Below are positions 1-64,000 of a stretch of 64,000 nucleotides of DNA, one piece after another. How positions within the stretch are numbered: position 1 is the stretch's first letter; the number at the start of each line of letters is the position of its first letter. The translations under genes and the position numbers were made by a program. Location: NCBI GenBank assembly GCA_904396495.1, contig CAJFOJ010000019.1:1-64000 (forward strand), given 5' to 3'. This stretch comes from an uncultured Oscillospiraceae bacterium (lineage in GTDB: Bacteria; Bacillota; Clostridia; Oscillospirales; Ruminococcaceae). Under the pieces are notes generated by a model. That model was given only the letters and a program-made list of their open reading frames with translations. It made no database searches and was not told the origin of the DNA.

Positions 1-55
1 GCTAGGAGATAGCTATTAGCCGCGAGGATGTGCAGATGTCCTTGCGGCTGTTGGT

Positions 56-928
56 TTGTGCAGAATTAGATATACTATATGCATGGGATTTGGATGCAAC
101 GCGGCGGGCGTTGTGGGGGCGAGGATCATCGATTCCCCCAGAGAGCGGCTTATTGCCATCCTCACCAACAATTTTGTTCCCTGTAACGGCCGTTTCCCAA
201 CCTTGATTACCTTAATTTCTATTTTCTTTGTCGGCACGGCTGCCACCATCGGGACGTCAGTCCTCTCCACTTTGTTCCTGGTGGGCGTCATCGTTTTAGG
301 GGTGTTAATGACCTTCCTTTTATCCCGCATCCTATCGAAGACTATTTTAAAGGGAATTCCCTCCTCCTTTACCTTGGAGCTTCCGCCCTACCGGAAGCCA
401 CAAATCGGCAAAGTCATTGTCCGCTCCATTTTTGATCGAACTTTGTTTGTGTTGGGCCGGGCGGTTATGGTAGCAGCACCGGCAGGAATGGTCATCTGGC
501 TTATGGCGAACATTTCGGTGGGAGGAGAGACAATATTGGCCCTCTGTACCGATTTTCTCGATCCCTTTGCCTCCTTGTTTGGGTTGGACGGAACCATTTT
601 GATGGCGTTTATCCTGGGGTTTCCCGCAAATGAGATTGTCCTTCCCATCATCATTATGTCGTATATGGCTAACGGTACCCTTATTGAACTGGACCAGCTC
701 TCTGAGCTCCACACCCTTCTTGTCGATAACGGCTGGACTGTAATAACAGCAATTTGCACCATGCTGTTTTCCCTGATGCACTGGCCCTGTTCCACCACCT
801 GCCTTACCATCCACAAAGAGACTGGTAGCTGGAAATGGACGGGGGTTTCCATTTTGGTGCCTACGGTGACAGGCCTCATTATTTGCTTCGTCGTCGCCAC
901 TGTGGGGCGGATTTTCGGGATTGCTTGA
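56..928 (+). CDS. feoB: Ferrous iron transport protein B, C-terminal membrane part (5' end broken or cut)
   Basis: This encodes the C-terminal gated-pore half of a FeoB-type GTP-driven ferrous iron permease in the cytoplasmic membrane. The family motif CMGFGCNAAG is seen from about base 80, followed by the conserved stretch around SPRERLIAIL and VPCNGRFPT, several hydrophobic helices, GFPANEIVLPI, and the C-terminal HWPCSTTC...HKETGSWKW block. The GTPase domain and first helices should lie to the left of the window. Reading back in frame there is a TAG stop at 17-19, and the residues between it and the CMGFGCN motif do not look like FeoB in any frame. The gene is therefore frameshifted, truncated, or disturbed by a contig edge. 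The listed start (a TTG) is only where the open frame begins and is not a likely true start. Confidence 0.75.
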   Translation: MCRIRYTICMGFGCNAAGVVGARIIDSPRERLIAILTNNFVPCNGRFPTLITLISIFFVGTAATIGTSVLSTLFLVGVIVLGVLMTFLLSRILSKTILKGIPSSFTLELPPYRKPQIGKVIVRSIFDRTLFVLGRAVMVAAPAGMVIWLMANISVGGETILALCTDFLDPFASLFGLDGTILMAFILGFPANEIVLPIIIMSYMANGTLIELDQLSELHTLLVDNGWTVITAICTMLFSLMHWPCSTTCLTIHKETGSWKWTGVSILVPTVTGLIICFVVATVGRIFGIA

Positions 929-964
929 ATCTTCGCTATGTTTGGGCATAACAAGTAAGTTGAA

Positions 965-1000
965 AAAACACCGTCACCAGCGCGATGGTGACGGTGTTTT
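965..1000. terminator. Bidirectional intrinsic terminator after feoB and the MscS gene
   Basis: A perfect 14-bp stem (965-978 with 987-1000, GTCACC/GGTGAC core) with an 8-nt loop has A residues on its left arm and T residues on its right arm, so it can act in both directions. It sits between the convergent feoB and mscS-like genes. Confidence 0.85.
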
Positions 1001-1049
1001 GACTTGTTGTGGTTTCACTGATTGGAGTTGGATGTTTCTGCACAAGACT

Positions 1050-2132
1050 CTATTTTTTCCCACAGAGGAGGGTTTGGGTAGGAAAGGCGATCTCTACGCC
1101 GATTGACTCCAAATACCCTAAGATTTGAAGGTTGATGTCTTCTTTTACCTTCATATAATCCCCCCAGGAGGTTTTTGTGGAGAAAAAATAGATTTGTAGG
1201 TTTAAGCTGTAAGCCCCAAATTCGTCGAAGGTGACGACGATGACATCCGGGTCGACGTCGGGGTGGTTTTGCAGCAGGGAACGAATTCCCTCAGTTGCTT
1301 TCTTTAGCTTTTCCGTGGGCGTGCCGTAAGTGACACCTAAGTGAAAAGAAACCCGGCGTTTTTTCATCCGAGACCAATTGATGATCTGGGCATTGGCAAG
1401 GGTTGAGTTGGGGACGATGACCTCTGCGTCTTTAAAGGTGCGAATTCGGGTGCTGCGCAGGGTGATATCGGTGACAACGCCCTCTAAATCAGGGGTTTCA
1501 ATCCAGTCGTCGACAGCGAAGGGTTTGTCGGCGATGATAACCAATCCCCCGAATAAATTGCTGGCTGAATCCTTGGCTGCGAGCGCCACAGTGAGCCCAC
1601 CGATGCCCAACCCAGTGATGAGACCCGATATGTTGTAGCCGATTTCTGCAATGACGATGACAGCGGCAATGATAACCAACACCACCCGGACAATTTTAGA
1701 GAAAAAGACTACTAGGGTTTTATCCACATCCTTTTCGCCGCCCTGAATAGCTTCCACAATGGGAGGGGCAGCGTTCATCAGTCCCCAGGTGACGGCACAG
1801 ATCACGCAGATTTTTAGAAATTTTGTCAGGAAAACGAGAAAACCCCCCGCTTCCAACCTCAGACCTGCAGCATATACAAATGCCACAATTCCCAAATAGA
1901 CTGCCAGAACCGTCATTAAGAATACAGCAGGGCGCTCAAAACTGTCGGTGATTGCGGATGCCGCCCGAAACCGTCCAGTGATCTTTTTAATGATAAAGAG
2001 GACAAGATGCACAAGCTTGCGACGGAAAATCAAGACAATCGGTAAAACTGCCATCCCTACGACGGCGGGAATAAGAAAATCGGTTAAATTTTGAATGATT
2101 TGAAAAATGGCTTCCCAAAATTGTCCCAACAT
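1050..2132 (-). CDS. MscS family small-conductance mechanosensitive channel
   Basis: This is a membrane channel that opens under membrane tension and releases solutes during osmotic downshock. The 360-residue protein has three or four N-terminal membrane helices, then the pore-lining helix with the signature GIGGLTVALAAKDS. The MscS beta domain follows (ADKPFAVDDWIE, VPNSTLANAQIINWSR), then a C-terminal alpha/beta domain. The length is typical of medium-size MscS homologues. I start at the ATG at 2132, because it is preceded by AAAGGA at good spacing; a TTG two codons upstream (2138) is less likely. The gene is alone on this strand and converges on feoB with a shared terminator. Confidence 0.9.
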   Translation of the reverse strand: MLGQFWEAIFQIIQNLTDFLIPAVVGMAVLPIVLIFRRKLVHLVLFIIKKITGRFRAASAITDSFERPAVFLMTVLAVYLGIVAFVYAAGLRLEAGGFLVFLTKFLKICVICAVTWGLMNAAPPIVEAIQGGEKDVDKTLVVFFSKIVRVVLVIIAAVIVIAEIGYNISGLITGLGIGGLTVALAAKDSASNLFGGLVIIADKPFAVDDWIETPDLEGVVTDITLRSTRIRTFKDAEVIVPNSTLANAQIINWSRMKKRRVSFHLGVTYGTPTEKLKKATEGIRSLLQNHPDVDPDVIVVTFDEFGAYSLNLQIYFFSTKTSWGDYMKVKEDINLQILGYLESIGVEIAFPTQTLLCGKK

Positions 2133-2309
2133 GAGCAATCCTTTCTATGTTGTGAAACTGTTTTTATGTGAAGGAACGGAAAATCACAGATATCAAACAA
2201 ATTATACCATTGCTTTTTTGGAATTTCAATCTCCAAAAGGGAGATACTACTCTTGCAAGCCTTTTGGTTTGCGGGATTCAACTGTCTTCCAATGAAAGGA
2301 GCGCTTCAG

Positions 2310-2471
2310 ATGGAGAAAAAAACACCTGAGAAAAAAAGCGTCCTGAAACAAAGTAGTGTCTTAAACTCTATTATACACCCCAGACCCAGCAAGGAAGACC
2401 CTTTTGGCATGTATACCGGTCTGCCGGTTGAGTATGGGGAAATTCCCGTGCAGGATGCCGACGATCTGTAG
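2310..2471 (+). CDS. Small conserved-looking acidic-tailed protein, 53 residues, function unknown
   Basis: The start ATG follows AAAGGA by nine bases and the gene ends just before a strong terminator, so it looks like a genuine small gene. The N-terminal third is rich in lysine (KKTPEKKS) and the end reads DPFGMYTGLP...PVQDADDL, a tail I recall from short uncharacterised clostridial proteins. There is no signal peptide or membrane segment. A longer in-frame reading from 2253 lacks a ribosome-binding site and is rejected. Function unknown. Confidence 0.7.
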   Translation: MEKKTPEKKSVLKQSSVLNSIIHPRPSKEDPFGMYTGLPVEYGEIPVQDADDL

Positions 2472-2482
2472 AGCCCTTATAC

Positions 2483-2519
2483 GAAAGCCCCCAACGCGTC
2501 CGACGCGTTGGGGGCTTTC
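2483..2519. terminator. Strong intrinsic terminator
   Basis: An 18-bp GC-rich inverted repeat (2483-2500 with 2502-2519; core GCCCCCAACGCG) lies immediately after the 53-residue gene and before the end of the convergent NUDIX gene. It could serve both. Confidence 0.85.
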
Positions 2520-2524
2520 CTCCG

Positions 2525-2938
2525 TTAATAAAAATCTTTGATAATGGGTTTTGCTTTGTTGACCAGTTGCTTGTCGTTATCGTAGTTCAAAAAAGAGTGG
2601 GAAAGGTTGATTTCGACCCATTTGATCTGGGCAATTTCCCCTTGTCGGGGAATATAGTCGAAATTTTTCGCTCTCCCTAAAAAATAGATGACATCCTTTT
2701 TTACGTCCCGTTTGGGAGAGAAGGTGACTACTTCCCGGAAAGAGGGATCTAACTCCACGTCGATATGGGTTTCTTCCTTGACCTCTCGCAAAGCAGTTTG
2801 TTGCTCCGTTTCACCCAATTCCATATGCCCCTTGGGAAAAGACCAGTTACCTCCCGCGGAATGTTTAATCAGCAGGAGCTCGGTATTCCCGTGGTACTTT
2901 CTGAATACGATGGCACCACATGATTTTTCATATGACAT
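2525..2938 (-). CDS. NUDIX hydrolase, probable asymmetrical Ap4A hydrolase type
   Basis: This is a 137-residue single-domain NUDIX enzyme that should hydrolyse a nucleoside diphosphate linked to another group, using divalent metal in the cytoplasm. The box begins at Gly37 (GHMELGE) and runs through REVKEETHI, with the metal-binding Glu residues of REVKEE present. The glycine normally found near the end of the box is His58 here. The start SYEKSCGAIVFR and the motif NWSFPKGHMELGE resemble bis(5'-nucleosyl)-tetraphosphatases. The substrate is inferred from family resemblance only. It stands alone on the minus strand. Confidence 0.85.
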   Translation of the reverse strand: MSYEKSCGAIVFRKYHGNTELLLIKHSAGGNWSFPKGHMELGETEQQTALREVKEETHIDVELDPSFREVVTFSPKRDVKKDVIYFLGRAKNFDYIPRQGEIAQIKWVEINLSHSFLNYDNDKQLVNKAKPIIKDFY

Positions 2939-3137
2939 TCCATTATTCCTTTCATCCCGTAATAACTACTGTTATTTTATCACAGACCGAAGTAAAAATC
3001 AAAAATTTAATAGTAAATTCACAAAAGGAAAAATTGTCTTTTGGTATGGTAGCCGGGTGTTCGAATTTTTAAAGGGCAGTGTAGTAAGAAGTTCCGGATA
3101 ATAAGAGGACACTGCAGTGATGTAATGATAAAAACCG

Positions 3138-3734
3138 TTAATCGCCTGTATACAGGGGATAACGATATTTGTCCTCCTCTGTGATGGGCCTTAACACTCT
3201 GCAGGGAACGCCGACGGCAACCACGTTGCCGGGGATGGATTTTGTGACGACGCTTCCCGCTCCAATCACTGCATTGTCGCCGATAGTCACACCTGCGAGA
3301 ATGGTAGAACCCGCGCCAATCCAAACGTTATTGCCCACGGTAATTGGTTTTGCAATCTCCATCCCCGCTTTGCGCTGCTCTGGGTCGATAGCGTGCTCAG
3401 CAGTTGTAAAACAACAGTTTGGTGCGATAAATACATTGTTTCCAAAGGTGACCTTTGCGCCGTCTGTAATAATGAGGTTGTGATTGGAATAGAAATAATC
3501 GCCCACAGAAATATTATAGCCGTAATCGCACCAAAAGGGCGGGGTAAAAATGACGTTTTCCCCCATTGTACCCAATATTTCGGTGAGTAATTTTTGCTGG
3601 CTTTCCCGGTCATTGGGGCTTAACTGGTTATACTGGTAGCATTTCTCTTTGCATTTGCTGATTTGAGCTTCAAAAGCGGGGTTATAGCACCCTTGGAACA
3701 GACAATTGATAGGGACTATCGGTTTTTCATTCAT
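3138..3734 (-). CDS. Maltose/galactoside O-acetyltransferase family enzyme (LbH hexapeptide repeats)
   Basis: A cytoplasmic acetyl-CoA-dependent sugar O-acetyltransferase of the LacA/Maa type. The 198-residue protein has the N-terminal Mac region (PEKxx-like start then CKEKCYQYNQLSP) and a left-handed beta-helix built from hexapeptide repeats. The family motif around WIGAGSTILAGVTIGDNAVI is present, as is a C-terminal GVPCRVLRPI segment. The conserved FTTAEHAID segment carries the expected catalytic histidine. The ATG at 3734 follows GGGAGCG. A longer frame to 3818 lacks a ribosome-binding site and runs through the promoter. The natural acceptor sugar cannot be told from sequence. Confidence 0.85.
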   Translation of the reverse strand: MNEKPIVPINCLFQGCYNPAFEAQISKCKEKCYQYNQLSPNDRESQQKLLTEILGTMGENVIFTPPFWCDYGYNISVGDYFYSNHNLIITDGAKVTFGNNVFIAPNCCFTTAEHAIDPEQRKAGMEIAKPITVGNNVWIGAGSTILAGVTIGDNAVIGAGSVVTKSIPGNVVAVGVPCRVLRPITEEDKYRYPLYTGD

Positions 3735-3762
3735 TTTAATCGCTCCCAATCGATTTTTCTTT

Positions 3763-3791
3763 AGTATAGTACAGTCCTTTCTGCAAATCAA
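3763..3791 (-). promoter_or_regulatory. Sigma-A promoter of the acetyltransferase gene
   Basis: On the minus strand, TTGATT (3791-3786) and TATACT (3768-3763) are separated by 17 bases, about 30 bases upstream of the start codon. The rest of the 327-base interval 3735-4061 is AT-rich. I see no convincing plus-strand promoter in it for the next gene. Confidence 0.6.
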
Positions 3792-4061
3792 GCCGGTATC
3801 AAAAAAGTAGTCTTTCAATATTTATTAGTTTTTAAGATGCAGCACATAAATTATTTATGAAGTGGGGTTATAATAACTACAAACAAGGATAGAGGAGATA
3901 AATTCCCCACCGTTTTGGCAGTATTTACTAAGGTTTCGAGCTTTTTTTACAGTTTATACACTAATTGGAGGGGAAAATAGGGTAGAATATGTTCACCACA
4001 AGTATGGATGGGTAAAAAGATAGGAATGAAGCCTCTTTTTCCCATAAAAGGCGGGTTTTCG

Positions 4062-4934
4062 TTGTTTGGTTATATCAAGCCCTTTAAACCAGAACTGAAA
4101 ATCAAGGAATTTGATACTTATCAGGCTGTGTACTGCGGGTTATGCCATCAGTTGGGGACGGCGTTTGGACCGTTCGCAAAAATGACCCTCAGTTACGATT
4201 TTACCTTTGTGGCCATTTTGTCTATGGCGCTGCGAGAAAAATTTTGCGGTTTTCAGAAGACCCGTTGTATGGCCAATCCTCTCAAAAAAAAGGCCTGTGC
4301 TGTTCCCGGCGAAGACATGGAATTTGTCAGCAGTTGCGCTATGGTGATGTTGTATTACAAGGTGAAAGACAACATCTACGACAGTGGGTTTTTAAAGAAA
4401 ATTGGATGTTATCTTTTGCTTCCTTTCGCTTCTTCCGCCAGGAAAAAGGCGCTTAGCCGTTATCCGCAGTTGGATGATGTTTTTGGCGGTATGATGAAGG
4501 ATCAATTTGCATTAGAGCAGAAAAAGACCGTCAGTGTGGATGCAGCGGCGGAACCTACCGCCAAAGCTTTGCAGGCGGTATTTTCCATGTTAGGGGATGG
4601 AGAGAATGAAAAACGGGTCTTATCCAGGTTTGGCTACCTGCTTGGACGCTGGGTCTATCTTTTAGACGCGCTGGACGATCTGGAAGATGACGCAAAGACG
4701 GGTTCTTATAATCCATTCCTTCTGAAGTTTTCCGTCGGTTCCCTGAGTGAGAAGATGAAAAAAGAGATTCTCGATTACGGAAAGGGAACGCTTAATATCA
4801 CCGTTGCCGAACTGGGGACTACCTATGAGCTTTTGGAGCTTAACCGGTATAAAACGATTTTAGACAATATTATTTATCTGGGTTTAAAGTCTTCGGCGGA
4901 CAGCGTTCTTTCTGGAACAAAAGATAAAAAGTAA
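4062..4934 (+). CDS. DUF5685 family protein
   Basis: I recognise this as a DUF5685-type protein of unknown function. It opens with LFGYIKPFKPELK, has the cysteine motif YCGLCHQLG at about residues 25-33, several further cysteines, and a C-terminal stretch LLDALDDLEDD followed by GSYNPF. The acidic DDxxDD run followed by a basic/Gly/Asn segment is reminiscent of all-helical isoprenoid-synthase folds, but that is only a resemblance. I choose the TTG at 4062, preceded by GGCGGG, because the protein family normally starts at this point; an ATG at 4008 would add 18 unconserved residues without a good ribosome-binding site. A DnaJ-domain gene and a membrane protein gene follow on the same strand. 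Confidence 0.75.
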   Translation: MFGYIKPFKPELKIKEFDTYQAVYCGLCHQLGTAFGPFAKMTLSYDFTFVAILSMALREKFCGFQKTRCMANPLKKKACAVPGEDMEFVSSCAMVMLYYKVKDNIYDSGFLKKIGCYLLLPFASSARKKALSRYPQLDDVFGGMMKDQFALEQKKTVSVDAAAEPTAKALQAVFSMLGDGENEKRVLSRFGYLLGRWVYLLDALDDLEDDAKTGSYNPFLLKFSVGSLSEKMKKEILDYGKGTLNITVAELGTTYELLELNRYKTILDNIIYLGLKSSADSVLSGTKDKK

Positions 4935-5079
4935 ATGGCGAAAATTATTGAGGTTCTCTGCTTTTTGCGGCAGATGTGGAGAAATATTTCATTTTGCCTT
5001 TTCTTTTATTATAAAAATATATTAGAGTGAGTTATAGTTTTTATTAGAACTGGCCCGGGGCCAGTGATTGGAGGTCAAC

Positions 5080-5742
5080 ATGTCCGCAGGAGATCCGTAC
5101 AAAATTCTGGGGATTCCAAACACCGCAACTGAAGAAGAAGTAAAAGCAGCCTACAGGGAATTGGCAAAAAAATATCATCCTGACAACTATGCCGATAGCC
5201 CCCTTGCCGACCTTGCAAATGAGAAGATGCAGGAAATCAATGAGGCGTATGATACCATCATCGCCAATTTGCGGGCCAACAAGGGCGGAGCGAGTACTGG
5301 ACAGGCGAACAATGGATATGGCGGGTACAATGCTGGACAGCAGGGGTACCAGTCGTCCCACTTGTCAGATATTCGCCGCTTGATTCAGCAGAATCGTCTG
5401 GTTGAAGCGGAAGAACTGTTAGACGGCATCCCGACCGGCTCTCGGGACGGAGAGTGGTATTTCTTAAAGGGGAGTGTCTATTTCCAGCGGGGCTGGCTAG
5501 ACGACGCCATGAACCATTTTTCCACTGCCTGCCGTTTAAGCCCCAACAATCCTGAGTACCGCGCCGCCATGAACAGGATGATGTGGCAGCGACAGGGTAA
5601 TATGGGCTCGCCAAACGGGCCTTACCGCACCGGAAATATGCCCAATGGGGGTGGATGCTCCGCATGCGATATGTGTTCTGGTTTGATTTGCGCAGATTGC
5701 TGCTGTGAATGCTTCGGTGGGGATATGATTCCCTGCTGTTAA
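5080..5742 (+). CDS. DnaJ-domain protein with TPR-like region and cysteine-rich tail
   Basis: The protein has 220 residues. Residues 5-65 form a J domain with the HPD motif at 33-35, so it should stimulate an Hsp70 ATPase. A Gly/Asn/Gln-rich linker follows (about 70-95). Next comes a helical repeat region that looks like one or two TPR motifs (AEELLDGIP..., WYFLKGSVYFQRGWLDDAMNH). The last 30 residues contain ten cysteines, including CCCEC and a terminal CC, suggesting metal binding or a redox role. It is not a canonical DnaJ, as it lacks the CxxCxGxG zinc domain. The ATG at 5080 follows GGAGG. It lies downstream of the DUF5685 gene and directly upstream of a membrane protein gene. The client is unknown. 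Confidence 0.85.
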   Translation: MSAGDPYKILGIPNTATEEEVKAAYRELAKKYHPDNYADSPLADLANEKMQEINEAYDTIIANLRANKGGASTGQANNGYGGYNAGQQGYQSSHLSDIRRLIQQNRLVEAEELLDGIPTGSRDGEWYFLKGSVYFQRGWLDDAMNHFSTACRLSPNNPEYRAAMNRMMWQRQGNMGSPNGPYRTGNMPNGGGCSACDMCSGLICADCCCECFGGDMIPCC

Positions 5743-5760
5743 GGAAAGGTCGGTCATCTG

Positions 5761-6303
5761 TTGAAATCGGTAAAAAAGGTTGCTTTGGGCGGAATGATTG
5801 CCGCGTTATGCATTGTATTGATGATGCTGACCGGATTACTTCCAATGGCAGATTTTGCATTGCCGGCTCTTGCAGGCGTGCTACTGATTATACTGGTGGT
5901 GGAGATTAGTCCCAAATGGGCCTTTCTGGTTTATCTGGCGGTAGCGATCCTTTCGCTGCTGTTGGCGCCCAGTAAAGACAGCGCTGTATTTTTTACGGCG
6001 TTTTTGGGGTGGTATCCCATTGCAAAATCCAAACTGGAACACATTAAGAGTCTGGTGTTGGAATGGGTGTGGAAGGTTTTGATCTTCAACGCTTCCATCG
6101 GTGCGGGATTAGCCGCGGTGTTATACCTGTTCCGGTTAAGCGACTATCTTGAAATTTTTCAGGATTCTGCCTGGATGCTGATTTTGGGCTGGCTGTTTTT
6201 AAATGTGGTGTTCGTGATTTACGACATCGCTTTAACCAGGCTTATCACTGCTTATATTAAGTGGTTTAGGCCAAAATACGTCCAAAAAATAATGGGAAAG
6301 TAA
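5761..6303 (+). CDS. Multi-pass membrane protein, ECF-transporter S-component-like, function unknown
   Basis: This 180-residue protein has about five hydrophobic helices and a positively charged N-terminus and C-terminus. The opening VKKVALGGMIAAL is like that of ECF-transporter substrate-binding subunits, but no substrate motif is visible, so the resemblance is weak. The start is a TTG with AAAGG eleven bases upstream. The gene begins 18 bases after the DnaJ-domain gene and ends at a terminator, so the two are probably one transcript. Confidence 0.7.
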   Translation: MKSVKKVALGGMIAALCIVLMMLTGLLPMADFALPALAGVLLIILVVEISPKWAFLVYLAVAILSLLLAPSKDSAVFFTAFLGWYPIAKSKLEHIKSLVLEWVWKVLIFNASIGAGLAAVLYLFRLSDYLEIFQDSAWMLILGWLFLNVVFVIYDIALTRLITAYIKWFRPKYVQKIMGK

Positions 6304-6333
6304 GAGAAACGCACTTGTGCGTTTCTCTTTTTT
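6303..6333 (+). terminator. Intrinsic terminator of the DUF5685-DnaJ-membrane protein cluster
   Basis: A 12-bp perfect stem (6303-6314 with 6317-6328) is followed by five T residues. The left arm begins at the stop codon of the membrane protein gene. Confidence 0.9.
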
Positions 6334-6378
6334 GTTGGAAAGAGTGGCTAGTCGGCATTCATGCGGAGGAGGGCAATA

Positions 6379-7344
6379 ATGAAAAAAGTTTTGGTGATGG
6401 GTGGCAGTTATTTTATCGGCCGTGCTTTGGTGAATCGATTGTTAAAGAAGGGATATAACGTTTTTATCCTCAACCGAGGGAGCCGTCCTGTCTGGGACGG
6501 GAGAATTCAAAACCTTATATGTGACAGGGACGATTCAGAAAAGCTCCAAAGGGTTCTCAGGCCATATCGATTTGACTATGTGGTGGACGTATCGGGCCTC
6601 AACGGACAGCAGGCGAGAAATTTATGTGATGCATTGCCAAGCGATACACTAAAAAGGTTTGTTTTCCTCAGTTCCAGTGCGGTATATGACGTGGAGCATT
6701 TGGCAATCCCCTTCAAGGAAACGGATGCTCTTGCGGAAAACCGGTATTGGACCTTTTATGGAAAGGATAAAATGGATGCAGAATCGGTTTACAGGGAACA
6801 CTTTGCCGATGGCTCAACAAAGCTTATCATTCTCCGTCCGCCGTATGTCTACGGGGAAGGCAACTATGCCCAGCGGGAGAGTTTTGTATTCGACCATCTC
6901 CAGAAAAGGCTGCCCATTCTGCTCCCGACATCTCATTTCAGGTTGCAGTTTATCTATGTCAAGGATTTGGCGGAGATTGTTTGCAGACTGCTGGAGCGCT
7001 CTACCTTGTCTCATCTGGTTTATAATGTTGGGAATCGAGAGGCGGTTTCCTGTATGGATTGGGTGGCATGCTGTGCAAAGGCGGCGGGCTTGCCGGCGGT
7101 GTGTTACTCTTATGATTATTTGCAGGATGGCCGTACTGTGCGGGAATTTTTTCCTTTCTACGATTATGACAATGTGTTGGATGTATCTCGAATTCATGAA
7201 ATATGCCCGAAGGAGACAGATTTTATAAAAGGTCTTGCAAACAGCTATCAATGGTATCTGGAAAACCGCGAAACAATCGTCTTTAAAGAACAGGTTGCCC
7301 GTAACGAGGAGCAGATTCGGAGAAAACTGGGCCTTAATCAATAG
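6379..7344 (+). CDS. NAD-dependent epimerase/dehydratase family protein
   Basis: An extended short-chain dehydrogenase/reductase acting on a nucleotide sugar or similar substrate in the cytoplasm. The 321-residue protein has an N-terminal Rossmann motif (VLVMGGSYFIGRAL) and the catalytic Ser region FLSSSAVYD. The active-site Tyr/Lys pair lies in YGKDK, followed by LRPPYVYGEG, all typical of the family. The start ATG at 6379 is preceded by GGAGGAGGG; an ATG at 6361 has no site. The substrate is not identifiable. It is a single gene between a terminator and the folT promoter. Confidence 0.85.
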   Translation: MKKVLVMGGSYFIGRALVNRLLKKGYNVFILNRGSRPVWDGRIQNLICDRDDSEKLQRVLRPYRFDYVVDVSGLNGQQARNLCDALPSDTLKRFVFLSSSAVYDVEHLAIPFKETDALAENRYWTFYGKDKMDAESVYREHFADGSTKLIILRPPYVYGEGNYAQRESFVFDHLQKRLPILLPTSHFRLQFIYVKDLAEIVCRLLERSTLSHLVYNVGNREAVSCMDWVACCAKAAGLPAVCYSYDYLQDGRTVREFFPFYDYDNVLDVSRIHEICPKETDFIKGLANSYQWYLENRETIVFKEQVARNEEQIRRKLGLNQ

Positions 7345-7374
7345 TGACAATTTAGTGGAAATATAATTTCCCTA

Positions 7375-7403
7375 TTGATTCTTTGGGGATTTACTGGTAT
7401 AAT
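7375..7403 (+). promoter_or_regulatory. Sigma-A promoter of the folT transcript
   Basis: TTGATT (7375-7380) and TATAAT (7398-7403) with a 17-base spacer place the transcript start just before the riboswitch. Confidence 0.8.
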
Positions 7404-7412
7404 AATTTTTAC

Positions 7413-7516
7413 ATGAGCAGAGTAGGCAAACAGGCGTTAAGTGTCCGGCAGACGGGGAGTTGCTGCCGGGACGAAAAGCGGTATCGCTTGCGGTCTGGTT
7501 GTCGCATCCCGCTGTT
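7413..7516 (+). promoter_or_regulatory. Tetrahydrofolate (THF) riboswitch
   Basis: The leader contains the conserved blocks of the THF riboswitch class in order: AGAGTAG, GGCGTTAAGTG, GGGGAGTTGC, GGGACGAAAAG and a closing CCCGCTGT. It lies directly between a good promoter and a FolT-type folate transporter gene, which is the classic setting. Binding of reduced folate should lower folT translation through the hairpin described at 7532-7581. The identification is from memory of the consensus; a covariance search with the Rfam THF model would settle it. Confidence 0.85.
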
Positions 7517-7531
7517 ACAATCTAAAATGAG

Positions 7532-7581
7532 GCAGATACCTCTTTGCGATGTGCAGCAAATTTATGATAGGAGGTATCTGC
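7532..7581 (+). promoter_or_regulatory. Ribosome-binding-site sequestering hairpin of folT (riboswitch expression platform)
   Basis: GCAGATACCTC at 7532-7542 is perfectly complementary over 11 bases to GAGGTATCTGC at 7571-7581, which contains most of the AGGAGG Shine-Dalgarno sequence (7569-7574). The ATG is at 7583. The pairing would hide the ribosome-binding site, so control is probably at translation initiation. No poly-T terminator is seen in the leader. Confidence 0.8.
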
Positions 7582-7582
7582 T

Positions 7583-8155
7583 ATGAAAATTTTATTGTTT
7601 TTTAGACACTTGGGAAGAAAATTTGTGGATTCCACGTTGGAATTCAAGCGCCTGCGTTCCTTAACCGGTATGGGATTACTGTTGGCCTTAAGTATTGTTC
7701 TCTCCTTTTTTACCGTTCAGGTGACTCCTTCCATCAAAGTCGGAGTGGGCTTTATTGTCACTGCGCTGCTGGGTATGATGTACGGCCCGGTGGCCGGAGG
7801 GATCGCTGCGGGAGCGGGGGATATTATCAAATACATCATTCAGCCGACGGGGCCCTTTTTTCCCGGCTATACCCTGAACGCCATTTTGGGCGGTGTTATT
7901 TACGGCTTGTTTTTCTACAAAATGAAGCCCAGCCTACCCAAAGCGATTGGAGCCAAAGTAACGGTCACTTTTTTTGTCAATATCGTTTTGGGCACTCTTT
8001 GGAATGCCATTCTTTATAACAAAGCCTTTTGGGGAATTTTGGGGGCGAGGGTCATCAAGAACCTCACGCTGCTTCCCATTGAGATTGCAATGTTGTTTGT
8101 TGTGTTGACTGTTGTGGTCAAAGTCGTGCAGCGGAGTAAATTGAAGGCAGTTTAA
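7583..8155 (+). CDS. folT: Folate family ECF transporter S component
   Basis: This membrane protein is the substrate-binding subunit of an energy-coupling-factor transporter that takes up folate. It has 190 residues with about six hydrophobic helices and the S-component motif TPSIKVGVGFI near residues 49-59, followed by GMMYGPVAGGIAAGAGD and FPGYTLNA. These match the FolT branch. The shared ATPase/T subunits (EcfA/A'/T) are not in this window. The upstream THF riboswitch independently supports the folate assignment. The start ATG at 7583 lies behind AGGAGG, which is sequestered in a hairpin. Confidence 0.9.
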   Translation: MKILLFFRHLGRKFVDSTLEFKRLRSLTGMGLLLALSIVLSFFTVQVTPSIKVGVGFIVTALLGMMYGPVAGGIAAGAGDIIKYIIQPTGPFFPGYTLNAILGGVIYGLFFYKMKPSLPKAIGAKVTVTFFVNIVLGTLWNAILYNKAFWGILGARVIKNLTLLPIEIAMLFVVLTVVVKVVQRSKLKAV

Positions 8156-8171
8156 TGCTTGTTTTCCATTT

Positions 8172-8195
8172 GCCGGTCGTTTGGGCCGGCTTTTT
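8172..8195 (+). terminator. Intrinsic terminator after folT
   Basis: The stem GCCGGTC/GGCCGGC-like (8172-8178 with 8184-8190, one G-T pair) is followed by five T residues and a T-rich stretch. Confidence 0.75.
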
Positions 8196-8276
8196 ATTTT
8201 TCTTTTAAAAAGGCTGTTTTTTAAGAGATAGACAAAAAAGAAATGGATTTTACATTATTCCATGGGGAAATTGCCA

Positions 8277-8305
8277 TTGACTTGTCGCTTTAAAGCTGCT
8301 ATACT
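8277..8305 (+). promoter_or_regulatory. Sigma-A promoter of tyrA
   Basis: TTGACT (8277-8282) and TATACT (8300-8305) with a 17-base spacer lie about 50 bases before the tyrA start. The -10 box sits inside a large inverted repeat, listed next. Confidence 0.85.
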
Positions 8306-8317
8306 TTAAAGCGACAA
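8282..8317. repeat. 14-bp perfect inverted repeat over the tyrA promoter, candidate operator
   Basis: TTGTCGCTTTAAAG (8282-8295) and CTTTAAAGCGACAA (8304-8317) are exact reverse complements with an 8-base centre that contains most of the -10 box. It could bind a dimeric repressor or fold as a short hairpin. No terminator-like T run follows. The binding protein is unknown. Confidence 0.7.
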
Positions 8318-8353
8318 AGAAAACATTGGGATCATAATGGAAAGGAAAGACCG

Positions 8354-9181
8354 ATGAAAATTGGTGTAGTTGGATTGGGGCTAATTGGAGGCTCCTTTTG
8401 CCGGGCGATCAAAGCGAAAACTCCCCATCAGTGTCTGGGGATGGATCGTGATATGGAAGTCGTAAAAGAAGCGCTGCAAGTCGGGGCTATCGATGAAATC
8501 CTAGAGATGCGAGACTTGCAAAACTGTGATTTGGTTATCGTTTGCCTCCATCCAAAGCAGACGATTGCTTTTTTGACCGAGCATGCGGGCGATTTTAGAC
8601 AGGGAGGAATCGTCATCGATGCCTGCGGCGTCAAGACCGAGGTCGTCAATGCGGTGGAAAAGCCGCTGAAAGAAAAGGGAGTAGCCTTTATCGGCGCTCA
8701 TCCCATGGCGGGGCGGGAATTTTCTGGCTTCGCTTACTCCCTGCCAAATTTGTACGAGGGGGCGAGTTTTATCATGACCCCTTTGCCGGACACGGATGCT
8801 GCCAAACTGGAAACAGTCAAAAAATTGGCAGAAGAGCTGGGCTTTTCTCGCATTGTCATCACCGATTGCCGTACTCATGATGAGACCATTGCCTTTACCT
8901 CTCAAATTGCCCATGTTATTTCTAACGCATACGTCAAAAGCCCCACGCTGCAAAACCAGAGCGGATTTTCAGCAGGGAGTTTCCAGGATTTAAGCCGGGT
9001 GGCAAAACTCAACGAGGATATGTGGACGGATTTATTTCTGATGAATCGTGAGCCGCTTTTGTTTGAACTGGATACCCTCCTTGAACATTTGTGGGAATAC
9101 CGGGAGGCGCTTGAGCAAAAAGACGCAGCAGGTCTCCGGGACCTGCTGCGAGACGGCCGGATTTTAAAGGAAAACGCATAA
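8354..9181 (+). CDS. tyrA: Prephenate dehydrogenase
   Basis: Catalyses the oxidative decarboxylation of prephenate to 4-hydroxyphenylpyruvate, the tyrosine branch of aromatic amino acid synthesis, using NAD(P). The 275-residue protein starts with the Rossmann motif GVVGLGLIGGSF. It contains GAHPMAGRE with the catalytic/substrate-binding residues, THDETIAFTSQIAH, and the all-helical C-terminal domain. There is no chorismate mutase or ACT domain in this polypeptide. A chorismate mutase fused to an acetyltransferase is encoded directly opposite on the other strand. Translation starts at the ATG at 8354 after AAAGGA. Confidence 0.95.
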   Translation: MKIGVVGLGLIGGSFCRAIKAKTPHQCLGMDRDMEVVKEALQVGAIDEILEMRDLQNCDLVIVCLHPKQTIAFLTEHAGDFRQGGIVIDACGVKTEVVNAVEKPLKEKGVAFIGAHPMAGREFSGFAYSLPNLYEGASFIMTPLPDTDAAKLETVKKLAEELGFSRIVITDCRTHDETIAFTSQIAHVISNAYVKSPTLQNQSGFSAGSFQDLSRVAKLNEDMWTDLFLMNREPLLFELDTLLEHLWEYREALEQKDAAGLRDLLRDGRILKENA

Positions 9182-9211
9182 AAAGGAACGGACAAGAATC
9201 CGTTCCTTTTT
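9180..9211. terminator. Bidirectional terminator between tyrA and the chorismate mutase fusion gene
   Basis: The arms AAAAGGAACGGA (9181-9192) and TCCGTTCCTTTT (9199-9210) pair perfectly, with A and T flanks on both sides. It overlaps the tyrA stop codon and lies 5 bases from the end of the convergent gene. Confidence 0.85.
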
Positions 9212-9215
9212 GCTG

Positions 9216-10010
9216 TCAGTGAGATAAATTCCCGGATAGGGGCAATCCATAAACCAGTAATGCACTATCTCCATCATCAGAAGTCAAAGTTTTTAACAGG
9301 TGGAACCCCGCTTTCTCTAAAACGTGGCACGAGGCAGTGTGGTCGGCCACCACATAAGCCAGCAGGTGATTTGCTCCCATAAAGCGGGGGGCCATGTCTC
9401 GGGCGGCGGAGAGAAGTTCAAAGGCATAGCCTTGGTTCCAGCTGTCCGGCGCCAAAAACAGGCTGATGTCCGCGGCGGCAGGGATATCTTCTGATATTTT
9501 GAGAGCAAAGACTCCGACAAACTCACCGGTTCGCGCCAATAAAACTTTATAGGACAGGTTCCCCGGTTTGCAGTAGCTTGTGATGAGACGCCGGGTTTCT
9601 TGTACCGTGCTGTGGGTGTCAAACCGCATGTATTTGGTGACTTCCGGATTGGAGGTCAGGGAAAAAACCGGTTCGGCGTCTTCGGGGGATAGAGGTAACA
9701 GCAAAAGCCGCTCCGTTTTGACGGGAGGGACAGGAGTGGAGGGGACTTCTCCCACAATGGACTGCTGATAGTTTCTGCTCAAATTCAGCAGAGTATTGAA
9801 AAACTCCAGGTCGTAGTCAGCAAACTCTTCCAGGGCGTTTTCTTTGACCCATTCGAGAATTTCCACCTCCCGGGCGGGGACAAAGATGTCTAAATGATGT
9901 TCTTTTTTGTATGCCGCCACCTGTCCGCAAAGCTGCATCCGCTGCTCAAATAGGCGCAGCAGCTCTTCGTTGAGCGCGTTAATTTGTGTTCGGATTTCAT
10001 CCAGTTCCAT
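9216..10010 (-). CDS. Chorismate mutase (AroQ type)-GNAT acetyltransferase fusion
   Basis: This is a 264-residue two-domain protein. Residues 1-85 form an AroQ-type all-helical chorismate mutase, converting chorismate to prephenate. Arg7, Arg24, Lys35, Arg47 and Glu48 align with the arginine/lysine/glutamate active-site set of E. coli chorismate mutase. After a Pro/Val-rich linker (about 87-97) comes a RimJ/RimL-like GNAT domain (about 98-264) with TERLLLLPLSPEDAEPVF at its start and the NQGYAFELL acetyl-CoA loop. The acceptor of the acetyl group is unknown. It faces tyrA, whose substrate is the mutase product. The ATG at 10010 follows AAGGAAG. Confidence 0.85.
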   Translation of the reverse strand: MELDEIRTQINALNEELLRLFEQRMQLCGQVAAYKKEHHLDIFVPAREVEILEWVKENALEEFADYDLEFFNTLLNLSRNYQQSIVGEVPSTPVPPVKTERLLLLPLSPEDAEPVFSLTSNPEVTKYMRFDTHSTVQETRRLITSYCKPGNLSYKVLLARTGEFVGVFALKISEDIPAAADISLFLAPDSWNQGYAFELLSAARDMAPRFMGANHLLAYVVADHTASCHVLEKAGFHLLKTLTSDDGDSALLVYGLPLSGNLSH

Positions 10011-10065
10011 GATACACTTCCTTATAAATGATGAATCGAGAGGTAGAGATAGCTGTTTTATAGAG

Positions 10066-12267
10066 TTAGAAACAGAGCTTTATCAGCGCATAGCCTGAGA
10101 ACAGATCAGCCGGGACGGTTATTTCATATTTTTGGTCACCTTTTTTGCAAATGGGGATTTCTTTTTCCCCGTCCATTTCAGGAGAGGCAATGATTGCTTT
10201 GCAGTTTGCTCCCAACTCCACCTGCTCCAGTTTGACGGTCAGTTGCGGGAGCAGTTTTCTCTGGGGATCGGTATCCACAAACTGAGGAATAGTCTCGTCA
10301 ATATCAACATAGCTATCGTTTTTTGAGACCATACCGGTTGTGTTGACCAAATGAAGGGCCATACCAGAATTTACCCGGTACAAAGTGGGGATGATGTCTT
10401 CCGCACTCTCAACCGTTACCCTTCTGCCGGCCAACAGAGCGACCATCCCGCCGTTTTCCTGTTTCATGACATCAATTTGCGACCCGTCAGCAAACGTTTT
10501 GCCATTTTCGTTTTTCCAGATAGCGGGCTGAATGGGATTGCTGCCGGTCTCACCGGAGAAGAGGATGACCTTTCCCTTGCCGACGTTCTCGATGACTCCG
10601 GCACAAAAGCCGTCTTTTGTCGTGGCAAACGGGGTACCAGCCACTTCCGAAACAATATGGTACACCAAGGCCTTTTTAAGCTCCAATGTTTCACCGTTAT
10701 AGCGCACTGTAACTGGTGTTTGGGCGTAGAGGGGTCTTGTTTGAGACCGCATTCCGAGAATTTTAAGGGCTGTGTTTAAATCACGGCGCTGGTAGGTGTC
10801 ATTTTTCTCTGCAAAGACGCCGGATATGTAAAGGGTGCCACCCTTCTGAACGTATTCCCGCAGCTTTAACAGCTCTGCGTGATCCATGGCCTCCACGCTG
10901 ATTACCGCAATCGTCTTTTGTTCCAAAAGGGTTTCGACACTGTCCTCTTCAAAGACCATGTCACACGCGATGCCGGATACGTAGGCGGATTCAATATAGC
11001 TCATCAGAGGTTTCATAAACTTTCTGGGAGCGTCATGATCGCAGTAATCACGGGTCTTTTTAGAAAAGTAAAAGGAAATGTCACTGATTTTCTGAGGCTC
11101 GAAATAAAACGCTTCGTTTTTCTTCTCAAAAGTTCTATAATCTTTGTCGTAAAGGGCAGAATTCTTGTTGTCAGTGCCGGTAAAAAGCTGCCCCCAGGAA
11201 CGGGATAGAGCCCACCCCGCATAGGTGCTGTCCTTGGTGGATGGATACATCAGCGCCATGGAGGGGACGTTGTAGCGGCGGGCAAGGGCATAGCGGTGCA
11301 CTGCTTCGCCGGCAAAGCAGACATAGGATTCCCGGATAATGCCGCAGCACTCCTGGAAGATGTAGTCCCAGAGGGGAGCGCCTCCCTCAAAGCCGTAGCA
11401 GGTGGTGTCAAAGGGCAGTACCTCGGCACAATAGGCGGGGCGCATCGGGTCAAAGCCCAGGCTTTTATAGAATTCGTCCAGCCTGAAGTGGAAATCCGAA
11501 CTGCTTTTTTTCTTAAACTTTTTCCATGCAATATAGGCGGAATCGTCGTAATTCTCGTAGAAGGCCGCCCAATTTTCCGGCGAGGGAAGTTCATAGCCCG
11601 TTTCATTTCTGAATTTTTCTCGGCAGTACTGACAGGTACAAGCAGTGCCGCCTCCAAACCACTGGACATCGTCATTCATCATTCCGTCGACGCCGGTGGC
11701 GATAATTTTTGCCAGGTGTTCTTTATAGGAGGTTTCATAGGCCGGATGGTTAAAGCAGTGGGCATTGCCGTTATAATGCTTGAAAATCCAGTCCATGTTT
11801 TTGCCTTCGGTGTGGATATAAGAACTAAGTGCTTTCTTCCCCGTGCTTCCGTCTATCTGGGCAAAATCGTCCATCCGTGCTCCACCCAAAACGGGATTTG
11901 ACTGGGACGTTTCACGAAAGTTGGGGAAGAGATATAGATCCTGATGAGCTTTCCGCGCCATCATATCCTCCCAGTCTTTTTCCTGCAACGGCTCATAGGT
12001 CAAATGGGTGCTGTGGTGTTCGATCACCTTGATTCCGTGCTTGTGAAAGGCTTTCACCACTTTGCCGATCATTGCGACAATATCGTCCCAATAGGCCCAG
12101 AAGGAATAGCGAAAATGAGTGCCGAATAGGATGATGGTTGTAATGCCATTTTCCTTATATTTTTTCGCGTCTTCTTCGAATTGTTCTTCGTCCCATTGAA
12201 ATACTTTTTCCGCTCCGTACCAATACCAGCCGAATCGTTCGTTCCATGTATCATAACCTGTTGCCAT
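10066..12267 (-). CDS. Large glycoside-hydrolase-like protein with beta-galactosidase-type trimerisation domain
   Basis: The 733-residue protein has no signal peptide, so it should be cytoplasmic. The N-terminal 350 residues look like a TIM-barrel glycosidase: an early FGTHFRYSFWAYW segment, GIKVIEHHSTH, then GVDGMMNDDVQWFGGG and a possible zinc-type cluster CTCQYCREKF. Residues of about 400-600 resemble the beta-galactosidase trimerisation (GATase-like) domain (EYVQKGGTLYISGVF). The C-terminal part is beta-rich. I cannot name the family or substrate with confidence; GH42-like or one of the unassigned GHL families is the best guess. It is monocistronic, with its own promoter at 12318-12346. 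Confidence 0.6.
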   Translation of the reverse strand: MATGYDTWNERFGWYWYGAEKVFQWDEEQFEEDAKKYKENGITTIILFGTHFRYSFWAYWDDIVAMIGKVVKAFHKHGIKVIEHHSTHLTYEPLQEKDWEDMMARKAHQDLYLFPNFRETSQSNPVLGGARMDDFAQIDGSTGKKALSSYIHTEGKNMDWIFKHYNGNAHCFNHPAYETSYKEHLAKIIATGVDGMMNDDVQWFGGGTACTCQYCREKFRNETGYELPSPENWAAFYENYDDSAYIAWKKFKKKSSSDFHFRLDEFYKSLGFDPMRPAYCAEVLPFDTTCYGFEGGAPLWDYIFQECCGIIRESYVCFAGEAVHRYALARRYNVPSMALMYPSTKDSTYAGWALSRSWGQLFTGTDNKNSALYDKDYRTFEKKNEAFYFEPQKISDISFYFSKKTRDYCDHDAPRKFMKPLMSYIESAYVSGIACDMVFEEDSVETLLEQKTIAVISVEAMDHAELLKLREYVQKGGTLYISGVFAEKNDTYQRRDLNTALKILGMRSQTRPLYAQTPVTVRYNGETLELKKALVYHIVSEVAGTPFATTKDGFCAGVIENVGKGKVILFSGETGSNPIQPAIWKNENGKTFADGSQIDVMKQENGGMVALLAGRRVTVESAEDIIPTLYRVNSGMALHLVNTTGMVSKNDSYVDIDETIPQFVDTDPQRKLLPQLTVKLEQVELGANCKAIIASPEMDGEKEIPICKKGDQKYEITVPADLFSGYALIKLCF

Positions 12268-12317
12268 TTTTAATCCACGCCCCTTACTAGCAATTTATAT
12301 TTGGGTTTGTCTAGTAG

Positions 12318-12346
12318 AAGATAGCATACTCAGAATCATATGTCAA
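12318..12346 (-). promoter_or_regulatory. Promoter of the glycoside-hydrolase-like gene
   Basis: On the minus strand, TTGACA (12346-12341) and TATCTT (12323-12318) are separated by 17 bases, about 50 bases upstream of the start codon. Confidence 0.55.
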
Positions 12347-12408
12347 TGCTTAATCTCCACAAAAATACAGTGTATTTTTAGGGGATAAAAATTAAGGGAA
12401 AGATAGAA

Positions 12409-12444
12409 AAAATGGAGCGTGCTTTTTAAAGCACGCTCCATTTT
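12409..12444 (-). terminator. Intrinsic terminator of ppdK
   Basis: A 17-bp perfect stem (12409-12425 with 12428-12444, core TGGAGCGTGC) has an A/T-rich base and lies 18 bases beyond the ppdK stop. Confidence 0.9.
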
Positions 12445-12461
12445 ATGCCATAGTCATCTGA

Positions 12462-15092
12462 TTACTTAGACGCTTTAATAGCAGCCTGAGCGGCAGCCAG
12501 ACGGGCGATCGGAACACGGAAGGGAGAACAGGAAACGTAATCCAAACCGATGTTGTGGCAGAACTCAACGGAAACGGGGTCGCCGCCGTGCTCACCGCAG
12601 ATACCGCAGTGAAGGTCGGGGCGAGCTTCTTTGCCGAGTTTAACAGCCATCTTCATCAATTTACCTACACCGTTCTGATCCAGTTTTGCGAAAGGATCAT
12701 TTTCGTAAATCTTTTTATCGTAGTAAGCGGTGAGGAATTTACCGGCGTCATCGCGGCTGAAACCGAAGGTCATCTGAGTCAAGTCGTTGGTACCAAAGCA
12801 GAAGAACTCAGCCTCAGTGGCGATTTCATCAGCGGTCAAGCAAGCTCTCGGAATTTCCATCATGGTGCCGACTTCGTATTTGAGATCAGCACCTGCTGCG
12901 GCGATTTCCGCATCGGCAGTGGCGACTACGATGTCTTTCACGTATTTCAGCTCTTTTACTTCGCCGGTCAATGGAATCATGATCTCGGGAACGATGTTCC
13001 AATCAGGATGCGCTTTCTTCACGTTGATAGCAGCGCGGATGACAGCAGAAGTCTGCATTTTTGCGATCTCAGGGTAAGTTACCGCCAGACGGCAGCCACG
13101 ATGGCCCATCATGGGGTTGAACTCATGGAGGCCGGCGATAATATTCTTGATATCCTCCACGGATTTGCCCTGCGCTTTTGCGAGAGCGGCGATGTCAGCT
13201 TCCTCGGTGGGAACAAACTCATGGAGAGGGGGATCGAGGAAACGGATGCAAACAGGATTGCCTTCCAAAGCCTCGTAGAGTTTTTCAAAGTCGCCCTGCT
13301 GATAGGGGAGGATCTTTGCGAGAGCAGTTTCTCTTTCCTCAGCGGTATCAGCGCAGATCATTTCACGGAAAGCAGCGATTCTCTCTGCTTCGAAGAACAT
13401 GTGCTCAGTACGGCAGAGGCCGATGCCCTCAGCGCCCAACTCTCTTGCTTTTTTCGCGTCAGCAGGAGTATCGGCGTTGGTGCGAACTTTTAAGGTTCTG
13501 AACTCATCGGCCCAAGTCATGATGCGGCCGAATTCGCCAGCGATCTCAGCGTCAACAGTGGGGATGATACCATCGTAGATATTACCGGTAGAACCGTCGA
13601 TGGAGATGTAATCGCCTTCATGGAAGGTTTTACCGCCCAGGGTAAACTGTTTGTTTGCTTCATCCATAATGATGTCGCCACAGCCGGATACACAGCAAGT
13701 ACCCATACCACGGGCGACAACGGCAGCGTGAGAAGTCATACCGCCGCGAACAGTGAGGATACCCTGAGAAGCCTTCATACCGGTGATATCTTCGGGAGAA
13801 GTCTCCAAACGGACGAGGACAACTTTTTCGCCTCTTGCGTTCCAAGTTTCTGCGTCTTCAGCGGTGAATACAGCTCTACCGCAGGCAGCTCCGGGAGAAG
13901 CGCCCAAGCCCTTACCCATAGGAGTAGCAGCTTTCAAAGCTTTGGCGTCAAACTGAGGATGGAGCAGAGTGTCCAGGTTACGGGGATCAATCATGGCAAC
14001 GGCCTGTTTTTTGTCGATCATGCCTTCGTCTACCAGGTCGCAGGCGATTTTAAGAGCAGCTTTCGCGGTTCTCTTACCATTTCTGGTCTGGAGCATGAAA
14101 AGTTTGCCGTGTTCAACAGTGAACTCCATGTCCTGCATATCTCTGTAATGGTCTTCCAAAGTGGCGCAAACTTCTTTGAACTGTTTGAAAGCTTCTGGGA
14201 ATTTTTCAGCCATTTCCGCGATAGGCATAGGGGTACGAACGCCGGCAACAACGTCTTCGCCCTGTGCGTTGGTGAGGAACTCACCCATCAGGCCGGGTTC
14301 ACCGGTGGCGGGGTCACGGGTAAATGCAACACCGGTACCGCAATCGTCGCCCATGTTACCGAATGCCATCATCTGTACGTTGACAGCGGTACCCCAAGAA
14401 TAAGGAATATCATTGTCACGACGATATACGTTTGCACGGGGGTTATCCCAAGAGCGGAATACTGCCTCGACCGCGCCCATGAGCTGCTCTTTGGGATCAG
14501 AGGGGAAGTCCTGGCCGATTTTTGCTTTGTATTCAGCTTTAAACTGACCTGCAAGAGTTTTGAGGTCTTCGGCCGTCAATTCGACGTCCTGTGTAACGCC
14601 TTTTTCCGCTTTCATCTTATCGATGAGTTCTTCGAAGTATTTTTTACCGACTTCCATCACAACGTCGGAGTACATCTGGATAAATCTTCTGTAGCAGTCC
14701 CAAGCCCAACGGGGGTTGCCGGACATTTCGGCCATCACTTCGACAACTTCTTCGTTCAGACCCAAGTTCAAGATGGTATCCATCATACCGGGCATAGAAG
14801 CGCGGGCGCCGGAACGAACGGAGACAAGGAGGGGATTTTGCTTATCACCGAATTTTTTGCCGGTGATGTTTTCCAACTTGTCGATGTATTCCATGATCTG
14901 AGCCTGAATATCATCGTTGATTTTTCTGCCGTCTTCATAATACTGGGTGCAAGCCTCTGTTGTAACGGTGAAGCCTTGAGGAACGGGAAGGCCAATATGG
15001 GTCATTTCCGCCAAGTTTGCACCTTTACCGCCGAGAAGCTCACGCATGTTTGCATTACCTTCCGAGAACAGGTAAACATACTTTTTCTGCAT
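12462..15092 (-). CDS. ppdK: Pyruvate, phosphate dikinase
   Basis: Interconverts pyruvate + ATP + Pi and phosphoenolpyruvate + AMP + PPi in the cytoplasm; in anaerobic Clostridia it often runs toward ATP/pyruvate or replaces pyruvate kinase. The 876-residue length is normal. In order the protein shows an ATP-grasp N-terminal domain (SEGNANMRELLGGKGANL), the phosphohistidine domain with catalytic His in GGMTSHAAVVARGMG, and the PEP-utilising TIM barrel (GLCRTEHMFF, FGTNDLTQMTFGFSRDD). The barrel also carries the catalytic Cys region HCGICGEHGGDP. The ATG at 15092 is preceded by GGAGG. It is a single-gene transcript. A 505-residue open frame on the opposite strand is a coding shadow. Confidence 0.97.
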   Translation of the reverse strand: MQKKYVYLFSEGNANMRELLGGKGANLAEMTHIGLPVPQGFTVTTEACTQYYEDGRKINDDIQAQIMEYIDKLENITGKKFGDKQNPLLVSVRSGARASMPGMMDTILNLGLNEEVVEVMAEMSGNPRWAWDCYRRFIQMYSDVVMEVGKKYFEELIDKMKAEKGVTQDVELTAEDLKTLAGQFKAEYKAKIGQDFPSDPKEQLMGAVEAVFRSWDNPRANVYRRDNDIPYSWGTAVNVQMMAFGNMGDDCGTGVAFTRDPATGEPGLMGEFLTNAQGEDVVAGVRTPMPIAEMAEKFPEAFKQFKEVCATLEDHYRDMQDMEFTVEHGKLFMLQTRNGKRTAKAALKIACDLVDEGMIDKKQAVAMIDPRNLDTLLHPQFDAKALKAATPMGKGLGASPGAACGRAVFTAEDAETWNARGEKVVLVRLETSPEDITGMKASQGILTVRGGMTSHAAVVARGMGTCCVSGCGDIIMDEANKQFTLGGKTFHEGDYISIDGSTGNIYDGIIPTVDAEIAGEFGRIMTWADEFRTLKVRTNADTPADAKKARELGAEGIGLCRTEHMFFEAERIAAFREMICADTAEERETALAKILPYQQGDFEKLYEALEGNPVCIRFLDPPLHEFVPTEEADIAALAKAQGKSVEDIKNIIAGLHEFNPMMGHRGCRLAVTYPEIAKMQTSAVIRAAINVKKAHPDWNIVPEIMIPLTGEVKELKYVKDIVVATADAEIAAAGADLKYEVGTMMEIPRACLTADEIATEAEFFCFGTNDLTQMTFGFSRDDAGKFLTAYYDKKIYENDPFAKLDQNGVGKLMKMAVKLGKEARPDLHCGICGEHGGDPVSVEFCHNIGLDYVSCSPFRVPIARLAAAQAAIKASK

Positions 15093-15253
15093 TACTATCT
15101 ACCTCCAAAATTTTATACACAATTACAAGTCCGCTGACAGCATTTCTCAAAGAGGGAAAAGGCCGGCGAACAAGAACGGTTTCACCATATAGAAATTTTG
15201 TCAGGAAAAAGCCAAATTATGCAATTTAAGGAGCTTTTTTCCATTCCTGTACC

Positions 15254-15282
15254 ATTATAACAAATATAATTGCATTTTTCCA
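15254..15282 (-). promoter_or_regulatory. Putative ppdK promoter
   Basis: On the minus strand a perfect TATAAT (15259-15254) has a weak -35, TGGAAA (15282-15277), at 17 bases. It leaves an untranslated leader of roughly 150 bases. The whole 338-base interval 15093-15431 also has to hold the plus-strand promoter of the next gene, for which only a weak TAATAT near 15375 is visible. Confidence 0.5.
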
Positions 15283-15431
15283 GTGTTCTTAAAAATTTAT
15301 TTTTTTTTTCACAAATACCTATAATTTTGAACATTTTTGGCTCTCTACTTTACAAACCGCATAAAAATTGGGATAATATAGAGGTAAAATGGCTTATGAA
15401 ACCGCTATGCCAGAGAAGGAGGAAACTTTTG

Positions 15432-16139
15432 ATGGGAGATTTTTTAAAGGCAATAGAGAAAAAGGAAAAAAAACGGTTGAAAATATTGGAGCGCCTGTTT
15501 GAAAAAGGTGTGGAATTTTTATCCATAGACGGTGTGCTCATCGAGGATACGGTGGAGGTAGGAAAGGGGACGGTGATCTACCCCAATGTGGTGCTGAAAG
15601 GCGGCACGGTCATCGGGGAGAACTGTACCCTCACCTCTGGTACCCACATAGAGGACTGCATTGTGGGGGACGGAACCGTCATCAACGCCTCTCAGTGTTA
15701 CCGCTCCAAAATCGGGGATGAAGTAAAGATCGGGCCGTTTTCCCACATCCGCCCCGGGTCGGACATTGCCGACCATGTCAAGATCGGCGACTTTGTCGAG
15801 GTGAAAAATTCCAATTTGGGTGTGGGAGTATCGGTTTCTCACCTGACCTATGTGGGTGACAGCGACATCGGAAAAAACGTAAACTTTGGCTGCGGCTGTG
15901 TCACCGTCAACTACGATGGGGTTCACAAGGCCCGCTGTAAAGTGGGGGACAACGCCTTTATCGGCTGTAACACAAACCTCATCGCCCCGGTGACGGTGGG
16001 GGACAATTCCTTTATCGCAGCGGGCTCAACCATTACCGACGACCTCCCAGACGAGGGGTTTGCTATCGCCCGTGCGCGGCAGGTGAACAAAGAGAAATTG
16101 GGAGGCGAAAAACTCAAAGACCGGAAGCTGAAATACTGA
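15432..16139 (+). CDS. GlmU C-terminal-type glucosamine-1-phosphate acetyltransferase (stand-alone LbH domain)
   Basis: The 235 residues correspond to only the C-terminal half of GlmU: a short helical lead-in (KRLKILERLFEKGVEFLSID) followed by a left-handed beta-helix. The acetyltransferase signatures are FSHIRPGSDI, GDFVEVKNS, GCGCVTVNYDGVHK and GDNAFIGCNTNLIAPVTVGDN. By family knowledge this domain makes N-acetylglucosamine-1-phosphate from glucosamine-1-phosphate and acetyl-CoA. The N-terminal uridyltransferase is absent: the ATG at 15432 follows AAGGAGG, and upstream sequence is non-coding. It could complement a separate uridyltransferase or act on another sugar phosphate. Confidence 0.85.
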   Translation: MGDFLKAIEKKEKKRLKILERLFEKGVEFLSIDGVLIEDTVEVGKGTVIYPNVVLKGGTVIGENCTLTSGTHIEDCIVGDGTVINASQCYRSKIGDEVKIGPFSHIRPGSDIADHVKIGDFVEVKNSNLGVGVSVSHLTYVGDSDIGKNVNFGCGCVTVNYDGVHKARCKVGDNAFIGCNTNLIAPVTVGDNSFIAAGSTITDDLPDEGFAIARARQVNKEKLGGEKLKDRKLKY

Positions 16140-16307
16140 TAGGAGTATCCTCATTGGAGCAACGTTGCCTTCTCTTGTGTGGATTGAATGATTTGGGCGA
16201 CATAAAGGAAAGAGAATGGTTTTTCAGAGGCTTCTATTCCTCGACTTATCAGTTTTGGGCAAGCTGTCCAACATCCATTTTCTGCCAAGCGGAGCAACTC
16301 TTGCAAG

Positions 16308-16345
16308 AACCCCTGAAGGAGACAGATTTTCTTCAGGGGTTTTTT
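16308..16345 (+). terminator. Intrinsic terminator after the GlmU-like gene
   Basis: AACCCCTGAAG (16308-16318) pairs with CTTCAGGGGTT (16331-16341) and is followed by a T run. An outer CTCTTGCAA/TTGCAAGAG pair extends it. The interval 16140-16420 otherwise shows no gene; the 75-residue open frame there crosses this hairpin and is not credible. Confidence 0.8.
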
Positions 16346-16420
16346 GCAAGAGAAAATGACAAGGGAAATTTTGCATTTTGATTGGTTATGAATTCATCCG
16401 CGAAGATTTTTCAAAACCAC

Positions 16421-16449
16421 TTGACAAACCTTAAGGGATATCTTAATAT
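16421..16449 (+). promoter_or_regulatory. Strong sigma-A promoter of the beta-propeller glycosidase gene
   Basis: Consensus TTGACA (16421-16426) and TAATAT (16444-16449) are 17 bases apart, leaving a leader of about 105 bases. Confidence 0.75.
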
Positions 16450-16560
16450 AAAGGCAAAATATAAGACGGCTGACGCAGGATATAGCGGCACAAATTTTCG
16501 AAACAGTCCCACAAATTTCCCGTTGTTAGCTGACCGCTGTTTTGACAAGGAGGAAAAGTC

Positions 16561-17505
16561 ATGCTCAACGACTTTGATCGGGATCTCAGAGAAAAAACAA
16601 TAAGTCCCCGCAAAACTTTAGTAAAAAAAGGCACCTTAGATATTGATATCGTCGAGGCAACACCGGTGATTTGGAAAGATCGCCTTTACCGGTTTGAGTG
16701 GATCCGGTATGAATTTGGTAGAGGCTATTGGAATAACAAAGAGAGGGTAGCCCATTTTCGTTTTACCGATATGGAAACCGAGGAAACGACCACTCCCTTT
16801 GCCCATGGATATAGTTATGGCAGCGCCTATACAGAAGAAGACCGCGCTTATGCTTTTGGCGTCCATGAAAGCGGGCACCGGCTGGATGTTTTCTGGTCTT
16901 CGGATATGGTTCACTGGGACAGTGCAGTGGCGCTGGATTTTCCATCTGAGTGGAGCCTGTTTAACACTTCTGTCTGCAAAGGGGACGGGGAGTATGTGAT
17001 GGCCATCGAAATCGGAGGCCCCAGTGAGGTGTGTGGGGTGCCATTTACCATCGTTTTTGCCAAGTCGAAAGACCTTTTGCATTGGGAACTGCTTCCGGCG
17101 GCCGATCATATCTACACCCGGGAACGGTATTCTGCCTGCCCGGTGATTCGGTATGTGGCGGGCATGTATTACATGATTTATCTGGAGGGGCTGCCTTGTC
17201 ACCGGTGGCTTCCTTACATAGTCCGCACCAAGGATTTTGTCCATTTCGAGTTGGGGATGCGCAACCCGATTTTCTGTTTTGACGACGATGACAAAAAGAT
17301 ACAACGGCCAGAAAAATTTACCGATGAGCAGATCAACTATATTTTGACTGCGCCGGATTGCAATAACAGCGATGTGGACCTGTGTGAATATCAGGGTAAA
17401 ACGGTAATTTTGTACAGCTGGGGGAATCAGATGGGAAAAGAATTCCTTGCCGAGGCCGAATACGACGGCAGTATGGAAGAATTTTTGACTTCGTTCTTTG
17501 CATAA
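16561..17505 (+). CDS. Five-bladed beta-propeller glycosidase-like protein (GH43/GH32 clan type)
   Basis: The 314-residue protein without signal peptide has repeated blade motifs such as FWSSDMVHWDSAVAL, FAKSKDLLHWELLP and VRTKDFVHFELG. These are typical of five-bladed beta-propeller glycoside hydrolases (GH43, GH117 and relatives). Candidate acidic catalytic residues lie in VIWKDRLYRFEW and in the NNSDVDLCEYQGK region, but I cannot assign them safely. The N-terminal 30 residues precede the first blade. The start ATG follows AAGGAGG. Its substrate is unknown; it may act on intracellular oligosaccharides. It is monocistronic. Confidence 0.65.
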   Translation: MLNDFDRDLREKTISPRKTLVKKGTLDIDIVEATPVIWKDRLYRFEWIRYEFGRGYWNNKERVAHFRFTDMETEETTTPFAHGYSYGSAYTEEDRAYAFGVHESGHRLDVFWSSDMVHWDSAVALDFPSEWSLFNTSVCKGDGEYVMAIEIGGPSEVCGVPFTIVFAKSKDLLHWELLPAADHIYTRERYSACPVIRYVAGMYYMIYLEGLPCHRWLPYIVRTKDFVHFELGMRNPIFCFDDDDKKIQRPEKFTDEQINYILTAPDCNNSDVDLCEYQGKTVILYSWGNQMGKEFLAEAEYDGSMEEFLTSFFA

Positions 17506-17549
17506 GTAATCCTTTGTCGTTTTTTCCACTTCTTTCTTATGATACGATA

Positions 17550-17586
17550 AAAGATAGGAGACACGTTTTGAGTGTCTCCTATCTTT
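17550..17586 (+). terminator. Intrinsic terminator of the propeller glycosidase gene
   Basis: A 15-bp perfect stem (17550-17564 with 17572-17586, core GATAGGAGACAC) is followed by a short T-rich segment. Confidence 0.8.
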
Positions 17587-17594
17587 ATACAAAA

Positions 17595-17623
17595 ATCCCC
17601 CACTTTTTTACAAAGCGGGGGAT
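17595..17623 (-). terminator. Terminator of the tmcAL-cmk-plsC-ispH/rpsA operon
   Basis: On the minus strand ATCCCCC (17623-17617) pairs with GGGGGAT (17601-17595) and is followed by TTTTTG, 14 bases beyond the ispH/rpsA stop. Confidence 0.7.
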
Positions 17624-17636
17624 AACTTTTAAAATA

Positions 17637-19655
17637 TTACTCGATAGTGACGCCCTCAATGCCTTCCAAGTCGGCAGCGTATTCCGAAACAGGTGCTTCC
17701 TCGGTGGGAGCTTCTTCTTCCGCCTCAGCGGGAGTTTCCGGCTCCAGGGTAGCGCGGATGGAGAGGCTGACCTTCTTCTTTTCAAAGTCGATGTCGATGA
17801 TCTTGGCGTTGACTACATCGCCTACCGTCAAAACATCAGAAACTTTGGCAATATGCTGATTGGCGATCTGGGAAATATGAATCAGGCCGTCAACGCCAGG
17901 GATGATCTGAGCAAACGCACCGAAAGTGGTGATGGAGACGATCTTAACCGGAACCACCATGTCGATGGCGTAATCCCGTTTAAAGATTTCCCAAGGATTG
18001 TCTTCGCTCTTTTTGTAGCCCAGGGAGATTTTCTTCTTCTCGGTGTCAATGTCTTTGATGTATACTTCCACGTTGTCGCCAACGTGAACCACTTCTTCAG
18101 GTGATTTAATCCGGGTCCAGGATAGCTCGGTGATATGGATCATGCCATCTACGCCGCCCAAATCGACAAAGGCACCGTAAGAGGTGATGGATTTAACTTC
18201 TCCGTGGTAAACTTTGCCGATTTCCACATTGGCCCAGAACTCTTCCTGTTTTGCCTTCTTCTCGTCCAGCAGCACGGCCTTAATGGAACCAACTGCGCGA
18301 CGACGTCTGTCGTTGACCTCGATGACCTTAAAACGCACTTCCTGTTTGAGCAGGGTGTTCAAATCCTCCACGCGACGGTCAGAGGTCAGAGAGGAAGGAA
18401 TAAAAATTTTGATATTGTTGGTGAGAACCAATACGCCGCCCTTGACCACGTCGGTGACGACGCCGGTCAAGACGGTCTGCTCCTCGTAAGCTTTGCAGAT
18501 TTCATCGAAACCTGCTTCTGCGTCGCAGCGCTTCTTGGACAGGGTGACAATACCCTCCTGATCGTTGACCTTCATGACAACGAGCTCGATCTCGTCGCCT
18601 TTTTTGATCTCGGTTGCGAAGTCGTAGTTGGGGTCGTCAGAAATTTCAGACGCGGGCACGATACCGGCCTGCTTTGCTCCGACATCCACGTGGATTTCAT
18701 TCGGAGCGACGGTGGTGACGATGCCTTTTACCCTTTTCCCTGTATATAATTTCTCATTGAGAGATTGCTCCAAAAGTTCCGCGAAGTCGAGCTCTTCGCC
18801 TTGGTCTTTGATAATTTCACTCATGGTTTTTAAAACCTCCTTGATTATATCAGCCGGGGTAGAAGCACCGGCAGTAACGCCTATACTATTATGGCGTAAA
18901 ATTTGCAATTTGTCAAGTTCTGATTTGGTTTCAATCAAAACCGTTTCGCAGTACCGGCTGCATATCTGGAAGAGCTTTCTCGTATTGGAGCTATCTTTTC
19001 CGCCGATGACAACCATGTAATCAGACTTTTGTGCGATTTCTACCGCTTCTTGCTGACGACAACTAGTCGCACTACATATTGTATCAAAAATCAAAACATT
19101 TGTATATAGGTTTTCGATATTTTGTTGGAATTTTCTCCATAATTCCCGGTTGAAGGTAGTTTGCGCCACAATTGCTACAGGTTCTTCACGGTTCCGTTTT
19201 AGATTGTCCAAAATTTCTGTGAGTTCTTCCAAAGTTTCAAAGGTAAAAACCGGCCCGCTGCAATGACCTTTGATGCCCTGTACCTCCGGGTGGTCTTTGT
19301 TTCCAGCGATGAGGATGACCCGCCCTGCAGCCGACTGCTCGGCGACGATACGGTGAATTTTTAACACAAAGGGGCAGGTGCAGTCGACTACATCGGTTCC
19401 TTTTAAGGCGTCGTACACCGATAGCGGTACGCCGTGGGAACGGATGATGACCATCTGGCCTTTTTGGATGTCCTCGGTGCTTGAAACAGAGCAGATGCCT
19501 CTTTGCGCCAGTCGATCGACAATCTGTGGGTTGTGGATAATGGGGCCTAAAGTGACAGCATTGACGCCGCTTTCGGCCAGTTCAAAAGCCTTGTCGACAG
19601 CTCGTGCTACCCCAAAGCAGAAGCCGGCTGATTTTGCCACAGTGATTTTAGTCAT
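17637..19655 (-). CDS. ispH: 4-Hydroxy-3-methylbut-2-enyl diphosphate reductase fused to ribosomal protein S1
   Basis: This is a 672-residue two-part protein. Residues 1-277 are IspH, the [4Fe-4S] enzyme that makes IPP and DMAPP in the last MEP-pathway step. Cluster cysteines are visible in AGFCFGV, VDCTCPFV and ICSATSC, and the active-site Glu/Thr/His regions are present. Residues of about 305-640 contain four S1 RNA-binding repeats, the last two most canonical (SYGAFVDLGGVDGMIHI, TFGAFAQIIPGVDGLIHI), followed by an acidic tail. The fusion is known in Clostridia. An internal Shine-Dalgarno and ATG at residue 278 suggest that S1 can also be made alone. It overlaps plsC by 8 bases. Confidence 0.93.
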   Translation of the reverse strand: MTKITVAKSAGFCFGVARAVDKAFELAESGVNAVTLGPIIHNPQIVDRLAQRGICSVSSTEDIQKGQMVIIRSHGVPLSVYDALKGTDVVDCTCPFVLKIHRIVAEQSAAGRVILIAGNKDHPEVQGIKGHCSGPVFTFETLEELTEILDNLKRNREEPVAIVAQTTFNRELWRKFQQNIENLYTNVLIFDTICSATSCRQQEAVEIAQKSDYMVVIGGKDSSNTRKLFQICSRYCETVLIETKSELDKLQILRHNSIGVTAGASTPADIIKEVLKTMSEIIKDQGEELDFAELLEQSLNEKLYTGKRVKGIVTTVAPNEIHVDVGAKQAGIVPASEISDDPNYDFATEIKKGDEIELVVMKVNDQEGIVTLSKKRCDAEAGFDEICKAYEEQTVLTGVVTDVVKGGVLVLTNNIKIFIPSSLTSDRRVEDLNTLLKQEVRFKVIEVNDRRRRAVGSIKAVLLDEKKAKQEEFWANVEIGKVYHGEVKSITSYGAFVDLGGVDGMIHITELSWTRIKSPEEVVHVGDNVEVYIKDIDTEKKKISLGYKKSEDNPWEIFKRDYAIDMVVPVKIVSITTFGAFAQIIPGVDGLIHISQIANQHIAKVSDVLTVGDVVNAKIIDIDFEKKKVSLSIRATLEPETPAEAEEEAPTEEAPVSEYAADLEGIEGVTIE
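18822..18842 (-). promoter_or_regulatory. Internal ribosome-binding site and ATG for separate S1 synthesis
   Basis: On the minus strand AAGGAGG (18842-18836) is followed 11 bases later by an ATG (18824-18822) exactly at the IspH-S1 junction, giving a 395-residue protein MSEIIKDQGEELDF... that ends at 17637. A full-strength Shine-Dalgarno inside a coding frame at a domain boundary is unlikely by chance. Use in the cell is an inference. Confidence 0.6.
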
Positions 19656-20247
19656 GGATTTCCTCCAGCATGCCGGTGAGAGTGTCAGTCAGCAGCTTAT
19701 TGGCCTGTTTCAGTTCGCTGGGCAAGGTGCCGGTAAGCCCCAGGGCTTCATTAGGGATGACCTTGCCGTATTTGACAGTGACGGTTCTGCGCAGGAATTT
19801 CCGCCTACCCTTTTTGATGACACAGGGGAGGATGTCGCCCCCGGTTTTGGCGGCGACGACGAGGGCACCGGACTTGAGCTTTAAAAGTTTTCCATCCTTG
19901 GTGCGGGTACCCTCTGGGAAAATAGCGAGGACATGGCCACTATTCACCACTTGGATAGCGTGCTGGATGGCGGCGGTGTCACCCTTACCTCGGGCGACTG
20001 GGAAAGCGCCCAAAGCCTTCACGATAGTGGCGAGGACAGGAATATGAAACAACTCCTCTTTTGCCATGAAATAGCACTGGGGCTTGACACGGATGGCCAC
20101 CAAAATCGGATCCAAGTCAGAAATGTGGTTGGAGCAAAGAATAAATCCCCGCTCTTCTGGGATGTTTTCCAGGCCTTCGACCCGGAAGCGGTAGATGAGG
20201 TGGACAAAAGCGGTAGTCACTACCCGTCCAAAGTTATAAAGGCTCAT
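19648..20247 (-). CDS. plsC: 1-Acyl-sn-glycerol-3-phosphate acyltransferase
   Basis: Transfers an acyl chain to lysophosphatidic acid to make phosphatidic acid at the inner face of the membrane. The 199-residue protein has a hydrophobic N-terminus and the acyltransferase motifs NHISDLD (the HX4D catalytic pair), the KEELFHIP region, VARGKGD, and IFPEGTRTKDG. It sits between cmk (20 bases upstream) and ispH (8-base overlap) in a minus-strand operon whose order is common in Clostridia. Confidence 0.93.
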   Translation of the reverse strand: MSLYNFGRVVTTAFVHLIYRFRVEGLENIPEERGFILCSNHISDLDPILVAIRVKPQCYFMAKEELFHIPVLATIVKALGAFPVARGKGDTAAIQHAIQVVNSGHVLAIFPEGTRTKDGKLLKLKSGALVVAAKTGGDILPCVIKKGRRKFLRRTVTVKYGKVIPNEALGLTGTLPSELKQANKLLTDTLTGMLEEIHD

Positions 20248-20267
20248 GGTATTCTTCTTTCTCAGAA

Positions 20268-20933
20268 TTATTTCATCCGGGAACGGATGAGGGTTTCCAA
20301 CTTTTGAATAGACTCTTCCAAGGCACAGCCGGTGGTGTCAACCAAAATGGCGTCATCGGCCTGTTTGAGAGGGGCGATTGCCCTGTGGCTATCGTTATAG
20401 TCCCGCTCTATAATTTCCTTGTGGATTTTATCAAACTGAACCTGCTCACCCTTTTGAATGAGCTCGTCATAGCGGCGGCGGGCCCGCTCCTCGGAAGAGG
20501 CGGTGAGGAAAATCTTGATGTCGGCGTTGGGCAGGACGACGGTGCCGATATCCCGGCCGTCCATGACCACATTGTATTCCTCTGCAAATTGCCGTTGAAG
20601 GTTTAAAAGAAATTCCCGCACCTCCGGGTGAGCCGACACATTGGAGGCCGCCATTGAGACAGGGGGTTTACGGATCTCTTCGGAGACGTCCTGTCCATTT
20701 AGATAGACCCGTTGAACCCCGTCAAGATAACGGATTTTCAACTCAATTTCCGGTAGAAGGGAGGATACCTCCTGCCGATTTGCCGTGTCTTTTCCCTGGT
20801 TCAACACGTAAAGGCCGATGGAGCGGTAGAGAGCTCCGGTGTCTACATAGATGAACCCCAGCTTTTGGGAGACTGCCTTGGCAATGGTGCTTTTTCCGGC
20901 GCCGGAAGGGCCGTCTATTGCAATCGAGATCAT
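20268..20933 (-). CDS. cmk: Cytidylate kinase
   Basis: Phosphorylates CMP and dCMP with ATP for nucleotide recycling. The 221-residue protein has the P-loop GPSGAGKSTIAK at residues 8-19, the CMP-binding region DTGALYRSIG, MDGRDIGTVVLP, and the lid/Arg-rich segment EERARRRYDEL. The length is normal. The gene is second in the tmcAL-cmk-plsC-ispH/rpsA operon, 38 bases after tmcAL. Its start ATG follows AAAGGA. Confidence 0.96.
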   Translation of the reverse strand: MISIAIDGPSGAGKSTIAKAVSQKLGFIYVDTGALYRSIGLYVLNQGKDTANRQEVSSLLPEIELKIRYLDGVQRVYLNGQDVSEEIRKPPVSMAASNVSAHPEVREFLLNLQRQFAEEYNVVMDGRDIGTVVLPNADIKIFLTASSEERARRRYDELIQKGEQVQFDKIHKEIIERDYNDSHRAIAPLKQADDAILVDTTGCALEESIQKLETLIRSRMK

Positions 20934-20971
20934 GGGGGATTTTCCTTTCTAATGTCTATATGTGATGACGT

Positions 20972-22180
20972 TTACTTGCGCCCGCCGGTACGGATGGCAA
21001 AAGGGCGTTTGTCCTGGTATTCCGAGTTACCCACCGGAATCTTTGGGCAGGCGTACCGGAACAGATCGGTAGCCAGTGCCTCTTTTTCCGCTAAAGCGGG
21101 GAAATCCTTTTGAAGCTTGGCAAAAGAATGGTAGATGGGAAGGGTGGCCGACTTTTTCGCCTCCTTGAGGATTTCCTTGCCCTTGGCGTCGAAAGCCAGG
21201 ACACGGATATAGGGCGGCTCAGTTTCCAGCAGATCTTTGTCAATCCCCAAAAGAGCACAGATGATAATGCGTTTTAGCCTGCTCATAGTATAGCGTTTGG
21301 TCTTGACCCTTTTGAGAAAATCGTCGAGGGAGATGGCGCTTTTGGCCTCAGCGCAGAGACGGTTTTCCAGCCCTTCCGAAACGTCGGGCAGGCGGGCGAA
21401 TTCCTCAGATGTCATGGTGCGGAGTTTATAGAGGATGGCCCTGGTCAATTCGTACATTGAAGCGCCGCCGACCTTTAGGGCAAAATCCTGCCGGAACAGG
21501 TAAAAGGCTTCCTCCGGGAAAAAGCGGTTTAGGTCGTAAATGTCCTTTTGCTGGAGAGTTTCCCGGATCAGGGAAGCGCTGGCATATCGGGCGGAGGTCT
21601 CCTTGCTGTCGTGGCCTGGGCCCTTGCGGCGGATAGTGGTGGGCTCTATGGGGGAACCGGTGGCCTGAAGGGCCTTAAGGTACTCGATGCCCAAAATGTT
21701 GTTGGGGGCGCGGAGCAGTCGGGACACTTCTGAGCCTACGAGCTGTTCTACAGCCTTTTCTCGCGCTTTTGGGAAAGACAGGCCTTGATTGAGAAAACCA
21801 GCTATCTCTGGCGAATCGTTTACGTCAATACAGGCTTGCGCACAACGGGATAGTTCTCGGAGATCTCCCGATTCACTGCCGAAAGAAAGTCCATCGATGA
21901 GCCCCAATCCATTTAAAATAGAAACGCTGGCCGACGCAAATTTTTCCGCGCTGGCCACGGCATAGACAGCAGGGAGTTCAACGACCAGGTTAACCCCGGA
22001 TTTCACCGCGGCAGACGCCCTGGTCCACTTGGAAAAACAGGCAACTTCCGACCGCTGCACTACGTTGCCGCTCATAACGGCGACAATATGACTGTAGCCC
22101 AAAGCTCGGGTTTGTCTGATGTGGTAAAGATGCCCATTGTGAAAGGGATTGTACTCTGCAATGATCCCCGCAGTCTTCAT
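20972..22180 (-). CDS. tmcAL: tRNA(Met) cytidine acetate ligase
   Basis: TmcAL proteins form N4-acetylcytidine at the wobble base of elongator tRNA(Met), using acetate and ATP. The 402-residue protein opens with GIIAEYNPFHNGHLYHI, the nucleotidyltransferase HxGH signature. It continues with VMSGNVVQRSEVACFSKW, VELPAVYA, FGSESGD, a second conserved region APNNILGIEY, and IRRKGPGHDS. All are typical of the family (older name DUF795/YlbM). It is the first gene of the minus-strand operon and diverges from ackA. Acetate as substrate fits the neighbouring acetate kinase gene, but that is probably coincidence. Confidence 0.92.
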   Translation of the reverse strand: MKTAGIIAEYNPFHNGHLYHIRQTRALGYSHIVAVMSGNVVQRSEVACFSKWTRASAAVKSGVNLVVELPAVYAVASAEKFASASVSILNGLGLIDGLSFGSESGDLRELSRCAQACIDVNDSPEIAGFLNQGLSFPKAREKAVEQLVGSEVSRLLRAPNNILGIEYLKALQATGSPIEPTTIRRKGPGHDSKETSARYASASLIRETLQQKDIYDLNRFFPEEAFYLFRQDFALKVGGASMYELTRAILYKLRTMTSEEFARLPDVSEGLENRLCAEAKSAISLDDFLKRVKTKRYTMSRLKRIIICALLGIDKDLLETEPPYIRVLAFDAKGKEILKEAKKSATLPIYHSFAKLQKDFPALAEKEALATDLFRYACPKIPVGNSEYQDKRPFAIRTGGRK

Positions 22181-22233
22181 ATGTATCCTCGCTATTCCAT
22201 CTTTGCCATTTTTGAGGAAATGGAAAGAAGTAC

Positions 22234-22262
22234 TTGAAATTTAAATCCTATTATATTAATAT
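22234..22262 (+). promoter_or_regulatory. Promoter of ackA
   Basis: TTGAAA (22234-22239) and TAATAT (22257-22262) with a 17-base spacer. The leader of about 140 bases ends with a small hairpin, CGGTAAT/ATTACCG (22360-22366 with 22380-22386), just before the ribosome-binding site. Confidence 0.6.
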
Positions 22263-22407
22263 ATAAAATAGTGTGTGGAAAGTCAAGGCTGCAAAGTTTA
22301 TTGATTTTCTAAAAGGCCCAATTTAGTTAGATTTCATAATTGGAGCGATCAATTATTAGCGGTAATTTCTGAATGAAGGATTACCGTCGAAAGGACAGGG
22401 AAAACCC

Positions 22408-23616
22408 ATGATAATTTTGGTCATTAACGCGGGAAGTTCTTCTTTGAAGTATCAGCTCATCGACATGACGGACGAGCATGTCATTGCAAAGGGAAATTGT
22501 GAGCGGATTGGCGCCGAAGGAGGAAAAATTTCCCACAAAACGGCTGAGGGGGTAGAAATTAAGCTGGACTGCGAGTTCCCCACCCACACCGAAGCCTTTG
22601 AAAAGCTGGTCGAGGTTTTGCTAAACGGCGAGGGAAAGGTGTTAAACGACTTATCGGAAATTTCTGCTGTCGGCCACCGCATTGTACAGGGGGCGGAGCT
22701 CTTTTCCGAGTCGGTTTTGGTCACCGAGGAGGTTATCGAGAAAATCAGCTCGATTTCCGAATTGGCTCCCCTTCACAATCCGGCCCATGTGCTGGCTTTA
22801 AGGGCCTGCCAAAAGGTGCTTGACCCTTCGGTTCCACAGGTGGTCGTTTTCGACACCGCTTTTCACCAATCTATCCCGGATTACGCCTACACCTTTGGTG
22901 TGCCCTATGAAGATTACCTCCAGTACCACGCCAGAAGATATGGGTTCCATGGTACGTCCCATCGCTATGTCTCCCAGCGGTTTGCTAAATTGATCGGTCG
23001 TAACATCAAAGACCTGAAGATCATCACCTGCCACCTGGGCAACGGTTCCTCCATCACCGCCATCAACGGCGGAAAGTCTATCGATACCTCCATGGGCTTT
23101 ACCCCTCTTGACGGCGTCATCATGGGGACCCGCTGCGGTTGTATTGACGCGTCTTTGGTCCTTTACCTGATGGAAAAGAAGGGCTTTACCCCGAAAGAGA
23201 TGAGCGATTATCTCAACAAAAAATCCGGATACTTGGGAATTTCCGGTTTTACCAACGATGACCGGGACATCCGGAAAGCAGCTGCCGAAGGAAATAAACG
23301 CGCTCAACTGGCCGGTGATATTCTCCGTTACGGTATTAAAAAGTATATAGGCGCTTACACCGCCGCTATGGGCGGTTTGGACGCCGTGGTGTTCACCGGC
23401 GGCATCGGAGAGAACTCCGCTCCCGTCCGGGAAGGGGCCTGCGACCACATGGAGTATTTAGGCATTAAGCTGGATCTTCAGAAGAACCAGGACCTCAACC
23501 ACAAGGAAGGTGAGATTTCTACCCCTGATTCCAAAGTCAAGGTATGGATTGTTCCCACAAATGAGGAACTGCTCATCGCCCGTGACACCAAGGAGATCAT
23601 CGATAGAATCAAGTAA
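22408..23616 (+). CDS. ackA: Acetate kinase
   Basis: Makes ATP and acetate from acetyl phosphate and ADP, the energy-yielding end of acetate fermentation. The 402-residue length is normal. The N-terminal phosphate-binding motif VINAGSSSLKYQL, the FHGTSHRYVSQR motif, the HLGNGSSITAI segment with the catalytic-site residues, and GGIGENSAPVR near the C-terminus are all intact. No pta gene is adjacent. The start ATG lies 8 bases after AGGGA. The gene ends at a terminator shared with the convergent AraC gene. Confidence 0.97.
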   Translation: MIILVINAGSSSLKYQLIDMTDEHVIAKGNCERIGAEGGKISHKTAEGVEIKLDCEFPTHTEAFEKLVEVLLNGEGKVLNDLSEISAVGHRIVQGAELFSESVLVTEEVIEKISSISELAPLHNPAHVLALRACQKVLDPSVPQVVVFDTAFHQSIPDYAYTFGVPYEDYLQYHARRYGFHGTSHRYVSQRFAKLIGRNIKDLKIITCHLGNGSSITAINGGKSIDTSMGFTPLDGVIMGTRCGCIDASLVLYLMEKKGFTPKEMSDYLNKKSGYLGISGFTNDDRDIRKAAAEGNKRAQLAGDILRYGIKKYIGAYTAAMGGLDAVVFTGGIGENSAPVREGACDHMEYLGIKLDLQKNQDLNHKEGEISTPDSKVKVWIVPTNEELLIARDTKEIIDRIK

Positions 23617-23626
23617 TTTCTGGATA

Positions 23627-23653
23627 AAAAGCCCCCGAATTTCGGGGGCTTTT
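23627..23653. terminator. Bidirectional terminator between ackA and the AraC-family gene
   Basis: AAAAGCCCCCGAA (23627-23639) pairs with TTCGGGGGCTTTT (23641-23653), with A and T tails usable from both sides. Confidence 0.9.
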
Positions 23654-23657
23654 GTGT

Positions 23658-24488
23658 TTAATTCCGTTTTTCCTTTGCCTTTTTCCGGTATGCCGTTGGG
23701 GTAAGGCCAATCTGCCGTTTAAAGGCCTTGGAAAAGTGAGAAACTCCGTCGAAGCACAGGGAGTTGGCAATTTCAGTGGCGGTGATGTTGCTTTCCAGGA
23801 GGAGGGCCTGTGCCTTGTTGATTTTGCGCTTCTGGATGTATTCCGAAACCGAGCACCCCAGCTCCCGTTTGAAAATCCGGTAAAGGTAGGAGCGTTCGAC
23901 ACCTACATGGTCGGCCACGTCTTCCACTGTTAGACGGTAATAGCAACGGTCTTCTATGTACTGGACGGCACTTTCGATGTAATCCTGCGCGGGGCGGCCC
24001 CACGCCACCGATTCCCGGATGATACAGGAAAAGACTAAGTAGAGGTAACCGATCATGGCGTACTCCTTGTAACCGGAGCTTTTGGAAGCGCTGTAGAGTT
24101 TTTCCATATATTCTCCCACCTGCGGAATATTTTCGCAGGAAAAAACGGGATGATTGTCGTCAATTTTTGCTTTTTCCAGCATTTTTCGAGCCTCGGTGCC
24201 GTTAAATCCCACCCAGTGGTATTCCCATGGGTCGCTGCTGTCGGCCCTGTAATAGGCGGTGGTGTTAGGAGAAATCATAAATCCCTGTCCCGCATGGATG
24301 GGAAAGGTTTTTCCGCCGTAGACAAATTCCCCTTTACCCTTGATAATGTAGTGAATGACATAGTGATCCCAGATGCCTGGACCGTAGGAGTGGTTTGGAC
24401 CGCATTGCTGCCATCCGCACTGGTAAACCGCCAGAATAGGGCTTGGTTTTTGGTCACTGACATAGATTTTTCCGATGAAGTCCGGCAT
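23658..24488 (-). CDS. AraC family transcriptional regulator
   Basis: The 276-residue protein has an N-terminal cupin-like sensing domain (about 1-140, with HYIIKGKGEFVYGG and HAGQGFMISPN) and a C-terminal double helix-turn-helix (about 175-276). The latter includes VEDVADHVGVERSYLYRIFK and SHFSKAFKRQIGLTPTAYR. The architecture is that of sugar-responsive activators. The start ATG at 24488 follows AGGAGG; a longer frame to 24521 is unsupported. It diverges from the Gfo/Idh/MocA oxidoreductase gene, 127 bases away, which is its most likely target. Confidence 0.9.
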   Translation of the reverse strand: MPDFIGKIYVSDQKPSPILAVYQCGWQQCGPNHSYGPGIWDHYVIHYIIKGKGEFVYGGKTFPIHAGQGFMISPNTTAYYRADSSDPWEYHWVGFNGTEARKMLEKAKIDDNHPVFSCENIPQVGEYMEKLYSASKSSGYKEYAMIGYLYLVFSCIIRESVAWGRPAQDYIESAVQYIEDRCYYRLTVEDVADHVGVERSYLYRIFKRELGCSVSEYIQKRKINKAQALLLESNITATEIANSLCFDGVSHFSKAFKRQIGLTPTAYRKKAKEKRN

Positions 24489-24615
24489 GTGCCACCTCCT
24501 ATAAAAACAACATGGATACAAACATTAACCCCAATTATCTCTTTTTATTGTATCACGGGAAACCTATAATGAAAAGGTATTAAAGCACATTTTATCTTGA
24601 AAAGGATGGGTACAT

Positions 24616-25905
24616 ATGGAAAGAAAAGTAACAGTGGCTGTAGTGGGATTAGGCGGACGGGGAAGCGTCTACATGGAGTATCAGGACCTCTTTCCCGGAG
24701 AGATGGAAGTGGTGGCGATTGCCGATATCATTCCGGAAAAGGTGGAAAAGTGGGCGAAAAAGTTTCATCTTCCCAAAGAGCGCTGCTTCAGCAGTGCTGA
24801 GGAGTTGTTAAAGCAGGATCGTCTGGCCGATGTGATGTTCATCTGCACCCAGGACCGGCAGCATGTGGGTCATGCCATCCCGGCTCTGGAAAAAGGGTAC
24901 CATCTGCTCTTAGAAAAACCCATTTCCCCCGACCCCGCTGAGTGCAAACGGTTGGCGGAAATCGCCAAACAGCACAACCGCCATGTGGTTGTCTGCCACG
25001 TGCTGCGGTACACGCCCTTTTACCAGAAAATAAAAGAGATCATTGACTCCGGGGTTATTGGAGATATCGTTTCCATCCAGGCCATTGAGAATGTGGCCTA
25101 CTGGCACCAGGCCCATAGCTTCGTCCGGGGAAACTGGCGCAACTCCAACACCACCAGCCCGATGATTTTACAGAAGTGCTGTCACGACATGGATATCTTT
25201 GTCTGGCTTTCCGGTAAAAACTGCAAACGGGTTTCCTCCTTTGGCTCTCTCACTCTGTTTCGAGAAGATCGTGCACCGGAAGGCTCGACTCTTCGCTGTT
25301 TGGACGAGTGTAAGGTTAAGGACAGCTGTCCCTTTGATGCGGAGAAAATCTATATCACCAATGAAAAGACCGGTATCCTTCACGACAATTCCGGGTTCCC
25401 CTGCGATATTCTTTCGTTGAACCCCAATGAGGAGACCATTAGAGAGGCTCTGAAAACCGGCCCTTATGGACGTTGTGTCTACCACTGTGACAACAACGTG
25501 GTTGACCACCAGGTGGTCAACCTGGAGATGGAGGACGGTTCCACCATCAATTTCACTATGTGCGCTTTCACCAACAAGACCGGCCGCGCCATCAAGGTCA
25601 TGGGCACCTTGGGGGACATCGAGGCCAATAACGATGACAACATCATCGACGTTTGCAAATTCGGCGGCGAGCATGAGATCATCGACGTGTCAAAACTGGC
25701 GACCGACTTCAGCGGCCACGGCGGCGGGGATCATCGGATGGAAAGGGATCTTTTGGATTTGGTGCGCGGCGGTTCTGCGCCCGGCTCGGCCCTCACTTCC
25801 ATCGACAAATCCACTCAAAGCCACTTTATCGCTCTGGCGTTGGAGAAATCCCGCGTTCACGGCGGGCAGGTGGTCGATATGGAAGACTATATCAAAAATA
25901 TATAG
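24616..25905 (+). CDS. Gfo/Idh/MocA family oxidoreductase
   Basis: A cytoplasmic NAD(P)-dependent dehydrogenase acting on a sugar, polyol or related compound. The 429-residue protein has the Rossmann motif VAVVGLGGRGSVYMEY, the family signature LLEKPISPDP (Lys-Pro pair of the EKP motif), and a C-terminal alpha/beta domain with CCHDMDIFVWL. The segment between about residues 225 and 255 is cysteine-bearing (CLDECKVKDSCPFDA) and longer than in typical members. The substrate is unknown. The divergent AraC-type gene probably regulates it. The start ATG follows AAAGGA. Confidence 0.9.
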   Translation: MERKVTVAVVGLGGRGSVYMEYQDLFPGEMEVVAIADIIPEKVEKWAKKFHLPKERCFSSAEELLKQDRLADVMFICTQDRQHVGHAIPALEKGYHLLLEKPISPDPAECKRLAEIAKQHNRHVVVCHVLRYTPFYQKIKEIIDSGVIGDIVSIQAIENVAYWHQAHSFVRGNWRNSNTTSPMILQKCCHDMDIFVWLSGKNCKRVSSFGSLTLFREDRAPEGSTLRCLDECKVKDSCPFDAEKIYITNEKTGILHDNSGFPCDILSLNPNEETIREALKTGPYGRCVYHCDNNVVDHQVVNLEMEDGSTINFTMCAFTNKTGRAIKVMGTLGDIEANNDDNIIDVCKFGGEHEIIDVSKLATDFSGHGGGDHRMERDLLDLVRGGSAPGSALTSIDKSTQSHFIALALEKSRVHGGQVVDMEDYIKNI

Positions 25906-25926
25906 CAAGCTTTATAGTGGAAGGAA

Positions 25927-25957
25927 AAAATCCCGGCGAGATAAACGCCGGGATTTT
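25927..25957 (+). terminator. Intrinsic terminator of the oxidoreductase gene
   Basis: AAAATCCCGGCG (25927-25938) pairs with CGCCGGGATTTT (25946-25957) across a 7-base loop. Confidence 0.9.
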
Positions 25958-25971
25958 CTGGTAAATAGCAG

Positions 25972-26001
25972 TTGCGCCGAGGGAAGGCAGTGTGGTATAA
26001 T
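25972..26001 (+). promoter_or_regulatory. Probable promoter of the fhs operon
   Basis: TTGCGC (25972-25977), an 18-base spacer and a perfect TATAAT (25996-26001) lie about 220 bases upstream of fhs, giving a long leader. Confidence 0.55.
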
Positions 26002-26055
26002 AAACGCAGCAATGCAGGTTTTTATAGAAAATCTGCGAATCTGTATGACATGGCG

Positions 26056-26095
26056 TGCTAAAATGCGAGCATTTTAGCATGGGGTTTCTTTTTTT
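26056..26095 (+). terminator. Hairpin with T-rich tail in the fhs leader, possible attenuator
   Basis: TGCTAAAATG (26056-26065) pairs perfectly with CATTTTAGCA (26070-26079), followed by TGGGG and an 11-base T-rich tract. It lies inside the predicted leader, roughly 55 bases after the -10 box, so it could terminate early transcripts. The rest of the 317-base gap 25906-26222 contains only a small GACCC/GGGTC hairpin (26155-26167) near the ribosome-binding site. Confidence 0.45.
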
Positions 26096-26222
26096 ATGAC
26101 GGCTTATTTTTTGTGCCGGCGGATATAGAGTAATTACTTTCATGGTGATGATTAGACCCGATGGGTCATATCAATAAGGAATGGGCTTAGGCCACGATAG
26201 GATATTCATGGGAGGTTTTATG

Positions 26223-27899
26223 ATGTTCAGTGACATCGAGATTGCACAGCAGGCAAATTTGCTGCCCATCGAGGAAATTGCGGAAAACCTGGGGATTGAT
26301 TCTGACGATTTGGAGTTTTACGGCAAATATAAAGCAAAGCTTTCCGACGACCTTACAGCTAAATGCGCAGGCAATCGGGATGGCAAGCTTATTTTGGTCA
26401 CCGCCATCAACCCAACTCCCGCTGGGGAGGGGAAGACCACCACGTCGGTAGGACTGGGGCAGGCCATGCACAAGCTGGGAAAAAAGACGGTCATTGCACT
26501 GCGGGAGCCCTCGTTAGGGCCGGTGTTCGGTGTCAAAGGAGGTGCTGCCGGCGGCGGGTACGCTCAGGTGGTCCCTATGGAGGACATCAACCTCCATTTC
26601 ACCGGCGATATGCACGCTATTACGGCGGCCAATAATTTGCTCTGCGCCCTCATCGACAACCATTTGCAGCAGGGAAATTCACTGGGCATCGACCCCAGGC
26701 GCATTCTTTTTAAACGCTGCCTCGACATGAACGATAGGGCTCTCAGAAACATCGTAGTGGGCTTGGGGGGCAAAACAAACGGCGTCCCCCGGGAAGACGG
26801 CTTTATCATCACCGTTGCAAGTGAGATTATGGCCATCCTTTGCCTGGCGGACGATTTGAACGACTTAAAGAAGCGGATTGCGGGAATCTTAGTGGGATAT
26901 ACTTATGATAATAAGCCCATCTTCGCCCGGGATTTAAATGCTCAAGGAGCGATGACTGCGCTTCTCAAAGACGCGTTGAAACCAAATTTGGTCCAGACAT
27001 TGGAAAATACCCCTGTGTTGATGCACGGCGGCCCCTTTGCCAATATTGCCCACGGCTGCAACTCGGTGAGAGCGACCAAATTAGCTCTCAAGCTGGGGGA
27101 TTACGTCGTCACCGAGGCCGGGTTTGGTTCTGACTTGGGAGCGGAGAAATTTTTCGACATCAAGTGCCGATACGCGGGGATTTCCCCCGACTGCGTTGTC
27201 GTCGTGGCGACGGTTCGCGCGTTAAAATATAATGGAGGCGTCCCCAAAACCGAACTTGCCCATGAAAATGTAAAAGCCCTTCAGCGGGGAATCGTAAACC
27301 TTAAGGCCCATGTGGAGAACATGCGGAAATTTGGCGTTCCGGCGGTAGTTGCCATCAACCGGTTTTCCACTGATACCGACGCGGAAATCGCCGTGGTAGA
27401 TCAGTGCTGCAAAGAGCTAAACGTCCCCTACGCTTTGTCCGAGGTGTTCACCAAAGGTGGGGAGGGCGGCATCGACCTGGCCCAAACCGTGCTGGATGTT
27501 TTAAAACAAACCGAGGGCAAGTGCCAGTTTAAGCCGATTTACGAGCTCAAGCAACCTATAGTGGATAAAATTGAAGCGGTTTGCAAAAATATCTACGGGG
27601 CCGACGGAGTAGAGTATTCTGCTTCCGCGAAAAAGGCCATTGCCGAAACTACCGATTTAGGGTTTGGAAATCTTCCCGTCTGCATGGCCAAAACCCAGTA
27701 TTCTCTGTCCGACGATCCCAAAAAGTTGGGCCGTCCCACCGGCTTTACCATCCATGTTTCAGAAGTAAAGGTGTCGGCGGGAGCGGGGTTTCTCGTCGTG
27801 CTTACCGGCAGCATTATGACCATGCCGGGCCTCCCCAAACGCCCCAGTGCCGAACTTATCGACGTGGACGAAAAGGGGCGTATTTCCGGGCTGTTTTAA
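26223..27899 (+). CDS. fhs: Formate-tetrahydrofolate ligase
   Basis: Joins formate to tetrahydrofolate with ATP hydrolysis to give 10-formyl-THF, feeding purine and one-carbon metabolism (or the methyl branch of the Wood-Ljungdahl pathway). The 558-residue length is standard. The nucleotide loop [32 protein letters not shown], the [13 protein letters not shown] region and the C-terminal [14 protein letters not shown] are conserved. Of two adjacent ATGs, 26223 has the better distance from GGGAGG (26210-26215). An upstream start at 26181 is unlikely. A rodA-like gene, rsmD and coaD follow on the same strand. Confidence 0.97.
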
Positions 27900-28086
27900 T
27901 GATAGGTAGACATCCGGTATATGGCACATCAATTCTACAATGGGCAGTTTAGTTGCCGCTGCCGTTTGTGGAATTCGCGTGTTTTTAAGGCAGGCAGTCA
28001 ACAAAAATGGTTGGGCAGCAAAAATCCTGGCGAAAGGAGTCCTTTGGGGCGGCGATTTATCGGCTTTGCACAAAGGTATGATGAAA

Positions 28087-29223
28087 ATGAAAAACATTTG
28101 GCTTGCAATCAAAGGGTATTTCCGGCGTTTGGACAAAGTGCTTCTCTTGCTCTGCCTGATTGCTGTGTCGTTTAGCTGCCTTATTCTCTACTCCGAGCTA
28201 AAGGCCGGCTTTATTTCCACCGGTTCCCGGCGATTTAACCCCTTTGTCATGCAGGTGATTGCCTCTGTAATTGGCATTGTAGCATTGCTTGTTATGACGG
28301 TGGTCAGCTACCGGCTAATGGCGAAAATTTGGTTTATTCACCTTCCCATTACTTTGGGGCTGGTGCTCTTAACCTTTACCAATCTCCCCATCGTCTACCA
28401 GCCTTCCGGATCGGATGACGCCGCCTGGCTGCGGATCGCGGGCCTGTCGCTCCAGCCGTCGGAGTTGTTAAAATTTTCCTTTATTCTCACTTTTGCCCTT
28501 CATCTGTCCCGGGTCCGGGAGGAACTGAACAAGCCCAAAAACCTGTTGTTTTTATGCCTTCACGGAGCAGCCCCCTGCCTGCTGATCTTTGTTCAGGGGG
28601 ACATGGGTTCGGCGCTGGTGTTCTTTTTTATCTTTCTTTGCATGATTTTTGCGGCGGGAATTTCCTACAAATACGTATTTGCGGGAATGGGGCTGATTGC
28701 TATAGCGGCGCCGGTAATCTGGTTTAGCGGACTGTTGCCCGATTACTTAAAGCAGCGGTTTACCATTTTGGCGGACTTGTCCAGCGACGCTTTGGGGTAC
28801 GGCCATCAACAGCTAAACGGCAGACGTATTTTGGGCTCCGGTATGCTGTTTGGAAAAGGACTTTTTTCCGATGACCTCAATTGGGTCTATGCGTTGGAGA
28901 ACGATTTTATCTTAGCTCATGTGGGCCAGACGCTGGGATTTGTTGGTTGTGCATTTGTCGTCTTGCTATTGGCGGCAATTTGTGTTAAAATACTATTGAC
29001 AGCGCGAATTTCGTCGGATCCGTTGGGATGCTACATCTGTGTCGGCGTCTTCGGCATGTTTATGTTTCAGTCTATTATCAATATTGGTATGGTGCTGGGC
29101 GTACTGCCTGTCATCGGCATCACCTTGCCGTTTATGAGCGCTGGAGGGACCTCTATTATCACCTCTTTTATATCGATGGGATTGGTGATGAGCGTCTATT
29201 CCTTTAACAGAGGACACGGTTAA
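28087..29223 (+). CDS. FtsW/RodA/SpoVE family peptidoglycan glycosyltransferase
   Basis: SEDS-family membrane enzymes polymerise lipid II into glycan strands. This protein of about 378 residues has roughly ten membrane helices. It has the conserved QGDMGSALVF (Asp of the catalytic region) and, near the C-terminus, GITLPFMSAGGTS, the variant of the PFxSxGGS signature. GYGHQQLNGRRILGSG is also typical. Whether it serves elongation, division or sporulation cannot be told. The start is uncertain among ATGs at 28078, 28081 and 28087, since the AAAGG at 28072-28076 gives best spacing to the last. A further in-frame extension to 27940 is not supported. Confidence 0.88.
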   Translation: MKNIWLAIKGYFRRLDKVLLLLCLIAVSFSCLILYSELKAGFISTGSRRFNPFVMQVIASVIGIVALLVMTVVSYRLMAKIWFIHLPITLGLVLLTFTNLPIVYQPSGSDDAAWLRIAGLSLQPSELLKFSFILTFALHLSRVREELNKPKNLLFLCLHGAAPCLLIFVQGDMGSALVFFFIFLCMIFAAGISYKYVFAGMGLIAIAAPVIWFSGLLPDYLKQRFTILADLSSDALGYGHQQLNGRRILGSGMLFGKGLFSDDLNWVYALENDFILAHVGQTLGFVGCAFVVLLLAAICVKILLTARISSDPLGCYICVGVFGMFMFQSIINIGMVLGVLPVIGITLPFMSAGGTSIITSFISMGLVMSVYSFNRGHG

Positions 29224-29263
29224 TATAACATCCACCGACCAACGAAAGGCTGGTATTATATAA

Positions 29264-29812
29264 ATGAGAGTCATCACTGGTACGGCGCGGGGAAGAAAAC
29301 TCATGGCTCCCGACGGGATGGACACCCGCCCCACTACCGACCTTGTAAAAGAAGCGGTTTTTAGCGTCATCCATTTTATTGTACCCTATGCCAATGTGCT
29401 GGACCTGTTTGCGGGCTCGGGACAGATGGGCATCGAGGCGTTAAGCCGTGGCGCAAACAAAGCGGTTTTTGTGGACAGTTCCCGTAAGGCATTAGACGTC
29501 ATTAAGCAAAATGTTCAGAACACAGGTTTTGCAAAGCAGGCGAAGATCCAATTAAACGACGTTGAGAGCTTTCTCAAAAACTCGGGGGAACAGTACGACA
29601 TTATTTTTCTTGACCCGCCTTATAACAACGGATTTCCGGAAAAACTCCTGCCTTTGCTTCACAAACCACTTTCCGAAAACGGCATCGTTCTCTATGAACA
29701 TGATAAAAAAGAGGAACTACCGGAAGAAACCGACGGCTTGGTTCTCAAAAAGAGGTACCGCTACGGGCGGACGATGGTTAGCTCCTATATTCGCAAAACA
29801 GCAACGCTTTAG
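29264..29812 (+). CDS. rsmD: 16S rRNA (guanine(966)-N(2))-methyltransferase RsmD
   Basis: Methylates guanine 966 of 16S rRNA with S-adenosylmethionine. The 182-residue protein begins RVITGTARGRKL, has the TRPTTDLVKEAVF segment, the SAM-binding motif VLDLFAGSGQMGIEAL, and the catalytic DPPY motif (IIFLDPPYNNG). Its position directly before coaD is a widespread arrangement in bacteria. Confidence 0.95.
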   Translation: MRVITGTARGRKLMAPDGMDTRPTTDLVKEAVFSVIHFIVPYANVLDLFAGSGQMGIEALSRGANKAVFVDSSRKALDVIKQNVQNTGFAKQAKIQLNDVESFLKNSGEQYDIIFLDPPYNNGFPEKLLPLLHKPLSENGIVLYEHDKKEELPEETDGLVLKKRYRYGRTMVSSYIRKTATL

Positions 29813-29851
29813 AAAGGAAGGTCCACTGTACGTGGCCTGTTTGACAAGACA

Positions 29852-30346
29852 ATGAAGATTGCAGTTTGCCCGGGCAGCTTCGACCCCATTACCCTGGGCC
29901 ATATCGACGTCATTAACCGGGCGGCTAAGCTGTTTGATCGGGTGATCGTCCTGATTTCGGTGAATGCGGCCAAGCGCTCGGTTTTTACAAAGGAAGAACG
30001 GGTGGAGCTTGCCAAAAAAGCTACGGCTCATTTGCAAAATGTAGCTGTCGATTCCGATGACGGACTGTTGGCAGATTACCTGAAAAAGAAGGGCGCTTGT
30101 GCCATCGTAAAGGGATTGCGGGCGGTTTCTGACTTTGAATACGAGTTTCAGATGTCCTTGGCCAACAAAAAACTCAATCCAGAAGCCGAGACCATCTTTT
30201 TGACAGCAGCAGGTGAAAATATGTATTTAAGCTCCAGTCTGGTTAAACAGATTGCGAGTTTTGGAGGCGATATCAGCGGTTTTGTGCCGGAGTGTATCGC
30301 CGATGATATCAAAAAAAGGCTGATGAATCGCAAAGTGGAGCTGTAA
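29852..30346 (+). CDS. coaD: Phosphopantetheine adenylyltransferase
   Basis: Adenylates 4'-phosphopantetheine to dephospho-CoA, the penultimate step of coenzyme A synthesis. The 164-residue protein has the nucleotidyltransferase motif PGSFDPITLGHIDVI, KGLRAVSDFEYE, and the C-terminal YLSSSLVKQIASFGGD. Translation should start at the ATG at 29852, which gives the usual MKIAVxPGSFDP. The nearest Shine-Dalgarno (AAAGGAAGG) is about 25 bases upstream, unusually far, so initiation may depend on coupling to rsmD. Confidence 0.95.
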   Translation: MKIAVCPGSFDPITLGHIDVINRAAKLFDRVIVLISVNAAKRSVFTKEERVELAKKATAHLQNVAVDSDDGLLADYLKKKGACAIVKGLRAVSDFEYEFQMSLANKKLNPEAETIFLTAAGENMYLSSSLVKQIASFGGDISGFVPECIADDIKKRLMNRKVEL

Positions 30347-30431
30347 GGCCCCACTGCCTTAGATGAAGTGTCATTGCCGTCGCGCGGGCAGCGGACCAGA
30401 AGATTTTCGCGCGGAGAAACGGAGTAAGCCC

Positions 30432-30893
30432 ATGAACAACAATATTGACAGTATTTTGATGATGATGGAAGAAATGCTGGACAGCGCCTGGACCATTCCA
30501 ATGTCCCACGGAAAATGTATGGTCGATGTGGACAAGTTCAGGGAATTGGTGGAGGATATCCGTCTGCATCTCCCCGTTGAAATCAGCAAGGCACAGGAGA
30601 TCGTCAACGACCGGAAGATCATTTTGGACGACGCCAAAAAAGAGGCCGAGATGGTAATCCGGGTGGCGGAGGAGCGAGCGAAAAAGCTCACCGATCAAAA
30701 CGAGATTGTCAAGCAGGCCCAGGCTAAGGCCAACGAGATTCTCAGCAATTCCCAACTTCAGGCAAGGGAACTGAAAAAAGCCACCAGCGATTATGTGGAT
30801 GCCATGCTTCGCACCAGTGAGGAGCAGCTTTCGAAAAACCTCAATGAGCTTCGCTCCAAACGGCAGGCTATTAAGGTCAATAAGTTGGGGTAG
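30432..30893 (+). CDS. Coiled-coil conserved protein downstream of coaD, function unknown
   Basis: This 153-residue, soluble, highly charged protein is predicted to be almost entirely helical. From about residue 35 onward, heptad-like stretches such as EIVNDRKIILDDAKKEAEM and AEERAKKLTDQNEIVK recall the b-subunit/DivIVA type of long coiled coil. The N-terminus (NNNIDSILMMMEEMLDSAW) looks like a short amphipathic segment. Similar genes after coaD are common in Clostridia and are usually left as hypothetical. GGAG lies 8 bases before the ATG. It ends the fhs-to-coaD transcript at a terminator. Confidence 0.8.
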   Translation: MNNNIDSILMMMEEMLDSAWTIPMSHGKCMVDVDKFRELVEDIRLHLPVEISKAQEIVNDRKIILDDAKKEAEMVIRVAEERAKKLTDQNEIVKQAQAKANEILSNSQLQARELKKATSDYVDAMLRTSEEQLSKNLNELRSKRQAIKVNKLG

Positions 30894-30912
30894 TTACATA
30901 CGGCAAATAGTT

Positions 30913-30939
30913 AGGCGGAGATTTTTTAAATCTCCGCCT
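30913..30939 (+). terminator. Terminator of the fhs-rodA-rsmD-coaD transcript
   Basis: AGGCGGAGATTT (30913-30924) pairs perfectly with AAATCTCCGCCT (30928-30939). The rest of the 411-base gap to 31304 is AT-rich and otherwise holds only the promoter at 31155-31183. Confidence 0.85.
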
Positions 30940-31154
30940 CATTTTATGTATATCGACTTCATTTGTCTCTGCTGTTGATAGATTTTGAAGTAATTTTCGT
31001 TAGGATGTTTAAACATATTGCTACGTTTTTTCGTCCAAGTTATGGATATTCCATATTTTATAAAGAAAAGGAAATATAGTGGAAACTTTTATGCCGTCCT
31101 AGGCGTCTATTTTTAATAAAAGAGTATTTTTACCGGATTGATACCAAATTTTCA

Positions 31155-31183
31155 TTGTTTTCGGCAAGGCGTTATGCTATACT
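31155..31183 (+). promoter_or_regulatory. Promoter of the ABC export operon
   Basis: TTGTTT (31155-31160) and TATACT (31178-31183) are 17 bases apart, with a leader of about 115 bases before the first start codon. Confidence 0.6.
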
Positions 31184-31304
31184 CACAGTGTAAGACGGAT
31201 CCATCATCCATACGTCTGTTTTTGTTTCATACCAATTTTTTCAATAAGGAGGCTGGGAGTTAATAGAATAAAGGCCCTTTATGACAGAAGTTAGGAGAAC
31301 GACA

Positions 31305-32033
31305 ATGAGCCTTATTTGCGTCAAAGATATCCGAAAAGTCTACCACCTGGGTACAGAAAAGGTCGTCGCCTTAAACCGCATCAACCTCTCCATTGAACAG
31401 GGGGAGATCTGCTGTATTTTGGGCACCTCTGGTTCGGGAAAATCCACCCTTTTGAACATTATGGCCGGACTGGAAAAGCCTTCTCGGGGAAGTGTGCTGA
31501 TTAACGGGGTGGACATTGCCAAACTAAACGAGCGTCAGCTGGCGGTTTTCCGGCAGAAAAACATCGGATTTATCTTTCAATCCTACAACCTGATGCCCAC
31601 TCTAACTGCGGTGGAAAATGTGGCCATGCCTCTGATGTTCAAAGGGGTGGCTAAGAAAATCAGGAACCAGCGGGCAGTGAAGATGCTCAAGGCGGTGAAA
31701 CTGGGAAACCGGATGCACCACAAGCCCACTCAGATGTCCGGCGGGCAGCAGCAACGGGTCGGCATCGCCAGGGCTTTTGTGGCCCGGCCCAAAATCGTCT
31801 TTGCCGACGAGCCCACTGGAAACTTGGACAGCAAGACTACCATCGAAGTAATGGAGATGATTGTGGGCCTTGCCCGCAAGCACCACGAGACGCTGATTTT
31901 AGTCACCCATGACCGGGAAATTGCCCAATATGCCGACCGGATTGTCCACCTGTTGGATGGAAACATCAAAAGCGACAAACCCAATGAGGCGGTTTTCACC
32001 CCTGAAGAACAGGTGCGGGAATCGGCGGGGTAA
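31305..32033 (+). CDS. ABC transporter ATP-binding protein, MacB/LolD type
   Basis: A cytoplasmic ATPase of 242 residues that powers the permease encoded two genes downstream. It has Walker A GTSGSGKST, the Q-loop segment FIFQSYNLMPTLTA typical of the MacB/LolD/FtsE group, the signature MSGGQQQRVGIARA, and Walker B IVFADEPTGNLDS. The switch histidine is in LVTHDRE. The ATG at 31305 follows AGGAG; an ATG at 31281 lacks a site. By family knowledge such transporters export peptides or lipoproteins or act mechanically, rather than importing nutrients. Confidence 0.92.
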   Translation: MSLICVKDIRKVYHLGTEKVVALNRINLSIEQGEICCILGTSGSGKSTLLNIMAGLEKPSRGSVLINGVDIAKLNERQLAVFRQKNIGFIFQSYNLMPTLTAVENVAMPLMFKGVAKKIRNQRAVKMLKAVKLGNRMHHKPTQMSGGQQQRVGIARAFVARPKIVFADEPTGNLDSKTTIEVMEMIVGLARKHHETLILVTHDREIAQYADRIVHLLDGNIKSDKPNEAVFTPEEQVRESAG

Positions 32034-32109
32034 TTGCTGGACATCCATGCGGCCATTAGCCTGTTGCAGAGGCGGCCGCCTGTCAAAAATATCATCAAGG
32101 AGAAGGACC

Positions 32110-34281
32110 ATGAACGACATTAAAAAGAAAGGCGAACGGCTTTTAGCGATCGCCGTAACTCTCATGATACTTGCAACGCTTATTTTGGCGGCTGTACCGG
32201 CTTTTACTGCCCATGCCGCCGGAGAGCCCACCGTCTCGATCACCACCGATCCTGCCAGTGGAATTCAGGCGTTTGAGGATTTCAGCATGGATTTACGCTT
32301 TTTCCACAATGATTATACCGACAGCGACGTTACAAGTGTTGACATCACAGTGACGGGCATGGGCGGTATGAGCGGCTCCTTCGCACAGAAGGATATCCGT
32401 CCCAGCGGCGGCTCGACGCTGACCTATGAGCTTCATATCCCCGAAGGGAACTTCACCTATACCGGCATGGGGGCTACCACGCTGCTCATCGACGTAAAGT
32501 ACAGCGGAAAGGTGACTGACAGCTATTCCATCCAGCGGACAGTCTACAGCATTGACGGAGGCGGAAATGACCAGTACGACCCAGACGAGCCGATTACTCC
32601 CGGCCCTTTAGACCCTCCAAAGCTGGTGGGAAACGCCATTATCGTCAAAGAGGGTTCTCCCTTGCAGACTATTAATGCCGGACAGAGCAAAACCCTTCGG
32701 ATTCGGCTTACCAATACCACCAACTCCCTTTTGGGAAAAATTCAGGTGAGTACCACCCTGCCGGAAGGAATGACCTTCAATTCCTCCGACGCCGTCAAAT
32801 CAATATACCTGGGAAGGGGAGAAACGGCGGAACTGACCCTCGGCGTGACGGCTGGTGAGGAGATGACTACCGGCACCCAGACCATCTCCCTCAAAGCCAT
32901 GTACAAATATGGAGCTGAGGTCAAGACCGAAGAGATTCCCGTGTATTTGAAGGTTACCGGCAAAGAGGAACAGACGGGTAGCAACGGGAGCCTCGTTATC
33001 ACAGGTTACAAGGTGGATAAGTCGACAGTTCCGGCTGGGGATTCCTTTAAGCTCAATGTAACCGTCCGGAACAACACCGGCAAGGCGGTACAGGGCGTAC
33101 AGGTCAAGCTGGACGGGTTGGCGACAGAGGGTATCACCGTCAACGGCGGATTGGACACCCAGACCATCCAAAGCCTCGCCCAGGGCGCTTCCACCACTTT
33201 AACCTACAACATGTCCACCAGCAATAAGCTGGAAACCGGCAACCAGATCCTCACCGTCAGCTTAAAAAACGGCGAGGAGGAAACCTCCTCCAAGGTGTTT
33301 GTGCCGGTGAAGGGGACTAAAACCTCCAGCGACGAGGAACCAGAGGGCGTCGGCATGAGCAAGCCCCAGATTATCATGCAGAGCTACAGCTTCGGGGATA
33401 GCTCGGTTGTAGGCGGCCAGACCTTCCCTCTGACACTCAACGTGAAGAACACAAGCGGGGTCTCCGCCATCGAAAACGTCAAAATGACCATCGAGTCGGC
33501 CCCTGACGAGACTACCGGCGGCGTCTTTACTCCCGCCAATTCCAGCAACACCTTCTTTATCGCCAGGGTTCCGGCGGGCGGTGTATTTTCCGAGCAGATC
33601 GACATGGCGGTCAAGGCGGATGCGGCCCCAAAATCCTACGGTTTAGAGGTGAAGTTCAGCTACGAGGCGGTTTTGGACGGCAAGCGGGAAACATTGGAGG
33701 CTACCGAGACCATCACCGTCCCCGTGACCCAGCCCGACCGCTTTGAGGTAAACGAGGTGGAACTGTGCAACCCGATCTACCTGGGAGACAGCCCCTCCAT
33801 TTCGGTGCAGTACGTAAACCAGGGCAAGAGCACCATATTTAACCTGTCGGTGGAAGTAGAGGGCGAAAACTTCACCACCGGTGAGTCCAAGTCCTATATC
33901 GGGAATGTGGAGTCCGGTTCCAGCGACACCTTTGATCTCAGCATTAACCCGGTGGACTTGGGGCCGCTTAATGGCACCCTCAAATTTACCTATGAGGACG
34001 CAAATGGCGAGACCAAGGAAATTATCCGGGAGTTTTCCTCTGAGGTCATGCAGATGGATATGCCTGCCATTGACGACCCAGGATTGGAGCCCATGCCGGA
34101 AGAGCCCCAGGGAGGGTTTCCCGTGTGGGGATGGGTTCTCATCGCAGTTGGCTCCGCTGCGGTGGTTGCGATAGTTGTTATCGTAGTCGTCGTTAAAGTC
34201 AAGGCCCGCAAAAAGAGACTTTTAGAAGAAAACGACGACTTTGACGACATCCCCGAGGACGATGAGGATATAGAGACATGA
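32110..34281 (+). CDS. Membrane-anchored extracytoplasmic protein with CARDB-like repeats, ABC partner
   Basis: The 723-residue protein has an N-terminal signal/anchor (about 10-36, ending AFTAHAAG), then an extracytoplasmic region of tandem Ig-like domains. These resemble CARDB/NEW3 repeats (for example SKTLRIRLTNTTNSLLGKI, DSFKLNVTVRNNTGKAVQG, TFPLTLNVKNTSG, SPSISVQYVNQGKST). A single membrane helix near residues 675-698 and a very acidic cytoplasmic tail (DDFDDIPEDDEDIET) complete it. Its position between an ATPase and a MacB-type permease (4-base overlap downstream, AAGGAG upstream) suggests an adaptor or substrate-receiving role, in place of the usual membrane-fusion protein. That role is an inference. 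Confidence 0.75.
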   Translation: MNDIKKKGERLLAIAVTLMILATLILAAVPAFTAHAAGEPTVSITTDPASGIQAFEDFSMDLRFFHNDYTDSDVTSVDITVTGMGGMSGSFAQKDIRPSGGSTLTYELHIPEGNFTYTGMGATTLLIDVKYSGKVTDSYSIQRTVYSIDGGGNDQYDPDEPITPGPLDPPKLVGNAIIVKEGSPLQTINAGQSKTLRIRLTNTTNSLLGKIQVSTTLPEGMTFNSSDAVKSIYLGRGETAELTLGVTAGEEMTTGTQTISLKAMYKYGAEVKTEEIPVYLKVTGKEEQTGSNGSLVITGYKVDKSTVPAGDSFKLNVTVRNNTGKAVQGVQVKLDGLATEGITVNGGLDTQTIQSLAQGASTTLTYNMSTSNKLETGNQILTVSLKNGEEETSSKVFVPVKGTKTSSDEEPEGVGMSKPQIIMQSYSFGDSSVVGGQTFPLTLNVKNTSGVSAIENVKMTIESAPDETTGGVFTPANSSNTFFIARVPAGGVFSEQIDMAVKADAAPKSYGLEVKFSYEAVLDGKRETLEATETITVPVTQPDRFEVNEVELCNPIYLGDSPSISVQYVNQGKSTIFNLSVEVEGENFTTGESKSYIGNVESGSSDTFDLSINPVDLGPLNGTLKFTYEDANGETKEIIREFSSEVMQMDMPAIDDPGLEPMPEEPQGGFPVWGWVLIAVGSAAVVAIVVIVVVVKVKARKKRLLEENDDFDDIPEDDEDIET

Positions 34282-35630
34282 AATTAAAAGACATGATTGT
34301 CATGTGCCTTTCAAACCTCTTTAAACGGAAGGTGCGAACCCTCTTGACCGTTATGGGAGTGGTCATCGGCACATGCGCCATCGTTGTGATGATTTCACTG
34401 GGCCTGGGGATGCAGAAAACCACCGAGGAAGCCCTGGCCCAGATGGGTGACTTGACGGTGATCCAGATTTACAACTGGAACAGCAGCCCCGACATCCCCG
34501 CCTTGGACGACGCCATGGTGCAGACCATCAAGGAAAACCAGTACGTCGAAGCAACTATGCCCGTCTACGAGGGAGAATGGGGCCAATTCACCATCAAGAG
34601 CGGGAAATACGCCTACGAGGGCATGGTGTACGGTGTGTATATGGATGACTTGGAAGCGTTCGGCTACCAGCTTACCGAGGGGAATTTTCCCACCTCGGAG
34701 ACAGGTGGGGAGGAAAGCTATGTCCTCTTTGGCTCCCAGGCGCCCTATGAATTCTACAACACCAAAAAAACCATGAACAACCGGGTCAACATGATTCCTG
34801 ACGCGGAGGGGAACATGCCCGATCCCTTTGTCGACGTGATGAAGGACAAATTGGAAATTGAAATCAACAAGCAGGACCCGGAGAACAACAAAAAAGCCCC
34901 CGCCTTTAAAATTAAGACAGCGGGCATCATGGCCGAGGACTGGAGTAAAAACCCAAGCCCCAGCTATTCGGTTTTTCTGGACATTGATTACCTCAAAAAG
35001 CTTCAGACCGAGTACAACAAATTAAACAACGTCAAGGTGGATAAAAACAAAAAGGACACCGGCTATCAGCAGGTAATGGTCAAGGTGGACGACATGAAGC
35101 ACGTGGCCGAGGTGGAGGAAATCATCAAAGGCTACGGCTACGAGACAAACTCGATGGAGAGCATCCGTAAGCCCATCGAAGAGCAAGCCAGAAGCCAGCA
35201 GATGATCCTGGGCGGCCTGGGAGCGATTTCGCTTCTGGTGGCGGCTTTGGGCATCACCAATACCATGATTATGTCCATCTACGAGCGCACACGTGAAATC
35301 GGCGTTATGAAGGTTTTAGGCTGTATGATTAAAAATATCCGCACCGTCTTTTTGATGGAGGCGGGCACCATCGGCCTGATTGGAGGGGTGATCGGCGTAG
35401 GTATCAGCTACCTCATCTCCTTTATCATCAACTCCATCTCCGCCGGTGCGGGAGGGGATATGTCCGGCATCGTCATGGGGAATGGAGGGCTGGGCGGCTC
35501 TTCGATTATCCCGTTCTGGCTGGTCCTGGGGGCCATCGCCTTTGCCACGATGATCGGCCTCATATCCGGATTTTATCCCGCCAACCGGGCGGTGAAAATC
35601 AGCGCGCTGACCGCTATCAAGCAGGAATAA
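34278..35630 (+). CDS. ABC transporter permease, MacB/FtsX type
   Basis: The 450-residue protein has one N-terminal membrane helix (about 20-42, RTLLTVMGVVIGTCAIV), a large extracytoplasmic MacB-periplasmic-core-like domain (about 50-300), and three C-terminal helices (about 305-330, 355-385, 410-435). The FtsX-type loop ITNTMIMSIYERTREIGVMK is present. The start ATG overlaps the stop of the preceding gene (ATGA), indicating translational coupling. With the upstream ATPase it forms a type VII (MacB-like) ABC system. The substrate is unknown. Confidence 0.9.
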   Translation: MKLKDMIVMCLSNLFKRKVRTLLTVMGVVIGTCAIVVMISLGLGMQKTTEEALAQMGDLTVIQIYNWNSSPDIPALDDAMVQTIKENQYVEATMPVYEGEWGQFTIKSGKYAYEGMVYGVYMDDLEAFGYQLTEGNFPTSETGGEESYVLFGSQAPYEFYNTKKTMNNRVNMIPDAEGNMPDPFVDVMKDKLEIEINKQDPENNKKAPAFKIKTAGIMAEDWSKNPSPSYSVFLDIDYLKKLQTEYNKLNNVKVDKNKKDTGYQQVMVKVDDMKHVAEVEEIIKGYGYETNSMESIRKPIEEQARSQQMILGGLGAISLLVAALGITNTMIMSIYERTREIGVMKVLGCMIKNIRTVFLMEAGTIGLIGGVIGVGISYLISFIINSISAGAGGDMSGIVMGNGGLGGSSIIPFWLVLGAIAFATMIGLISGFYPANRAVKISALTAIKQE

Positions 35631-35656
35631 GAGCGGTTATCAGGCGGTAAAACATC

Positions 35657-35692
35657 AAAAAACGGACAGCTGTTACGACTGTCCGTTTTTTT
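35657..35692. terminator. Terminator of the ABC operon, overlapping the end of the RHH gene
   Basis: AAAAAACGGACAG (35657-35669) pairs with CTGTCCGTTTTTT (35679-35691). Its loop and right arm contain the stop codon and last codons of the convergent RHH gene. Confidence 0.85.
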
Positions 35693-35876
35693 GTCGTTCC
35701 TCTTCGTCCAGTGTGTCCAGGGCATAGCGCAGAGCCTCTCGGACGAACGCAGAAAAGCTGCAATCCAGCTTTTTGCTGACCAGATCAACCTGATCTGCCA
35801 ACTCTTTAGAAATATAGATGGTCCGGCAGGTATGGGGCGGACTTTGAGGGCGGGGAAGTATCTTAAAATTTTTCAT
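35673..35876 (-). CDS. Small ribbon-helix-helix (CopG/Arc-like) protein
   Basis: This is a 67-residue protein. After a Pro-rich N-terminal part (RPQSPPHTC) it has the ribbon-helix-helix pattern RTIYISKELADQVDLVSKK followed by SFSAFVREALRYALD. Such proteins bind DNA as dimers and are often antitoxins or plasmid/phage regulators. No toxin gene is adjacent: the neighbours are the ABC permease and repeats. The ATG at 35876 follows GGAGG by 6 bases; a longer reading to 36092 passes through repeat sequence and is rejected. Confidence 0.75.
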   Translation of the reverse strand: MKNFKILPRPQSPPHTCRTIYISKELADQVDLVSKKLDCSFSAFVREALRYALDTLDEEERQKNGQS

Positions 35877-35921
35877 TGGCGTCCTCCAGAAAAAATGTGG
35901 AGCGGATATTTGGCCCTGCCC

Positions 35922-36046
35922 CGGCAGGAAGCCCGAAAACCGCGGCATGTCCCTCGTTTTCCTATTTTGGCGTGGTTCGTCCGGTTGTATAGAGGAAGAT
36001 GGGGAATGCAAAACGCGGTGAAATAGTGAACTCGGGCCTCCTGCCG
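35922..36046. repeat. 125-bp region closed by a 15-bp inverted repeat
   Basis: CGGCAGGAAGCCCGA (35922-35936) and TCGGGCCTCCTGCCG (36032-36046) are reverse complements with one mismatch. The inside is GC-rich with shorter matching fragments between the two halves. It lies just upstream of the RHH gene. It looks like a small non-coding repeat or a degenerate MITE-like unit. Confidence 0.5.
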
Positions 36047-36074
36047 AGGCGGGGGGAGGAGATGCGAGGGAAAC

Positions 36075-36150
36075 GTAGGGGGAGACATCCACGTTGCCCC
36101 GCGGTCAACTATTGCCGTTAAACACGAGCGGAGCAGAGTCCCGCCCCTAC
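36075..36150. repeat. GC-rich intergenic repeat bounded by GTAGGGG and CCCCTAC (copy A)
   Basis: This 76-base segment begins GTAGGGGG (36075-36082) and ends GCCCCTAC (36143-36150), which pair as a terminal stem. It shares TCCACGTTGCCCCG (36088-36101) with a second copy at 36591-36604 on the other side of the XRE gene. No coding capacity is evident. Confidence 0.6.
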
Positions 36151-36196
36151 AGGTTGGCGTTTACAGAGAACAAGAAATAAAACCCACGGATTTTCG

Positions 36197-36225
36197 TTGA
36201 CTTTCCGGGGCGGGGATGGTATGCT
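36197..36225 (+). promoter_or_regulatory. Sigma-A promoter of the XRE-family gene
   Basis: TTGACT (36197-36202) and TATGCT (36220-36225) with a 17-base spacer. The following 130 bases contain the repeated half-sites listed next. Confidence 0.7.
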
Positions 36226-36250
36226 GAAAAGGAGTATACACGCAGTTTGT

Positions 36251-36324
36251 TTCGTGTTTCTACATTTCATGAAAAATTTTTCGTGTTTTGTTATTTGTAG
36301 TATATCACGAGAATCTTTTCGTGT
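36251..36324. promoter_or_regulatory. Repeated TTCGTG/CACGA half-sites, candidate XRE operator
   Basis: TTTCGTGT-like words occur near 36251, 36280 and 36318, and CACGA occurs at 36306-36310. The last pair forms an inverted repeat, CACGA-N8-TCGTG (36306-36323). Lying between the promoter and start codon of a helix-turn-helix gene, these are plausible autoregulatory sites. Confidence 0.45.
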
Positions 36325-36354
36325 CAAGCGTTTTTAGAAAATTGAGGTGAAAAA

Positions 36355-36576
36355 ATGGAAAAATTCGTTGAGAGAGTTAAAACTTTGAGGGAAAAGAGAG
36401 GATTTACCCAAGAACAGGTAGCAAAGGCTATCGGGATTAAGGGAAGAAGTTATCAGTATTATGAAGGCGGACAATCTGTGCCATCAGCAGTGAATCTGAT
36501 TGCACTGGCCAAACTCTACCATGTCAGCATCGACTACATTCTTGGCCTGACCGACGACCCGACCTGTCACTGGTAA
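36355..36576 (+). CDS. XRE-family helix-turn-helix regulator
   Basis: A 73-residue cytoplasmic DNA-binding protein that is essentially one HTH_3 domain: VKTLREKRGFTQEQVAKAIG is the first half, followed by GRSYQYYEGGQSVPS as the recognition part and the IDYILGLTDDP ending typical of the family. GAGG precedes the ATG by about 7 bases. It is a lone gene flanked on both sides by related GC-rich repeats (36075-36150 and 36580-36661). It probably regulates itself through the half-sites upstream; other targets are unknown. Confidence 0.88.
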   Translation: MEKFVERVKTLREKRGFTQEQVAKAIGIKGRSYQYYEGGQSVPSAVNLIALAKLYHVSIDYILGLTDDPTCHW

Positions 36577-36579
36577 TCG

Positions 36580-36661
36580 CAGGGGCGGCGTCCACGTTGC
36601 CCCGTGGATACTTAGAAAATATACCGGATAATGACGTGCCGATGGCCCTCATCGGCCCCTA
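36580..36661. repeat. GC-rich intergenic repeat bounded by AGGGGC and GCCCCT (copy B)
   Basis: AGGGGC (36581-36586) and GCCCCT (36655-36660) close an 80-base element that begins four bases after the XRE stop codon. Inside are two hairpins, CCACG/CGTGG (36592-36596 with 36603-36607) and GCCGATG/CATCGGC (36638-36644 with 36650-36656). It shares TCCACGTTGCCCCG with copy A at 36075-36150. Confidence 0.6.
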
Positions 36662-36705
36662 CAAACGGCAGAGTGAATCGACGACTCAACCTACCATTAG
36701 TGAAA

Positions 36706-36736
36706 AAACCGCTTCCAACTTAGTTGGAAGCGGTTT
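36706..36736 (-). terminator. Terminator of the fructokinase gene
   Basis: A 14-bp perfect stem (36706-36719 with 36723-36736, core CCGCTTCCAAC) is followed on the minus strand by a T run, directly after the fructokinase stop codon. Confidence 0.9.
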
Positions 36737-36739
36737 GTG

Positions 36740-37720
36740 CTATTGTTTGGGTATCAATTTTTGCTCCATTTCCATGCAGCGGTTGATTTCCTCGATGGTG
36801 GGAATTGCGGGGATTGCCCCCTTCTTTGTGGTGACAAGGGAGCCTAAGGCATTTGCAAAATCCAGCATTTCGCTTACGTCTCCGTCGCTCAAATCCCCGA
36901 TGTCCTTGCCGCTTTGGAGTAGGCGATAGACAACCCCAGCTAAGAAAGAATCCCCAGCCCCGGTGGTGTCGATAGTGTTGAGGTCGTAGGCATAGGAGTG
37001 GTAGTCCCGGCCGTTGACATAAGCGTAACAGCCGTCGGCCGCCTTGGTGATGAGGATGAGTTTAATACCGTGCCGCTGGGAAAGCTCTTTGCAGATTTGG
37101 TGATCCTCCACCTCCCCAAAGAGGAACTCCACCTCTTCCTCCGACAATTTGAGGATGTCGGCGTAATGGAGGGTGTCTAGAATCGTTTTTTTGGCCTCGT
37201 CTGCCGATTTCCAGAGGGGCAGACGCAGGTTGGGGTCATAAGAGATGATGGCCCCTGCTTTTTTTGCCTCCTCCACTGCGTAGAGCACAGTGGATTTTTC
37301 CGGATCCTCGGTGAGGGAGACCGAGCCAAAGTGGAAAATCCGGGTATTTTTGTAAGAGGATTCGCTCAGATCCTCTTTTTTCAGGCTCACGTCGGCGGTA
37401 AGATGGTTGCGGTAAAAGGAAAACTCCCGGTTTCCGCCGGGGAGGAGGGTGACGAAAGCCAAAGTGGTGGGGTAGTCGGAGGTAAGCACCAGATGCTCGG
37501 CGCAGACACCGGCGTTTTGGAGGGCCTCCTTGCAGCTGAGGCCGAATACGTCGTTGCCCACCTTGCCCACAAAGGCGCTGTGAAGTCCCAGCTTGGCGAC
37601 CACGCTCGCCACATTGGCGGGAGCTCCGCCGGGGTTTGGCTGGTAGAGGGTGGGGCCGCCGTCCGTCCCATAGGGGGTGAAATCGATCAGCATTTCACCG
37701 ATACTGACAAAATCAAACAT
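36740..37720 (-). CDS. scrK: PfkB family fructokinase
   Basis: Phosphorylates fructose to fructose-6-phosphate with ATP in the cytoplasm. The 326-residue ribokinase-fold protein has the PfkB N-terminal segment (SIGEMLIDFTP, NPGGAPANVA). The C-terminal signature DTTGAGDSFLAGVVY carries the catalytic Asp and the anion hole. Fructose is inferred from context: sucrose phosphorylase in the same locus releases it. It lies 83 bases after the LacI gene and ends at a terminator. Two adjacent ATGs (37723 and 37720) are possible; the second is better spaced from GAGG. Confidence 0.9.
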   Translation of the reverse strand: MFDFVSIGEMLIDFTPYGTDGGPTLYQPNPGGAPANVASVVAKLGLHSAFVGKVGNDVFGLSCKEALQNAGVCAEHLVLTSDYPTTLAFVTLLPGGNREFSFYRNHLTADVSLKKEDLSESSYKNTRIFHFGSVSLTEDPEKSTVLYAVEEAKKAGAIISYDPNLRLPLWKSADEAKKTILDTLHYADILKLSEEEVEFLFGEVEDHQICKELSQRHGIKLILITKAADGCYAYVNGRDYHSYAYDLNTIDTTGAGDSFLAGVVYRLLQSGKDIGDLSDGDVSEMLDFANALGSLVTTKKGAIPAIPTIEEINRCMEMEQKLIPKQ

Positions 37721-37803
37721 CATTTTACCTCAATCCGCCGCTGTGCGCACCGGCTCGTTTTGAAAACTCCATCTCCCTACGCACAGAAACAAAGGGGACG
37801 GTT

Positions 37804-38781
37804 TTATGTGGTTTTCCGCTCGATGAGTTTAACCGGCAGGACGGTGCGATGGTCCAGCTCCTCTCCGGCAATACAGGTTAAAAGCTGCCGGACGCATTCC
37901 ATTCCCAAGGCGGGAATGTCCTGCCCGATGGTAGTCAGGGGCGGATAGATCATTTTGCTGAAGCTGATGCCGTCAAACCCGACGATCTTCACATCCTCGG
38001 GGACGCGATAGCCCAGCGCCGCACAGGCCTTGACACACTCGGCGGCGATCATGTCAGAACTGGCGAAGATGCCGTCCACCTGGGGAAACTCATGGAAGAT
38101 GCGGTCAATAATTTCAGAGTAATTGAGGTCGCGGAGCATCTGCTCGGTGGCCTCAAAGATGCGGTAACAGACGCCCGCCTGTTCGCAAAGTGTTGTAAAG
38201 GCGCTGGCCCGTTCGTCGGACGAGAGTTTGAGCCGCAGTTCGCCGCTGACGTGGACCAGGTTTTTGCAGCCCTTGGCCAAAAGGTGGCGGGTAGCCAACG
38301 AACCGCCCTGAAAGTTGTCAGAAATCACGGCGGGTATGTCGTCGGAAATGATGGTCTCCACCGACACAATGGGAAGGTGGCTGTCCTTAAAATAATCCGT
38401 TTCGCCGGTATGGCTTCCCACGATGATCCCGTCGACCATGTTCCGCCTCAGCATTTCCACATAGCTTTTTTCCTTTTCCGAGTCGAAAAAGGAATTGCAG
38501 AGCATCAGCTTATAGCCGTGGCGGTAGGCGGCATCTTCGATGCTGGTAGCCAGCTCGGCGTAAAACTGGTGAGTGAGGGGCGGCAAAATCAGGCCGATGA
38601 TTTTGGAGCGCTGTTTGCCCAGGGAACGGGCCACTTCGTTGGGGTGGTAGTCCAGTTCCTTCATTGCGCGGTAGACGGCTTTCCGAGTTGATTCGCTGAT
38701 GGCGCCCCGGTTGTTGAGCACCCGGGACACGGTTGCAATGGAAACGCCGGCTCTCGATGCAACGTCTTTGATGGTAGACAC
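37804..38781 (-). CDS. LacI family transcriptional regulator of the sucrose/alpha-glucoside locus
   Basis: The 325-residue repressor has an N-terminal helix-turn-helix (TIKDVASRAGVSIATVSRVLN), the hinge helix PNEVARSLGK, and a periplasmic-binding-protein-like sensor domain (about 60-325). The start codon is GTG, behind AGGAGG. It is embedded between the alpha-glucosidase and fructokinase genes. A LacI-type operator, TGTCAACCGTTTACA, overlaps the promoter of the sucrose phosphorylase gene (45717-45731), so it probably represses the whole locus until sugar arrives. The effector is inferred, not seen. Confidence 0.92.
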   Translation of the reverse strand: MSTIKDVASRAGVSIATVSRVLNNRGAISESTRKAVYRAMKELDYHPNEVARSLGKQRSKIIGLILPPLTHQFYAELATSIEDAAYRHGYKLMLCNSFFDSEKEKSYVEMLRRNMVDGIIVGSHTGETDYFKDSHLPIVSVETIISDDIPAVISDNFQGGSLATRHLLAKGCKNLVHVSGELRLKLSSDERASAFTTLCEQAGVCYRIFEATEQMLRDLNYSEIIDRIFHEFPQVDGIFASSDMIAAECVKACAALGYRVPEDVKIVGFDGISFSKMIYPPLTTIGQDIPALGMECVRQLLTCIAGEELDHRTVLPVKLIERKTT

Positions 38782-38956
38782 GGTTATTGACCTCCTGTGG
38801 TGAAACGCCGTCTTTTAAAAAACGGATAAAAAGGATTTAGTGCAGTAATATTTATTATAAAAAACGAAAAAGCTCCTCACAAGGGGTATTTGGCAATTTT
38901 AGCAGACTGCCCAGATTATGGGCAAAGGGAGAAGTAGAAATTATGAAAACATCTCT

Positions 38957-40630
38957 CTATTCGACGGAAAATAGCACCGCCTGCCAAGGCTTTAATAGGA
39001 GACCATTGTGCTTCATTTGCAGTTCCCCGTAATTGCTGAGAAGGACTTCTCCCACCGTCCAATGGGTTTTCACCAGGACTTCCTCTTCACTAAAGTTGCA
39101 GAGGATCAAAACCCGCTGCCCATTGTGCTCCCGCAGATAGGCGGCAATGGTGTCATACTCAGTGAGGCAGGGCTCAAACCCTCCCAGAACGAGAGCGTCC
39201 CGCCATTTTGCGTCTTTGTGGAGGGTGACCATTTTTTTATAGTAGGATAGCACCGATTCCGGTTCCTTGCCCTCTGCTTCGGCGTTGACGGCCAGGTGGC
39301 CACCTGCCACCGGAAGCCAGGGCGTCCCCTTGGTGAACCCGGCGTTTAGCTCCCCAGTCCAGGGGAAGGGGGTACGGCTGTTGTCACGGCTGCGGCGGTT
39401 GACTACCGACATGGCTTCCTCTACCGACAACCCGGCAGCAATTGCGCGGCGGTACTGATCCTTGGTCTGGATGTCGTCCAGGCTGTCGATGGATTCCCAG
39501 TCGGCATTGACCATCCCCAGTTCCTCCCCTTGGTAGATATAAGGGGTACCCCGCAAAAAGAAATAAAATGTGCCGAGCATGGTGGTGGAGTGGTAGTTGA
39601 TGCTGTCTTCGGGCAGGTATTTGTTGAGGGAACGAGGCTGGTCGTGGTTTTCGAGATAATTTGCGCCCCACCCGGCTTTTTGCAGGTCCAATTGGGTTTC
39701 AAACACCGTATCCCGGAACTCTTTAGGGGTGAACAGCCGGCGCTGATACCAGTCTCCTCCGGGAATTACGTCCATGTCGGCGTAGCTAAAGTCAAAAATC
39801 ATCGAAAAATAGCCGTTCTCCCCAATGTAGTCGGGCAGCTCATCGGCGGGGACGCCAGGGGCTTCCGCCACCGTCATGCAGTTGTGAGGTTTAAAGCACC
39901 GGTCCCGCAGCTCGCCCAAAAACTCGCCGATGCCGGGGTAATTCTGGGAGTAGGGGTTGGCGCTTGTAAGGCCGTCTGCGCCGTCCGCCGGCGCGGAGGG
40001 AAATTTGGGGTCTTTTTTGATATAGGTGATGGCGTCCACCCGGAAACCGCCTAAGCCTTTGTCCAGCCACCAGTTGACCATTTTGAAAAGCTCTTCCCTA
40101 AGCTCCTTGGTCTCCCAGTTTAAGTCCGGCTGCTCCTTTGCAAAGGTGTGGAAGTAGTATAGCTCAGTGCCGGGGATTTTTTCCCAAACACTGCCGCCGA
40201 AAATCGAGCGCCAGTTGTTTGGCGGATTTCCATCTTTGCCCTCCTTGATGATGAAATACTTGCCGTAAGGGCCCAATGGGTCTTTTAACGCCTGCTTAAA
40301 CCACTCGTGCTCACTGGAGCAGTGGTTGATGACAAGGTCCATGATGATCTTGATATCCCGTTTTCCGGCTTCATCAATGAGGCGGTATACGTCCTCGTTG
40401 GTGCCGAAACGGGGGTCGATTTTGTAGTAATCGGCGATGTCGTAGCCGTTGTCCTTCATAGGAGACTGATAGACCGGACAGAGCCAAATGACGTTGCATC
40501 CCAACTCTTTGATATAGTCCAGTTTTTCGATGATGCCGGGGATGTCTCCGATGCCGTCTCCGTCCAAGTCGTAAAAGCTACGGGGATAAATTTGGTAGAC
40601 GATCGCGTCCTGCCACCATTTTGAATTCAT
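38957..40630 (-). CDS. GH13 alpha-glucosidase (oligo-glucosidase family)
   Basis: A 557-residue cytoplasmic enzyme that cleaves glucose from the non-reducing end of short alpha-glucosides. GH13 motifs are all present: MDLVINHCS, GGFRVDAI with the nucleophile Asp, VAEAPG with the acid/base Glu, and ENHDQPR with the transition-state Asp. The residue after the nucleophile is Ala. In this family Val at this place goes with alpha-1,6 specificity, and Ala or Thr with alpha-1,4, so maltose-type substrates are more likely than isomaltose. The ATG at 40630 follows AAAGGAG. A terminator-like hairpin separates it from the upstream permease gene. Confidence 0.9.
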   Translation of the reverse strand: MNSKWWQDAIVYQIYPRSFYDLDGDGIGDIPGIIEKLDYIKELGCNVIWLCPVYQSPMKDNGYDIADYYKIDPRFGTNEDVYRLIDEAGKRDIKIIMDLVINHCSSEHEWFKQALKDPLGPYGKYFIIKEGKDGNPPNNWRSIFGGSVWEKIPGTELYYFHTFAKEQPDLNWETKELREELFKMVNWWLDKGLGGFRVDAITYIKKDPKFPSAPADGADGLTSANPYSQNYPGIGEFLGELRDRCFKPHNCMTVAEAPGVPADELPDYIGENGYFSMIFDFSYADMDVIPGGDWYQRRLFTPKEFRDTVFETQLDLQKAGWGANYLENHDQPRSLNKYLPEDSINYHSTTMLGTFYFFLRGTPYIYQGEELGMVNADWESIDSLDDIQTKDQYRRAIAAGLSVEEAMSVVNRRSRDNSRTPFPWTGELNAGFTKGTPWLPVAGGHLAVNAEAEGKEPESVLSYYKKMVTLHKDAKWRDALVLGGFEPCLTEYDTIAAYLREHNGQRVLILCNFSEEEVLVKTHWTVGEVLLSNYGELQMKHNGLLLKPWQAVLFSVE

Positions 40631-40657
40631 ATTCGTTCTCCTTTAGAATGAAAAGTA

Positions 40658-40687
40658 AAAAAGGCAGTTTTTTAAAACTGCCTTTTT
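40658..40687 (-). terminator. Terminator/attenuator between the permease and alpha-glucosidase genes
   Basis: AAAAAGGCAGTTTT (40658-40671) pairs perfectly with AAAACTGCCTTTTT (40674-40687), with a T-rich end on the minus strand. It may end the sucP-ABC transcript or reduce read-through into the glucosidase, regulator and kinase genes. Confidence 0.8.
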
Positions 40688-40734
40688 CCGCCGTTAGGCC
40701 GGCAGTGTTCCATTTAAATTAAGCATTGATAGCG

Positions 40735-41589
40735 TTACGCCTTGATTGCGCCGTCGGATACGCCCTTAACGATGTATTTCTGCAAAAACAGGAATACCAC
40801 AATGATCGGGATAATGGAGACGAATACTGCCGGGAAGATGAGCTCCCACGGGTTTCCGTACTGGCCGGAGGTCATCTTTGCAAAGTAGAGCTCCAGCGTT
40901 AGGGTGCGGACTTCTCCGTTTCCGATGACCAGGAAGGGCAGCAGGTAGTCGTTCCAAATCCACATGGCGTTTAAGATGATGACGGTGGCAGTGGTGGATT
41001 TTAAAAGCGGGAACACCACTCTGAAAAAGAGCTGGAAGATGTTTGCGCCGTCGATAACCGCTGCTTCCTCGATGGAGGCGGGAACGCTTTTGATAAAGCC
41101 GTGGTACAAAAATACCGAGAGGCTTAAGCCAAAACCGCCGTACATGAGGATGAGTCCTGTGATGTTTTTCAGGTACATGCCTTCAAAGAGGCTCAAAAGG
41201 GGATACATAACCGCTTGGAAGGGAATGAGCATCGCCGCGGTAAACATCAAAAGCAGGATATTAGAAAACTTGTTTTTGTTGCGCACCATCACCCAGGCTG
41301 CCAACGACGAAACGATGACCAGCAAGGCCACCGAAATCACCGTGACCAAAAAGGTGATGCCCAACGCTTGGAAGAAATTGATCTGTTCGGCCGCGTTGAC
41401 AATATAGCTGAAATTCCAGGTTTTGGGAAGGGACAACGGGGAGCCGACAATATCCGCCTGTGGCTTAAAGGAATTGATCACGAGAAAAGCCACCGGGAAG
41501 AGGGTGTATAATGCGATCAGGGTCAAAACCACGTATAGGATCACCTGACCGATTTTGCGCTTTACGCTCATGTGGTGATTTTTTACCAT
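40735..41589 (-). CDS. Carbohydrate ABC transporter permease, MalG type
   Basis: The inner-membrane subunit (284 residues, six hydrophobic helices) of a CUT1-type sugar importer. The cytoplasmic EAA loop that contacts the ATPase is visible as EEAAVIDGANIFQLFFRVVF. The start ATG overlaps the stop of the MalF-type gene by one base, so the two permeases are translationally coupled. No ATPase gene lies in this locus, so a shared MsmK/MalK-like ATPase from elsewhere is probably used. The likely substrate is sucrose or a related alpha-glucoside, from context. Confidence 0.92.
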   Translation of the reverse strand: MVKNHHMSVKRKIGQVILYVVLTLIALYTLFPVAFLVINSFKPQADIVGSPLSLPKTWNFSYIVNAAEQINFFQALGITFLVTVISVALLVIVSSLAAWVMVRNKNKFSNILLLMFTAAMLIPFQAVMYPLLSLFEGMYLKNITGLILMYGGFGLSLSVFLYHGFIKSVPASIEEAAVIDGANIFQLFFRVVFPLLKSTTATVIILNAMWIWNDYLLPFLVIGNGEVRTLTLELYFAKMTSGQYGNPWELIFPAVFVSIIPIIVVFLFLQKYIVKGVSDGAIKA

Positions 41590-42488
41590 TACGCTTCCAC
41601 CTCTTTCCTCTTTGTCAGCGAAACTTGAACCAAGGTGACAATCGCGATGAGGACAAAGAAGATAACAGCCTGTGCCTGTGCCATACCGTAATCCGGAGGC
41701 GAGGTATCGCGGGTCGTCCGCAGGATCTGCGTCGCCAGCAGGCGGGTATCGAAGTTGCCATCGGTCAAAGCGATGTTCTGGTCAAGGAGTTTAAAGCAAT
41801 TGGCCAATGTCAGGAAAAAGACGATGGTAATAGCGGGCATCAGCATGGGAAGGGTGATGACCCTAAAACGCTGGAAAGCGTTTGCGCCGTCCATTTCCGC
41901 TGCCTCGTACAGGTCGGTGGGAATGTTGTTGAGACCGGTAATGTAGATAATCATCATGTAACCGGCCATCTGCCAGGTGACTAAAATCACCAGCGCGAAC
42001 AATGCCTTATAGTGGTCTTGCAGCATGTTTGTGAGCACCGGAATGGAAATCAAGGGATTGTCTCCGCCAAACAAAATCTGGGAAAAGACGATCTGGAAGA
42101 TAAACTGCCAGATAAAGCCCAGCGCCAGGCCGCCCAGAAGGTTCGGCATAAAGAAGATAGTGCGGAATATGCCGGAGGCTTTGGAGATTTTTGTCACCAT
42201 CATCGCCAGTGCCAGCGCCACCACATTGATGACGACTACCGCTATTAAGGTAAACTGGATGGTATACACCAAAGCGCTAAAAAATTTATCGTTTTGAAAG
42301 GCGTTGACGTAGTTTTGCACCCCGACAAACGCCTCAAAGGCATTGTCTCCCCCAGCAAAATAGGTGCCTCTCCACGCAGAGAAGGAGTATAGGACGCCCA
42401 TTAAAAAGGGGATTAAAATAACAAACAGAAACAGGATAATCGACGGAAGCGCCAAAGGCAAAAACCATTTTTTATAGTATTTCTGCAT
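41589..42488 (-). CDS. Carbohydrate ABC transporter permease, MalF type
   Basis: The first permease subunit (299 residues, six hydrophobic helices) of the CUT1 sugar importer. The EAA motif appears as YEAAEMDGANAFQRFRVITLP. The start ATG at 42488 follows AGGTAGGT; the frame extends to 42518 without a second site. It pairs with the MalG-type permease encoded immediately downstream. A stable stem-loop (42583-42609) lies between it and the binding-protein gene. Confidence 0.92.
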   Translation of the reverse strand: MQKYYKKWFLPLALPSIILFLFVILIPFLMGVLYSFSAWRGTYFAGGDNAFEAFVGVQNYVNAFQNDKFFSALVYTIQFTLIAVVVINVVALALAMMVTKISKASGIFRTIFFMPNLLGGLALGFIWQFIFQIVFSQILFGGDNPLISIPVLTNMLQDHYKALFALVILVTWQMAGYMMIIYITGLNNIPTDLYEAAEMDGANAFQRFRVITLPMLMPAITIVFFLTLANCFKLLDQNIALTDGNFDTRLLATQILRTTRDTSPPDYGMAQAQAVIFFVLIAIVTLVQVSLTKRKEVEA

Positions 42489-42582
42489 AATGTACCTACC
42501 TTTCTGATGCCACGCCAAAGCGCAGATCGTATTTTAAACGCTGCCATCGAAGGCAGGATGTGCTTGTAGTAAAGGGGTGCAG

Positions 42583-42609
42583 GCGGAGAAGGGGGCGTAC
42601 CCCCTCCGC
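42583..42609 (-). repeat. Stable intercistronic stem-loop after the binding-protein gene
   Basis: GCGGA-GAA-GGGGG pairs with CCCCC-TCCGC (42583-42595 with 42600-42609) around a 4-base loop, with no T tract. Such hairpins after solute-binding-protein genes commonly protect the upstream mRNA, giving more binding protein than permease. Confidence 0.6.
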
Positions 42610-42630
42610 GCTGCTGAAAATGAAGGATGT

Positions 42631-44130
42631 TTATTGAATGCCCGCCATTTCTTTCCAACTGGAAATAGCGTAGTCGGCGATAGCGTTGTAGTCTTCCTCG
42701 GTCCACTCAGCTTTGGTCAGGTATTTTTCCATGATTTCGAGGCCCAAGGTCTCGGTCGCCCAGTTGATGGGAGCGCCGGCATAAGCGTTGGTGATAGTGT
42801 CGCCGTCGGCCATATACTGAATGATGGAGTCACCTAAGGAGTTTCCGAGCTGAGTAGTGGAAGGATCCGCGTTATAGGGGATGAATGCCATGTCTTCGGT
42901 AATGAATTTTTGACCTTCCTCAGTGGTGTTGAGCCAGACTAGGAAGTCCATTGCCATATTTTGCTCTTCTTCGCTCACCTTTGAATTGATGGCGTAGTAG
43001 TTGGGAACAAAGACAGGGATGGATCTTTCCATCTGCTCGACGGTCAGGTCAGACACTTTGATATCGGACTGGCTGAAAGGCATTTTGACCGGGATAAAGG
43101 TGAGAGTTTTGACGATTTCCGGATTGACCTTTTCGATGTTGGTGTAGACCCAGTTGCCTTGTTTCATAAAGATCGCCTTATGATCGGCGAATTTTTGGAC
43201 GGCGGGGTCGTATCCGTTGGTGGTGGAGTTAATCATCTCCGGCCCGCGGGATAAGGGTCCAGCATCACCGGCTACGTGGGAGGTTTTCAGATCCAGCGCC
43301 TTAGCGTAAGCAATGAGCGGATTTTTCAACTGATCCAGCTCTTCAGCAGTAGCGTTTTTCGCCGCAGAGGGGTTTGGGAAAACGGTGTCAATGGCAATAT
43401 TTACCATGTGGTCGCCATAAGTCCATTTTTCCGATCCCGCAACCGAGAAGACCCCGGTGAGATTCTGGGCAAGACCGGTCTTTTCAGCAGCTAAAGCATA
43501 GTCATTGCCGTTTACAGTGACGGTGCCGGCGGTGCCGTTTTGGATGTAATCATCTAAGGTTTCCACCATAGCGGCAAACTCGTCATAAGTGGACAGTTTG
43601 CAATCAGCTAAGAAAGCATCCACGTTGTCGGCGCCAAAGAGGTCGGCCAACATCAAGGTGTCGACGATGTAGCCATAGCCCTCAACGTTGTAGGGAATGC
43701 CGTAGCTGTCGGTACCGTCGGTGGTGAGTTTCAGGTTATCGGGAAGGGCATCATGCAGAGCTTTGAAGTTGGCGTTGCTAGTCAAGGTGTTTAAGTCGGT
43801 GGCAAAGCCGCCTTCCTTCCACTCGGCCAGTTCCTGGATATTCATAATGGAGAAAATAGCCGGTTTGTTTTTGGAGTTCATCTCCGCCCGGAGAGTATCA
43901 GCGCTGTTGGTTCCGGATCCCAGGGAGAAGAGTTTGATGGTGAGTCCCGTTTCAGCTTCGTAGGCGTCCACCGCAGCCTGCATGGCTTCGGCATTTTCAC
44001 CCTTGGTGTTGAAGATGTAAAAATCGTAGTCTTTGTTGCCGGAACCGCCGGAGTTGGAGCATCCAGCAAAGGCGGATGCTGTCATGACAGCGGCTAGCCC
44101 GATGGCCAAAAGTTTTCTGAACTTTTTCAT
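42631..44130 (-). CDS. Extracellular sugar-binding lipoprotein of the ABC importer
   Basis: Family 1 solute-binding protein, 499 residues, anchored to the outer face of the membrane. It has a lysine-rich signal peptide and a lipobox (AFAGC, Cys at residue 23), followed by a Ser/Gly linker. The mature part has the fold-typical segments GIPYNVEGYGYIVDT and DFLVWLNTTEEGQKFI. It delivers the sugar to the two permeases encoded downstream. Sucrose or a related oligosaccharide is inferred from the neighbouring sucrose phosphorylase. AGGAGG lies 8 bases before the ATG. Confidence 0.92.
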   Translation of the reverse strand: MKKFRKLLAIGLAAVMTASAFAGCSNSGGSGNKDYDFYIFNTKGENAEAMQAAVDAYEAETGLTIKLFSLGSGTNSADTLRAEMNSKNKPAIFSIMNIQELAEWKEGGFATDLNTLTSNANFKALHDALPDNLKLTTDGTDSYGIPYNVEGYGYIVDTLMLADLFGADNVDAFLADCKLSTYDEFAAMVETLDDYIQNGTAGTVTVNGNDYALAAEKTGLAQNLTGVFSVAGSEKWTYGDHMVNIAIDTVFPNPSAAKNATAEELDQLKNPLIAYAKALDLKTSHVAGDAGPLSRGPEMINSTTNGYDPAVQKFADHKAIFMKQGNWVYTNIEKVNPEIVKTLTFIPVKMPFSQSDIKVSDLTVEQMERSIPVFVPNYYAINSKVSEEEQNMAMDFLVWLNTTEEGQKFITEDMAFIPYNADPSTTQLGNSLGDSIIQYMADGDTITNAYAGAPINWATETLGLEIMEKYLTKAEWTEEDYNAIADYAISSWKEMAGIQ

Positions 44131-44168
44131 AATGAAATCCTCCTCAAGTTACACAAATGATATTTTGA

Positions 44169-44187
44169 TGTGACCTTCATTGTCACA
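44169..44187. repeat. Short inverted repeat upstream of the binding-protein gene
   Basis: TGTGAC (44169-44174) and GTCACA (44182-44187) form a perfect 6-bp dyad with a 7-base spacer in the 74-base gap after sucrose phosphorylase. It may be a protein-binding site or a small hairpin. No poly-T follows. Confidence 0.4.
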
Positions 44188-44204
44188 TTTCGCTCAATTG
44201 ACTG

Positions 44205-45650
44205 TCAAAGGGATAATTCTTTCATCTCGCCGTTCTCAGTATAAGAGACAAAAAAGGAATTGGACTTGAGATTCGCTTTGAGGACGGCCTCATGCGCACC
44301 GTTTTTACGCCGGATGACGAGTTCGCTGTCGAGGCTCTCCTCTAACAAAAACTCTCCGTCAAAGGCGGGATGGTTGTTTCGGAAGCGCATCAACTGAAGA
44401 AGCTTTTTCACAACCGGCCGTTCGACCTCTTTGAGCACCTCTTCTTTGGTGTAGTAGTGGCGGTTGATGTTGCGCCCGACCTTGGTCTCTTCCAACAGCT
44501 TGATGTCGTTGGCTCCCGCCAACATTCCCACATAGTAGACCTGCGGGGTGCCAGGGGCAAAGAATTGGATAGCGCGGGCCAAAAGATAAGCGTCGTCATC
44601 GTCACCCAGAGCGGAATAGTAGGTGCAGTTAATCTGATAGATATCCAGGTTGTTGTAAGCGGCAGTACTGTAAATTTTCTTGACATTGGCGCCGCGACTG
44701 TATAAGTGTTCCCGCGTTTTTTCAATTTCTTCATCGGGAAGTAAATCCCTTACATCTACCACCCCGATGCCGTCGTGGGTGTCCAGGGTAGTGTATTGGT
44801 TGCGGGGGCAGATTTCAAACCAGTGTTTTAGATATTTGCTCTCTCCATAGTAGATGCCGTGGAGCAAAAGCATGGGAAGGGCAAAATCGTAGACCGGGAG
44901 CCCGTGGGAGGCGATTTTCTGCTGCATGGTATAATGCTCGTGGATTTCCGGGAGGATGATGGTGCCATATGGCTTTAAAATTTCCTCGCACTCGCCGATC
45001 AGCTCCCAGACATCGGGCTCGATGAAAAAGCAACTGGTGCCCGCTTTCTTGGTGGCGTAGGCGAAAGCGTCCAACCGGATGATGGCGGCGCCGTTTTGAG
45101 CGAGCCACTCTAGATTTTCCCGGATGAATTTTTTTGATGTTTCACTTTTGACGTTGATGTCGATCTGTTCTTCGTCAAAGGTGCACCAGACTTTTTCTTC
45201 GGAACCGTCGGCAAAATGAGCTAACGTGTATGGAGCCCGCGGTTTCCTTTTATAGATGGCGTTAACCTCTGCTTCTGTGGGTTCTCCGTTTTCCCAAAAG
45301 TCCTTGTAACGGATAAACAAATCCTTATAGGCGGACGCATCCTTTTTCTTCAGAAAGTCTTTATAGTACTCGCTTTGGGCGGAAATGTGATTAATCATGT
45401 AATCGTACATGAGATAGTACCGCTCCGACAATCTTTTGACGTCTTTCCAACCTCCGAAAGCGGGATCTACCTCCCGATAGGTCATAGGGGCGAAACCTCT
45501 ATCTCCAGAAGAGGGAAAAAATGGAAGCAAGTGGACGCCGCCAATGGCGTCTTTTATGACGGTATCCAATATTTCAGTCAGTTCCTTGATGTTGCGGCCC
45601 ATCGAATCGGAATAGGTGATGAGCATAATCTGGTTAGTGGCCTTTTTCAT
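44205..45650 (-). CDS. Sucrose phosphorylase (GH13 subfamily 18 type)
   Basis: Splits sucrose with phosphate into alpha-glucose-1-phosphate and fructose, saving an ATP compared with hydrolysis. The 481-residue length fits. The N-terminus QIMLITYSDSMGRNI, LLPFFPSSGDRGFAP, the nucleophile region IIRLDAFAYATKKAGT, acid/base Glu in LPEIHEHY, and DTHDGIG are characteristic of sucrose and related disaccharide phosphorylases. Sucrose-6-phosphate or glucosylglycerate as substrate cannot be fully excluded. The ATG at 45650 follows GGAAGGA; the frame continues to 45722 without a start site and runs across the promoter. It is the first gene of the minus-strand sugar locus. Confidence 0.88.
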   Translation of the reverse strand: MKKATNQIMLITYSDSMGRNIKELTEILDTVIKDAIGGVHLLPFFPSSGDRGFAPMTYREVDPAFGGWKDVKRLSERYYLMYDYMINHISAQSEYYKDFLKKKDASAYKDLFIRYKDFWENGEPTEAEVNAIYKRKPRAPYTLAHFADGSEEKVWCTFDEEQIDINVKSETSKKFIRENLEWLAQNGAAIIRLDAFAYATKKAGTSCFFIEPDVWELIGECEEILKPYGTIILPEIHEHYTMQQKIASHGLPVYDFALPMLLLHGIYYGESKYLKHWFEICPRNQYTTLDTHDGIGVVDVRDLLPDEEIEKTREHLYSRGANVKKIYSTAAYNNLDIYQINCTYYSALGDDDDAYLLARAIQFFAPGTPQVYYVGMLAGANDIKLLEETKVGRNINRHYYTKEEVLKEVERPVVKKLLQLMRFRNNHPAFDGEFLLEESLDSELVIRRKNGAHEAVLKANLKSNSFFVSYTENGEMKELSL

Positions 45651-45693
45651 TCTATCATCCTTCCCGAACGGTTTTACGACTCTTTCTGCCTGT

Positions 45694-45722
45694 ATTATAA
45701 GTCGATATATGTCAATTGTCAA
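45694..45722 (-). promoter_or_regulatory. Main promoter of the sucrose locus
   Basis: On the minus strand perfect TTGACA (45722-45717) and TATAAT (45699-45694) boxes are 17 bases apart, upstream of the sucrose phosphorylase gene. Confidence 0.85.
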
Positions 45723-45731
45723 CCGTTTACA
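45717..45731. promoter_or_regulatory. LacI-type operator over the -35 box
   Basis: TGTCAACCGTTTACA matches the pseudo-palindromic pattern of LacI/CcpA-family sites, with a central CG. It covers the -35 element, so binding would block the promoter. Confidence 0.7.
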
Positions 45732-45860
45732 TAAAAAATTTTTTGTGCAATTTTATATTAGTAAAAAATCTCTAAAAGTATTATTTACAATTTGTGCAAA
45801 ACATTCTAAAAAAATAATTTTATTAAAGTAAAGCGTAAAATCATTAATAAAATTATTAAA

Positions 45861-45872
45861 GAAAACGTTTAC
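45861..45872. promoter_or_regulatory. Possible second LacI-type site
   Basis: GAAAACGTTTAC lies about 140 bases upstream of the first operator and could act as an auxiliary site. The surrounding interval 45732-46151 is very AT-rich; I see no gene in it. Confidence 0.4.
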
Positions 45873-46151
45873 CTAAAATTTCCGGAGCTTGAATGATTAT
45901 TTTCTGATTTCGTCACTTTAACGAAGTATTAGAATCCTTATCCATTTGATTATGTACTTTACAGTGGAAAATTATGCGCTTTGCTAAAAATATCGAAAAG
46001 CAAACTGATATCTGGAAATCTACAACTTCCCATTTTCTAAGGTCCATTGCTAAGAAACGATGAAAAAATAGATTCTCATTACAAAGATAAGTTTGTTCTT
46101 ATTTATATATTGTTAATCAAAAATAAAATATTGAAAATCAATAAATAATAC

Positions 46152-46180
46152 TTGACAATCAATATAATTGATGGTAAGAT
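46152..46180 (+). promoter_or_regulatory. Promoter of the DUF2975-XRE genes
   Basis: TTGACA (46152-46157) and TAAGAT (46175-46180) with a 17-base spacer lie 25 bases before the first start codon. Confidence 0.7.
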
Positions 46181-46204
46181 ATGGACAGAAAAGGGGGAAA
46201 GCCT

Positions 46205-46648
46205 ATGTGGAACCAATCCAAATCCATTGTCTTGTCTATATTTTGTACCCGTCTGTTTATGGTGTTAGTAGTGGCGGCGGTATTCTTTGCGCCTTATATT
46301 GCAAATTGGTATTTTGGAAATGGGGGAGTGGATCAATCCCATCTCGCCTTCCGGGTGACGATCTACCTCTGCGCGCTTCCAGCCCTGTTTTTGCTGCTAT
46401 TGCTGGACTGGCTTCTTAGGAATATCCGCAAAAACGCGATTTTCGAGGAGCTAAATGTCAAGCTGCTCCGAGGGATTTCCTGGCTGTGTATTGTTTTAGG
46501 GCTGATTACCCTGGGCAGCGGCTTTTTCTATTCCTCCTTCTTTCTGGTGGCAGCGGCAGCCGCTTTTTGCGGGTTGATCGTACGGGTGGTTAAAAATGTA
46601 TTTGAACGCGCCATTGAGTTAAAGGAAGAAAACGACTACACCATCTAG
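46205..46648 (+). CDS. DUF2975 family membrane protein
   Basis: The 147-residue protein has four predicted membrane helices (about 10-30, 55-75, 90-110, 112-132) and charged cytoplasmic ends. It resembles DUF2975 proteins, which in Firmicutes usually sit directly before a small XRE regulator, as here. The start ATG at 46205 follows GGGGGAAAG; the frame to 46181 has no site. The function is not known. The pair may work as a membrane sensor with a cytoplasmic regulator, which is an inference. Confidence 0.8.
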   Translation: MWNQSKSIVLSIFCTRLFMVLVVAAVFFAPYIANWYFGNGGVDQSHLAFRVTIYLCALPALFLLLLLDWLLRNIRKNAIFEELNVKLLRGISWLCIVLGLITLGSGFFYSSFFLVAAAAAFCGLIVRVVKNVFERAIELKEENDYTI

Positions 46649-46674
46649 AAAATCTGGGGGAGGAAGGAAAACCC

Positions 46675-46884
46675 ATGCCAATTGTGGTAAATTTGGATGT
46701 GATGATGGCAAAGCGGAAAATATCCGCTGGCGATTTGGCGGAGCGGGTGGGCATCACTCCCGCAAACCTGTCCATTCTGAAAAACAACAAGGCAAAGGCG
46801 GTGCGTTTTTCCACGTTAGAGGCATTGTGCCGGGAACTGGACTGCCAGCCGGGAGACCTGCTGGAATACGTGGAAGAACCCTGA
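46675..46884 (+). CDS. Small XRE-family regulator (YozG type)
   Basis: A 69-residue helix-turn-helix protein: NLDVMMAKRKISAGDLAERVGI, then the recognition helix TPANLSILKNNKAKAVRF and the ending ALCRELDCQPGDLLEY, as in the YozG/HTH_26 group. It begins 26 bases after the DUF2975 gene, behind GGGAGGAAGG. It probably controls its own transcript and perhaps the DUF4173 gene downstream. Confidence 0.88.
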   Translation: MPIVVNLDVMMAKRKISAGDLAERVGITPANLSILKNNKAKAVRFSTLEALCRELDCQPGDLLEYVEEP

Positions 46885-46966
46885 TTGATGAGAAAACTGC
46901 CTACTTAGAATAAAAAGGCGGGGCAACCTAGCCGGTGTCCCGTCAAGCCTTAAAGGAGAATAGAAT

Positions 46967-48694
46967 ATGACTGAAAAACTATTTGGCGAGGGCCAAAAAG
47001 CTCCCGCTTCAACTGGTGCACCCATTTTTAAGGAATCCGAGCCTCAAACGGCCGATGTCTCGCCGGATACTATATCCGAAACCGTTCAACCGTCAGATAA
47101 CAAGGTCACGGACGTAGGCGCCACCGCCGAGGTGGAACATAAACCTACTTGGAACCGCCCCTCTTACTATGATTGGTCCAAAAATCCCAGCTATCCCGCC
47201 AATGCACAGGTAGCTAAAGAACCTCTAAATTCCGACCGGAAGGATGTGATTTTGGCACTTTTGATGCTGGTGTGCGGGTACCTATTTTGCCGCTTTGTGT
47301 TGGATACTGGACTGGGATTTAGCACGACATTATTTTACGGAGTATTTGAAACTCTTGTTTTTGTCTATCTGAAGCGTCCGGGTAAGCTCCCCAAGGGAAG
47401 CGTTCCCTGTTTTGTTTTCGCCACCTTGTCCGCATTTAACTTCTCCCTTTTTTCCAATCCCCATATCCAGCTTTTGAACCTGCTGTTTTTGATGGGATGT
47501 GTCGTTTACCAAATTGCGATTTTGGGCGGGACGCGGATAGAAGGGAGATTGGGGGATTATTTCCCGGCGGATTTGCTAAACCAGGGTTTCAATGTGGCGT
47601 TCCGCAATTTTTTTAATAATTTCCGGCTTTTGTTTTCCCGCAAAAACAAAAAAGATCAAACTCTGTTGGCGGTTTTCGTAGGGCTTGTGATCGCCGTCCC
47701 GGTGCTCACCGTCATCTTTTTGCTGCTCATTCAGGCAGATGCCGCCTTTGAAGCGTTGACCTCCCATTTTTCCGACTGGTTTCGCTCGGAAATCGGACGG
47801 TTTCTGTTCTGGCTGGTGCCGTCTATTCTGGTAGGTTGCTACTTATTTGGATTGCTCTACGGTAACCGCTACCATCGCCGCACCGGATGTATCACCGAAG
47901 AAAAGGTGACAAGGCTCCGTAAAAGCTTCCAAAAATTGGCGCCTGCTGCATTCGGAACCACATTGGCGCTTGTTTGTGCGGTATACATTGTGTTTTTGGC
48001 GGTACAGGTTATCAGTGTTGTCGAGTCATATCAGGCTGGGCAGCCTCTGGCGGTATCCTACGCAGAATACGCCCGCCGCGGCTTTTTTGAGCTCTGCGGT
48101 CTGGCGTGCTTTAACCTACTCATTATGGGGGGAGCCTGGCTTTTCACCAGCGCCGGGGAGAGGCGTCCTCTCTCCCAACGCATTCTTTTCGTGCTGTTGT
48201 CAGCGGAGACCCTGCTGCTGATTCTGACCGCAGTGGGCAAAATGGCCCTTTATGTGAAACGCTATGGGTTGACGCAGAAAAGGGTGTACACTTTATGGTT
48301 TATGGCGACGATGTTTCTCTTTTTCTGTGTACTTCTGGCATCCCAAATCAAAAAGCTTCCTTTGACGCGCTTTGCCGTGATTTTGTGTAGCGTCAGCTTT
48401 CTCATCCTTAGCTATTCCAATGTGGATGGGCTCATTGTGCGGTATAACATGGATGGCTATCAAACGGGAAAGTTGGATGAACTTAATGTCGCCACCTTTT
48501 ACACCGTACCCGCTGCCGCTTTGCCGGAAGCGGTTGAGGTATATGAAAAAATGGATGAGGACACCGCTCTTAAGCAGGAACTGGGACAGTTTATCGTAAG
48601 TGCCCGCGAAAATCTCGACTATTTGGATTGGAACAGCCTCGATTTCCAGCAGCTTCGAGCGCGGATGATAGAACTTCCTTCGGAGCTTTCCTAA
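46967..48694 (+). CDS. DUF4173 (DUF4153-like) multi-pass membrane protein
   Basis: The 575-residue protein has a polar N-terminal region of about 85 residues (low complexity, many Thr/Pro/Glu), then roughly ten membrane helices. The C-terminal soluble part is YEKMDEDTALKQELGQFI followed by ENLDYLDWNSLDFQQLRAR. The conserved segment ILSYSNVDGLIVRYNMDGY places it in the DUF4173/DUF4153 group. It has its own ribosome-binding site (AAAGGAG) 82 bases after the XRE gene and ends in a terminator. Function unknown. Confidence 0.8.
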   Translation: MTEKLFGEGQKAPASTGAPIFKESEPQTADVSPDTISETVQPSDNKVTDVGATAEVEHKPTWNRPSYYDWSKNPSYPANAQVAKEPLNSDRKDVILALLMLVCGYLFCRFVLDTGLGFSTTLFYGVFETLVFVYLKRPGKLPKGSVPCFVFATLSAFNFSLFSNPHIQLLNLLFLMGCVVYQIAILGGTRIEGRLGDYFPADLLNQGFNVAFRNFFNNFRLLFSRKNKKDQTLLAVFVGLVIAVPVLTVIFLLLIQADAAFEALTSHFSDWFRSEIGRFLFWLVPSILVGCYLFGLLYGNRYHRRTGCITEEKVTRLRKSFQKLAPAAFGTTLALVCAVYIVFLAVQVISVVESYQAGQPLAVSYAEYARRGFFELCGLACFNLLIMGGAWLFTSAGERRPLSQRILFVLLSAETLLLILTAVGKMALYVKRYGLTQKRVYTLWFMATMFLFFCVLLASQIKKLPLTRFAVILCSVSFLILSYSNVDGLIVRYNMDGYQTGKLDELNVATFYTVPAAALPEAVEVYEKMDEDTALKQELGQFIVSARENLDYLDWNSLDFQQLRARMIELPSELS

Positions 48695-48698
48695 TCCT

Positions 48699-48734
48699 AA
48701 AAACCGTCCCCAGCATTTGCCGGGGACGGTTTTT
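48699..48734 (+). terminator. Terminator after the DUF4173 gene
   Basis: AAAAACCGTCCCC (48699-48711) pairs with GGGGACGGTTTTT (48722-48734). Confidence 0.9.
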
Positions 48735-48879
48735 GTCATCGTGAGACGGTGGAGAAAAATATCTACGGTCGGGGAGGTTAGCAGGCATCTAGCCCGTTCA
48801 TGACTCTCTGGGGAAAGAAAATGAAATTAAGGAAATCGTTTTTACAATAAAGTGTAAAACATGTATGCAAAAGAAAAAA

Positions 48880-48900
48880 CCGCCTAAACAGGCGGCTTTC
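48880..48900 (-). terminator. Terminator of the tRNA transcript
   Basis: On the minus strand CCGCCT/AGGCGG (48890-48895 with 48880-48885) is followed by a run of T residues, just beyond the last tRNA. Confidence 0.75.
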
Positions 48901-48908
48901 TTTAAAAT

Positions 48909-48985
48909 TGGTGGAGACACAGGGGCTCGAACCCAGGACCTCTCGCATGTGAAGCGAACGCTCTAACCAGCTGAGCTATGCCTCC
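48909..48985 (-). tRNA. tRNA-Val (anticodon CAC)
   Basis: The minus strand folds as a 77-base cloverleaf with encoded CCA. The acceptor pairs GGAGGCA with TGTCTCC (one G-U), the D arm is GCTC/GAGC, and the anticodon loop TTCACAT gives CAC, reading GTG. The T arm contains GGTTCGAGCCC. It is last of three tRNAs in one transcript. Confidence 0.9.
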
Positions 48986-49033
48986 GGATGGGAAAGCCCA
49001 CGGACAAATGAAAACCGCAAGCTCCGAAAATAT

Positions 49034-49109
49034 TGGCTGGGGTGGAAGGATTTGAACCCTCGGAATGGCGGAACCAGAATCCGCTGCCTTACCACTTGGC
49101 GACACCCCA
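49034..49109 (-). tRNA. tRNA-Gln (anticodon CTG)
   Basis: A 76-base cloverleaf with encoded CCA. It starts with T as glutamine tRNAs usually do, the acceptor TGGGGTG pairs with CACCCCA, and the anticodon loop TTCTGGT gives CTG, reading CAG. The T arm is GGGTTCAAATCC. Confidence 0.9.
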
Positions 49110-49143
49110 ATAAAGAAACCGCTCGTAAAAACAAGCGGCAATA

Positions 49144-49220
49144 TGGTCTGAGTGACAAGATTCGAACTTGCGGCCTCTACCACCCCAAGGTAGCGCGCTA
49201 CCAATCTGCGCCACACCCAG
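49144..49220 (-). tRNA. tRNA-Pro (anticodon GGG)
   Basis: A 77-base cloverleaf with encoded CCA. The acceptor CTGGGTG pairs with CACTCAG (one G-U), and the anticodon stem CTACC/GGTAG encloses TTGGGGT, giving anticodon GGG. It is the first of the three tRNAs, 12 bases after the promoter -10 box. Confidence 0.9.
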
Positions 49221-49232
49221 ACGACGAACTAT

Positions 49233-49261
49233 ATTATAGCATACAGATTATTAAATTGCAA
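49233..49261 (-). promoter_or_regulatory. Promoter of the tRNA cluster
   Basis: On the minus strand TTGCAA (49261-49256) and a perfect TATAAT (49238-49233) are 17 bases apart, directly upstream of tRNA-Pro. Confidence 0.8.
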
Positions 49262-49358
49262 GAGTTTTTTTCACTTTTCTGACAGAAAATTCCCTTTGTC
49301 CATTGAGCAATGAATGTACAAGGACTAGGAAAAGTTATCGAGGTACAAGCAGCAAAAA

Positions 49359-49383
49359 AGCACACGGTGGTAAGCCGCATGCT
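49359..49383 (-). terminator. Terminator of rpmB
   Basis: AGCATGCGG (49383-49375) pairs with CCGTGTGCT (49367-49359) with two G-U pairs, followed by TTTTTT on the minus strand. Confidence 0.8.
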
Positions 49384-49410
49384 CTTTGTTGTCTTTGTAT
49401 GATGACGCCA

Positions 49411-49599
49411 TTACACCGCTCTAGTTACTTTGTTCGAACGTAGGCAACGGGTGCAGGCGTGAACGCGGCACGGTTTTCCGTTGACGATCGCTTTAACGCG
49501 CATCACGTTGGGTTTCCAGGTTCTATTGGAACGCCTGTGCGAGTGGGACACCTTGATACCAAAAGAAACGCCCTTTCCGCAGAAATCACATTTCGCCAT
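49411..49599 (-). CDS. rpmB: 50S ribosomal protein L28
   Basis: This is a 62-residue ribosomal protein, MAKCDFCGKGVSFGIKVSHS followed by a basic middle (RTWKPNVMRVKA) and HACTRCLRS. The CxxC pairs mark the zinc-binding form of L28. The ATG at 49599 follows AGGAGG; a GTG three codons upstream is not needed. It is a single-gene transcript, as in many Firmicutes, and lies next to the ScpAB operon on the opposite strand. Confidence 0.95.
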   Translation of the reverse strand: MAKCDFCGKGVSFGIKVSHSHRRSNRTWKPNVMRVKAIVNGKPCRVHACTRCLRSNKVTRAV

Positions 49600-49779
49600 A
49601 TTCTGCACCTCCTTTAGAATTACATAACAGTGATATTCTATCAGAACAAAGGGAAAAAATCAAGGGCTTTTTCAAATAAAAATGGCAAACTTTCAAATTT
49701 TCCTCTATGGACTGCCGTTTTGGCCTTGCTGGTTTGAAAAATACATTCTAAAAATTCCTTGAATTTCCTTACGGTATGC

Positions 49780-49808
49780 TTGTATTTTACAATGGAAACC
49801 AGTATAAT
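49780..49808 (+). promoter_or_regulatory. Promoter of the M50-scpA-scpB operon
   Basis: TTGTAT (49780-49785) and a perfect TATAAT (49803-49808) are 17 bases apart, with a leader of about 55 bases. Confidence 0.7.
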
Positions 49809-49867
49809 GAATACATTGCCCAGTATTTTGGCACTTTTCCCAAAGATTTTGAAAGGAAAATTAAAAA

Positions 49868-50560
49868 ATGCCTTTTTCTATGAGCTTTGAACGAGTTTTT
49901 ACCATGTTTGTCAGTGCCATTGCCCTGCTGACGGCGCTGCCCTTTCACGAATATGCCCACGCTTGGGCGGCAAACAAAATGGGCGACCCAACCGCCAAAT
50001 ACCAGGGGCGGCTGACTCTCAACCCTTTCCGGCACCTGGATTTGTTCGGTTCTATCTGCATGGTGTTATTTGGGTTTGGTTGGGCAAAGCCCGTCCCGAT
50101 CAACCCCTACAACTTTAAAAACCCCAAGATGGGGATGGCGCTATCGGCGTTGGCTGGGCCCATGTCCAACGTGTTGTACGCCTTTGTCGCCATGATACTT
50201 TATAAAATCCTCTGGTATCCGGCCATGATGGTGGATCAGTCCACCTTCTGGGGCTTTTTCCTTTATTATATTGTACAAATTCTCGCGATTATTGTCAGCC
50301 TTAACGTGGGCTTAGCGGTGTTTAACCTATTGCCGGTGCCGCCTTTGGACGGCTCCAGAATTTTAAACATCATTTTGCCGGACCGGATTTACTTTAAAAT
50401 TATGCAATATGAGCGGTTTATCATGTTTGCCATTATGATTTTGTTGTTTGTGGGCGTACTGGATCGACCGCTTATATACCTTCGTGGATTATTGGTAGAC
50501 GGGTTGGACTTTCTCACCGGTTTTGTAGACATCGCGGCTCGGGCCATTATGGGAGTGTAG
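49868..50560 (+). CDS. Site-2 protease family (M50B) intramembrane metalloprotease
   Basis: The 230-residue protein has about five membrane helices. The zinc-ligand motif HEYAH (HExxH) is near residue 28, and the second metal motif is NLLPVPPLDG near residue 159. These are hallmarks of small M50 proteases that cut membrane-embedded proteins. There is no PDZ domain. The gene lies 3 bases upstream of scpA, a common linkage in Clostridia. The substrate is unknown. The start ATG follows AAAGGA. Confidence 0.92.
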   Translation: MPFSMSFERVFTMFVSAIALLTALPFHEYAHAWAANKMGDPTAKYQGRLTLNPFRHLDLFGSICMVLFGFGWAKPVPINPYNFKNPKMGMALSALAGPMSNVLYAFVAMILYKILWYPAMMVDQSTFWGFFLYYIVQILAIIVSLNVGLAVFNLLPVPPLDGSRILNIILPDRIYFKIMQYERFIMFAIMILLFVGVLDRPLIYLRGLLVDGLDFLTGFVDIAARAIMGV

Positions 50561-50563
50561 GCC

Positions 50564-51292
50564 ATGGCGGTGCAGCTAGAATTTAAGCTTGACAACTTTG
50601 AGGGGCCGTTGGATCTGCTTTTGCACCTGATCTCTAAGCACAAACTGAACATCAACGACATCGAGATTTCCGAGCTTTTGACCCAGTATTTAGACGCTAT
50701 CGAGCAGATGCAGAGCGCTGATTTAGAGCTCAAGTCGGAGTTTTTGGAGATGGCGGCCCGATTGGTCTACATTAAGACGGTATCGTTGCTGCCGAAGCAC
50801 GAGGAAGCGGCTGAACTGAAAAAAGAGCTCCAAGGACAGCTTTTGGAGTACCAGCTCTGCAAAGAAATGGCGGAAAAGTTGGCCCTTATGGGCAAAGAGC
50901 GCCATGTCTATGTGCGGCTCCCCATGAAAATAAAACTGGATCCCACCTACCGGGGAAGCCATTTGCCGGACGAGCTTGTGGCGGCCTATTTGCTGGTGGT
51001 GGGCAAGGCAAAACGGCGCTTGCCGCCTCCTGCGTCGGCGTTTTCGGGAATTGTCAGCCGGCGGGTGGTGTCGGTCACCTCCAAAATCGTCTATGTGTTG
51101 AAAAAGCTCTATCGGACGGGACAGATGCCCTACGATGAGTTTTTTACCGCGCCCGATCGCAGTGAACTGGTGGCCACCTTTCTCGCCATGCTGGAACTGA
51201 TGAAGTCTCACCGCATTTCGGTGAGCGCGGACAACAAAACCGTTTATTTTCACCGGGATCGGCATCCAAAACCGGAGCCAGCTGGAGAATAA
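50564..51292 (+). CDS. scpA: Segregation and condensation protein A
   Basis: ScpA is the kleisin that bridges the two heads of the Smc dimer in the bacterial condensin complex. The 242-residue protein begins VQLEFKLDNFEGPLDLLLHL, the conserved N-terminal head-binding segment. It continues with HKLNINDIEISELLTQYL and a C-terminal winged-helix region (RSELVATFLAMLELMKSHRI). It starts 3 bases after the M50 gene stop and is followed by scpB, its partner. Confidence 0.95.
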   Translation: MAVQLEFKLDNFEGPLDLLLHLISKHKLNINDIEISELLTQYLDAIEQMQSADLELKSEFLEMAARLVYIKTVSLLPKHEEAAELKKELQGQLLEYQLCKEMAEKLALMGKERHVYVRLPMKIKLDPTYRGSHLPDELVAAYLLVVGKAKRRLPPPASAFSGIVSRRVVSVTSKIVYVLKKLYRTGQMPYDEFFTAPDRSELVATFLAMLELMKSHRISVSADNKTVYFHRDRHPKPEPAGE

Positions 51293-51323
51293 CCAACAAG
51301 CAAGGAAGAAATAGGGGGAAGTT

Positions 51324-51932
51324 ATGGGCGAGAACCAGTATTTTGGCCCTTTGGAGGCCGTTTTGTTCGCCTGCGGGGAGCCAGTCGAAATCGGACGGTT
51401 GGCGGAGGGCCTGCAAATCGACAAGGCGGCTGTGCGGCAGCAGCTTTTGGAATATCAGCAGTCGTTACTGGCGTCAAACCGGGGCATTGAACTGCTTTTT
51501 TTAGACGACAAGGTTCAGCTTTGCAGCAAACCCCAGTATGAGCAGCTCATCATCTCAGTGACGACTATCAAGAAAAATGCCCCTCTTTCAAACGCCGCCA
51601 TGGAGGTGTTGGCCATTGTAGCCTACAACCAGCCGGTGACCAAAAGTTTTGTGGAACAGGTCCGCGGCGTAGAAAGCGGGCAGGTGGTCAATAATCTAGT
51701 GGAAAAGGGCCTCATTGAGGAGGCGGGGAGACTCAATGTCCCCGGCAGGCCGCTCACCTATCGGACGACGGCGAACTTTCTGCGGTGCTTTGGACTGACG
51801 GGTTTAGGTGATTTGCCCAACCTTCCCTCTGACAGCGAGGAGGAAGAGGGGGAGCAGCTCTTAATGGAGACTGAGCCTTTGACGGAAGATGGGGATAACG
51901 CCAGCACATCGGACGAACCGACACCGGAATAA
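51324..51932 (+). CDS. scpB: Segregation and condensation protein B
   Basis: ScpB dimerises and binds ScpA in the Smc-ScpAB complex. The 202-residue protein has two winged-helix domains: PLEAVLFACGEPVEIGRLAE in the first and the highly conserved AMEVLAIVAYNQPVTKSFVEQVRGVES in two overlapping pieces in the second. The ending FLRCFGLTGLGDLPNLP is followed by an acidic tail of about 35 residues. GGGGGAAG precedes the ATG. Confidence 0.95.
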   Translation: MGENQYFGPLEAVLFACGEPVEIGRLAEGLQIDKAAVRQQLLEYQQSLLASNRGIELLFLDDKVQLCSKPQYEQLIISVTTIKKNAPLSNAAMEVLAIVAYNQPVTKSFVEQVRGVESGQVVNNLVEKGLIEEAGRLNVPGRPLTYRTTANFLRCFGLTGLGDLPNLPSDSEEEEGEQLLMETEPLTEDGDNASTSDEPTPE

Positions 51933-51965
51933 TCCGCGTCGGATGGAGGAAAAAGGGGGGATGGC

Positions 51966-52679
51966 ATGGTCGGATGGATGATTTTCGGTTCGATTTTGTT
52001 GCTGCTCATCGTATTGCTGTCCCTGAGTGTCACCTTCCGAGTGCAATATGACGACGACCTGACCATTACGGTAGGGGCGGGGAAGTTCCGCTATACATTG
52101 GTGCCTGTCCCGGACGAGGAAAAAGCGGACGCCAAAAAAGGCGGCAAGGCGGCGAAAAAGGGAATCCAGAAAGAGCAGAAGAAAGCAAACTCCAAATCGG
52201 AAAAGAAAATTGAAAAAGGCGACATCAAGGAAACGGTCTTTCTAGTATTGGACATCCTAAAATCCATTTGGCCGCCATTTAAGGATTTGATGAAACAGGT
52301 GCGGATCACCGCACTGTCCATCCGCGTCGTGGCCGGTGGGGAGGATGCCGCAGAAACCGCTTTGCTCTACGGAAAAATTTGCGCCTTTGTATACGGGGGC
52401 CTTGCGGCGCTGAAAAATCTTATGACCATCAAGGTGGATCAAATCGACATCAGCTGCAACTTTTTGCAGGACCACACTGAACAGACGGTGTTTTTTAAGG
52501 TAAAAATCCGCGTTTTATCTGTGATTTGGGCTGGTTTGCGCATGGTCTGGGGATTATTGGTGAATACTTTCAAAAGAGCGAGAGTAAACGCGGCTAAAAG
52601 GCAGGAAAATTCACATACGGAGCCGGAGGGCGTCCCCGTGAAAAGCGGGACTGCCGCCGGAAATAATAGGAGGAATTGA
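51966..52679 (+). CDS. DUF2953 domain protein
   Basis: The 237-residue protein has one N-terminal membrane helix (about 2-24), a strongly charged Lys/Glu/Ala-rich segment (about 50-85), a conserved region (DLMKQVRITALSIRVVAGGEDAAE in part) and a second weak hydrophobic stretch near 175-195. I recognise the DUF2953 pattern seen next to ytfJ in sporulating Clostridia. The function is unknown; a sporulation link is an inference from the neighbour. Confidence 0.8.
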   Translation: MVGWMIFGSILLLLIVLLSLSVTFRVQYDDDLTITVGAGKFRYTLVPVPDEEKADAKKGGKAAKKGIQKEQKKANSKSEKKIEKGDIKETVFLVLDILKSIWPPFKDLMKQVRITALSIRVVAGGEDAAETALLYGKICAFVYGGLAALKNLMTIKVDQIDISCNFLQDHTEQTVFFKVKIRVLSVIWAGLRMVWGLLVNTFKRARVNAAKRQENSHTEPEGVPVKSGTAAGNNRRN

Positions 52680-52681
52680 TA

Positions 52682-53119
52682 ATGGCAGAACATCCGATTC
52701 AAGGTTTAATGGGCGTAACCATGCAGAAAATCAAGGAAATGGTGGACGTGAACACCATCGTCGGCAACCCCATCACCACTCCAGACGGCACCACCATCAT
52801 CCCGGTGTCCAAAGTGACTTTTGGCTTTGCGTCGGGCGGCTCAGACCTGCCCACCAAAGATCCAAAAGAGACCTTCGGCGGAGGAAGCGGCGCCGGTGTC
52901 ACCTTGCAGCCGCTGGGATTTTTGGTGGTAAAAGACGGCGACGTCAAATTGTTACAGCTGGCCACTTCGTCCAACACCGCTGACAAGATTGTCAACTCGG
53001 TGCCCGAAATCATCGACAAGGTGTCCGACGCGCTGAGCAAGAACAAGGACGGAAAATCCGCTAAAAAGGGCGGAAAATCCAGCACAGACCCTGAGAAAGC
53101 TGACGAAAAAGCAGAATAA
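52682..53119 (+). CDS. ytfJ: GerW/YtfJ family sporulation protein
   Basis: The 145-residue protein begins EHPIQGLMGVTMQKIKEMVD and has the conserved NTIVGNPI, IIPVSKVTFGFASGG and GGGSGAGVTLQPLGFLVV segments. In Bacillus the family member (GerW) is a spore protein needed for normal germination. The Lys-rich C-terminal tail is variable. It starts 3 bases after the DUF2953 gene behind AGGAGG and is followed by a carboxypeptidase gene, an order common in spore-formers. Confidence 0.92.
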   Translation: MAEHPIQGLMGVTMQKIKEMVDVNTIVGNPITTPDGTTIIPVSKVTFGFASGGSDLPTKDPKETFGGGSGAGVTLQPLGFLVVKDGDVKLLQLATSSNTADKIVNSVPEIIDKVSDALSKNKDGKSAKKGGKSSTDPEKADEKAE

Positions 53120-53169
53120 TCCACATGAACGGCCTGCCCTTCGCATAGGATGAAGTGGCAGGTGGTTTC

Positions 53170-54375
53170 ATGAATAAGAAAGTATTGTGTTTTGTCTTGT
53201 CGCTCTACATCGGGGCGGCAGGTTGCTTTCCCGCTTCCGCATTTGCTGAAAACAGGCAAGGGGAATTGGCCGAGACGGCGGCCCAATCGGATTCTTTGGG
53301 GGTATCGGCTCAGTCGGCTGCCCTTATCGAAGCGGACAGTGGCCGCGTCATTTACGTAAAAAACGGGGAGGAGCGCCTCCCCATTGCCAGTACAACTAAA
53401 ATTATGACAGCGCTTCTCACCCTGGAAGCCCCGAACCTGGACACCTACTTTACAGTGGACCCGGACGCTATTATGGTAGAGGGCACTTCAATGGGGCTCC
53501 AGGAAGGGGATCAGGTATCGCTGAGGACCTTGGCGGCGGGGATGCTCCTGGCCTCCGGCAACGACGCTGCCAATGCGGCGGCGGTGAAGGTGGGCGGTTC
53601 CCTGGACGAATTCGCCATTATGATGAACAAGCGGGCTGCCCAGCTCGGTATGAAGGATTCCAATTTTGTCACCCCGTCGGGTTTGGACGCCCAAAATCAT
53701 TACTCTACGGCGCTGGACATGGCAAAGCTTGCCCGAGCGGCACTCCAAAACCCGGATTTTTGCGCTATCTGTTCCCAGCAGACCATGAAGCTCTCCTACG
53801 GGAACCCACCCTACGACCGGTGGCTTTCAAACCACAACAAACTGTTGAAGACCTACCCCGACTGCATCGGTGTCAAAACCGGTTTTACCAAAAAAGCGGG
53901 ACGGTGTTTGGTGTCGGCAGCGCAAAGGGACGGGGTGACCCTCATCTGTGTCACCATTAAAGCCCCCAACGACTGGGAGGATCACCGTAAAATGCTGGAC
54001 TACGGCTTTTCCCAGGTGCAGGCCGTGGAGCTTTCAAGTGAAGTCCCCGGCACCATCCCGGTGGTGGGCGGCGTGGCCGATGAGGTGGCCCCCATGGTTC
54101 AGGTGGCGCCAAAAGCGACCGTATCGTCGGAGGACGCCTCTAAAATTGAGATGAAAATCGTCTCTCAACCGTTTTTGTATGCGCCCATTCAGCAGGGTGA
54201 CTACATCGGTGAGGTGCGGTACTACCTAAACGGAGAGCTTTTAAAAACCGCTCCCCTTACCGCCAAGGAGACGGTGGCGGTAGACGAACGGACCCCTGAA
54301 AAGAGCCTATGGGATAAAATGAAAGGCTTCTTTGCGGGATGGGGGAAGTGGTTCTCCACAAAACGGACAGAATAA
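53170..54375 (+). CDS. D-alanyl-D-alanine carboxypeptidase (DacB/DacF type)
   Basis: Removes the terminal D-alanine of peptidoglycan stem peptides outside the membrane. The 401-residue protein has a signal peptide (about 1-27, ending ASAFA). Active-site motifs are STTK (PIASTTKIM), SGN (LLASGNDAAN) and KTG (IGVKTGFTKKAG). A C-terminal PBP5-like beta domain and an amphipathic tail (KMKGFFAGWGKWFS) may hold it to the membrane. Its position after ytfJ fits a role in spore cortex or general wall trimming. AGGTGG precedes the ATG at 53170. Confidence 0.93.
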   Translation: MNKKVLCFVLSLYIGAAGCFPASAFAENRQGELAETAAQSDSLGVSAQSAALIEADSGRVIYVKNGEERLPIASTTKIMTALLTLEAPNLDTYFTVDPDAIMVEGTSMGLQEGDQVSLRTLAAGMLLASGNDAANAAAVKVGGSLDEFAIMMNKRAAQLGMKDSNFVTPSGLDAQNHYSTALDMAKLARAALQNPDFCAICSQQTMKLSYGNPPYDRWLSNHNKLLKTYPDCIGVKTGFTKKAGRCLVSAAQRDGVTLICVTIKAPNDWEDHRKMLDYGFSQVQAVELSSEVPGTIPVVGGVADEVAPMVQVAPKATVSSEDASKIEMKIVSQPFLYAPIQQGDYIGEVRYYLNGELLKTAPLTAKETVAVDERTPEKSLWDKMKGFFAGWGKWFSTKRTE

Positions 54376-54402
54376 CCCCTTAACAGAAAGGAAAACAAAA
54401 AG

Positions 54403-55197
54403 ATGGATGGAATCAGGTTGCAAAAGGTCATCGCCGAAAGCGGGCTTTGCTCTAGACGGAAAGCGGAGGAATTGATTGAAGCGGGAAGGGTGCGGGTCAA
54501 CGGTCACAAGGCGATTATTGGGCAAAAAATCAATCCCGCAAAGGATATCGTTTTAGTGGACGGAGAGCGGCTCAAACGCCGCAACCGCCGCCAAAACGTC
54601 TACCTGATGCTCTATAAGCCCCGCGGGTATCTGACGGCTATGTCGGATGAGCGGGGCCGGAGGTGCGTCTCGGAACTTGTAGAGGACGCCCCTGACCGGG
54701 TGTATCCGGTGGGGCGGTTGGACTTAAATTCCGAGGGCCTGCTGCTTTTTACCAACGATGGGAACTTTGCTAACACCATGATGCACCCCGCTTATCAAAT
54801 TGAAAAATGCTACCGGGTTACCGTCCGGGAACCGGTGTCGGACGAGCAGATGATCCGCCTGAGTGAAGGGGTGGAGATCGACGGGCGGATGACAAACCCG
54901 GCCGAGGTGAAGATCGTTACCGAGGAACCGGGGCGCACCGTCATGCTCATCACCATTACCGAGGGGCGTAATCGCCAGATCCGCAAAATGTGCGAGGCGG
55001 TAAATCTCAGCGTGGCGCGGCTCAAACGGATTTCCATCGGGCCGTTAAAGCTGGGAATGCTAAGGCCCGGCGCCTGGCGGGAGCTATCCAAGGACGAGGT
55101 GGATACGCTGCTGGAATCGGCCGGACGTGCTGCTCGCAAAACGATGAAAGGGGAGGAACCGCGTGCTTCATTTAAGGCCGTTAAACGACGGGGATAA
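54403..55197 (+). CDS. rluB: 23S rRNA pseudouridine synthase, RluB/RsuA family
   Basis: Converts a uridine of 23S rRNA to pseudouridine. The 264-residue protein has an N-terminal S4 RNA-binding domain (RLQKVIAESGLCSRRKAEEL) and the catalytic motif PVGRLDLNSEGLLLFTNDG with its Asp. The C-terminal signature ITEGRNRQIRKMCEA is present. The C-terminal 35 residues are basic and overlap the next gene. It follows the carboxypeptidase gene by 27 bases. Confidence 0.94.
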   Translation: MDGIRLQKVIAESGLCSRRKAEELIEAGRVRVNGHKAIIGQKINPAKDIVLVDGERLKRRNRRQNVYLMLYKPRGYLTAMSDERGRRCVSELVEDAPDRVYPVGRLDLNSEGLLLFTNDGNFANTMMHPAYQIEKCYRVTVREPVSDEQMIRLSEGVEIDGRMTNPAEVKIVTEEPGRTVMLITITEGRNRQIRKMCEAVNLSVARLKRISIGPLKLGMLRPGAWRELSKDEVDTLLESAGRAARKTMKGEEPRASFKAVKRRG

Positions 55198-55513
55198 TTT
55201 TCCACAGCTGCAAGGTGGGATGTACTATATCGCCCTGGATGGGGAGAAACTGTTGGGCTACTGCAAATACCACAAGGAACGAGACTGCGTTGTCGTTGAG
55301 AAAATACAGGACGGCGGCAATCTAGACCTGTTCGACGGGCTGCTGCGAGCGGTATTCGCATATGTTGTGGAAGCGAATGTCAACCGGGCAAAGCTGTCGG
55401 ACACCATCGATAAAAAGAAGCTGCAGGCCCTTATGGTACCGGTGGACGGACAAAATTGCGTAAATTCACTAAAGGACTTTTTATATAATTGTAAGAAATG
55501 TAAAATGTCCTAA
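55163..55513 (+). CDS. Small protein overlapping rluB, GNAT-like fragment, function unknown
   Basis: The 116-residue protein starts at a GTG behind GGGGAGG, 35 bases inside the end of rluB, indicating translational coupling. The sequence MLHLRPLNDGDNF, then YYIALDGEKLLGYCKYH and VVVEKIQDGG, resembles the first strands of GNAT acetyltransferases. The C-terminal acetyl-CoA-binding part is not obvious. The end is cysteine-bearing (CKKCKMS). I would treat it as a conserved hypothetical protein. Confidence 0.7.
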   Translation: MLHLRPLNDGDNFPQLQGGMYYIALDGEKLLGYCKYHKERDCVVVEKIQDGGNLDLFDGLLRAVFAYVVEANVNRAKLSDTIDKKKLQALMVPVDGQNCVNSLKDFLYNCKKCKMS

Positions 55514-55531
55514 AAAATGCCAAAAAGGATA

Positions 55532-55560
55532 TTGTTATTTTTTTCACGTTGTAGTATAAT
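55532..55560 (+). promoter_or_regulatory. Promoter of the carboxyltransferase cluster
   Basis: TTGTTA (55532-55537) and a perfect TATAAT (55555-55560) are 17 bases apart. The leader of about 120 bases contains a small GTCC/GGAC hairpin. Confidence 0.7.
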
Positions 55561-55686
55561 ACAATGGGTGAATTTGAGGATTGTGTGAGTTGTCCTCCGG
55601 GACAGGCTTCCCTTTCTTCAATTTCTGTATTTAAACAAGGTTGGGATGACTTTTCCAGCCGAGCAGATAGAAATGGGGGCAATATA

Positions 55687-57051
55687 ATGAACTTGCAAGC
55701 CAAGCTGAATCAGCTTGAGGAAATGAAGGCTGACTTAAAAAAGACGTCGCCTGCCCGTGAAAGGTTGGAGGCACTGTTCGATGAGAACACCTTCGTTGAA
55801 TTGGACGGATTTGTCGCCAACGGCAAAGAAGGCGTCGGCGTTGTAACTGGCTACGGTATGGTGGAGGGAAGCGTGGTCTATGCCTTCTCCCAGGACGTCA
55901 CCGTCATGGGCGGTGCGGTTTCCAGACTCCATGGGGAAAAAATTGCGAAAATCTATGAGCTCGCCGTCAAAAACGGGTCTCCGGTTGTGGCAATTTACGA
56001 TTCCAACGGGGCAAAGCTCTCTGAGGGACCGGAAATTTTAAATACTTACGGCAAAATTCTTGCGACCGCCAACAATCTTTCCGGCGTCGTCCCCCAAATT
56101 TCGGTGGTGGCGGGAAGTTGTACCGGAATTAGTGCCATGATGGCGGCATCCGCTGACATTGTGGTCATGGCTGAGGACGCGGTACTCTACCTCTCCGACG
56201 CGGACGGCGATATTTCCGCTGAGGCGGCTGCGAAGGTGGGTGCTGCTCACATCGTTGAAAAAGACGCCAAATCCGCTGTTTTAAGAGCACGGGACATTGT
56301 TTCGATGTTACCGCTCAACAACATTTCCATTGCGCCCATTGCTGAAGGGGCTGCAAACCCCAATGCCGCTTCTATTGACGACGGTAAATCTGTGGGCGAA
56401 ATGGCTGAGCTTCTCTGTGATCTGGGCTCCGTCACCGAGCTCAGAGCGGATTACGGCAACGCCGCTTATACTGCCCTTGCTTCTATTGGCGGGAACACGG
56501 TGGGTCTCGTGGCCGTCAAGGGCAAGCTGGGTTCCAAATCCAGCGAGAAAATTGCTTCCTTTGTCCGTTTTTGCGACTGCTTTAACCTGCCTGTCGTCTC
56601 TTTGGTGGACACGGAAGGCTACTGTTGCTGCAATGAGTTAAAAGCACAAGGAGTTGCCGAGGCTGCAAAGCTCGCTCACGCCTATGCGGACGCGACAACC
56701 GCCAAAGTCACTGTATATACCGGTAGCGCGATTGGGGCCGCAGGCGTAGCCTTTGGAAGCGCTGACATCCGTTTCGCCTGGCCTACGGCCGTGATTTCCG
56801 CCTTAGAGCCCCACACCGCTGTGGAGTTTTTCTGGCACGACAAGCTGAAAGGCGCCGAAGATGTGGACAAACGCCGCGACGAATTGGCCCAAGAGTACAT
56901 CGACACCATGGCAAGCCCCTATGAGGCGGCAAAAGCTTCCCTTATCGAAGATATCGTCGCGCCGGCCGGCACCAGAGATGCCATCATCACCGCCCTCGAC
57001 ATGTTGGCCAGCAAGCGGATTTCTAAACTTCCCAAAAAACACTCCAACTGA
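55687..57051 (+). CDS. Acyl-CoA carboxyltransferase subunit, divergent (MmdA/PccB/12S type)
   Basis: The 454-residue crotonase-fold protein is related to the carboxyltransferase subunits of methylmalonyl-CoA decarboxylase, propionyl-CoA carboxylase and the transcarboxylase 12S subunit. It has SPARERLEALFDENTFVELD, GVVTGYGMVEG, FSQDVTVMGGAVS, and FAWPTAVISALEP near the end. It is about 50 residues shorter than MmdA. Key glycine motifs are changed: DSNGAKLSEG where relatives have DSGGARIQEG, GSCTGISA where CAGGA is usual, and SAIGAAG where AYGGA is usual. Activity on acyl-CoA may therefore be altered. It starts at 55687 after GGGGGC and is followed by a biotin carrier and a pyruvate/oxaloacetate carboxyltransferase. 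Confidence 0.8.
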   Translation: MNLQAKLNQLEEMKADLKKTSPARERLEALFDENTFVELDGFVANGKEGVGVVTGYGMVEGSVVYAFSQDVTVMGGAVSRLHGEKIAKIYELAVKNGSPVVAIYDSNGAKLSEGPEILNTYGKILATANNLSGVVPQISVVAGSCTGISAMMAASADIVVMAEDAVLYLSDADGDISAEAAAKVGAAHIVEKDAKSAVLRARDIVSMLPLNNISIAPIAEGAANPNAASIDDGKSVGEMAELLCDLGSVTELRADYGNAAYTALASIGGNTVGLVAVKGKLGSKSSEKIASFVRFCDCFNLPVVSLVDTEGYCCCNELKAQGVAEAAKLAHAYADATTAKVTVYTGSAIGAAGVAFGSADIRFAWPTAVISALEPHTAVEFFWHDKLKGAEDVDKRRDELAQEYIDTMASPYEAAKASLIEDIVAPAGTRDAIITALDMLASKRISKLPKKHSN

Positions 57052-57102
57052 GGAGTTTTTGGATAAAAACCGAAATTTTTATAAAGAAAGGTTTTGTGAA
57101 TC

Positions 57103-57495
57103 ATGAGAAGATTTAATATAACTGTCAATGGAAAAGGTTATGACGTGGCTGTTGAGGAAGTAAACGGCGCGGCACCCGCTTCTACCCCTGTAGCTGCACC
57201 TGCACCGGCTGCCGCTCCTGCTGCTTCCGCACCTGCAGCACCTGCCGCCCCAGCTCCTGCGGCGCCCGCTGCTCCCGCGGAGGGAACTGATGTTAAGGCC
57301 CCGATGCCCGGCACCATCATGGATGTCAAAGTCAATGTGGGCGACACCGTCGAAAGAGGTCAGGTTGTTGTCGTGTTGGAAGCAATGAAGATGGAAAACG
57401 ACATCGTCGCCCCTGTAGCTGGCAAAATTGTGTCAGTCATCGCCAAAAAAGGCGATTCTGTCAACGCCAACGACGTAATGGCCGTCATTGGCTAA
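57103..57495 (+). CDS. Biotin carboxyl carrier protein
   Basis: A 130-residue carrier whose biotin is attached to the Lys of the EAMKMEN motif (near residue 96). The N-terminal 20 residues form a short conserved head (RRFNITVNGKGYDVAVEEV). A long Ala/Pro linker (about 23-60) gives flexibility, and the C-terminal 70 residues are a biotinyl domain (APMPGTIMDVKVNVGDTV). The form is that of the 1.3S subunit of transcarboxylase or the gamma/delta subunits of decarboxylases. It carries CO2 between the two flanking carboxyltransferases, by inference. Confidence 0.92.
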   Translation: MRRFNITVNGKGYDVAVEEVNGAAPASTPVAAPAPAAAPAASAPAAPAAPAPAAPAAPAEGTDVKAPMPGTIMDVKVNVGDTVERGQVVVVLEAMKMENDIVAPVAGKIVSVIAKKGDSVNANDVMAVIG

Positions 57496-57560
57496 TATAG
57501 AGGCTGGAATGCCGCAGCGGGCAGAACTTTGCCCGACAATTCAAATGAGGAGGACCAGAG

Positions 57561-58958
57561 ATGGCTAAAGTAAAAGTTACAGAAACCGTCCTTCGAGACG
57601 CGCACCAGTCCCTGATTGCCACTAGAATGACCACGGATGAAATGCGTCCGATTTTGGGCGAAATGGATAAAGTGGGGTACTATTCCGCTGAGGTTTGGGG
57701 TGGCGCGACCTTTGACGCCTGCCTTCGCTTTTTGGACGAGGACCCCTGGGAGAGATTGCGCATCATCCGCAAGGAAATGCCCAATACCAAGCTACAGATG
57801 CTTTTCCGTGGACAGAACATGTTGGGGTACCGCCATTACGCCGACGATGTTTTGGAGTATTTCGTCCAGAAGTCTGTCGCCAACGGCATCGACATCATTC
57901 GTATTTTTGATGCTTTAAACGATATCCGCAACCTGGATACCGCCATTAAAGCGGCGAAAAAAGAGGGTGCTCACGCCCAGGTGGCGATTTCCTATACCAC
58001 TGGCGACATCTTTACTACCGAGTATTATGTGAACTACGCCAAACAAATCGAGTCCCAGGGCGCCGATTCCATCTGCATCAAGGATATGGCGGCTTTGCTG
58101 ACCCCTTATAAGACCTACGAATTGACTAAAGCTTTGAAGGAAGCGGTCAAAATCCCGATTCAGCTCCACACTCACTACACCTCCGGTTTGGCTTCTATGT
58201 GCCTCTTAAAGGGCATTGAGGCTGGTGCCGACATCATCGACACCGCCATGTCCCCCTTGGCACTTGGTACGTCCCACGCCCCCACCGAATCGATGGTTGC
58301 GGCATTGCAGGGCACCGAGTATGACACTGGCCTGGATCTAAAGCAGCTCACGGTGGTTCGGGATTACTTTATGAAGCTCCGCAAGAAATACATCGATTCC
58401 GGCCTTCTGGATCCCAAAATGCTGGCTACCGATGTCAATGCCCTCATCTACCAGGTCCCCGGTGGCATGTTGTCGAACCTGCTGTCCCAGCTCAAACAGG
58501 CGGGCAAGGAAGATCAGCTGGAAGAAGTTATGAAAGAGGTTCCGAGAGTACGTAAAGACGCGGGTTATCCTCCTTTGGTCACTCCAACTTCCCAGATTGT
58601 CGGCACCCAGGCTGTTTTCAACGTCATCACCGGCGAGCGGTACAAAATGGTCACCAAGGAGTTTAAGGGCCTCGTCAAAGGCGAGTACGGCAAGACTCCG
58701 GCTCCCATTTCCGACGAGTTCCGCAAAAAAATCATCGGGGATGAAGAACCCATTACCTGTCGTCCGGCTGATTTGCTGGCGCCTGAGCTGGATAAGCTCC
58801 GGATGGAGTGCGCCGAGTGGGTCGAACAGGAAGAGGACGTTTTAAGTTACGCCCAATTTGGCCAGGTTGCGCTGAAATTTTTTGAGAAACGCCGCAATAA
58901 AAAGTTCCATATTGACGGCGAGCGCGCAGACTTTGAAAATCAAGTTCATCCGGTGTAA
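57561..58958 (+). CDS. Pyruvate/oxaloacetate carboxyltransferase (OadA/PycB/5S type)
   Basis: The 465-residue TIM-barrel enzyme moves a carboxyl group between oxaloacetate and biotin. It has VTETVLRDAHQSLIATRM, the RGQNMLGYRHY and FDALNDIRN segments, the carbamylated-lysine region ICIKDMAALLTP, and metal-ligand histidines in QLHTHYTSG. The C-terminal helical domain is present, but there is no fused biotinyl domain; the separate carrier gene upstream supplies it. No decarboxylase beta subunit (membrane sodium pump) or biotin carboxylase gene is nearby. GAGGAGG precedes the ATG. Confidence 0.92.
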   Translation: MAKVKVTETVLRDAHQSLIATRMTTDEMRPILGEMDKVGYYSAEVWGGATFDACLRFLDEDPWERLRIIRKEMPNTKLQMLFRGQNMLGYRHYADDVLEYFVQKSVANGIDIIRIFDALNDIRNLDTAIKAAKKEGAHAQVAISYTTGDIFTTEYYVNYAKQIESQGADSICIKDMAALLTPYKTYELTKALKEAVKIPIQLHTHYTSGLASMCLLKGIEAGADIIDTAMSPLALGTSHAPTESMVAALQGTEYDTGLDLKQLTVVRDYFMKLRKKYIDSGLLDPKMLATDVNALIYQVPGGMLSNLLSQLKQAGKEDQLEEVMKEVPRVRKDAGYPPLVTPTSQIVGTQAVFNVITGERYKMVTKEFKGLVKGEYGKTPAPISDEFRKKIIGDEEPITCRPADLLAPELDKLRMECAEWVEQEEDVLSYAQFGQVALKFFEKRRNKKFHIDGERADFENQVHPV

Positions 58959-58979
58959 TTGATTAATAATTCCAAACCT

Positions 58980-59007
58980 AAAAGCGGCGGTTTATCCGTC
59001 GCTTTTT
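58980..59007 (+). terminator. Terminator of the carboxyltransferase cluster
   Basis: AAAAGCGGCGG (58980-58990) pairs with CCGTCGCTTTT (58995-59005, one G-U) and continues into T residues. The 329-base gap 58959-59287 otherwise holds only the next promoter; a 60-residue open frame across this hairpin is not credible. Confidence 0.85.
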
Positions 59008-59203
59008 TATTGTATAAAGAAGCCACTTTTATTTTTATCCCGCCTCTTATCCTTTCTGCTGTTTATTTCGACGGCGCCTGCCAATATGACAAATATTACC
59101 GGGATTACTTGATACAAATCCAAGATAATGAGGAGTTTTGATACTTTATTTTGTAAAAAGTTTATAATATTTTAAAGATAGATAGCAAAATGGAGAATTA
59201 ATA

Positions 59204-59233
59204 TTGACAAATTATGTCTATTTTATTTATAAT
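59204..59233 (+). promoter_or_regulatory. Promoter of the small membrane protein gene
   Basis: TTGACA (59204-59209), an 18-base spacer and TATAAT (59228-59233), in a very AT-rich setting, 55 bases before the start codon. Confidence 0.75.
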
Positions 59234-59287
59234 ATAAGAAGGCCGGGATTTTATAGCGGCTAATCGAATATAGAGGAGGACATTTTT

Positions 59288-59692
59288 ATGACACCAAATA
59301 CCGTGCCAAAGGGAAAAATGATGCTCAAAATAGTGGGGATCCTGTACATCATTTTTGCGGCGATCAGCATTGTTACCGGGCTCGCTGCAATTTTTGGAGG
59401 TGGAATTACTGCGATTGCCAGCGTGGGATTGGGTGCCCTCTTTATTTTGGGAGGCATTGTGATGATAGTTGGCAGCATTTTGGGCCTTGTGGCAGGCATC
59501 CTCGGAGTTAAAAACTGCGATAAGCCGGAGAAAGCGCAGACCTGTTTTGTTTTGGGAATCATCCTCATTGTGTTTGCCGTTTTGGATTTGATTGGCGCGA
59601 TCAGCGGAAGCGACAGTATTTGGAGTGCTATCATCGGTCTCGTTCTCCCCATCCTCTATACAGTGGGAGCCTATCAGAATAAACAATCTTAG
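59288..59692 (+). CDS. Small four-helix membrane protein, function unknown
   Basis: The 134-residue protein has four hydrophobic helices (about 13-35, 40-75 as two close segments, 88-108, 114-128) with Gly-rich faces, such as GLGALFILGGIVMIVGSILG. There are few polar residues apart from a short loop (KNCDKPEKAQTC) carrying two cysteines. No family is recognised. GAGGAGG precedes the ATG. It has its own promoter and appears monocistronic. Confidence 0.75.
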   Translation: MTPNTVPKGKMMLKIVGILYIIFAAISIVTGLAAIFGGGITAIASVGLGALFILGGIVMIVGSILGLVAGILGVKNCDKPEKAQTCFVLGIILIVFAVLDLIGAISGSDSIWSAIIGLVLPILYTVGAYQNKQS

Positions 59693-59893
59693 ACCCTCTC
59701 ATATTGCGTTAGAATTTAAAAGTATGTTGTGAACAGCAGGCGGTTTGAAAAAATCGCCTGCTATTGTGTTTTTTTGACGGCACTTTTCATATATATACAG
59801 TTACCGGGCCATTCGAGAAGCGCAGCAATGGGCACTGAAAGCTCGCCGATAACCAGGTGTCCACTCCCGGAATCAGATATGAGAGGTGTCGCT

Positions 59894-60421
59894 ATGAAAA
59901 AGGCTCTGCTTCGGTGGGAACTGGTTGGCTTTGTGTTTGTCATTTCCTTGGGTTCGCTTTTACACTTTGTCTACGATTGGTCGGATCGAAGCTCTTTTGT
60001 TGCGTGTTTTGCCCCGGTCAACGAAAGCACTTGGGAACATCTAAAACTGCTTTTCTTCCCCTCCCTGCTATACGGAATTGTGGAATACATCGCCGTTGGT
60101 CATAAAATAGAGGGATTTGTGTTCACAAAATTCGTCTCTATTTTGTTGGGGTTGGGGACAATTGTTGTGCTGTTTTACACCTATACTGGCATTGTGGGAG
60201 GCAACTGCCTTTGGGCGGACATCGGCACTTTTGTGGTAGGCGCTGCACTTTCCTCCGCGTTTACCGTTAAAAAAATGCCGATAAACTCTGATGGACGCGT
60301 CGATTGGATTGGGTTATTGCTTTTTGCCATCATGATTTTTGCTTTTTGTCTGGGGACTTTTTTCCCTCCCCACATCGGTCTTTTTCTTGATCCTGTTACC
60401 CTGACCTATGGAATATCATAA
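59894..60421 (+). CDS. DUF6512-like membrane protein
   Basis: The 175-residue protein has about five membrane helices. The opening KKALLRWELVGFVFVISLGSLL and the segment FAPVNESTWEHLKLLFFPSL match a family of small clostridial membrane proteins that I associate with DUF6512. The Asn/Glu/Ser/Trp/His cluster in the first loop is conserved there. The function is unknown. I start at the ATG at 59894 behind GAGAGGTG; a 55-residue upstream extension to 59729 lacks a site and looks non-coding. Confidence 0.75.
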   Translation: MKKALLRWELVGFVFVISLGSLLHFVYDWSDRSSFVACFAPVNESTWEHLKLLFFPSLLYGIVEYIAVGHKIEGFVFTKFVSILLGLGTIVVLFYTYTGIVGGNCLWADIGTFVVGAALSSAFTVKKMPINSDGRVDWIGLLLFAIMIFAFCLGTFFPPHIGLFLDPVTLTYGIS

Positions 60422-60458
60422 AAAGAGGGTTAGGGCAAAGCAACTGTTTAAAATTCTC

Positions 60459-60487
60459 TTGCAGTTTCCTTCCTTTTCATATAAAAT
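60459..60487 (+). promoter_or_regulatory. Promoter of the cysteine synthase-like gene
   Basis: TTGCAG (60459-60464) and TAAAAT (60482-60487) are 17 bases apart, about 32 bases before the start codon. Confidence 0.6.
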
Positions 60488-60519
60488 AGAATAGTTACAG
60501 TACAAAGGAGGAACTTTCC

Positions 60520-61449
60520 TTGGTTTATGACAATATATTGGAAGCCATTGGGCACACCCCGCTGATCCGGCTCAAGCATATGACCGGACCGGAGGACGCC
60601 CAAATCCTTGTGAAATACGAGGCTGTCAACGTCGGCGGTTCGATCAAAACCCGCACAGCCTACAACATGCTTCACGAGGCGGAAAAAAAAGGCCTTATCG
60701 GGCCGGATACCCTGATCGTGGAACCCACCAGCGGAAATCAGGGGATTGGCATTGCTTTAGTAGGCGCGGTGAAAGGCTACCGCGTCTGTATCATTATGCC
60801 GGATTCGGTTAGCGAGGAACGGCGCAAGTTGGTGGCCCAATACGGCGCCCAGGTGATACTCATACACGATGAAGGGGATATCGGCGCTTGCATTGAAGAA
60901 TGCATGAACACAGCGCTTAAAATGGCTAAAGAGGATCCCAACGTCTATATTCCCCAGCAGTTTATAAACCCTGACAACTCGGCCGTGCACAGAAATTACA
61001 CAGCGCGGGAGATTTTGGAGGATTTTCCCGGCCCCATTGACGGATTTTGTTCCGGGGTGGGAACCGGCGGCACCATCACCGGTATTGGGGAGACGTTGCA
61101 AAAACAGTTTCCTGCCATTGAGATTTGGGCTGTGGAGCCCGAAAACGCGGCCATTCTGTCCGGTGGAAGTATCGGCACCCATTTGCAGATGGGGATTGGC
61201 GACGGCCTCATTCCGAAAAACCTCAACACCGATATTTACAGCGAGGTGTGCATCGTCACCGATCAGGAGGCTTTGGGCACCGCTAGGGAGCTGGCCGCGA
61301 AAGAGGGCCTGCTTTGCGGGATTTCCAGCGGCTCCAATGTAGCGGCTGCTCTCAAGCTTGCGCGCAAGCTTGGACCGGGCAAAACGGTGGTGACGGTTCT
61401 GCCCGACACAGGAGAACGGTATTTCAGTACGCCCCTTTTTGAAAAGTAG
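60520..61449 (+). CDS. Cysteine synthase family PLP enzyme
   Basis: The 309-residue fold-type II PLP enzyme is of the CysK/CysM family, which replaces the side group of O-acetylserine (or O-phosphoserine) with sulfide. The PLP lysine is in VGGSIKTRTA, the phosphate-binding loop is GVGTGGTITG, and the C-terminal part reads LCGISSGSNVAAAL. Two motifs differ from standard CysK: GGSIKTR instead of GGSVKDR, and TSGNQG instead of TSGNTG in the substrate carboxylate loop. It could be a true cysteine synthase or a relative with a different donor. The start is a TTG nine bases after AAAGGAGG. Confidence 0.85.
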   Translation: MVYDNILEAIGHTPLIRLKHMTGPEDAQILVKYEAVNVGGSIKTRTAYNMLHEAEKKGLIGPDTLIVEPTSGNQGIGIALVGAVKGYRVCIIMPDSVSEERRKLVAQYGAQVILIHDEGDIGACIEECMNTALKMAKEDPNVYIPQQFINPDNSAVHRNYTAREILEDFPGPIDGFCSGVGTGGTITGIGETLQKQFPAIEIWAVEPENAAILSGGSIGTHLQMGIGDGLIPKNLNTDIYSEVCIVTDQEALGTARELAAKEGLLCGISSGSNVAAALKLARKLGPGKTVVTVLPDTGERYFSTPLFEK

Positions 61450-61490
61450 GCGTGGGGTTTAGCCGCCCAATTGGAAAAATCAAATAGATA

Positions 61491-61570
61491 GTAGGGGGAT
61501 GACTCCAATGACCCGCTCTCGGGCGAAAATTTTTTGCAAAGCGGGCTGATGTTGGACATTGCCCCTATTT
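61491..61570. repeat. Long interrupted hairpin bounded by TAGGGG and CCCCTA
   Basis: Three nested pairings line up: TAGGGG (61492-61497) with CCCCTA (61562-61567), TCCAA (61504-61508) with TTGGA (61552-61556), and CCCGCT (61512-61517) with AGCGGG (61540-61545), followed by TTTTTTG. An alternative GGGC/GCCC hairpin (61543-61546 with 61561-61564) would compete. It lies between the cysteine synthase-like gene and the superoxide reductase gene. It may be a terminator, a leader element or a repeat; it resembles the element at 63331-63402. Confidence 0.55.
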
Positions 61571-61699
61571 TTTGTGATTTGGCGATCTGCGTTTGTTGAT
61601 TCTAGGTGCAGGCAATGCGCTTCTGTTTGTATTTTGCGTTCATAAGCGGCGTCATACAGGGGATACTAATGGCAAATCCAAATCAAAGGGGAATGAGCC

Positions 61700-62092
61700 A
61701 TGAATAAACCTGTATTTTTAAAAAGCAAGCAGTGCGGCAATATTGTGGAGGTCATCTGCTCTGATGGCGAAAACGCCATCACCTGCTGCGGAGAACCCAT
61801 GGAAGAAATGATTCCCAATACCTCAGAAGGGGCGGCGGAGAAACATCTTCCGGTCATCGAGGTAAACGGAAATAGCGTTACGGTCAAGGTCGGAAGCGTT
61901 TTTCACCCCATGACCGAGGAGCACAGCATCACATGGGTATGTCTCGAGACAAAACAAGGGTGTCAGCGCAAAAAACTTCTCTCTAAAGCTGATCCGGTTG
62001 CAGTTTTTTCCATCACGGATGAGGACGAACCGACAGCCGCCTATGCCTACTGCAACCTACACGGTTTCTGGAAAACGGATTGCCGGAAATAG
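61700..62092 (+). CDS. Superoxide reductase (desulfoferrodoxin family) with incomplete N-terminal iron site
   Basis: Reduces superoxide to hydrogen peroxide in anaerobes without making oxygen. The 130-residue protein has the full two-domain length. The C-terminal catalytic iron site is complete: His in AEKHLPVIE, His in SVFHPMTEEHSI (two), and Cys and His in YCNLHGFWK. The N-terminal desulforedoxin-like domain keeps three of four cysteines (QCGN and TCCGEPM); the first position, normally Cys, is Ser in FLKSKQCG. The rubredoxin-like iron centre is probably lost, leaving a one-iron enzyme. A 56-residue protein gene follows 9 bases downstream. Confidence 0.9.
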   Translation: MNKPVFLKSKQCGNIVEVICSDGENAITCCGEPMEEMIPNTSEGAAEKHLPVIEVNGNSVTVKVGSVFHPMTEEHSITWVCLETKQGCQRKKLLSKADPVAVFSITDEDEPTAAYAYCNLHGFWKTDCRK

Positions 62093-62101
62093 GAGGCTGC
62101 T

Positions 62102-62272
62102 ATGAGTACTTTTTATGAAAATAACCCGGAACTGCGGGAGTACTTTGAATCGCTTCCCATTTCGGTCAAAAACCGGATATTAGAGGCCCGTATCCCAATC
62201 TATACGGTGGAGCAACTGCAAAAGGCGGCGGACGCCATGCAGGCGGTTAACCATGAAAACCAGTATTATTAA
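62102..62272 (+). CDS. 56-residue protein A, function unknown, co-transcribed with superoxide reductase
   Basis: It starts at an ATG 5 bases after AGGAGG, directly behind the superoxide reductase gene, and ends before a strong terminator. The protein is acidic and probably helical. It contains REYFESLPISVKNRI followed by YTVEQLQKAADAM, and has no membrane segment or cysteine. A second protein of the same length, encoded at 63001-63171 on the other strand, shares the EYFxSLP core. Function unknown; a redox-stress link is suggested only by the neighbour. Confidence 0.8.
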   Translation: MSTFYENNPELREYFESLPISVKNRILEARIPIYTVEQLQKAADAMQAVNHENQYY

Positions 62273-62277
62273 TAAAG

Positions 62278-62320
62278 ATTCGCCTGGAATTGGATTTTGC
62301 TCCAAACCAGGCGAATTTTT
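62278..62320 (+). terminator. Terminator of the superoxide reductase operon
   Basis: ATTCGCCTGG (62278-62287) pairs with CCAGGCGAAT (62307-62316) and is followed by T residues. Confidence 0.85.
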
Positions 62321-62329
62321 CCTTAAGGG

Positions 62330-62359
62330 TTGAAAAAAAAACAGTTTTTATAGTATAAT
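62330..62359 (+). promoter_or_regulatory. Promoter of the lipoprotein gene
   Basis: TTGAAA (62330-62335), an 18-base spacer and TATAAT (62354-62359) lie 25 bases before the start codon. Confidence 0.6.
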
Positions 62360-62383
62360 AATGCATATCGAAAAATTGGAGAG

Positions 62384-62881
62384 ATGAAATTGAAAAGATT
62401 TTTTACACTTATAGTTTTATCACTGGCCGCATGCCTAGCTTTTGCGTCCTGTTCCGGGTCGGAGGGAGTTTTGCGGGGGGTGGAGATGGGGATGACCTCT
62501 TCGGAGGTATTCGCCGTTGAGGAAAAACGCGATGACAGCGGCGCTGCTGTCACGGGGGACAACCAACTGGTTTACCACGATATAGCGGTGTACGACATCC
62601 CATGCTATATCACTTACTTCTTTGGGGTGGACGGAGGGCTTTATAAGATTTCCTGTGTTTTTGATGAGGCGACCGAAGAAAATTATTTAAGCTTAATAGA
62701 GGCTATTACTGACGAATATGGCGAAAGAGAGGATTTGCCCGATTCTTATGGTAATCTCTGCGAATGGAATAGCAAAAATCTCGTCATACGGCTCACCTTT
62801 ATTCACGGAAATGAGAACATCAGCGACAGCCTTGCCCTTACTTATTCTGTCCCCACGGACGATAGTGCTTCCATAGAATAA
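62384..62881 (+). CDS. Small secreted lipoprotein, function unknown
   Basis: The 165-residue protein has a signal peptide and lipobox (AFASC, Cys at residue 23), so it should be lipid-anchored outside the membrane. The mature part is acidic and probably an alpha/beta domain: LRGVEMGMTSSEVFAVE resembles the start of small SmpA/OmlA-like or DUF lipoprotein domains in which 'GMT..EV' begins a helix. The ATG at 62384 is very close to GGAGAG; a TTG at 62390 would have better spacing. It is monocistronic. Its function is unknown. Confidence 0.75.
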   Translation: MKLKRFFTLIVLSLAACLAFASCSGSEGVLRGVEMGMTSSEVFAVEEKRDDSGAAVTGDNQLVYHDIAVYDIPCYITYFFGVDGGLYKISCVFDEATEENYLSLIEAITDEYGEREDLPDSYGNLCEWNSKNLVIRLTFIHGNENISDSLALTYSVPTDDSASIE

Positions 62882-62936
62882 TCTCTTTTTGGCAGAATAC
62901 ATTAACCGAAAAAATGTGAAGATAAAAAGAAATAGG

Positions 62937-62968
62937 ATGAGGCGGCTTCAATCAGCCGCCTCATGGTT
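62937..62968. terminator. Terminator between the lipoprotein gene and protein B gene
   Basis: ATGAGGCGGCT (62937-62947) and AGCCGCCTCAT (62954-62964) pair perfectly over 11 bp, followed by GGTTTTG. Confidence 0.8.
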
Positions 62969-63000
62969 TTGTTGTCCCCGATGGGAATGTCCTAGCGGCG

Positions 63001-63171
63001 TTAGTTTCGAAGTCCTGCTACAAAATCCTGCATTTCCTCAAAAGAGCCGATATCCTCGTGGACAATTTTTTGTTGAATCTCTCGTGGAAGGGAGTGGAAA
63101 TATTCATAGCTGGTCAAATCCTGATCCAACAGATCGGTCAGGCATAGATGCTGGTCTAAAGTGCCTCTCAT
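63001..63171 (-). CDS. 56-residue protein B, paralogue of protein A, function unknown
   Basis: On the minus strand an ATG (63171-63169) seven bases after AAAGGGA opens a 56-codon frame ending in TAA at 63001. The protein has an acidic N-terminal half (TLDQHLCLTDLLDQDL) and then SYEYFHSLPREIQQKI and SFEEMQDFVAG. EYFxSLP, the following Ile/Val-x-x-Lys/Arg-Ile and the later Glu-x-x-Gln align with protein A at 62102-62272. No membrane segment. A plus-strand open frame over the same bases (62889-63275) has no homology-like pattern and is rejected. Confidence 0.75.
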   Translation of the reverse strand: MRGTLDQHLCLTDLLDQDLTSYEYFHSLPREIQQKIVHEDIGSFEEMQDFVAGLRN

Positions 63172-63330
63172 CGCTATTCCCTTTCTTCCGTCTTGAACTA
63201 AATTTGCGCTACCAGCGCAATTTTAGTGTCTGCAAAAGATGCCGTCTCCATCCTGTTAGTTTCAGGAAATGCTGATCCGTTAACGATAAGGGTGTTCAGC
63301 ATCAAAACTGCGTAAACCTAGATATAAAAT

Positions 63331-63402
63331 AGGGGCTATCATGCTATTTCCCGCATTGGAAAAAGATTTTTTCTTGCAATGCGGCTTCAGCGTGAAGCCC
63401 CT
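63331..63402. repeat. Structured intergenic element bounded by AGGGGCT and AGCCCCT
   Basis: AGGGGCT (63331-63337) pairs with AGCCCCT (63396-63402), and inside CCGCATTG (63351-63358) pairs with CAATGCGG (63377-63384). A competing hairpin GGCTTCA/TGAAGCC (63384-63390 with 63394-63400) overlaps both stems. Flanks are A/T-rich on both sides. It lies between the end of a carboxypeptidase gene and the protein B gene, both read on the minus strand. The rest of the interval 63172-63457 shows no gene. Confidence 0.55.
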
Positions 63403-63457
63403 ATATTTTGTATGCTATTTTCAGTGGGTTATTTTACAAAAAGCCCTTTTTATTTTG

Positions 63458-64000
63458 TCAAAACCTTCTGACGCGGCGCCTTCTCCGGCGTTTCCGTTTG
63501 TTGTACATAACGGTATAGGCGATATACAAAGCAATGAGGATAATGAGAACCACGATAGCCAGCTTAAACCAGATGGAGGTAAAGATTTTTTTAATGCAGT
63601 CCAAGATAAAGAGCCAAAAACTCCGATCCAAATCCTCTCCCGCAACCAGGTTGACGGTCGCCAGCGTTTCATCGGCGAGCTTTACTTCCATCGTCCCCAA
63701 AACGTCACCCTTTTTCACCGGCGCGTCCACCGATTCTTCGAGGTTTTTGATCTTTTGAAGGGAGGAGATATCAATGTCATTCCGGAGAAGTTTTTGGATC
63801 TCCTTTTCCGGGAAAACCTGTACCACGTCTTTGTCCTTGGCCAACCGCACCTTGACTTCCCCTTCAGGGCTGGTGGGTTTGACCACCGGTTGAATGGCCC
63901 ATTTATCAAAAGCCCACTGATACAACTGTTTGGCGTCGATAAAAGAGAGATTGTCGGAGATGGTATCGCCGTTGTCGTAATACATAGGCGCGCCCATGGT
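63458..64000 (-). CDS. D-alanyl-D-alanine carboxypeptidase, C-terminal part (cut by window edge)
   Basis: The visible 180 residues start within the conserved MGAP strand of the penicillin-binding domain and continue with NLSFIDAKQLYQWAFDKW, the usual end of that domain. Then comes a PBP5-type C-terminal beta domain (about 45-120, VDAPVKKGDVLGTMEVKL). A single membrane helix (about 145-167) and an extremely basic tail (KRKRRRRRRVRRF) finish the protein. The catalytic SxxK, SxN and KTG motifs must lie beyond base 64000. This is a DacF-type, membrane-anchored enzyme, distinct from the carboxypeptidase at 53170-54375. The gene enters the window from the right. Confidence 0.88.
   Translation of the reverse strand, partial: TMGAPMYYDNGDTISDNLSFIDAKQLYQWAFDKWAIQPVVKPTSPEGEVKVRLAKDKDVVQVFPEKEIQKLLRNDIDISSLQKIKNLEESVDAPVKKGDVLGTMEVKLADETLATVNLVAGEDLDRSFWLFILDCIKKIFTSIWFKLAIVVLIILIALYIAYTVMYNKRKRRRRRRVRRF

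Follow-up and report, generated by a model that had tools for sequence, protein, structure and literature searches.

A family of small clostridial proteins with promoter-like signals that suggest production in the developing spore

The 64,000-nucleotide stretch of DNA from an uncultured Oscillospiraceae bacterium that was analysed here, called the window below, carries genes for two small proteins, A and B, and it is practically certain that the two are homologous and come from one real family. This family of proteins of about 55 residues, carried by spore-forming gut bacteria, is unnamed so far, and a literature search, chiefly of open-access papers, found no description of a small-protein family with the motif YFxSLP. 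Its members are probably small, mostly acidic, cytosolic helical proteins of spore-forming Clostridia, and the promoter-like signals upstream of their genes suggest that they are made in the developing spore and are not stress regulators. The genes concerned and their terminator-like hairpins are:

61700..62092, + strand: sor, superoxide reductase (desulfoferrodoxin), 130 residues, Pfam matches above the cut-off
62102..62272, + strand: protein A, 56 residues, family member, E 3e-20 with a profile built without A and B
62274..62320, + strand: terminator-like hairpin 3' of A, RNA fold -25.5 kcal/mol, z -5.2
62937..62964, - strand: terminator-like hairpin 3' of B, 11-pair stem with 7 G-C pairs
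63001..63171, - strand: protein B, 56 residues, family member of another subfamily than A, E 5e-5 with a profile built without A and B
L037 1441-1659 (contig C29 of the same genome), - strand: protein C, third copy in this genome, E 0.0047 with the first profile and 6e-11 after iteration

The initial annotation had given the coordinates, strands and lengths of A and B correctly, as well as the Glu-x-x-Gln segment common to both (VEQLQ in A, EEMQ in B). Their equal length of 56 residues is a coincidence; the 81 non-redundant members of the family span 46-117 residues (median 55). Good ribosome-binding sites had been claimed for both genes, which holds for A (AGGAGG, strong), whereas that of B (AAAGGG) is only moderate. 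Co-transcription of A with sor is very likely, as had been proposed, because A begins 9 bases past the sor stop codon and a strong hairpin follows A, the inner loop of which exceeds the length limit of the terminator pattern scan. The sor product scores above the cut-off for two Pfam families, Desulfoferrodox (E 1.8e-21) and Desulfoferrod_N (E 2.8e-6). B is the sole gene on its strand in that region and has a terminator-like hairpin of its own. Prodigal has a default minimum gene length of 90 nt, so the statement that gene callers would miss A and B is probably overstated. Between A and B lies a gene for a 165-residue lipoprotein-like protein (62384-62881, + strand) with no Pfam match at E up to 1 and with a sigma-70-like promoter (11/12) at 62330-62359. 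The first 307 bases of a Candidatus Avimicrobium faecavium contig (L003 1-307) are identical to window positions 62097-62403, and the identity ends at 62404, within the lipoprotein gene, reflecting either a rearrangement or an assembly artefact.

The kinship of A and B is detectable already in a single BLASTP comparison (E 2e-4, 8/22 identical), and their local alignment score was equalled or passed by 2 of 5000 shuffles of B. An HMM of 27 relatives from which both had been removed recovered A (E 3e-20), B (E 5e-5) and no other of the 1193 stop-to-stop ORFs of at least 30 codons in the window. The relative of A in Marasmitruncus massiliensis is 64.6% identical over 48 residues, and eight further genomes from the taxonomic family have relatives of B at 54-70% identity (E 1e-9 or better). 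Between B and seven relatives, second codon positions are 81-93% and third positions 30-52% identical, and dS exceeds dN wherever dS is computable, the remaining comparisons being saturated. The reading frames of the family are thus conserved as protein. The initial annotation had named a lack of further homologues as what would speak against its proposal; homologues were looked for and many were found.

The proposal of a small protein family was right, and the family is larger than guessed. With a 79-row profile, 126 of the 297 genomes from the window's taxonomic family have it, spread over 76 of the 126 genera. The first profile, with 29 rows, detected members in 68 of 295 genomes sampled across the order (E up to 0.01) and in 34 of 341 sampled across the class (E up to 0.001). 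Copy number reaches 7 per genome; several copies are frequent and sometimes stand in tandem. Counting copies in the genome of origin, a check suggested at the outset, gave three: A, B and C. C is flanked by ORFs resembling an AraC-type regulator, DUF3793 and flavodoxin (judged by eye), which would be a redox or iron setting. In the largest array seen (genome G113), five members lie on the same strand and an A-type gene directly adjoins a B-type gene. The nearness of the two genes in the window may be an echo of such an array, though here they face each other. Of 115 distinct ORFs, E was below 1e-6 for 111, and removal of near-copies left 81. In a tree of the 111 rows, the details of which are unsure because it rests on only 59 columns, a supported split parts A from B and C, and B and C fall into different groups; A, B and C thus appear to be old paralogues rather than products of a recent duplication.

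Among the 81 non-redundant members, net charge is negative in 69, neutral in 7 and positive in 5, and membrane segments are absent, no 19-residue stretch having a mean hydropathy over 1.6. Three- or four-helix folds are predicted: the AlphaFold2 models, made from four sequences each, have three helices in A (mean pLDDT 81) and four in B (83). Fold searches with these two models gave nothing convincing and no prominent known fold; A was aligned with 2l09 (asr4154 / PCP_red-like; Z 4.9, 54 residues, 2.5 A, Foldseek E 5.6) and B with 2fi2 (SCAN; Z 4.9, 52 residues, 3.2 A, Foldseek E 1.1). PDB sequences searched with profile A1 (29 rows; L020 and copies identical to A left out) gave a best E of 0.31. 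A and B had no match over the cut-off or with a convincing E-value in Pfam, NCBIfam or PHROGs. For the 79 members, where the tables hold best E-values rather than cut-offs for later members, nothing in Pfam was better than E 1e-4 among the matches listed, and the best NCBIfam match listed had E 0.008. The best Pfam match (E 1.1e-4) was to OmdA / YdeI (PF13376), to which 9 of the 79 have a weak similarity. Assignment of A to this family was rejected, with 14 bits where the cut-off is 25.6 and only 22 residues covered, and B did not match it.

An ATACTA-like box was noticed upstream of many members, and the upstream regions were scanned with sigma factor consensus letters. With the ribosome site removed and 108 members included (near-copies, B and C among them), a sigma-F-like consensus at 9/10 or better was present in 31/108 members against 3/284 neighbour ORFs, with dinucleotide shuffles giving 2.1 per 108, and a sigma-G-like consensus at 10/11 or better in 14/108, against 6/284 neighbours and 1.1 in shuffles. 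The sigma-A consensus, scanned in the same way, was not enriched (11/12 in 0/108 members vs 11/284 neighbours). Scans for sigma-E and sigma-K gave no enrichment upstream of members, and sigma-B-like sites at 10/12 or better occurred in 3/79 members vs 5/279 neighbours. For sigma-H, 22/108 members had a site, compared with 17.3 in plain shuffles; here, as in the sigma-W scan, the ribosome site was left in.

Motif finding from random seeds led to the same type of signal. In 77 of the 81 members (those with 115 upstream bases present, A, B and C excluded) the de novo motif was GGAAATACTA, with a likelihood ratio of 111 from 60 seeds, against 47-53 for three shuffled sets and 76, for an unrelated motif, in 77 neighbour upstreams, each control set having been given 25 seeds. 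A GNATA box that played no part in the search ends 14 bases further upstream (decamer fixed in 55/77), and this box together with GGAAATACTA fits the forespore sigma factors. According to passages of PMC3789822, sigma-F promoters have a conserved G ahead of the -10 and sigma-G promoters a conserved A behind it. Within the last 60 bases, a window picked after the site positions had been seen, a decamer score of at least 6 was reached by 32/77 members vs 7/279 neighbour ORFs and a score of at least 5 by 44/77 vs 17/279, with a model trained on the same 77 upstreams that it scores; the neighbours, the SASPs, sor, B and C were outside the training. In a separate run of the motif search, 36 of the 51 sites scoring over 5 end 15-21 bases 5' of the start codon. 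Member start codons were set by ribosome-site score within a limited distance of the domain. The ORFs used as neighbours are mechanical longest ORFs from the first start codon, and the neighbour control may be lowered because many of them perhaps lie inside operons or are mis-started, a fault of which the shuffles are free. Family-wide, promoter-like elements of the forespore (sigma-F/sigma-G) type stand upstream of the genes well above controls.

As a control with known forespore genes we used SASP genes, described as sigma-G dependent in parts of PMC3533761 and PMC3789822, and the outcome was mixed. In 30 SASP upstreams from the same taxonomic family, the box often lies further up (T/G-N-ATA, 14 bases, ATACTA), and with the family-trained decamer 2/30 reach a score of 6 in the last 60 bases. 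A two-box model over 120 bases gave a score of at least 6 in 12/30 SASPs, 55/77 members and 25/279 neighbours, and of at least 8 in 2/30, 37/77 and 6/279, respectively. Conversely, a SASP-trained model gave a score of at least 6 in 19/77 members vs 9/279 neighbours (Fisher 5e-8); this model was the 45th of 150 EM runs, picked for showing ATACTA or ATAATA, and the better runs had found the element CAAACGC in the leader. This element lies between promoter and ribosome site in 22 of the 30 alpha/beta SASP genes (L189-L218), in none of 286 neighbour ORFs and in no family upstream, and is perhaps a leader signal of SASP mRNAs.

In the window, the elements found are:

61640..61668, + strand: predicted forespore-type element 5' of sor, TCATA, 14 bases, GGGGATACTA
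63224..63253, - strand: possible forespore-type promoter of B, GGATG, 15 bases, GCAGACACTA

The predicted sor element ends 31 bases before the sor start. It has a decamer score of 7.6 with the model trained without A, B and C and again 7.6 with the SASP-trained model, and it ranks second in the two-box model among the 55 window ORFs of at least 120 codons. The top forespore-type score among these 55, 9.8, belongs to a DUF5685 protein (4008-4934, + strand; PF18937, E 1e-79). The element of B ends 52 bases before the B start and depends on the model, scoring 8.9 in the family two-box model against 2.5 in the SASP-trained one, and the forespore-type promoter of B is uncertain. C scored 8.2 with the decamer and 4.7 with the SASP-trained model. 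No forespore-type element of its own was found for A with the two-box and SASP-trained models, and no sigma-70-like site upstream of sor or of B. The sor element, the start of A 9 bases after sor and the hairpin behind A suggest a single transcription unit for sor and A, which may be expressed in the forespore. Given the forespore-type element of sor itself, a link to oxygen defence inside the forespore is possible.

The family tends to occur together with alpha/beta SASPs. Among 90 genomes, one per genus, it is present in 41/63 SASP-positive vs 5/27 SASP-negative genomes (Fisher 6.5e-5), and among those at least 90% complete in 30/47 vs 2/17. A logistic model with completeness and genome size gave p 7e-6 for the association. 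Five SASP-negative genomes have the family, two of them 98-99% complete. With SpoIVA the association was weaker in the taxonomic family (114/249 against 12/48, p 0.01), and in the class sample, with its 54 hand-chosen family-negative genomes, it was not significant (22/26 family-positive vs 40/54 family-negative, p 0.40). In all of these tests the genome lists were compiled by hand and shared ancestry was ignored. The genome from which the window comes encodes SpoIVA and a single alpha/beta SASP.

Neighbourhoods of the family vary among the neighbours listed, which were mostly judged by eye from ORF starts, and in this set no conserved partner gene, toxin or integrase was recognised beside it. 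Adjacency to spoIVA was noticed from coordinates and then inspected in five genomes: in G780 a family gene follows spoIVA directly; in G289, G178 and G160 it diverges from a two-gene unit that includes spoIVA; and in G758 the distance is one gene. A gerA-gerAC pair is found 2.5 kb from the five-gene array of G113. The M. massiliensis relative of A starts 650 bases after a sigF-like gene, which follows spoIIAA- and spoIIAB-like genes (best models SigF, E 5e-69, and SpoIIAA, E 1e-27, neither match reaching the model cut-off). The regulatory or stress function suggested by the initial annotation is unsupported as stated; promoter type, co-occurrence with SASPs and some of the neighbours point to sporulation.

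From these signals we infer that the family is likely to be expressed in the forespore, with sigma-F and/or sigma-G switching on its genes, and we would give roughly even odds that this extends to B, from its own promoter, and to A, from the promoter 5' of superoxide reductase, in which case one operon would deliver an oxygen-defence enzyme together with A. Our leading explanation, held with a little less confidence than an even chance, is that the members are forespore-made minor spore proteins switched by sigma-F and/or sigma-G that would stay in the spore core, the conserved face of the YFxSLP helix cap packing against or binding a partner. Core location, partner binding and biochemical role are, like the expression, read from sequence. 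The same promoter evidence would serve forespore-made regulators or adaptors that are not structural, each paralogue binding and adjusting one partner such as a sigma factor, a protease or a germination protein. CsfB/Gin of Bacillus, a small protein that adjusts sigma-G in an anti-sigma role, would be the model. Several old subfamilies maintained together in one genome, up to 7 copies per genome and the conserved, surface-like motif YFxSLP would suit such adaptors, but among the contexts listed the family has no constant partner gene at its side, and small, patchy, multicopy genes suit spore-core proteins equally well. We regard adaptors as rather unlikely, and a role as minor spore-core proteins is the more likely of the two.

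That A and its relatives are vegetative stress or redox proteins tied to superoxide reductase is improbable. A very likely shares its transcription unit with sor, C sits between AraC-like and flavodoxin-like ORFs (by eye), and in C. difficile, according to parts of PMC11980386, transcription of the sor operon starts from a PerR-controlled sigma-A promoter, which counts against the forespore reading. However, the tie to superoxide reductase drawn in the initial annotation does not extend to the relatives of A in L004 and L005, beside which no sor is seen (by eye). The counts of sigma-A (11/12 in 0/108 members vs 11/284 neighbours) and sigma-B-like sites (10/12 or better in 3/79 vs 5/279) also stand against vegetative expression, as does the lack of a sigma-70-like site upstream of sor or B. 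Small size, patchy spread and several copies per genome could belong as well to parts of a mobile or toxin-antitoxin system, which we consider very improbable: searches of viral contigs with three single proteins gave no relative, the arrays are made up of the family itself, and the one match in a phage collection (39% identity, E 1e-3) lies in an unverified faecal scaffold. This record (L136, MT837406.1) looks like a bacterial scaffold, because ORFs next to the family member resemble a translation GTPase and HemW (by eye).

Minor spore proteins made in the forespore are our preferred reading. Strict gut anaerobes rely on spores to pass through air, and the family, with its forespore-type promoters and its presence in 126/297 genomes, supplies definite candidate genes for tests in anaerobic spore formers. 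It seems also that promoter type combined with small-protein homology can tie a short ORF to a process even where family libraries give it no name. Somewhat more tentatively, the family could be the counterpart in clostridia of the minor SASPs, a big unnamed forespore-made family that is divided into old subfamilies, includes tandem arrays and varies together with the alpha/beta SASPs, and the sor-A operon would here pack oxygen defence into the spore.

The minor SASPs of Bacillus (SspH-SspP, Tlp) are, like this family, short, patchy and present in one to several copies per genome. Pfam contains minor SASP families; A and B match no SASP family in it at E up to 1, and neither minor nor alpha/beta SASP families are among the 25 Pfam families listed for the 79 members. 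Sigma-G dependence of SASP genes, as described in parts of PMC3533761, agrees with the promoter type proposed for the family. The same source, in the passages concerned, has most minor SASPs missing from clostridia, whereas the YFxSLP family is common there. Alpha/beta-type SASPs (PF00269) co-occur with the family and differ from it in sequence, neither A nor B matching them at E up to 1. The promoter layout is similar, with TCATA-N14-GAGGATACTA in the SASP gene of L191 and TCATA-N14-GGGGATACTA before sor, while SASP genes have a longer leader with CAAACGC (22/30, against 0/81 family upstreams). The sigma-G oxygen-defence genes of C. difficile described in passages of PMC3789822, namely sodA, the rubrerythrin CD2845 and the catalase cotG, provide a precedent for oxygen-defence enzymes made in the forespore. 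Superoxide reductase is not one of these; in C. difficile, sor lies in the PerR/sigma-A rbr operon, according to parts of PMC11980386.
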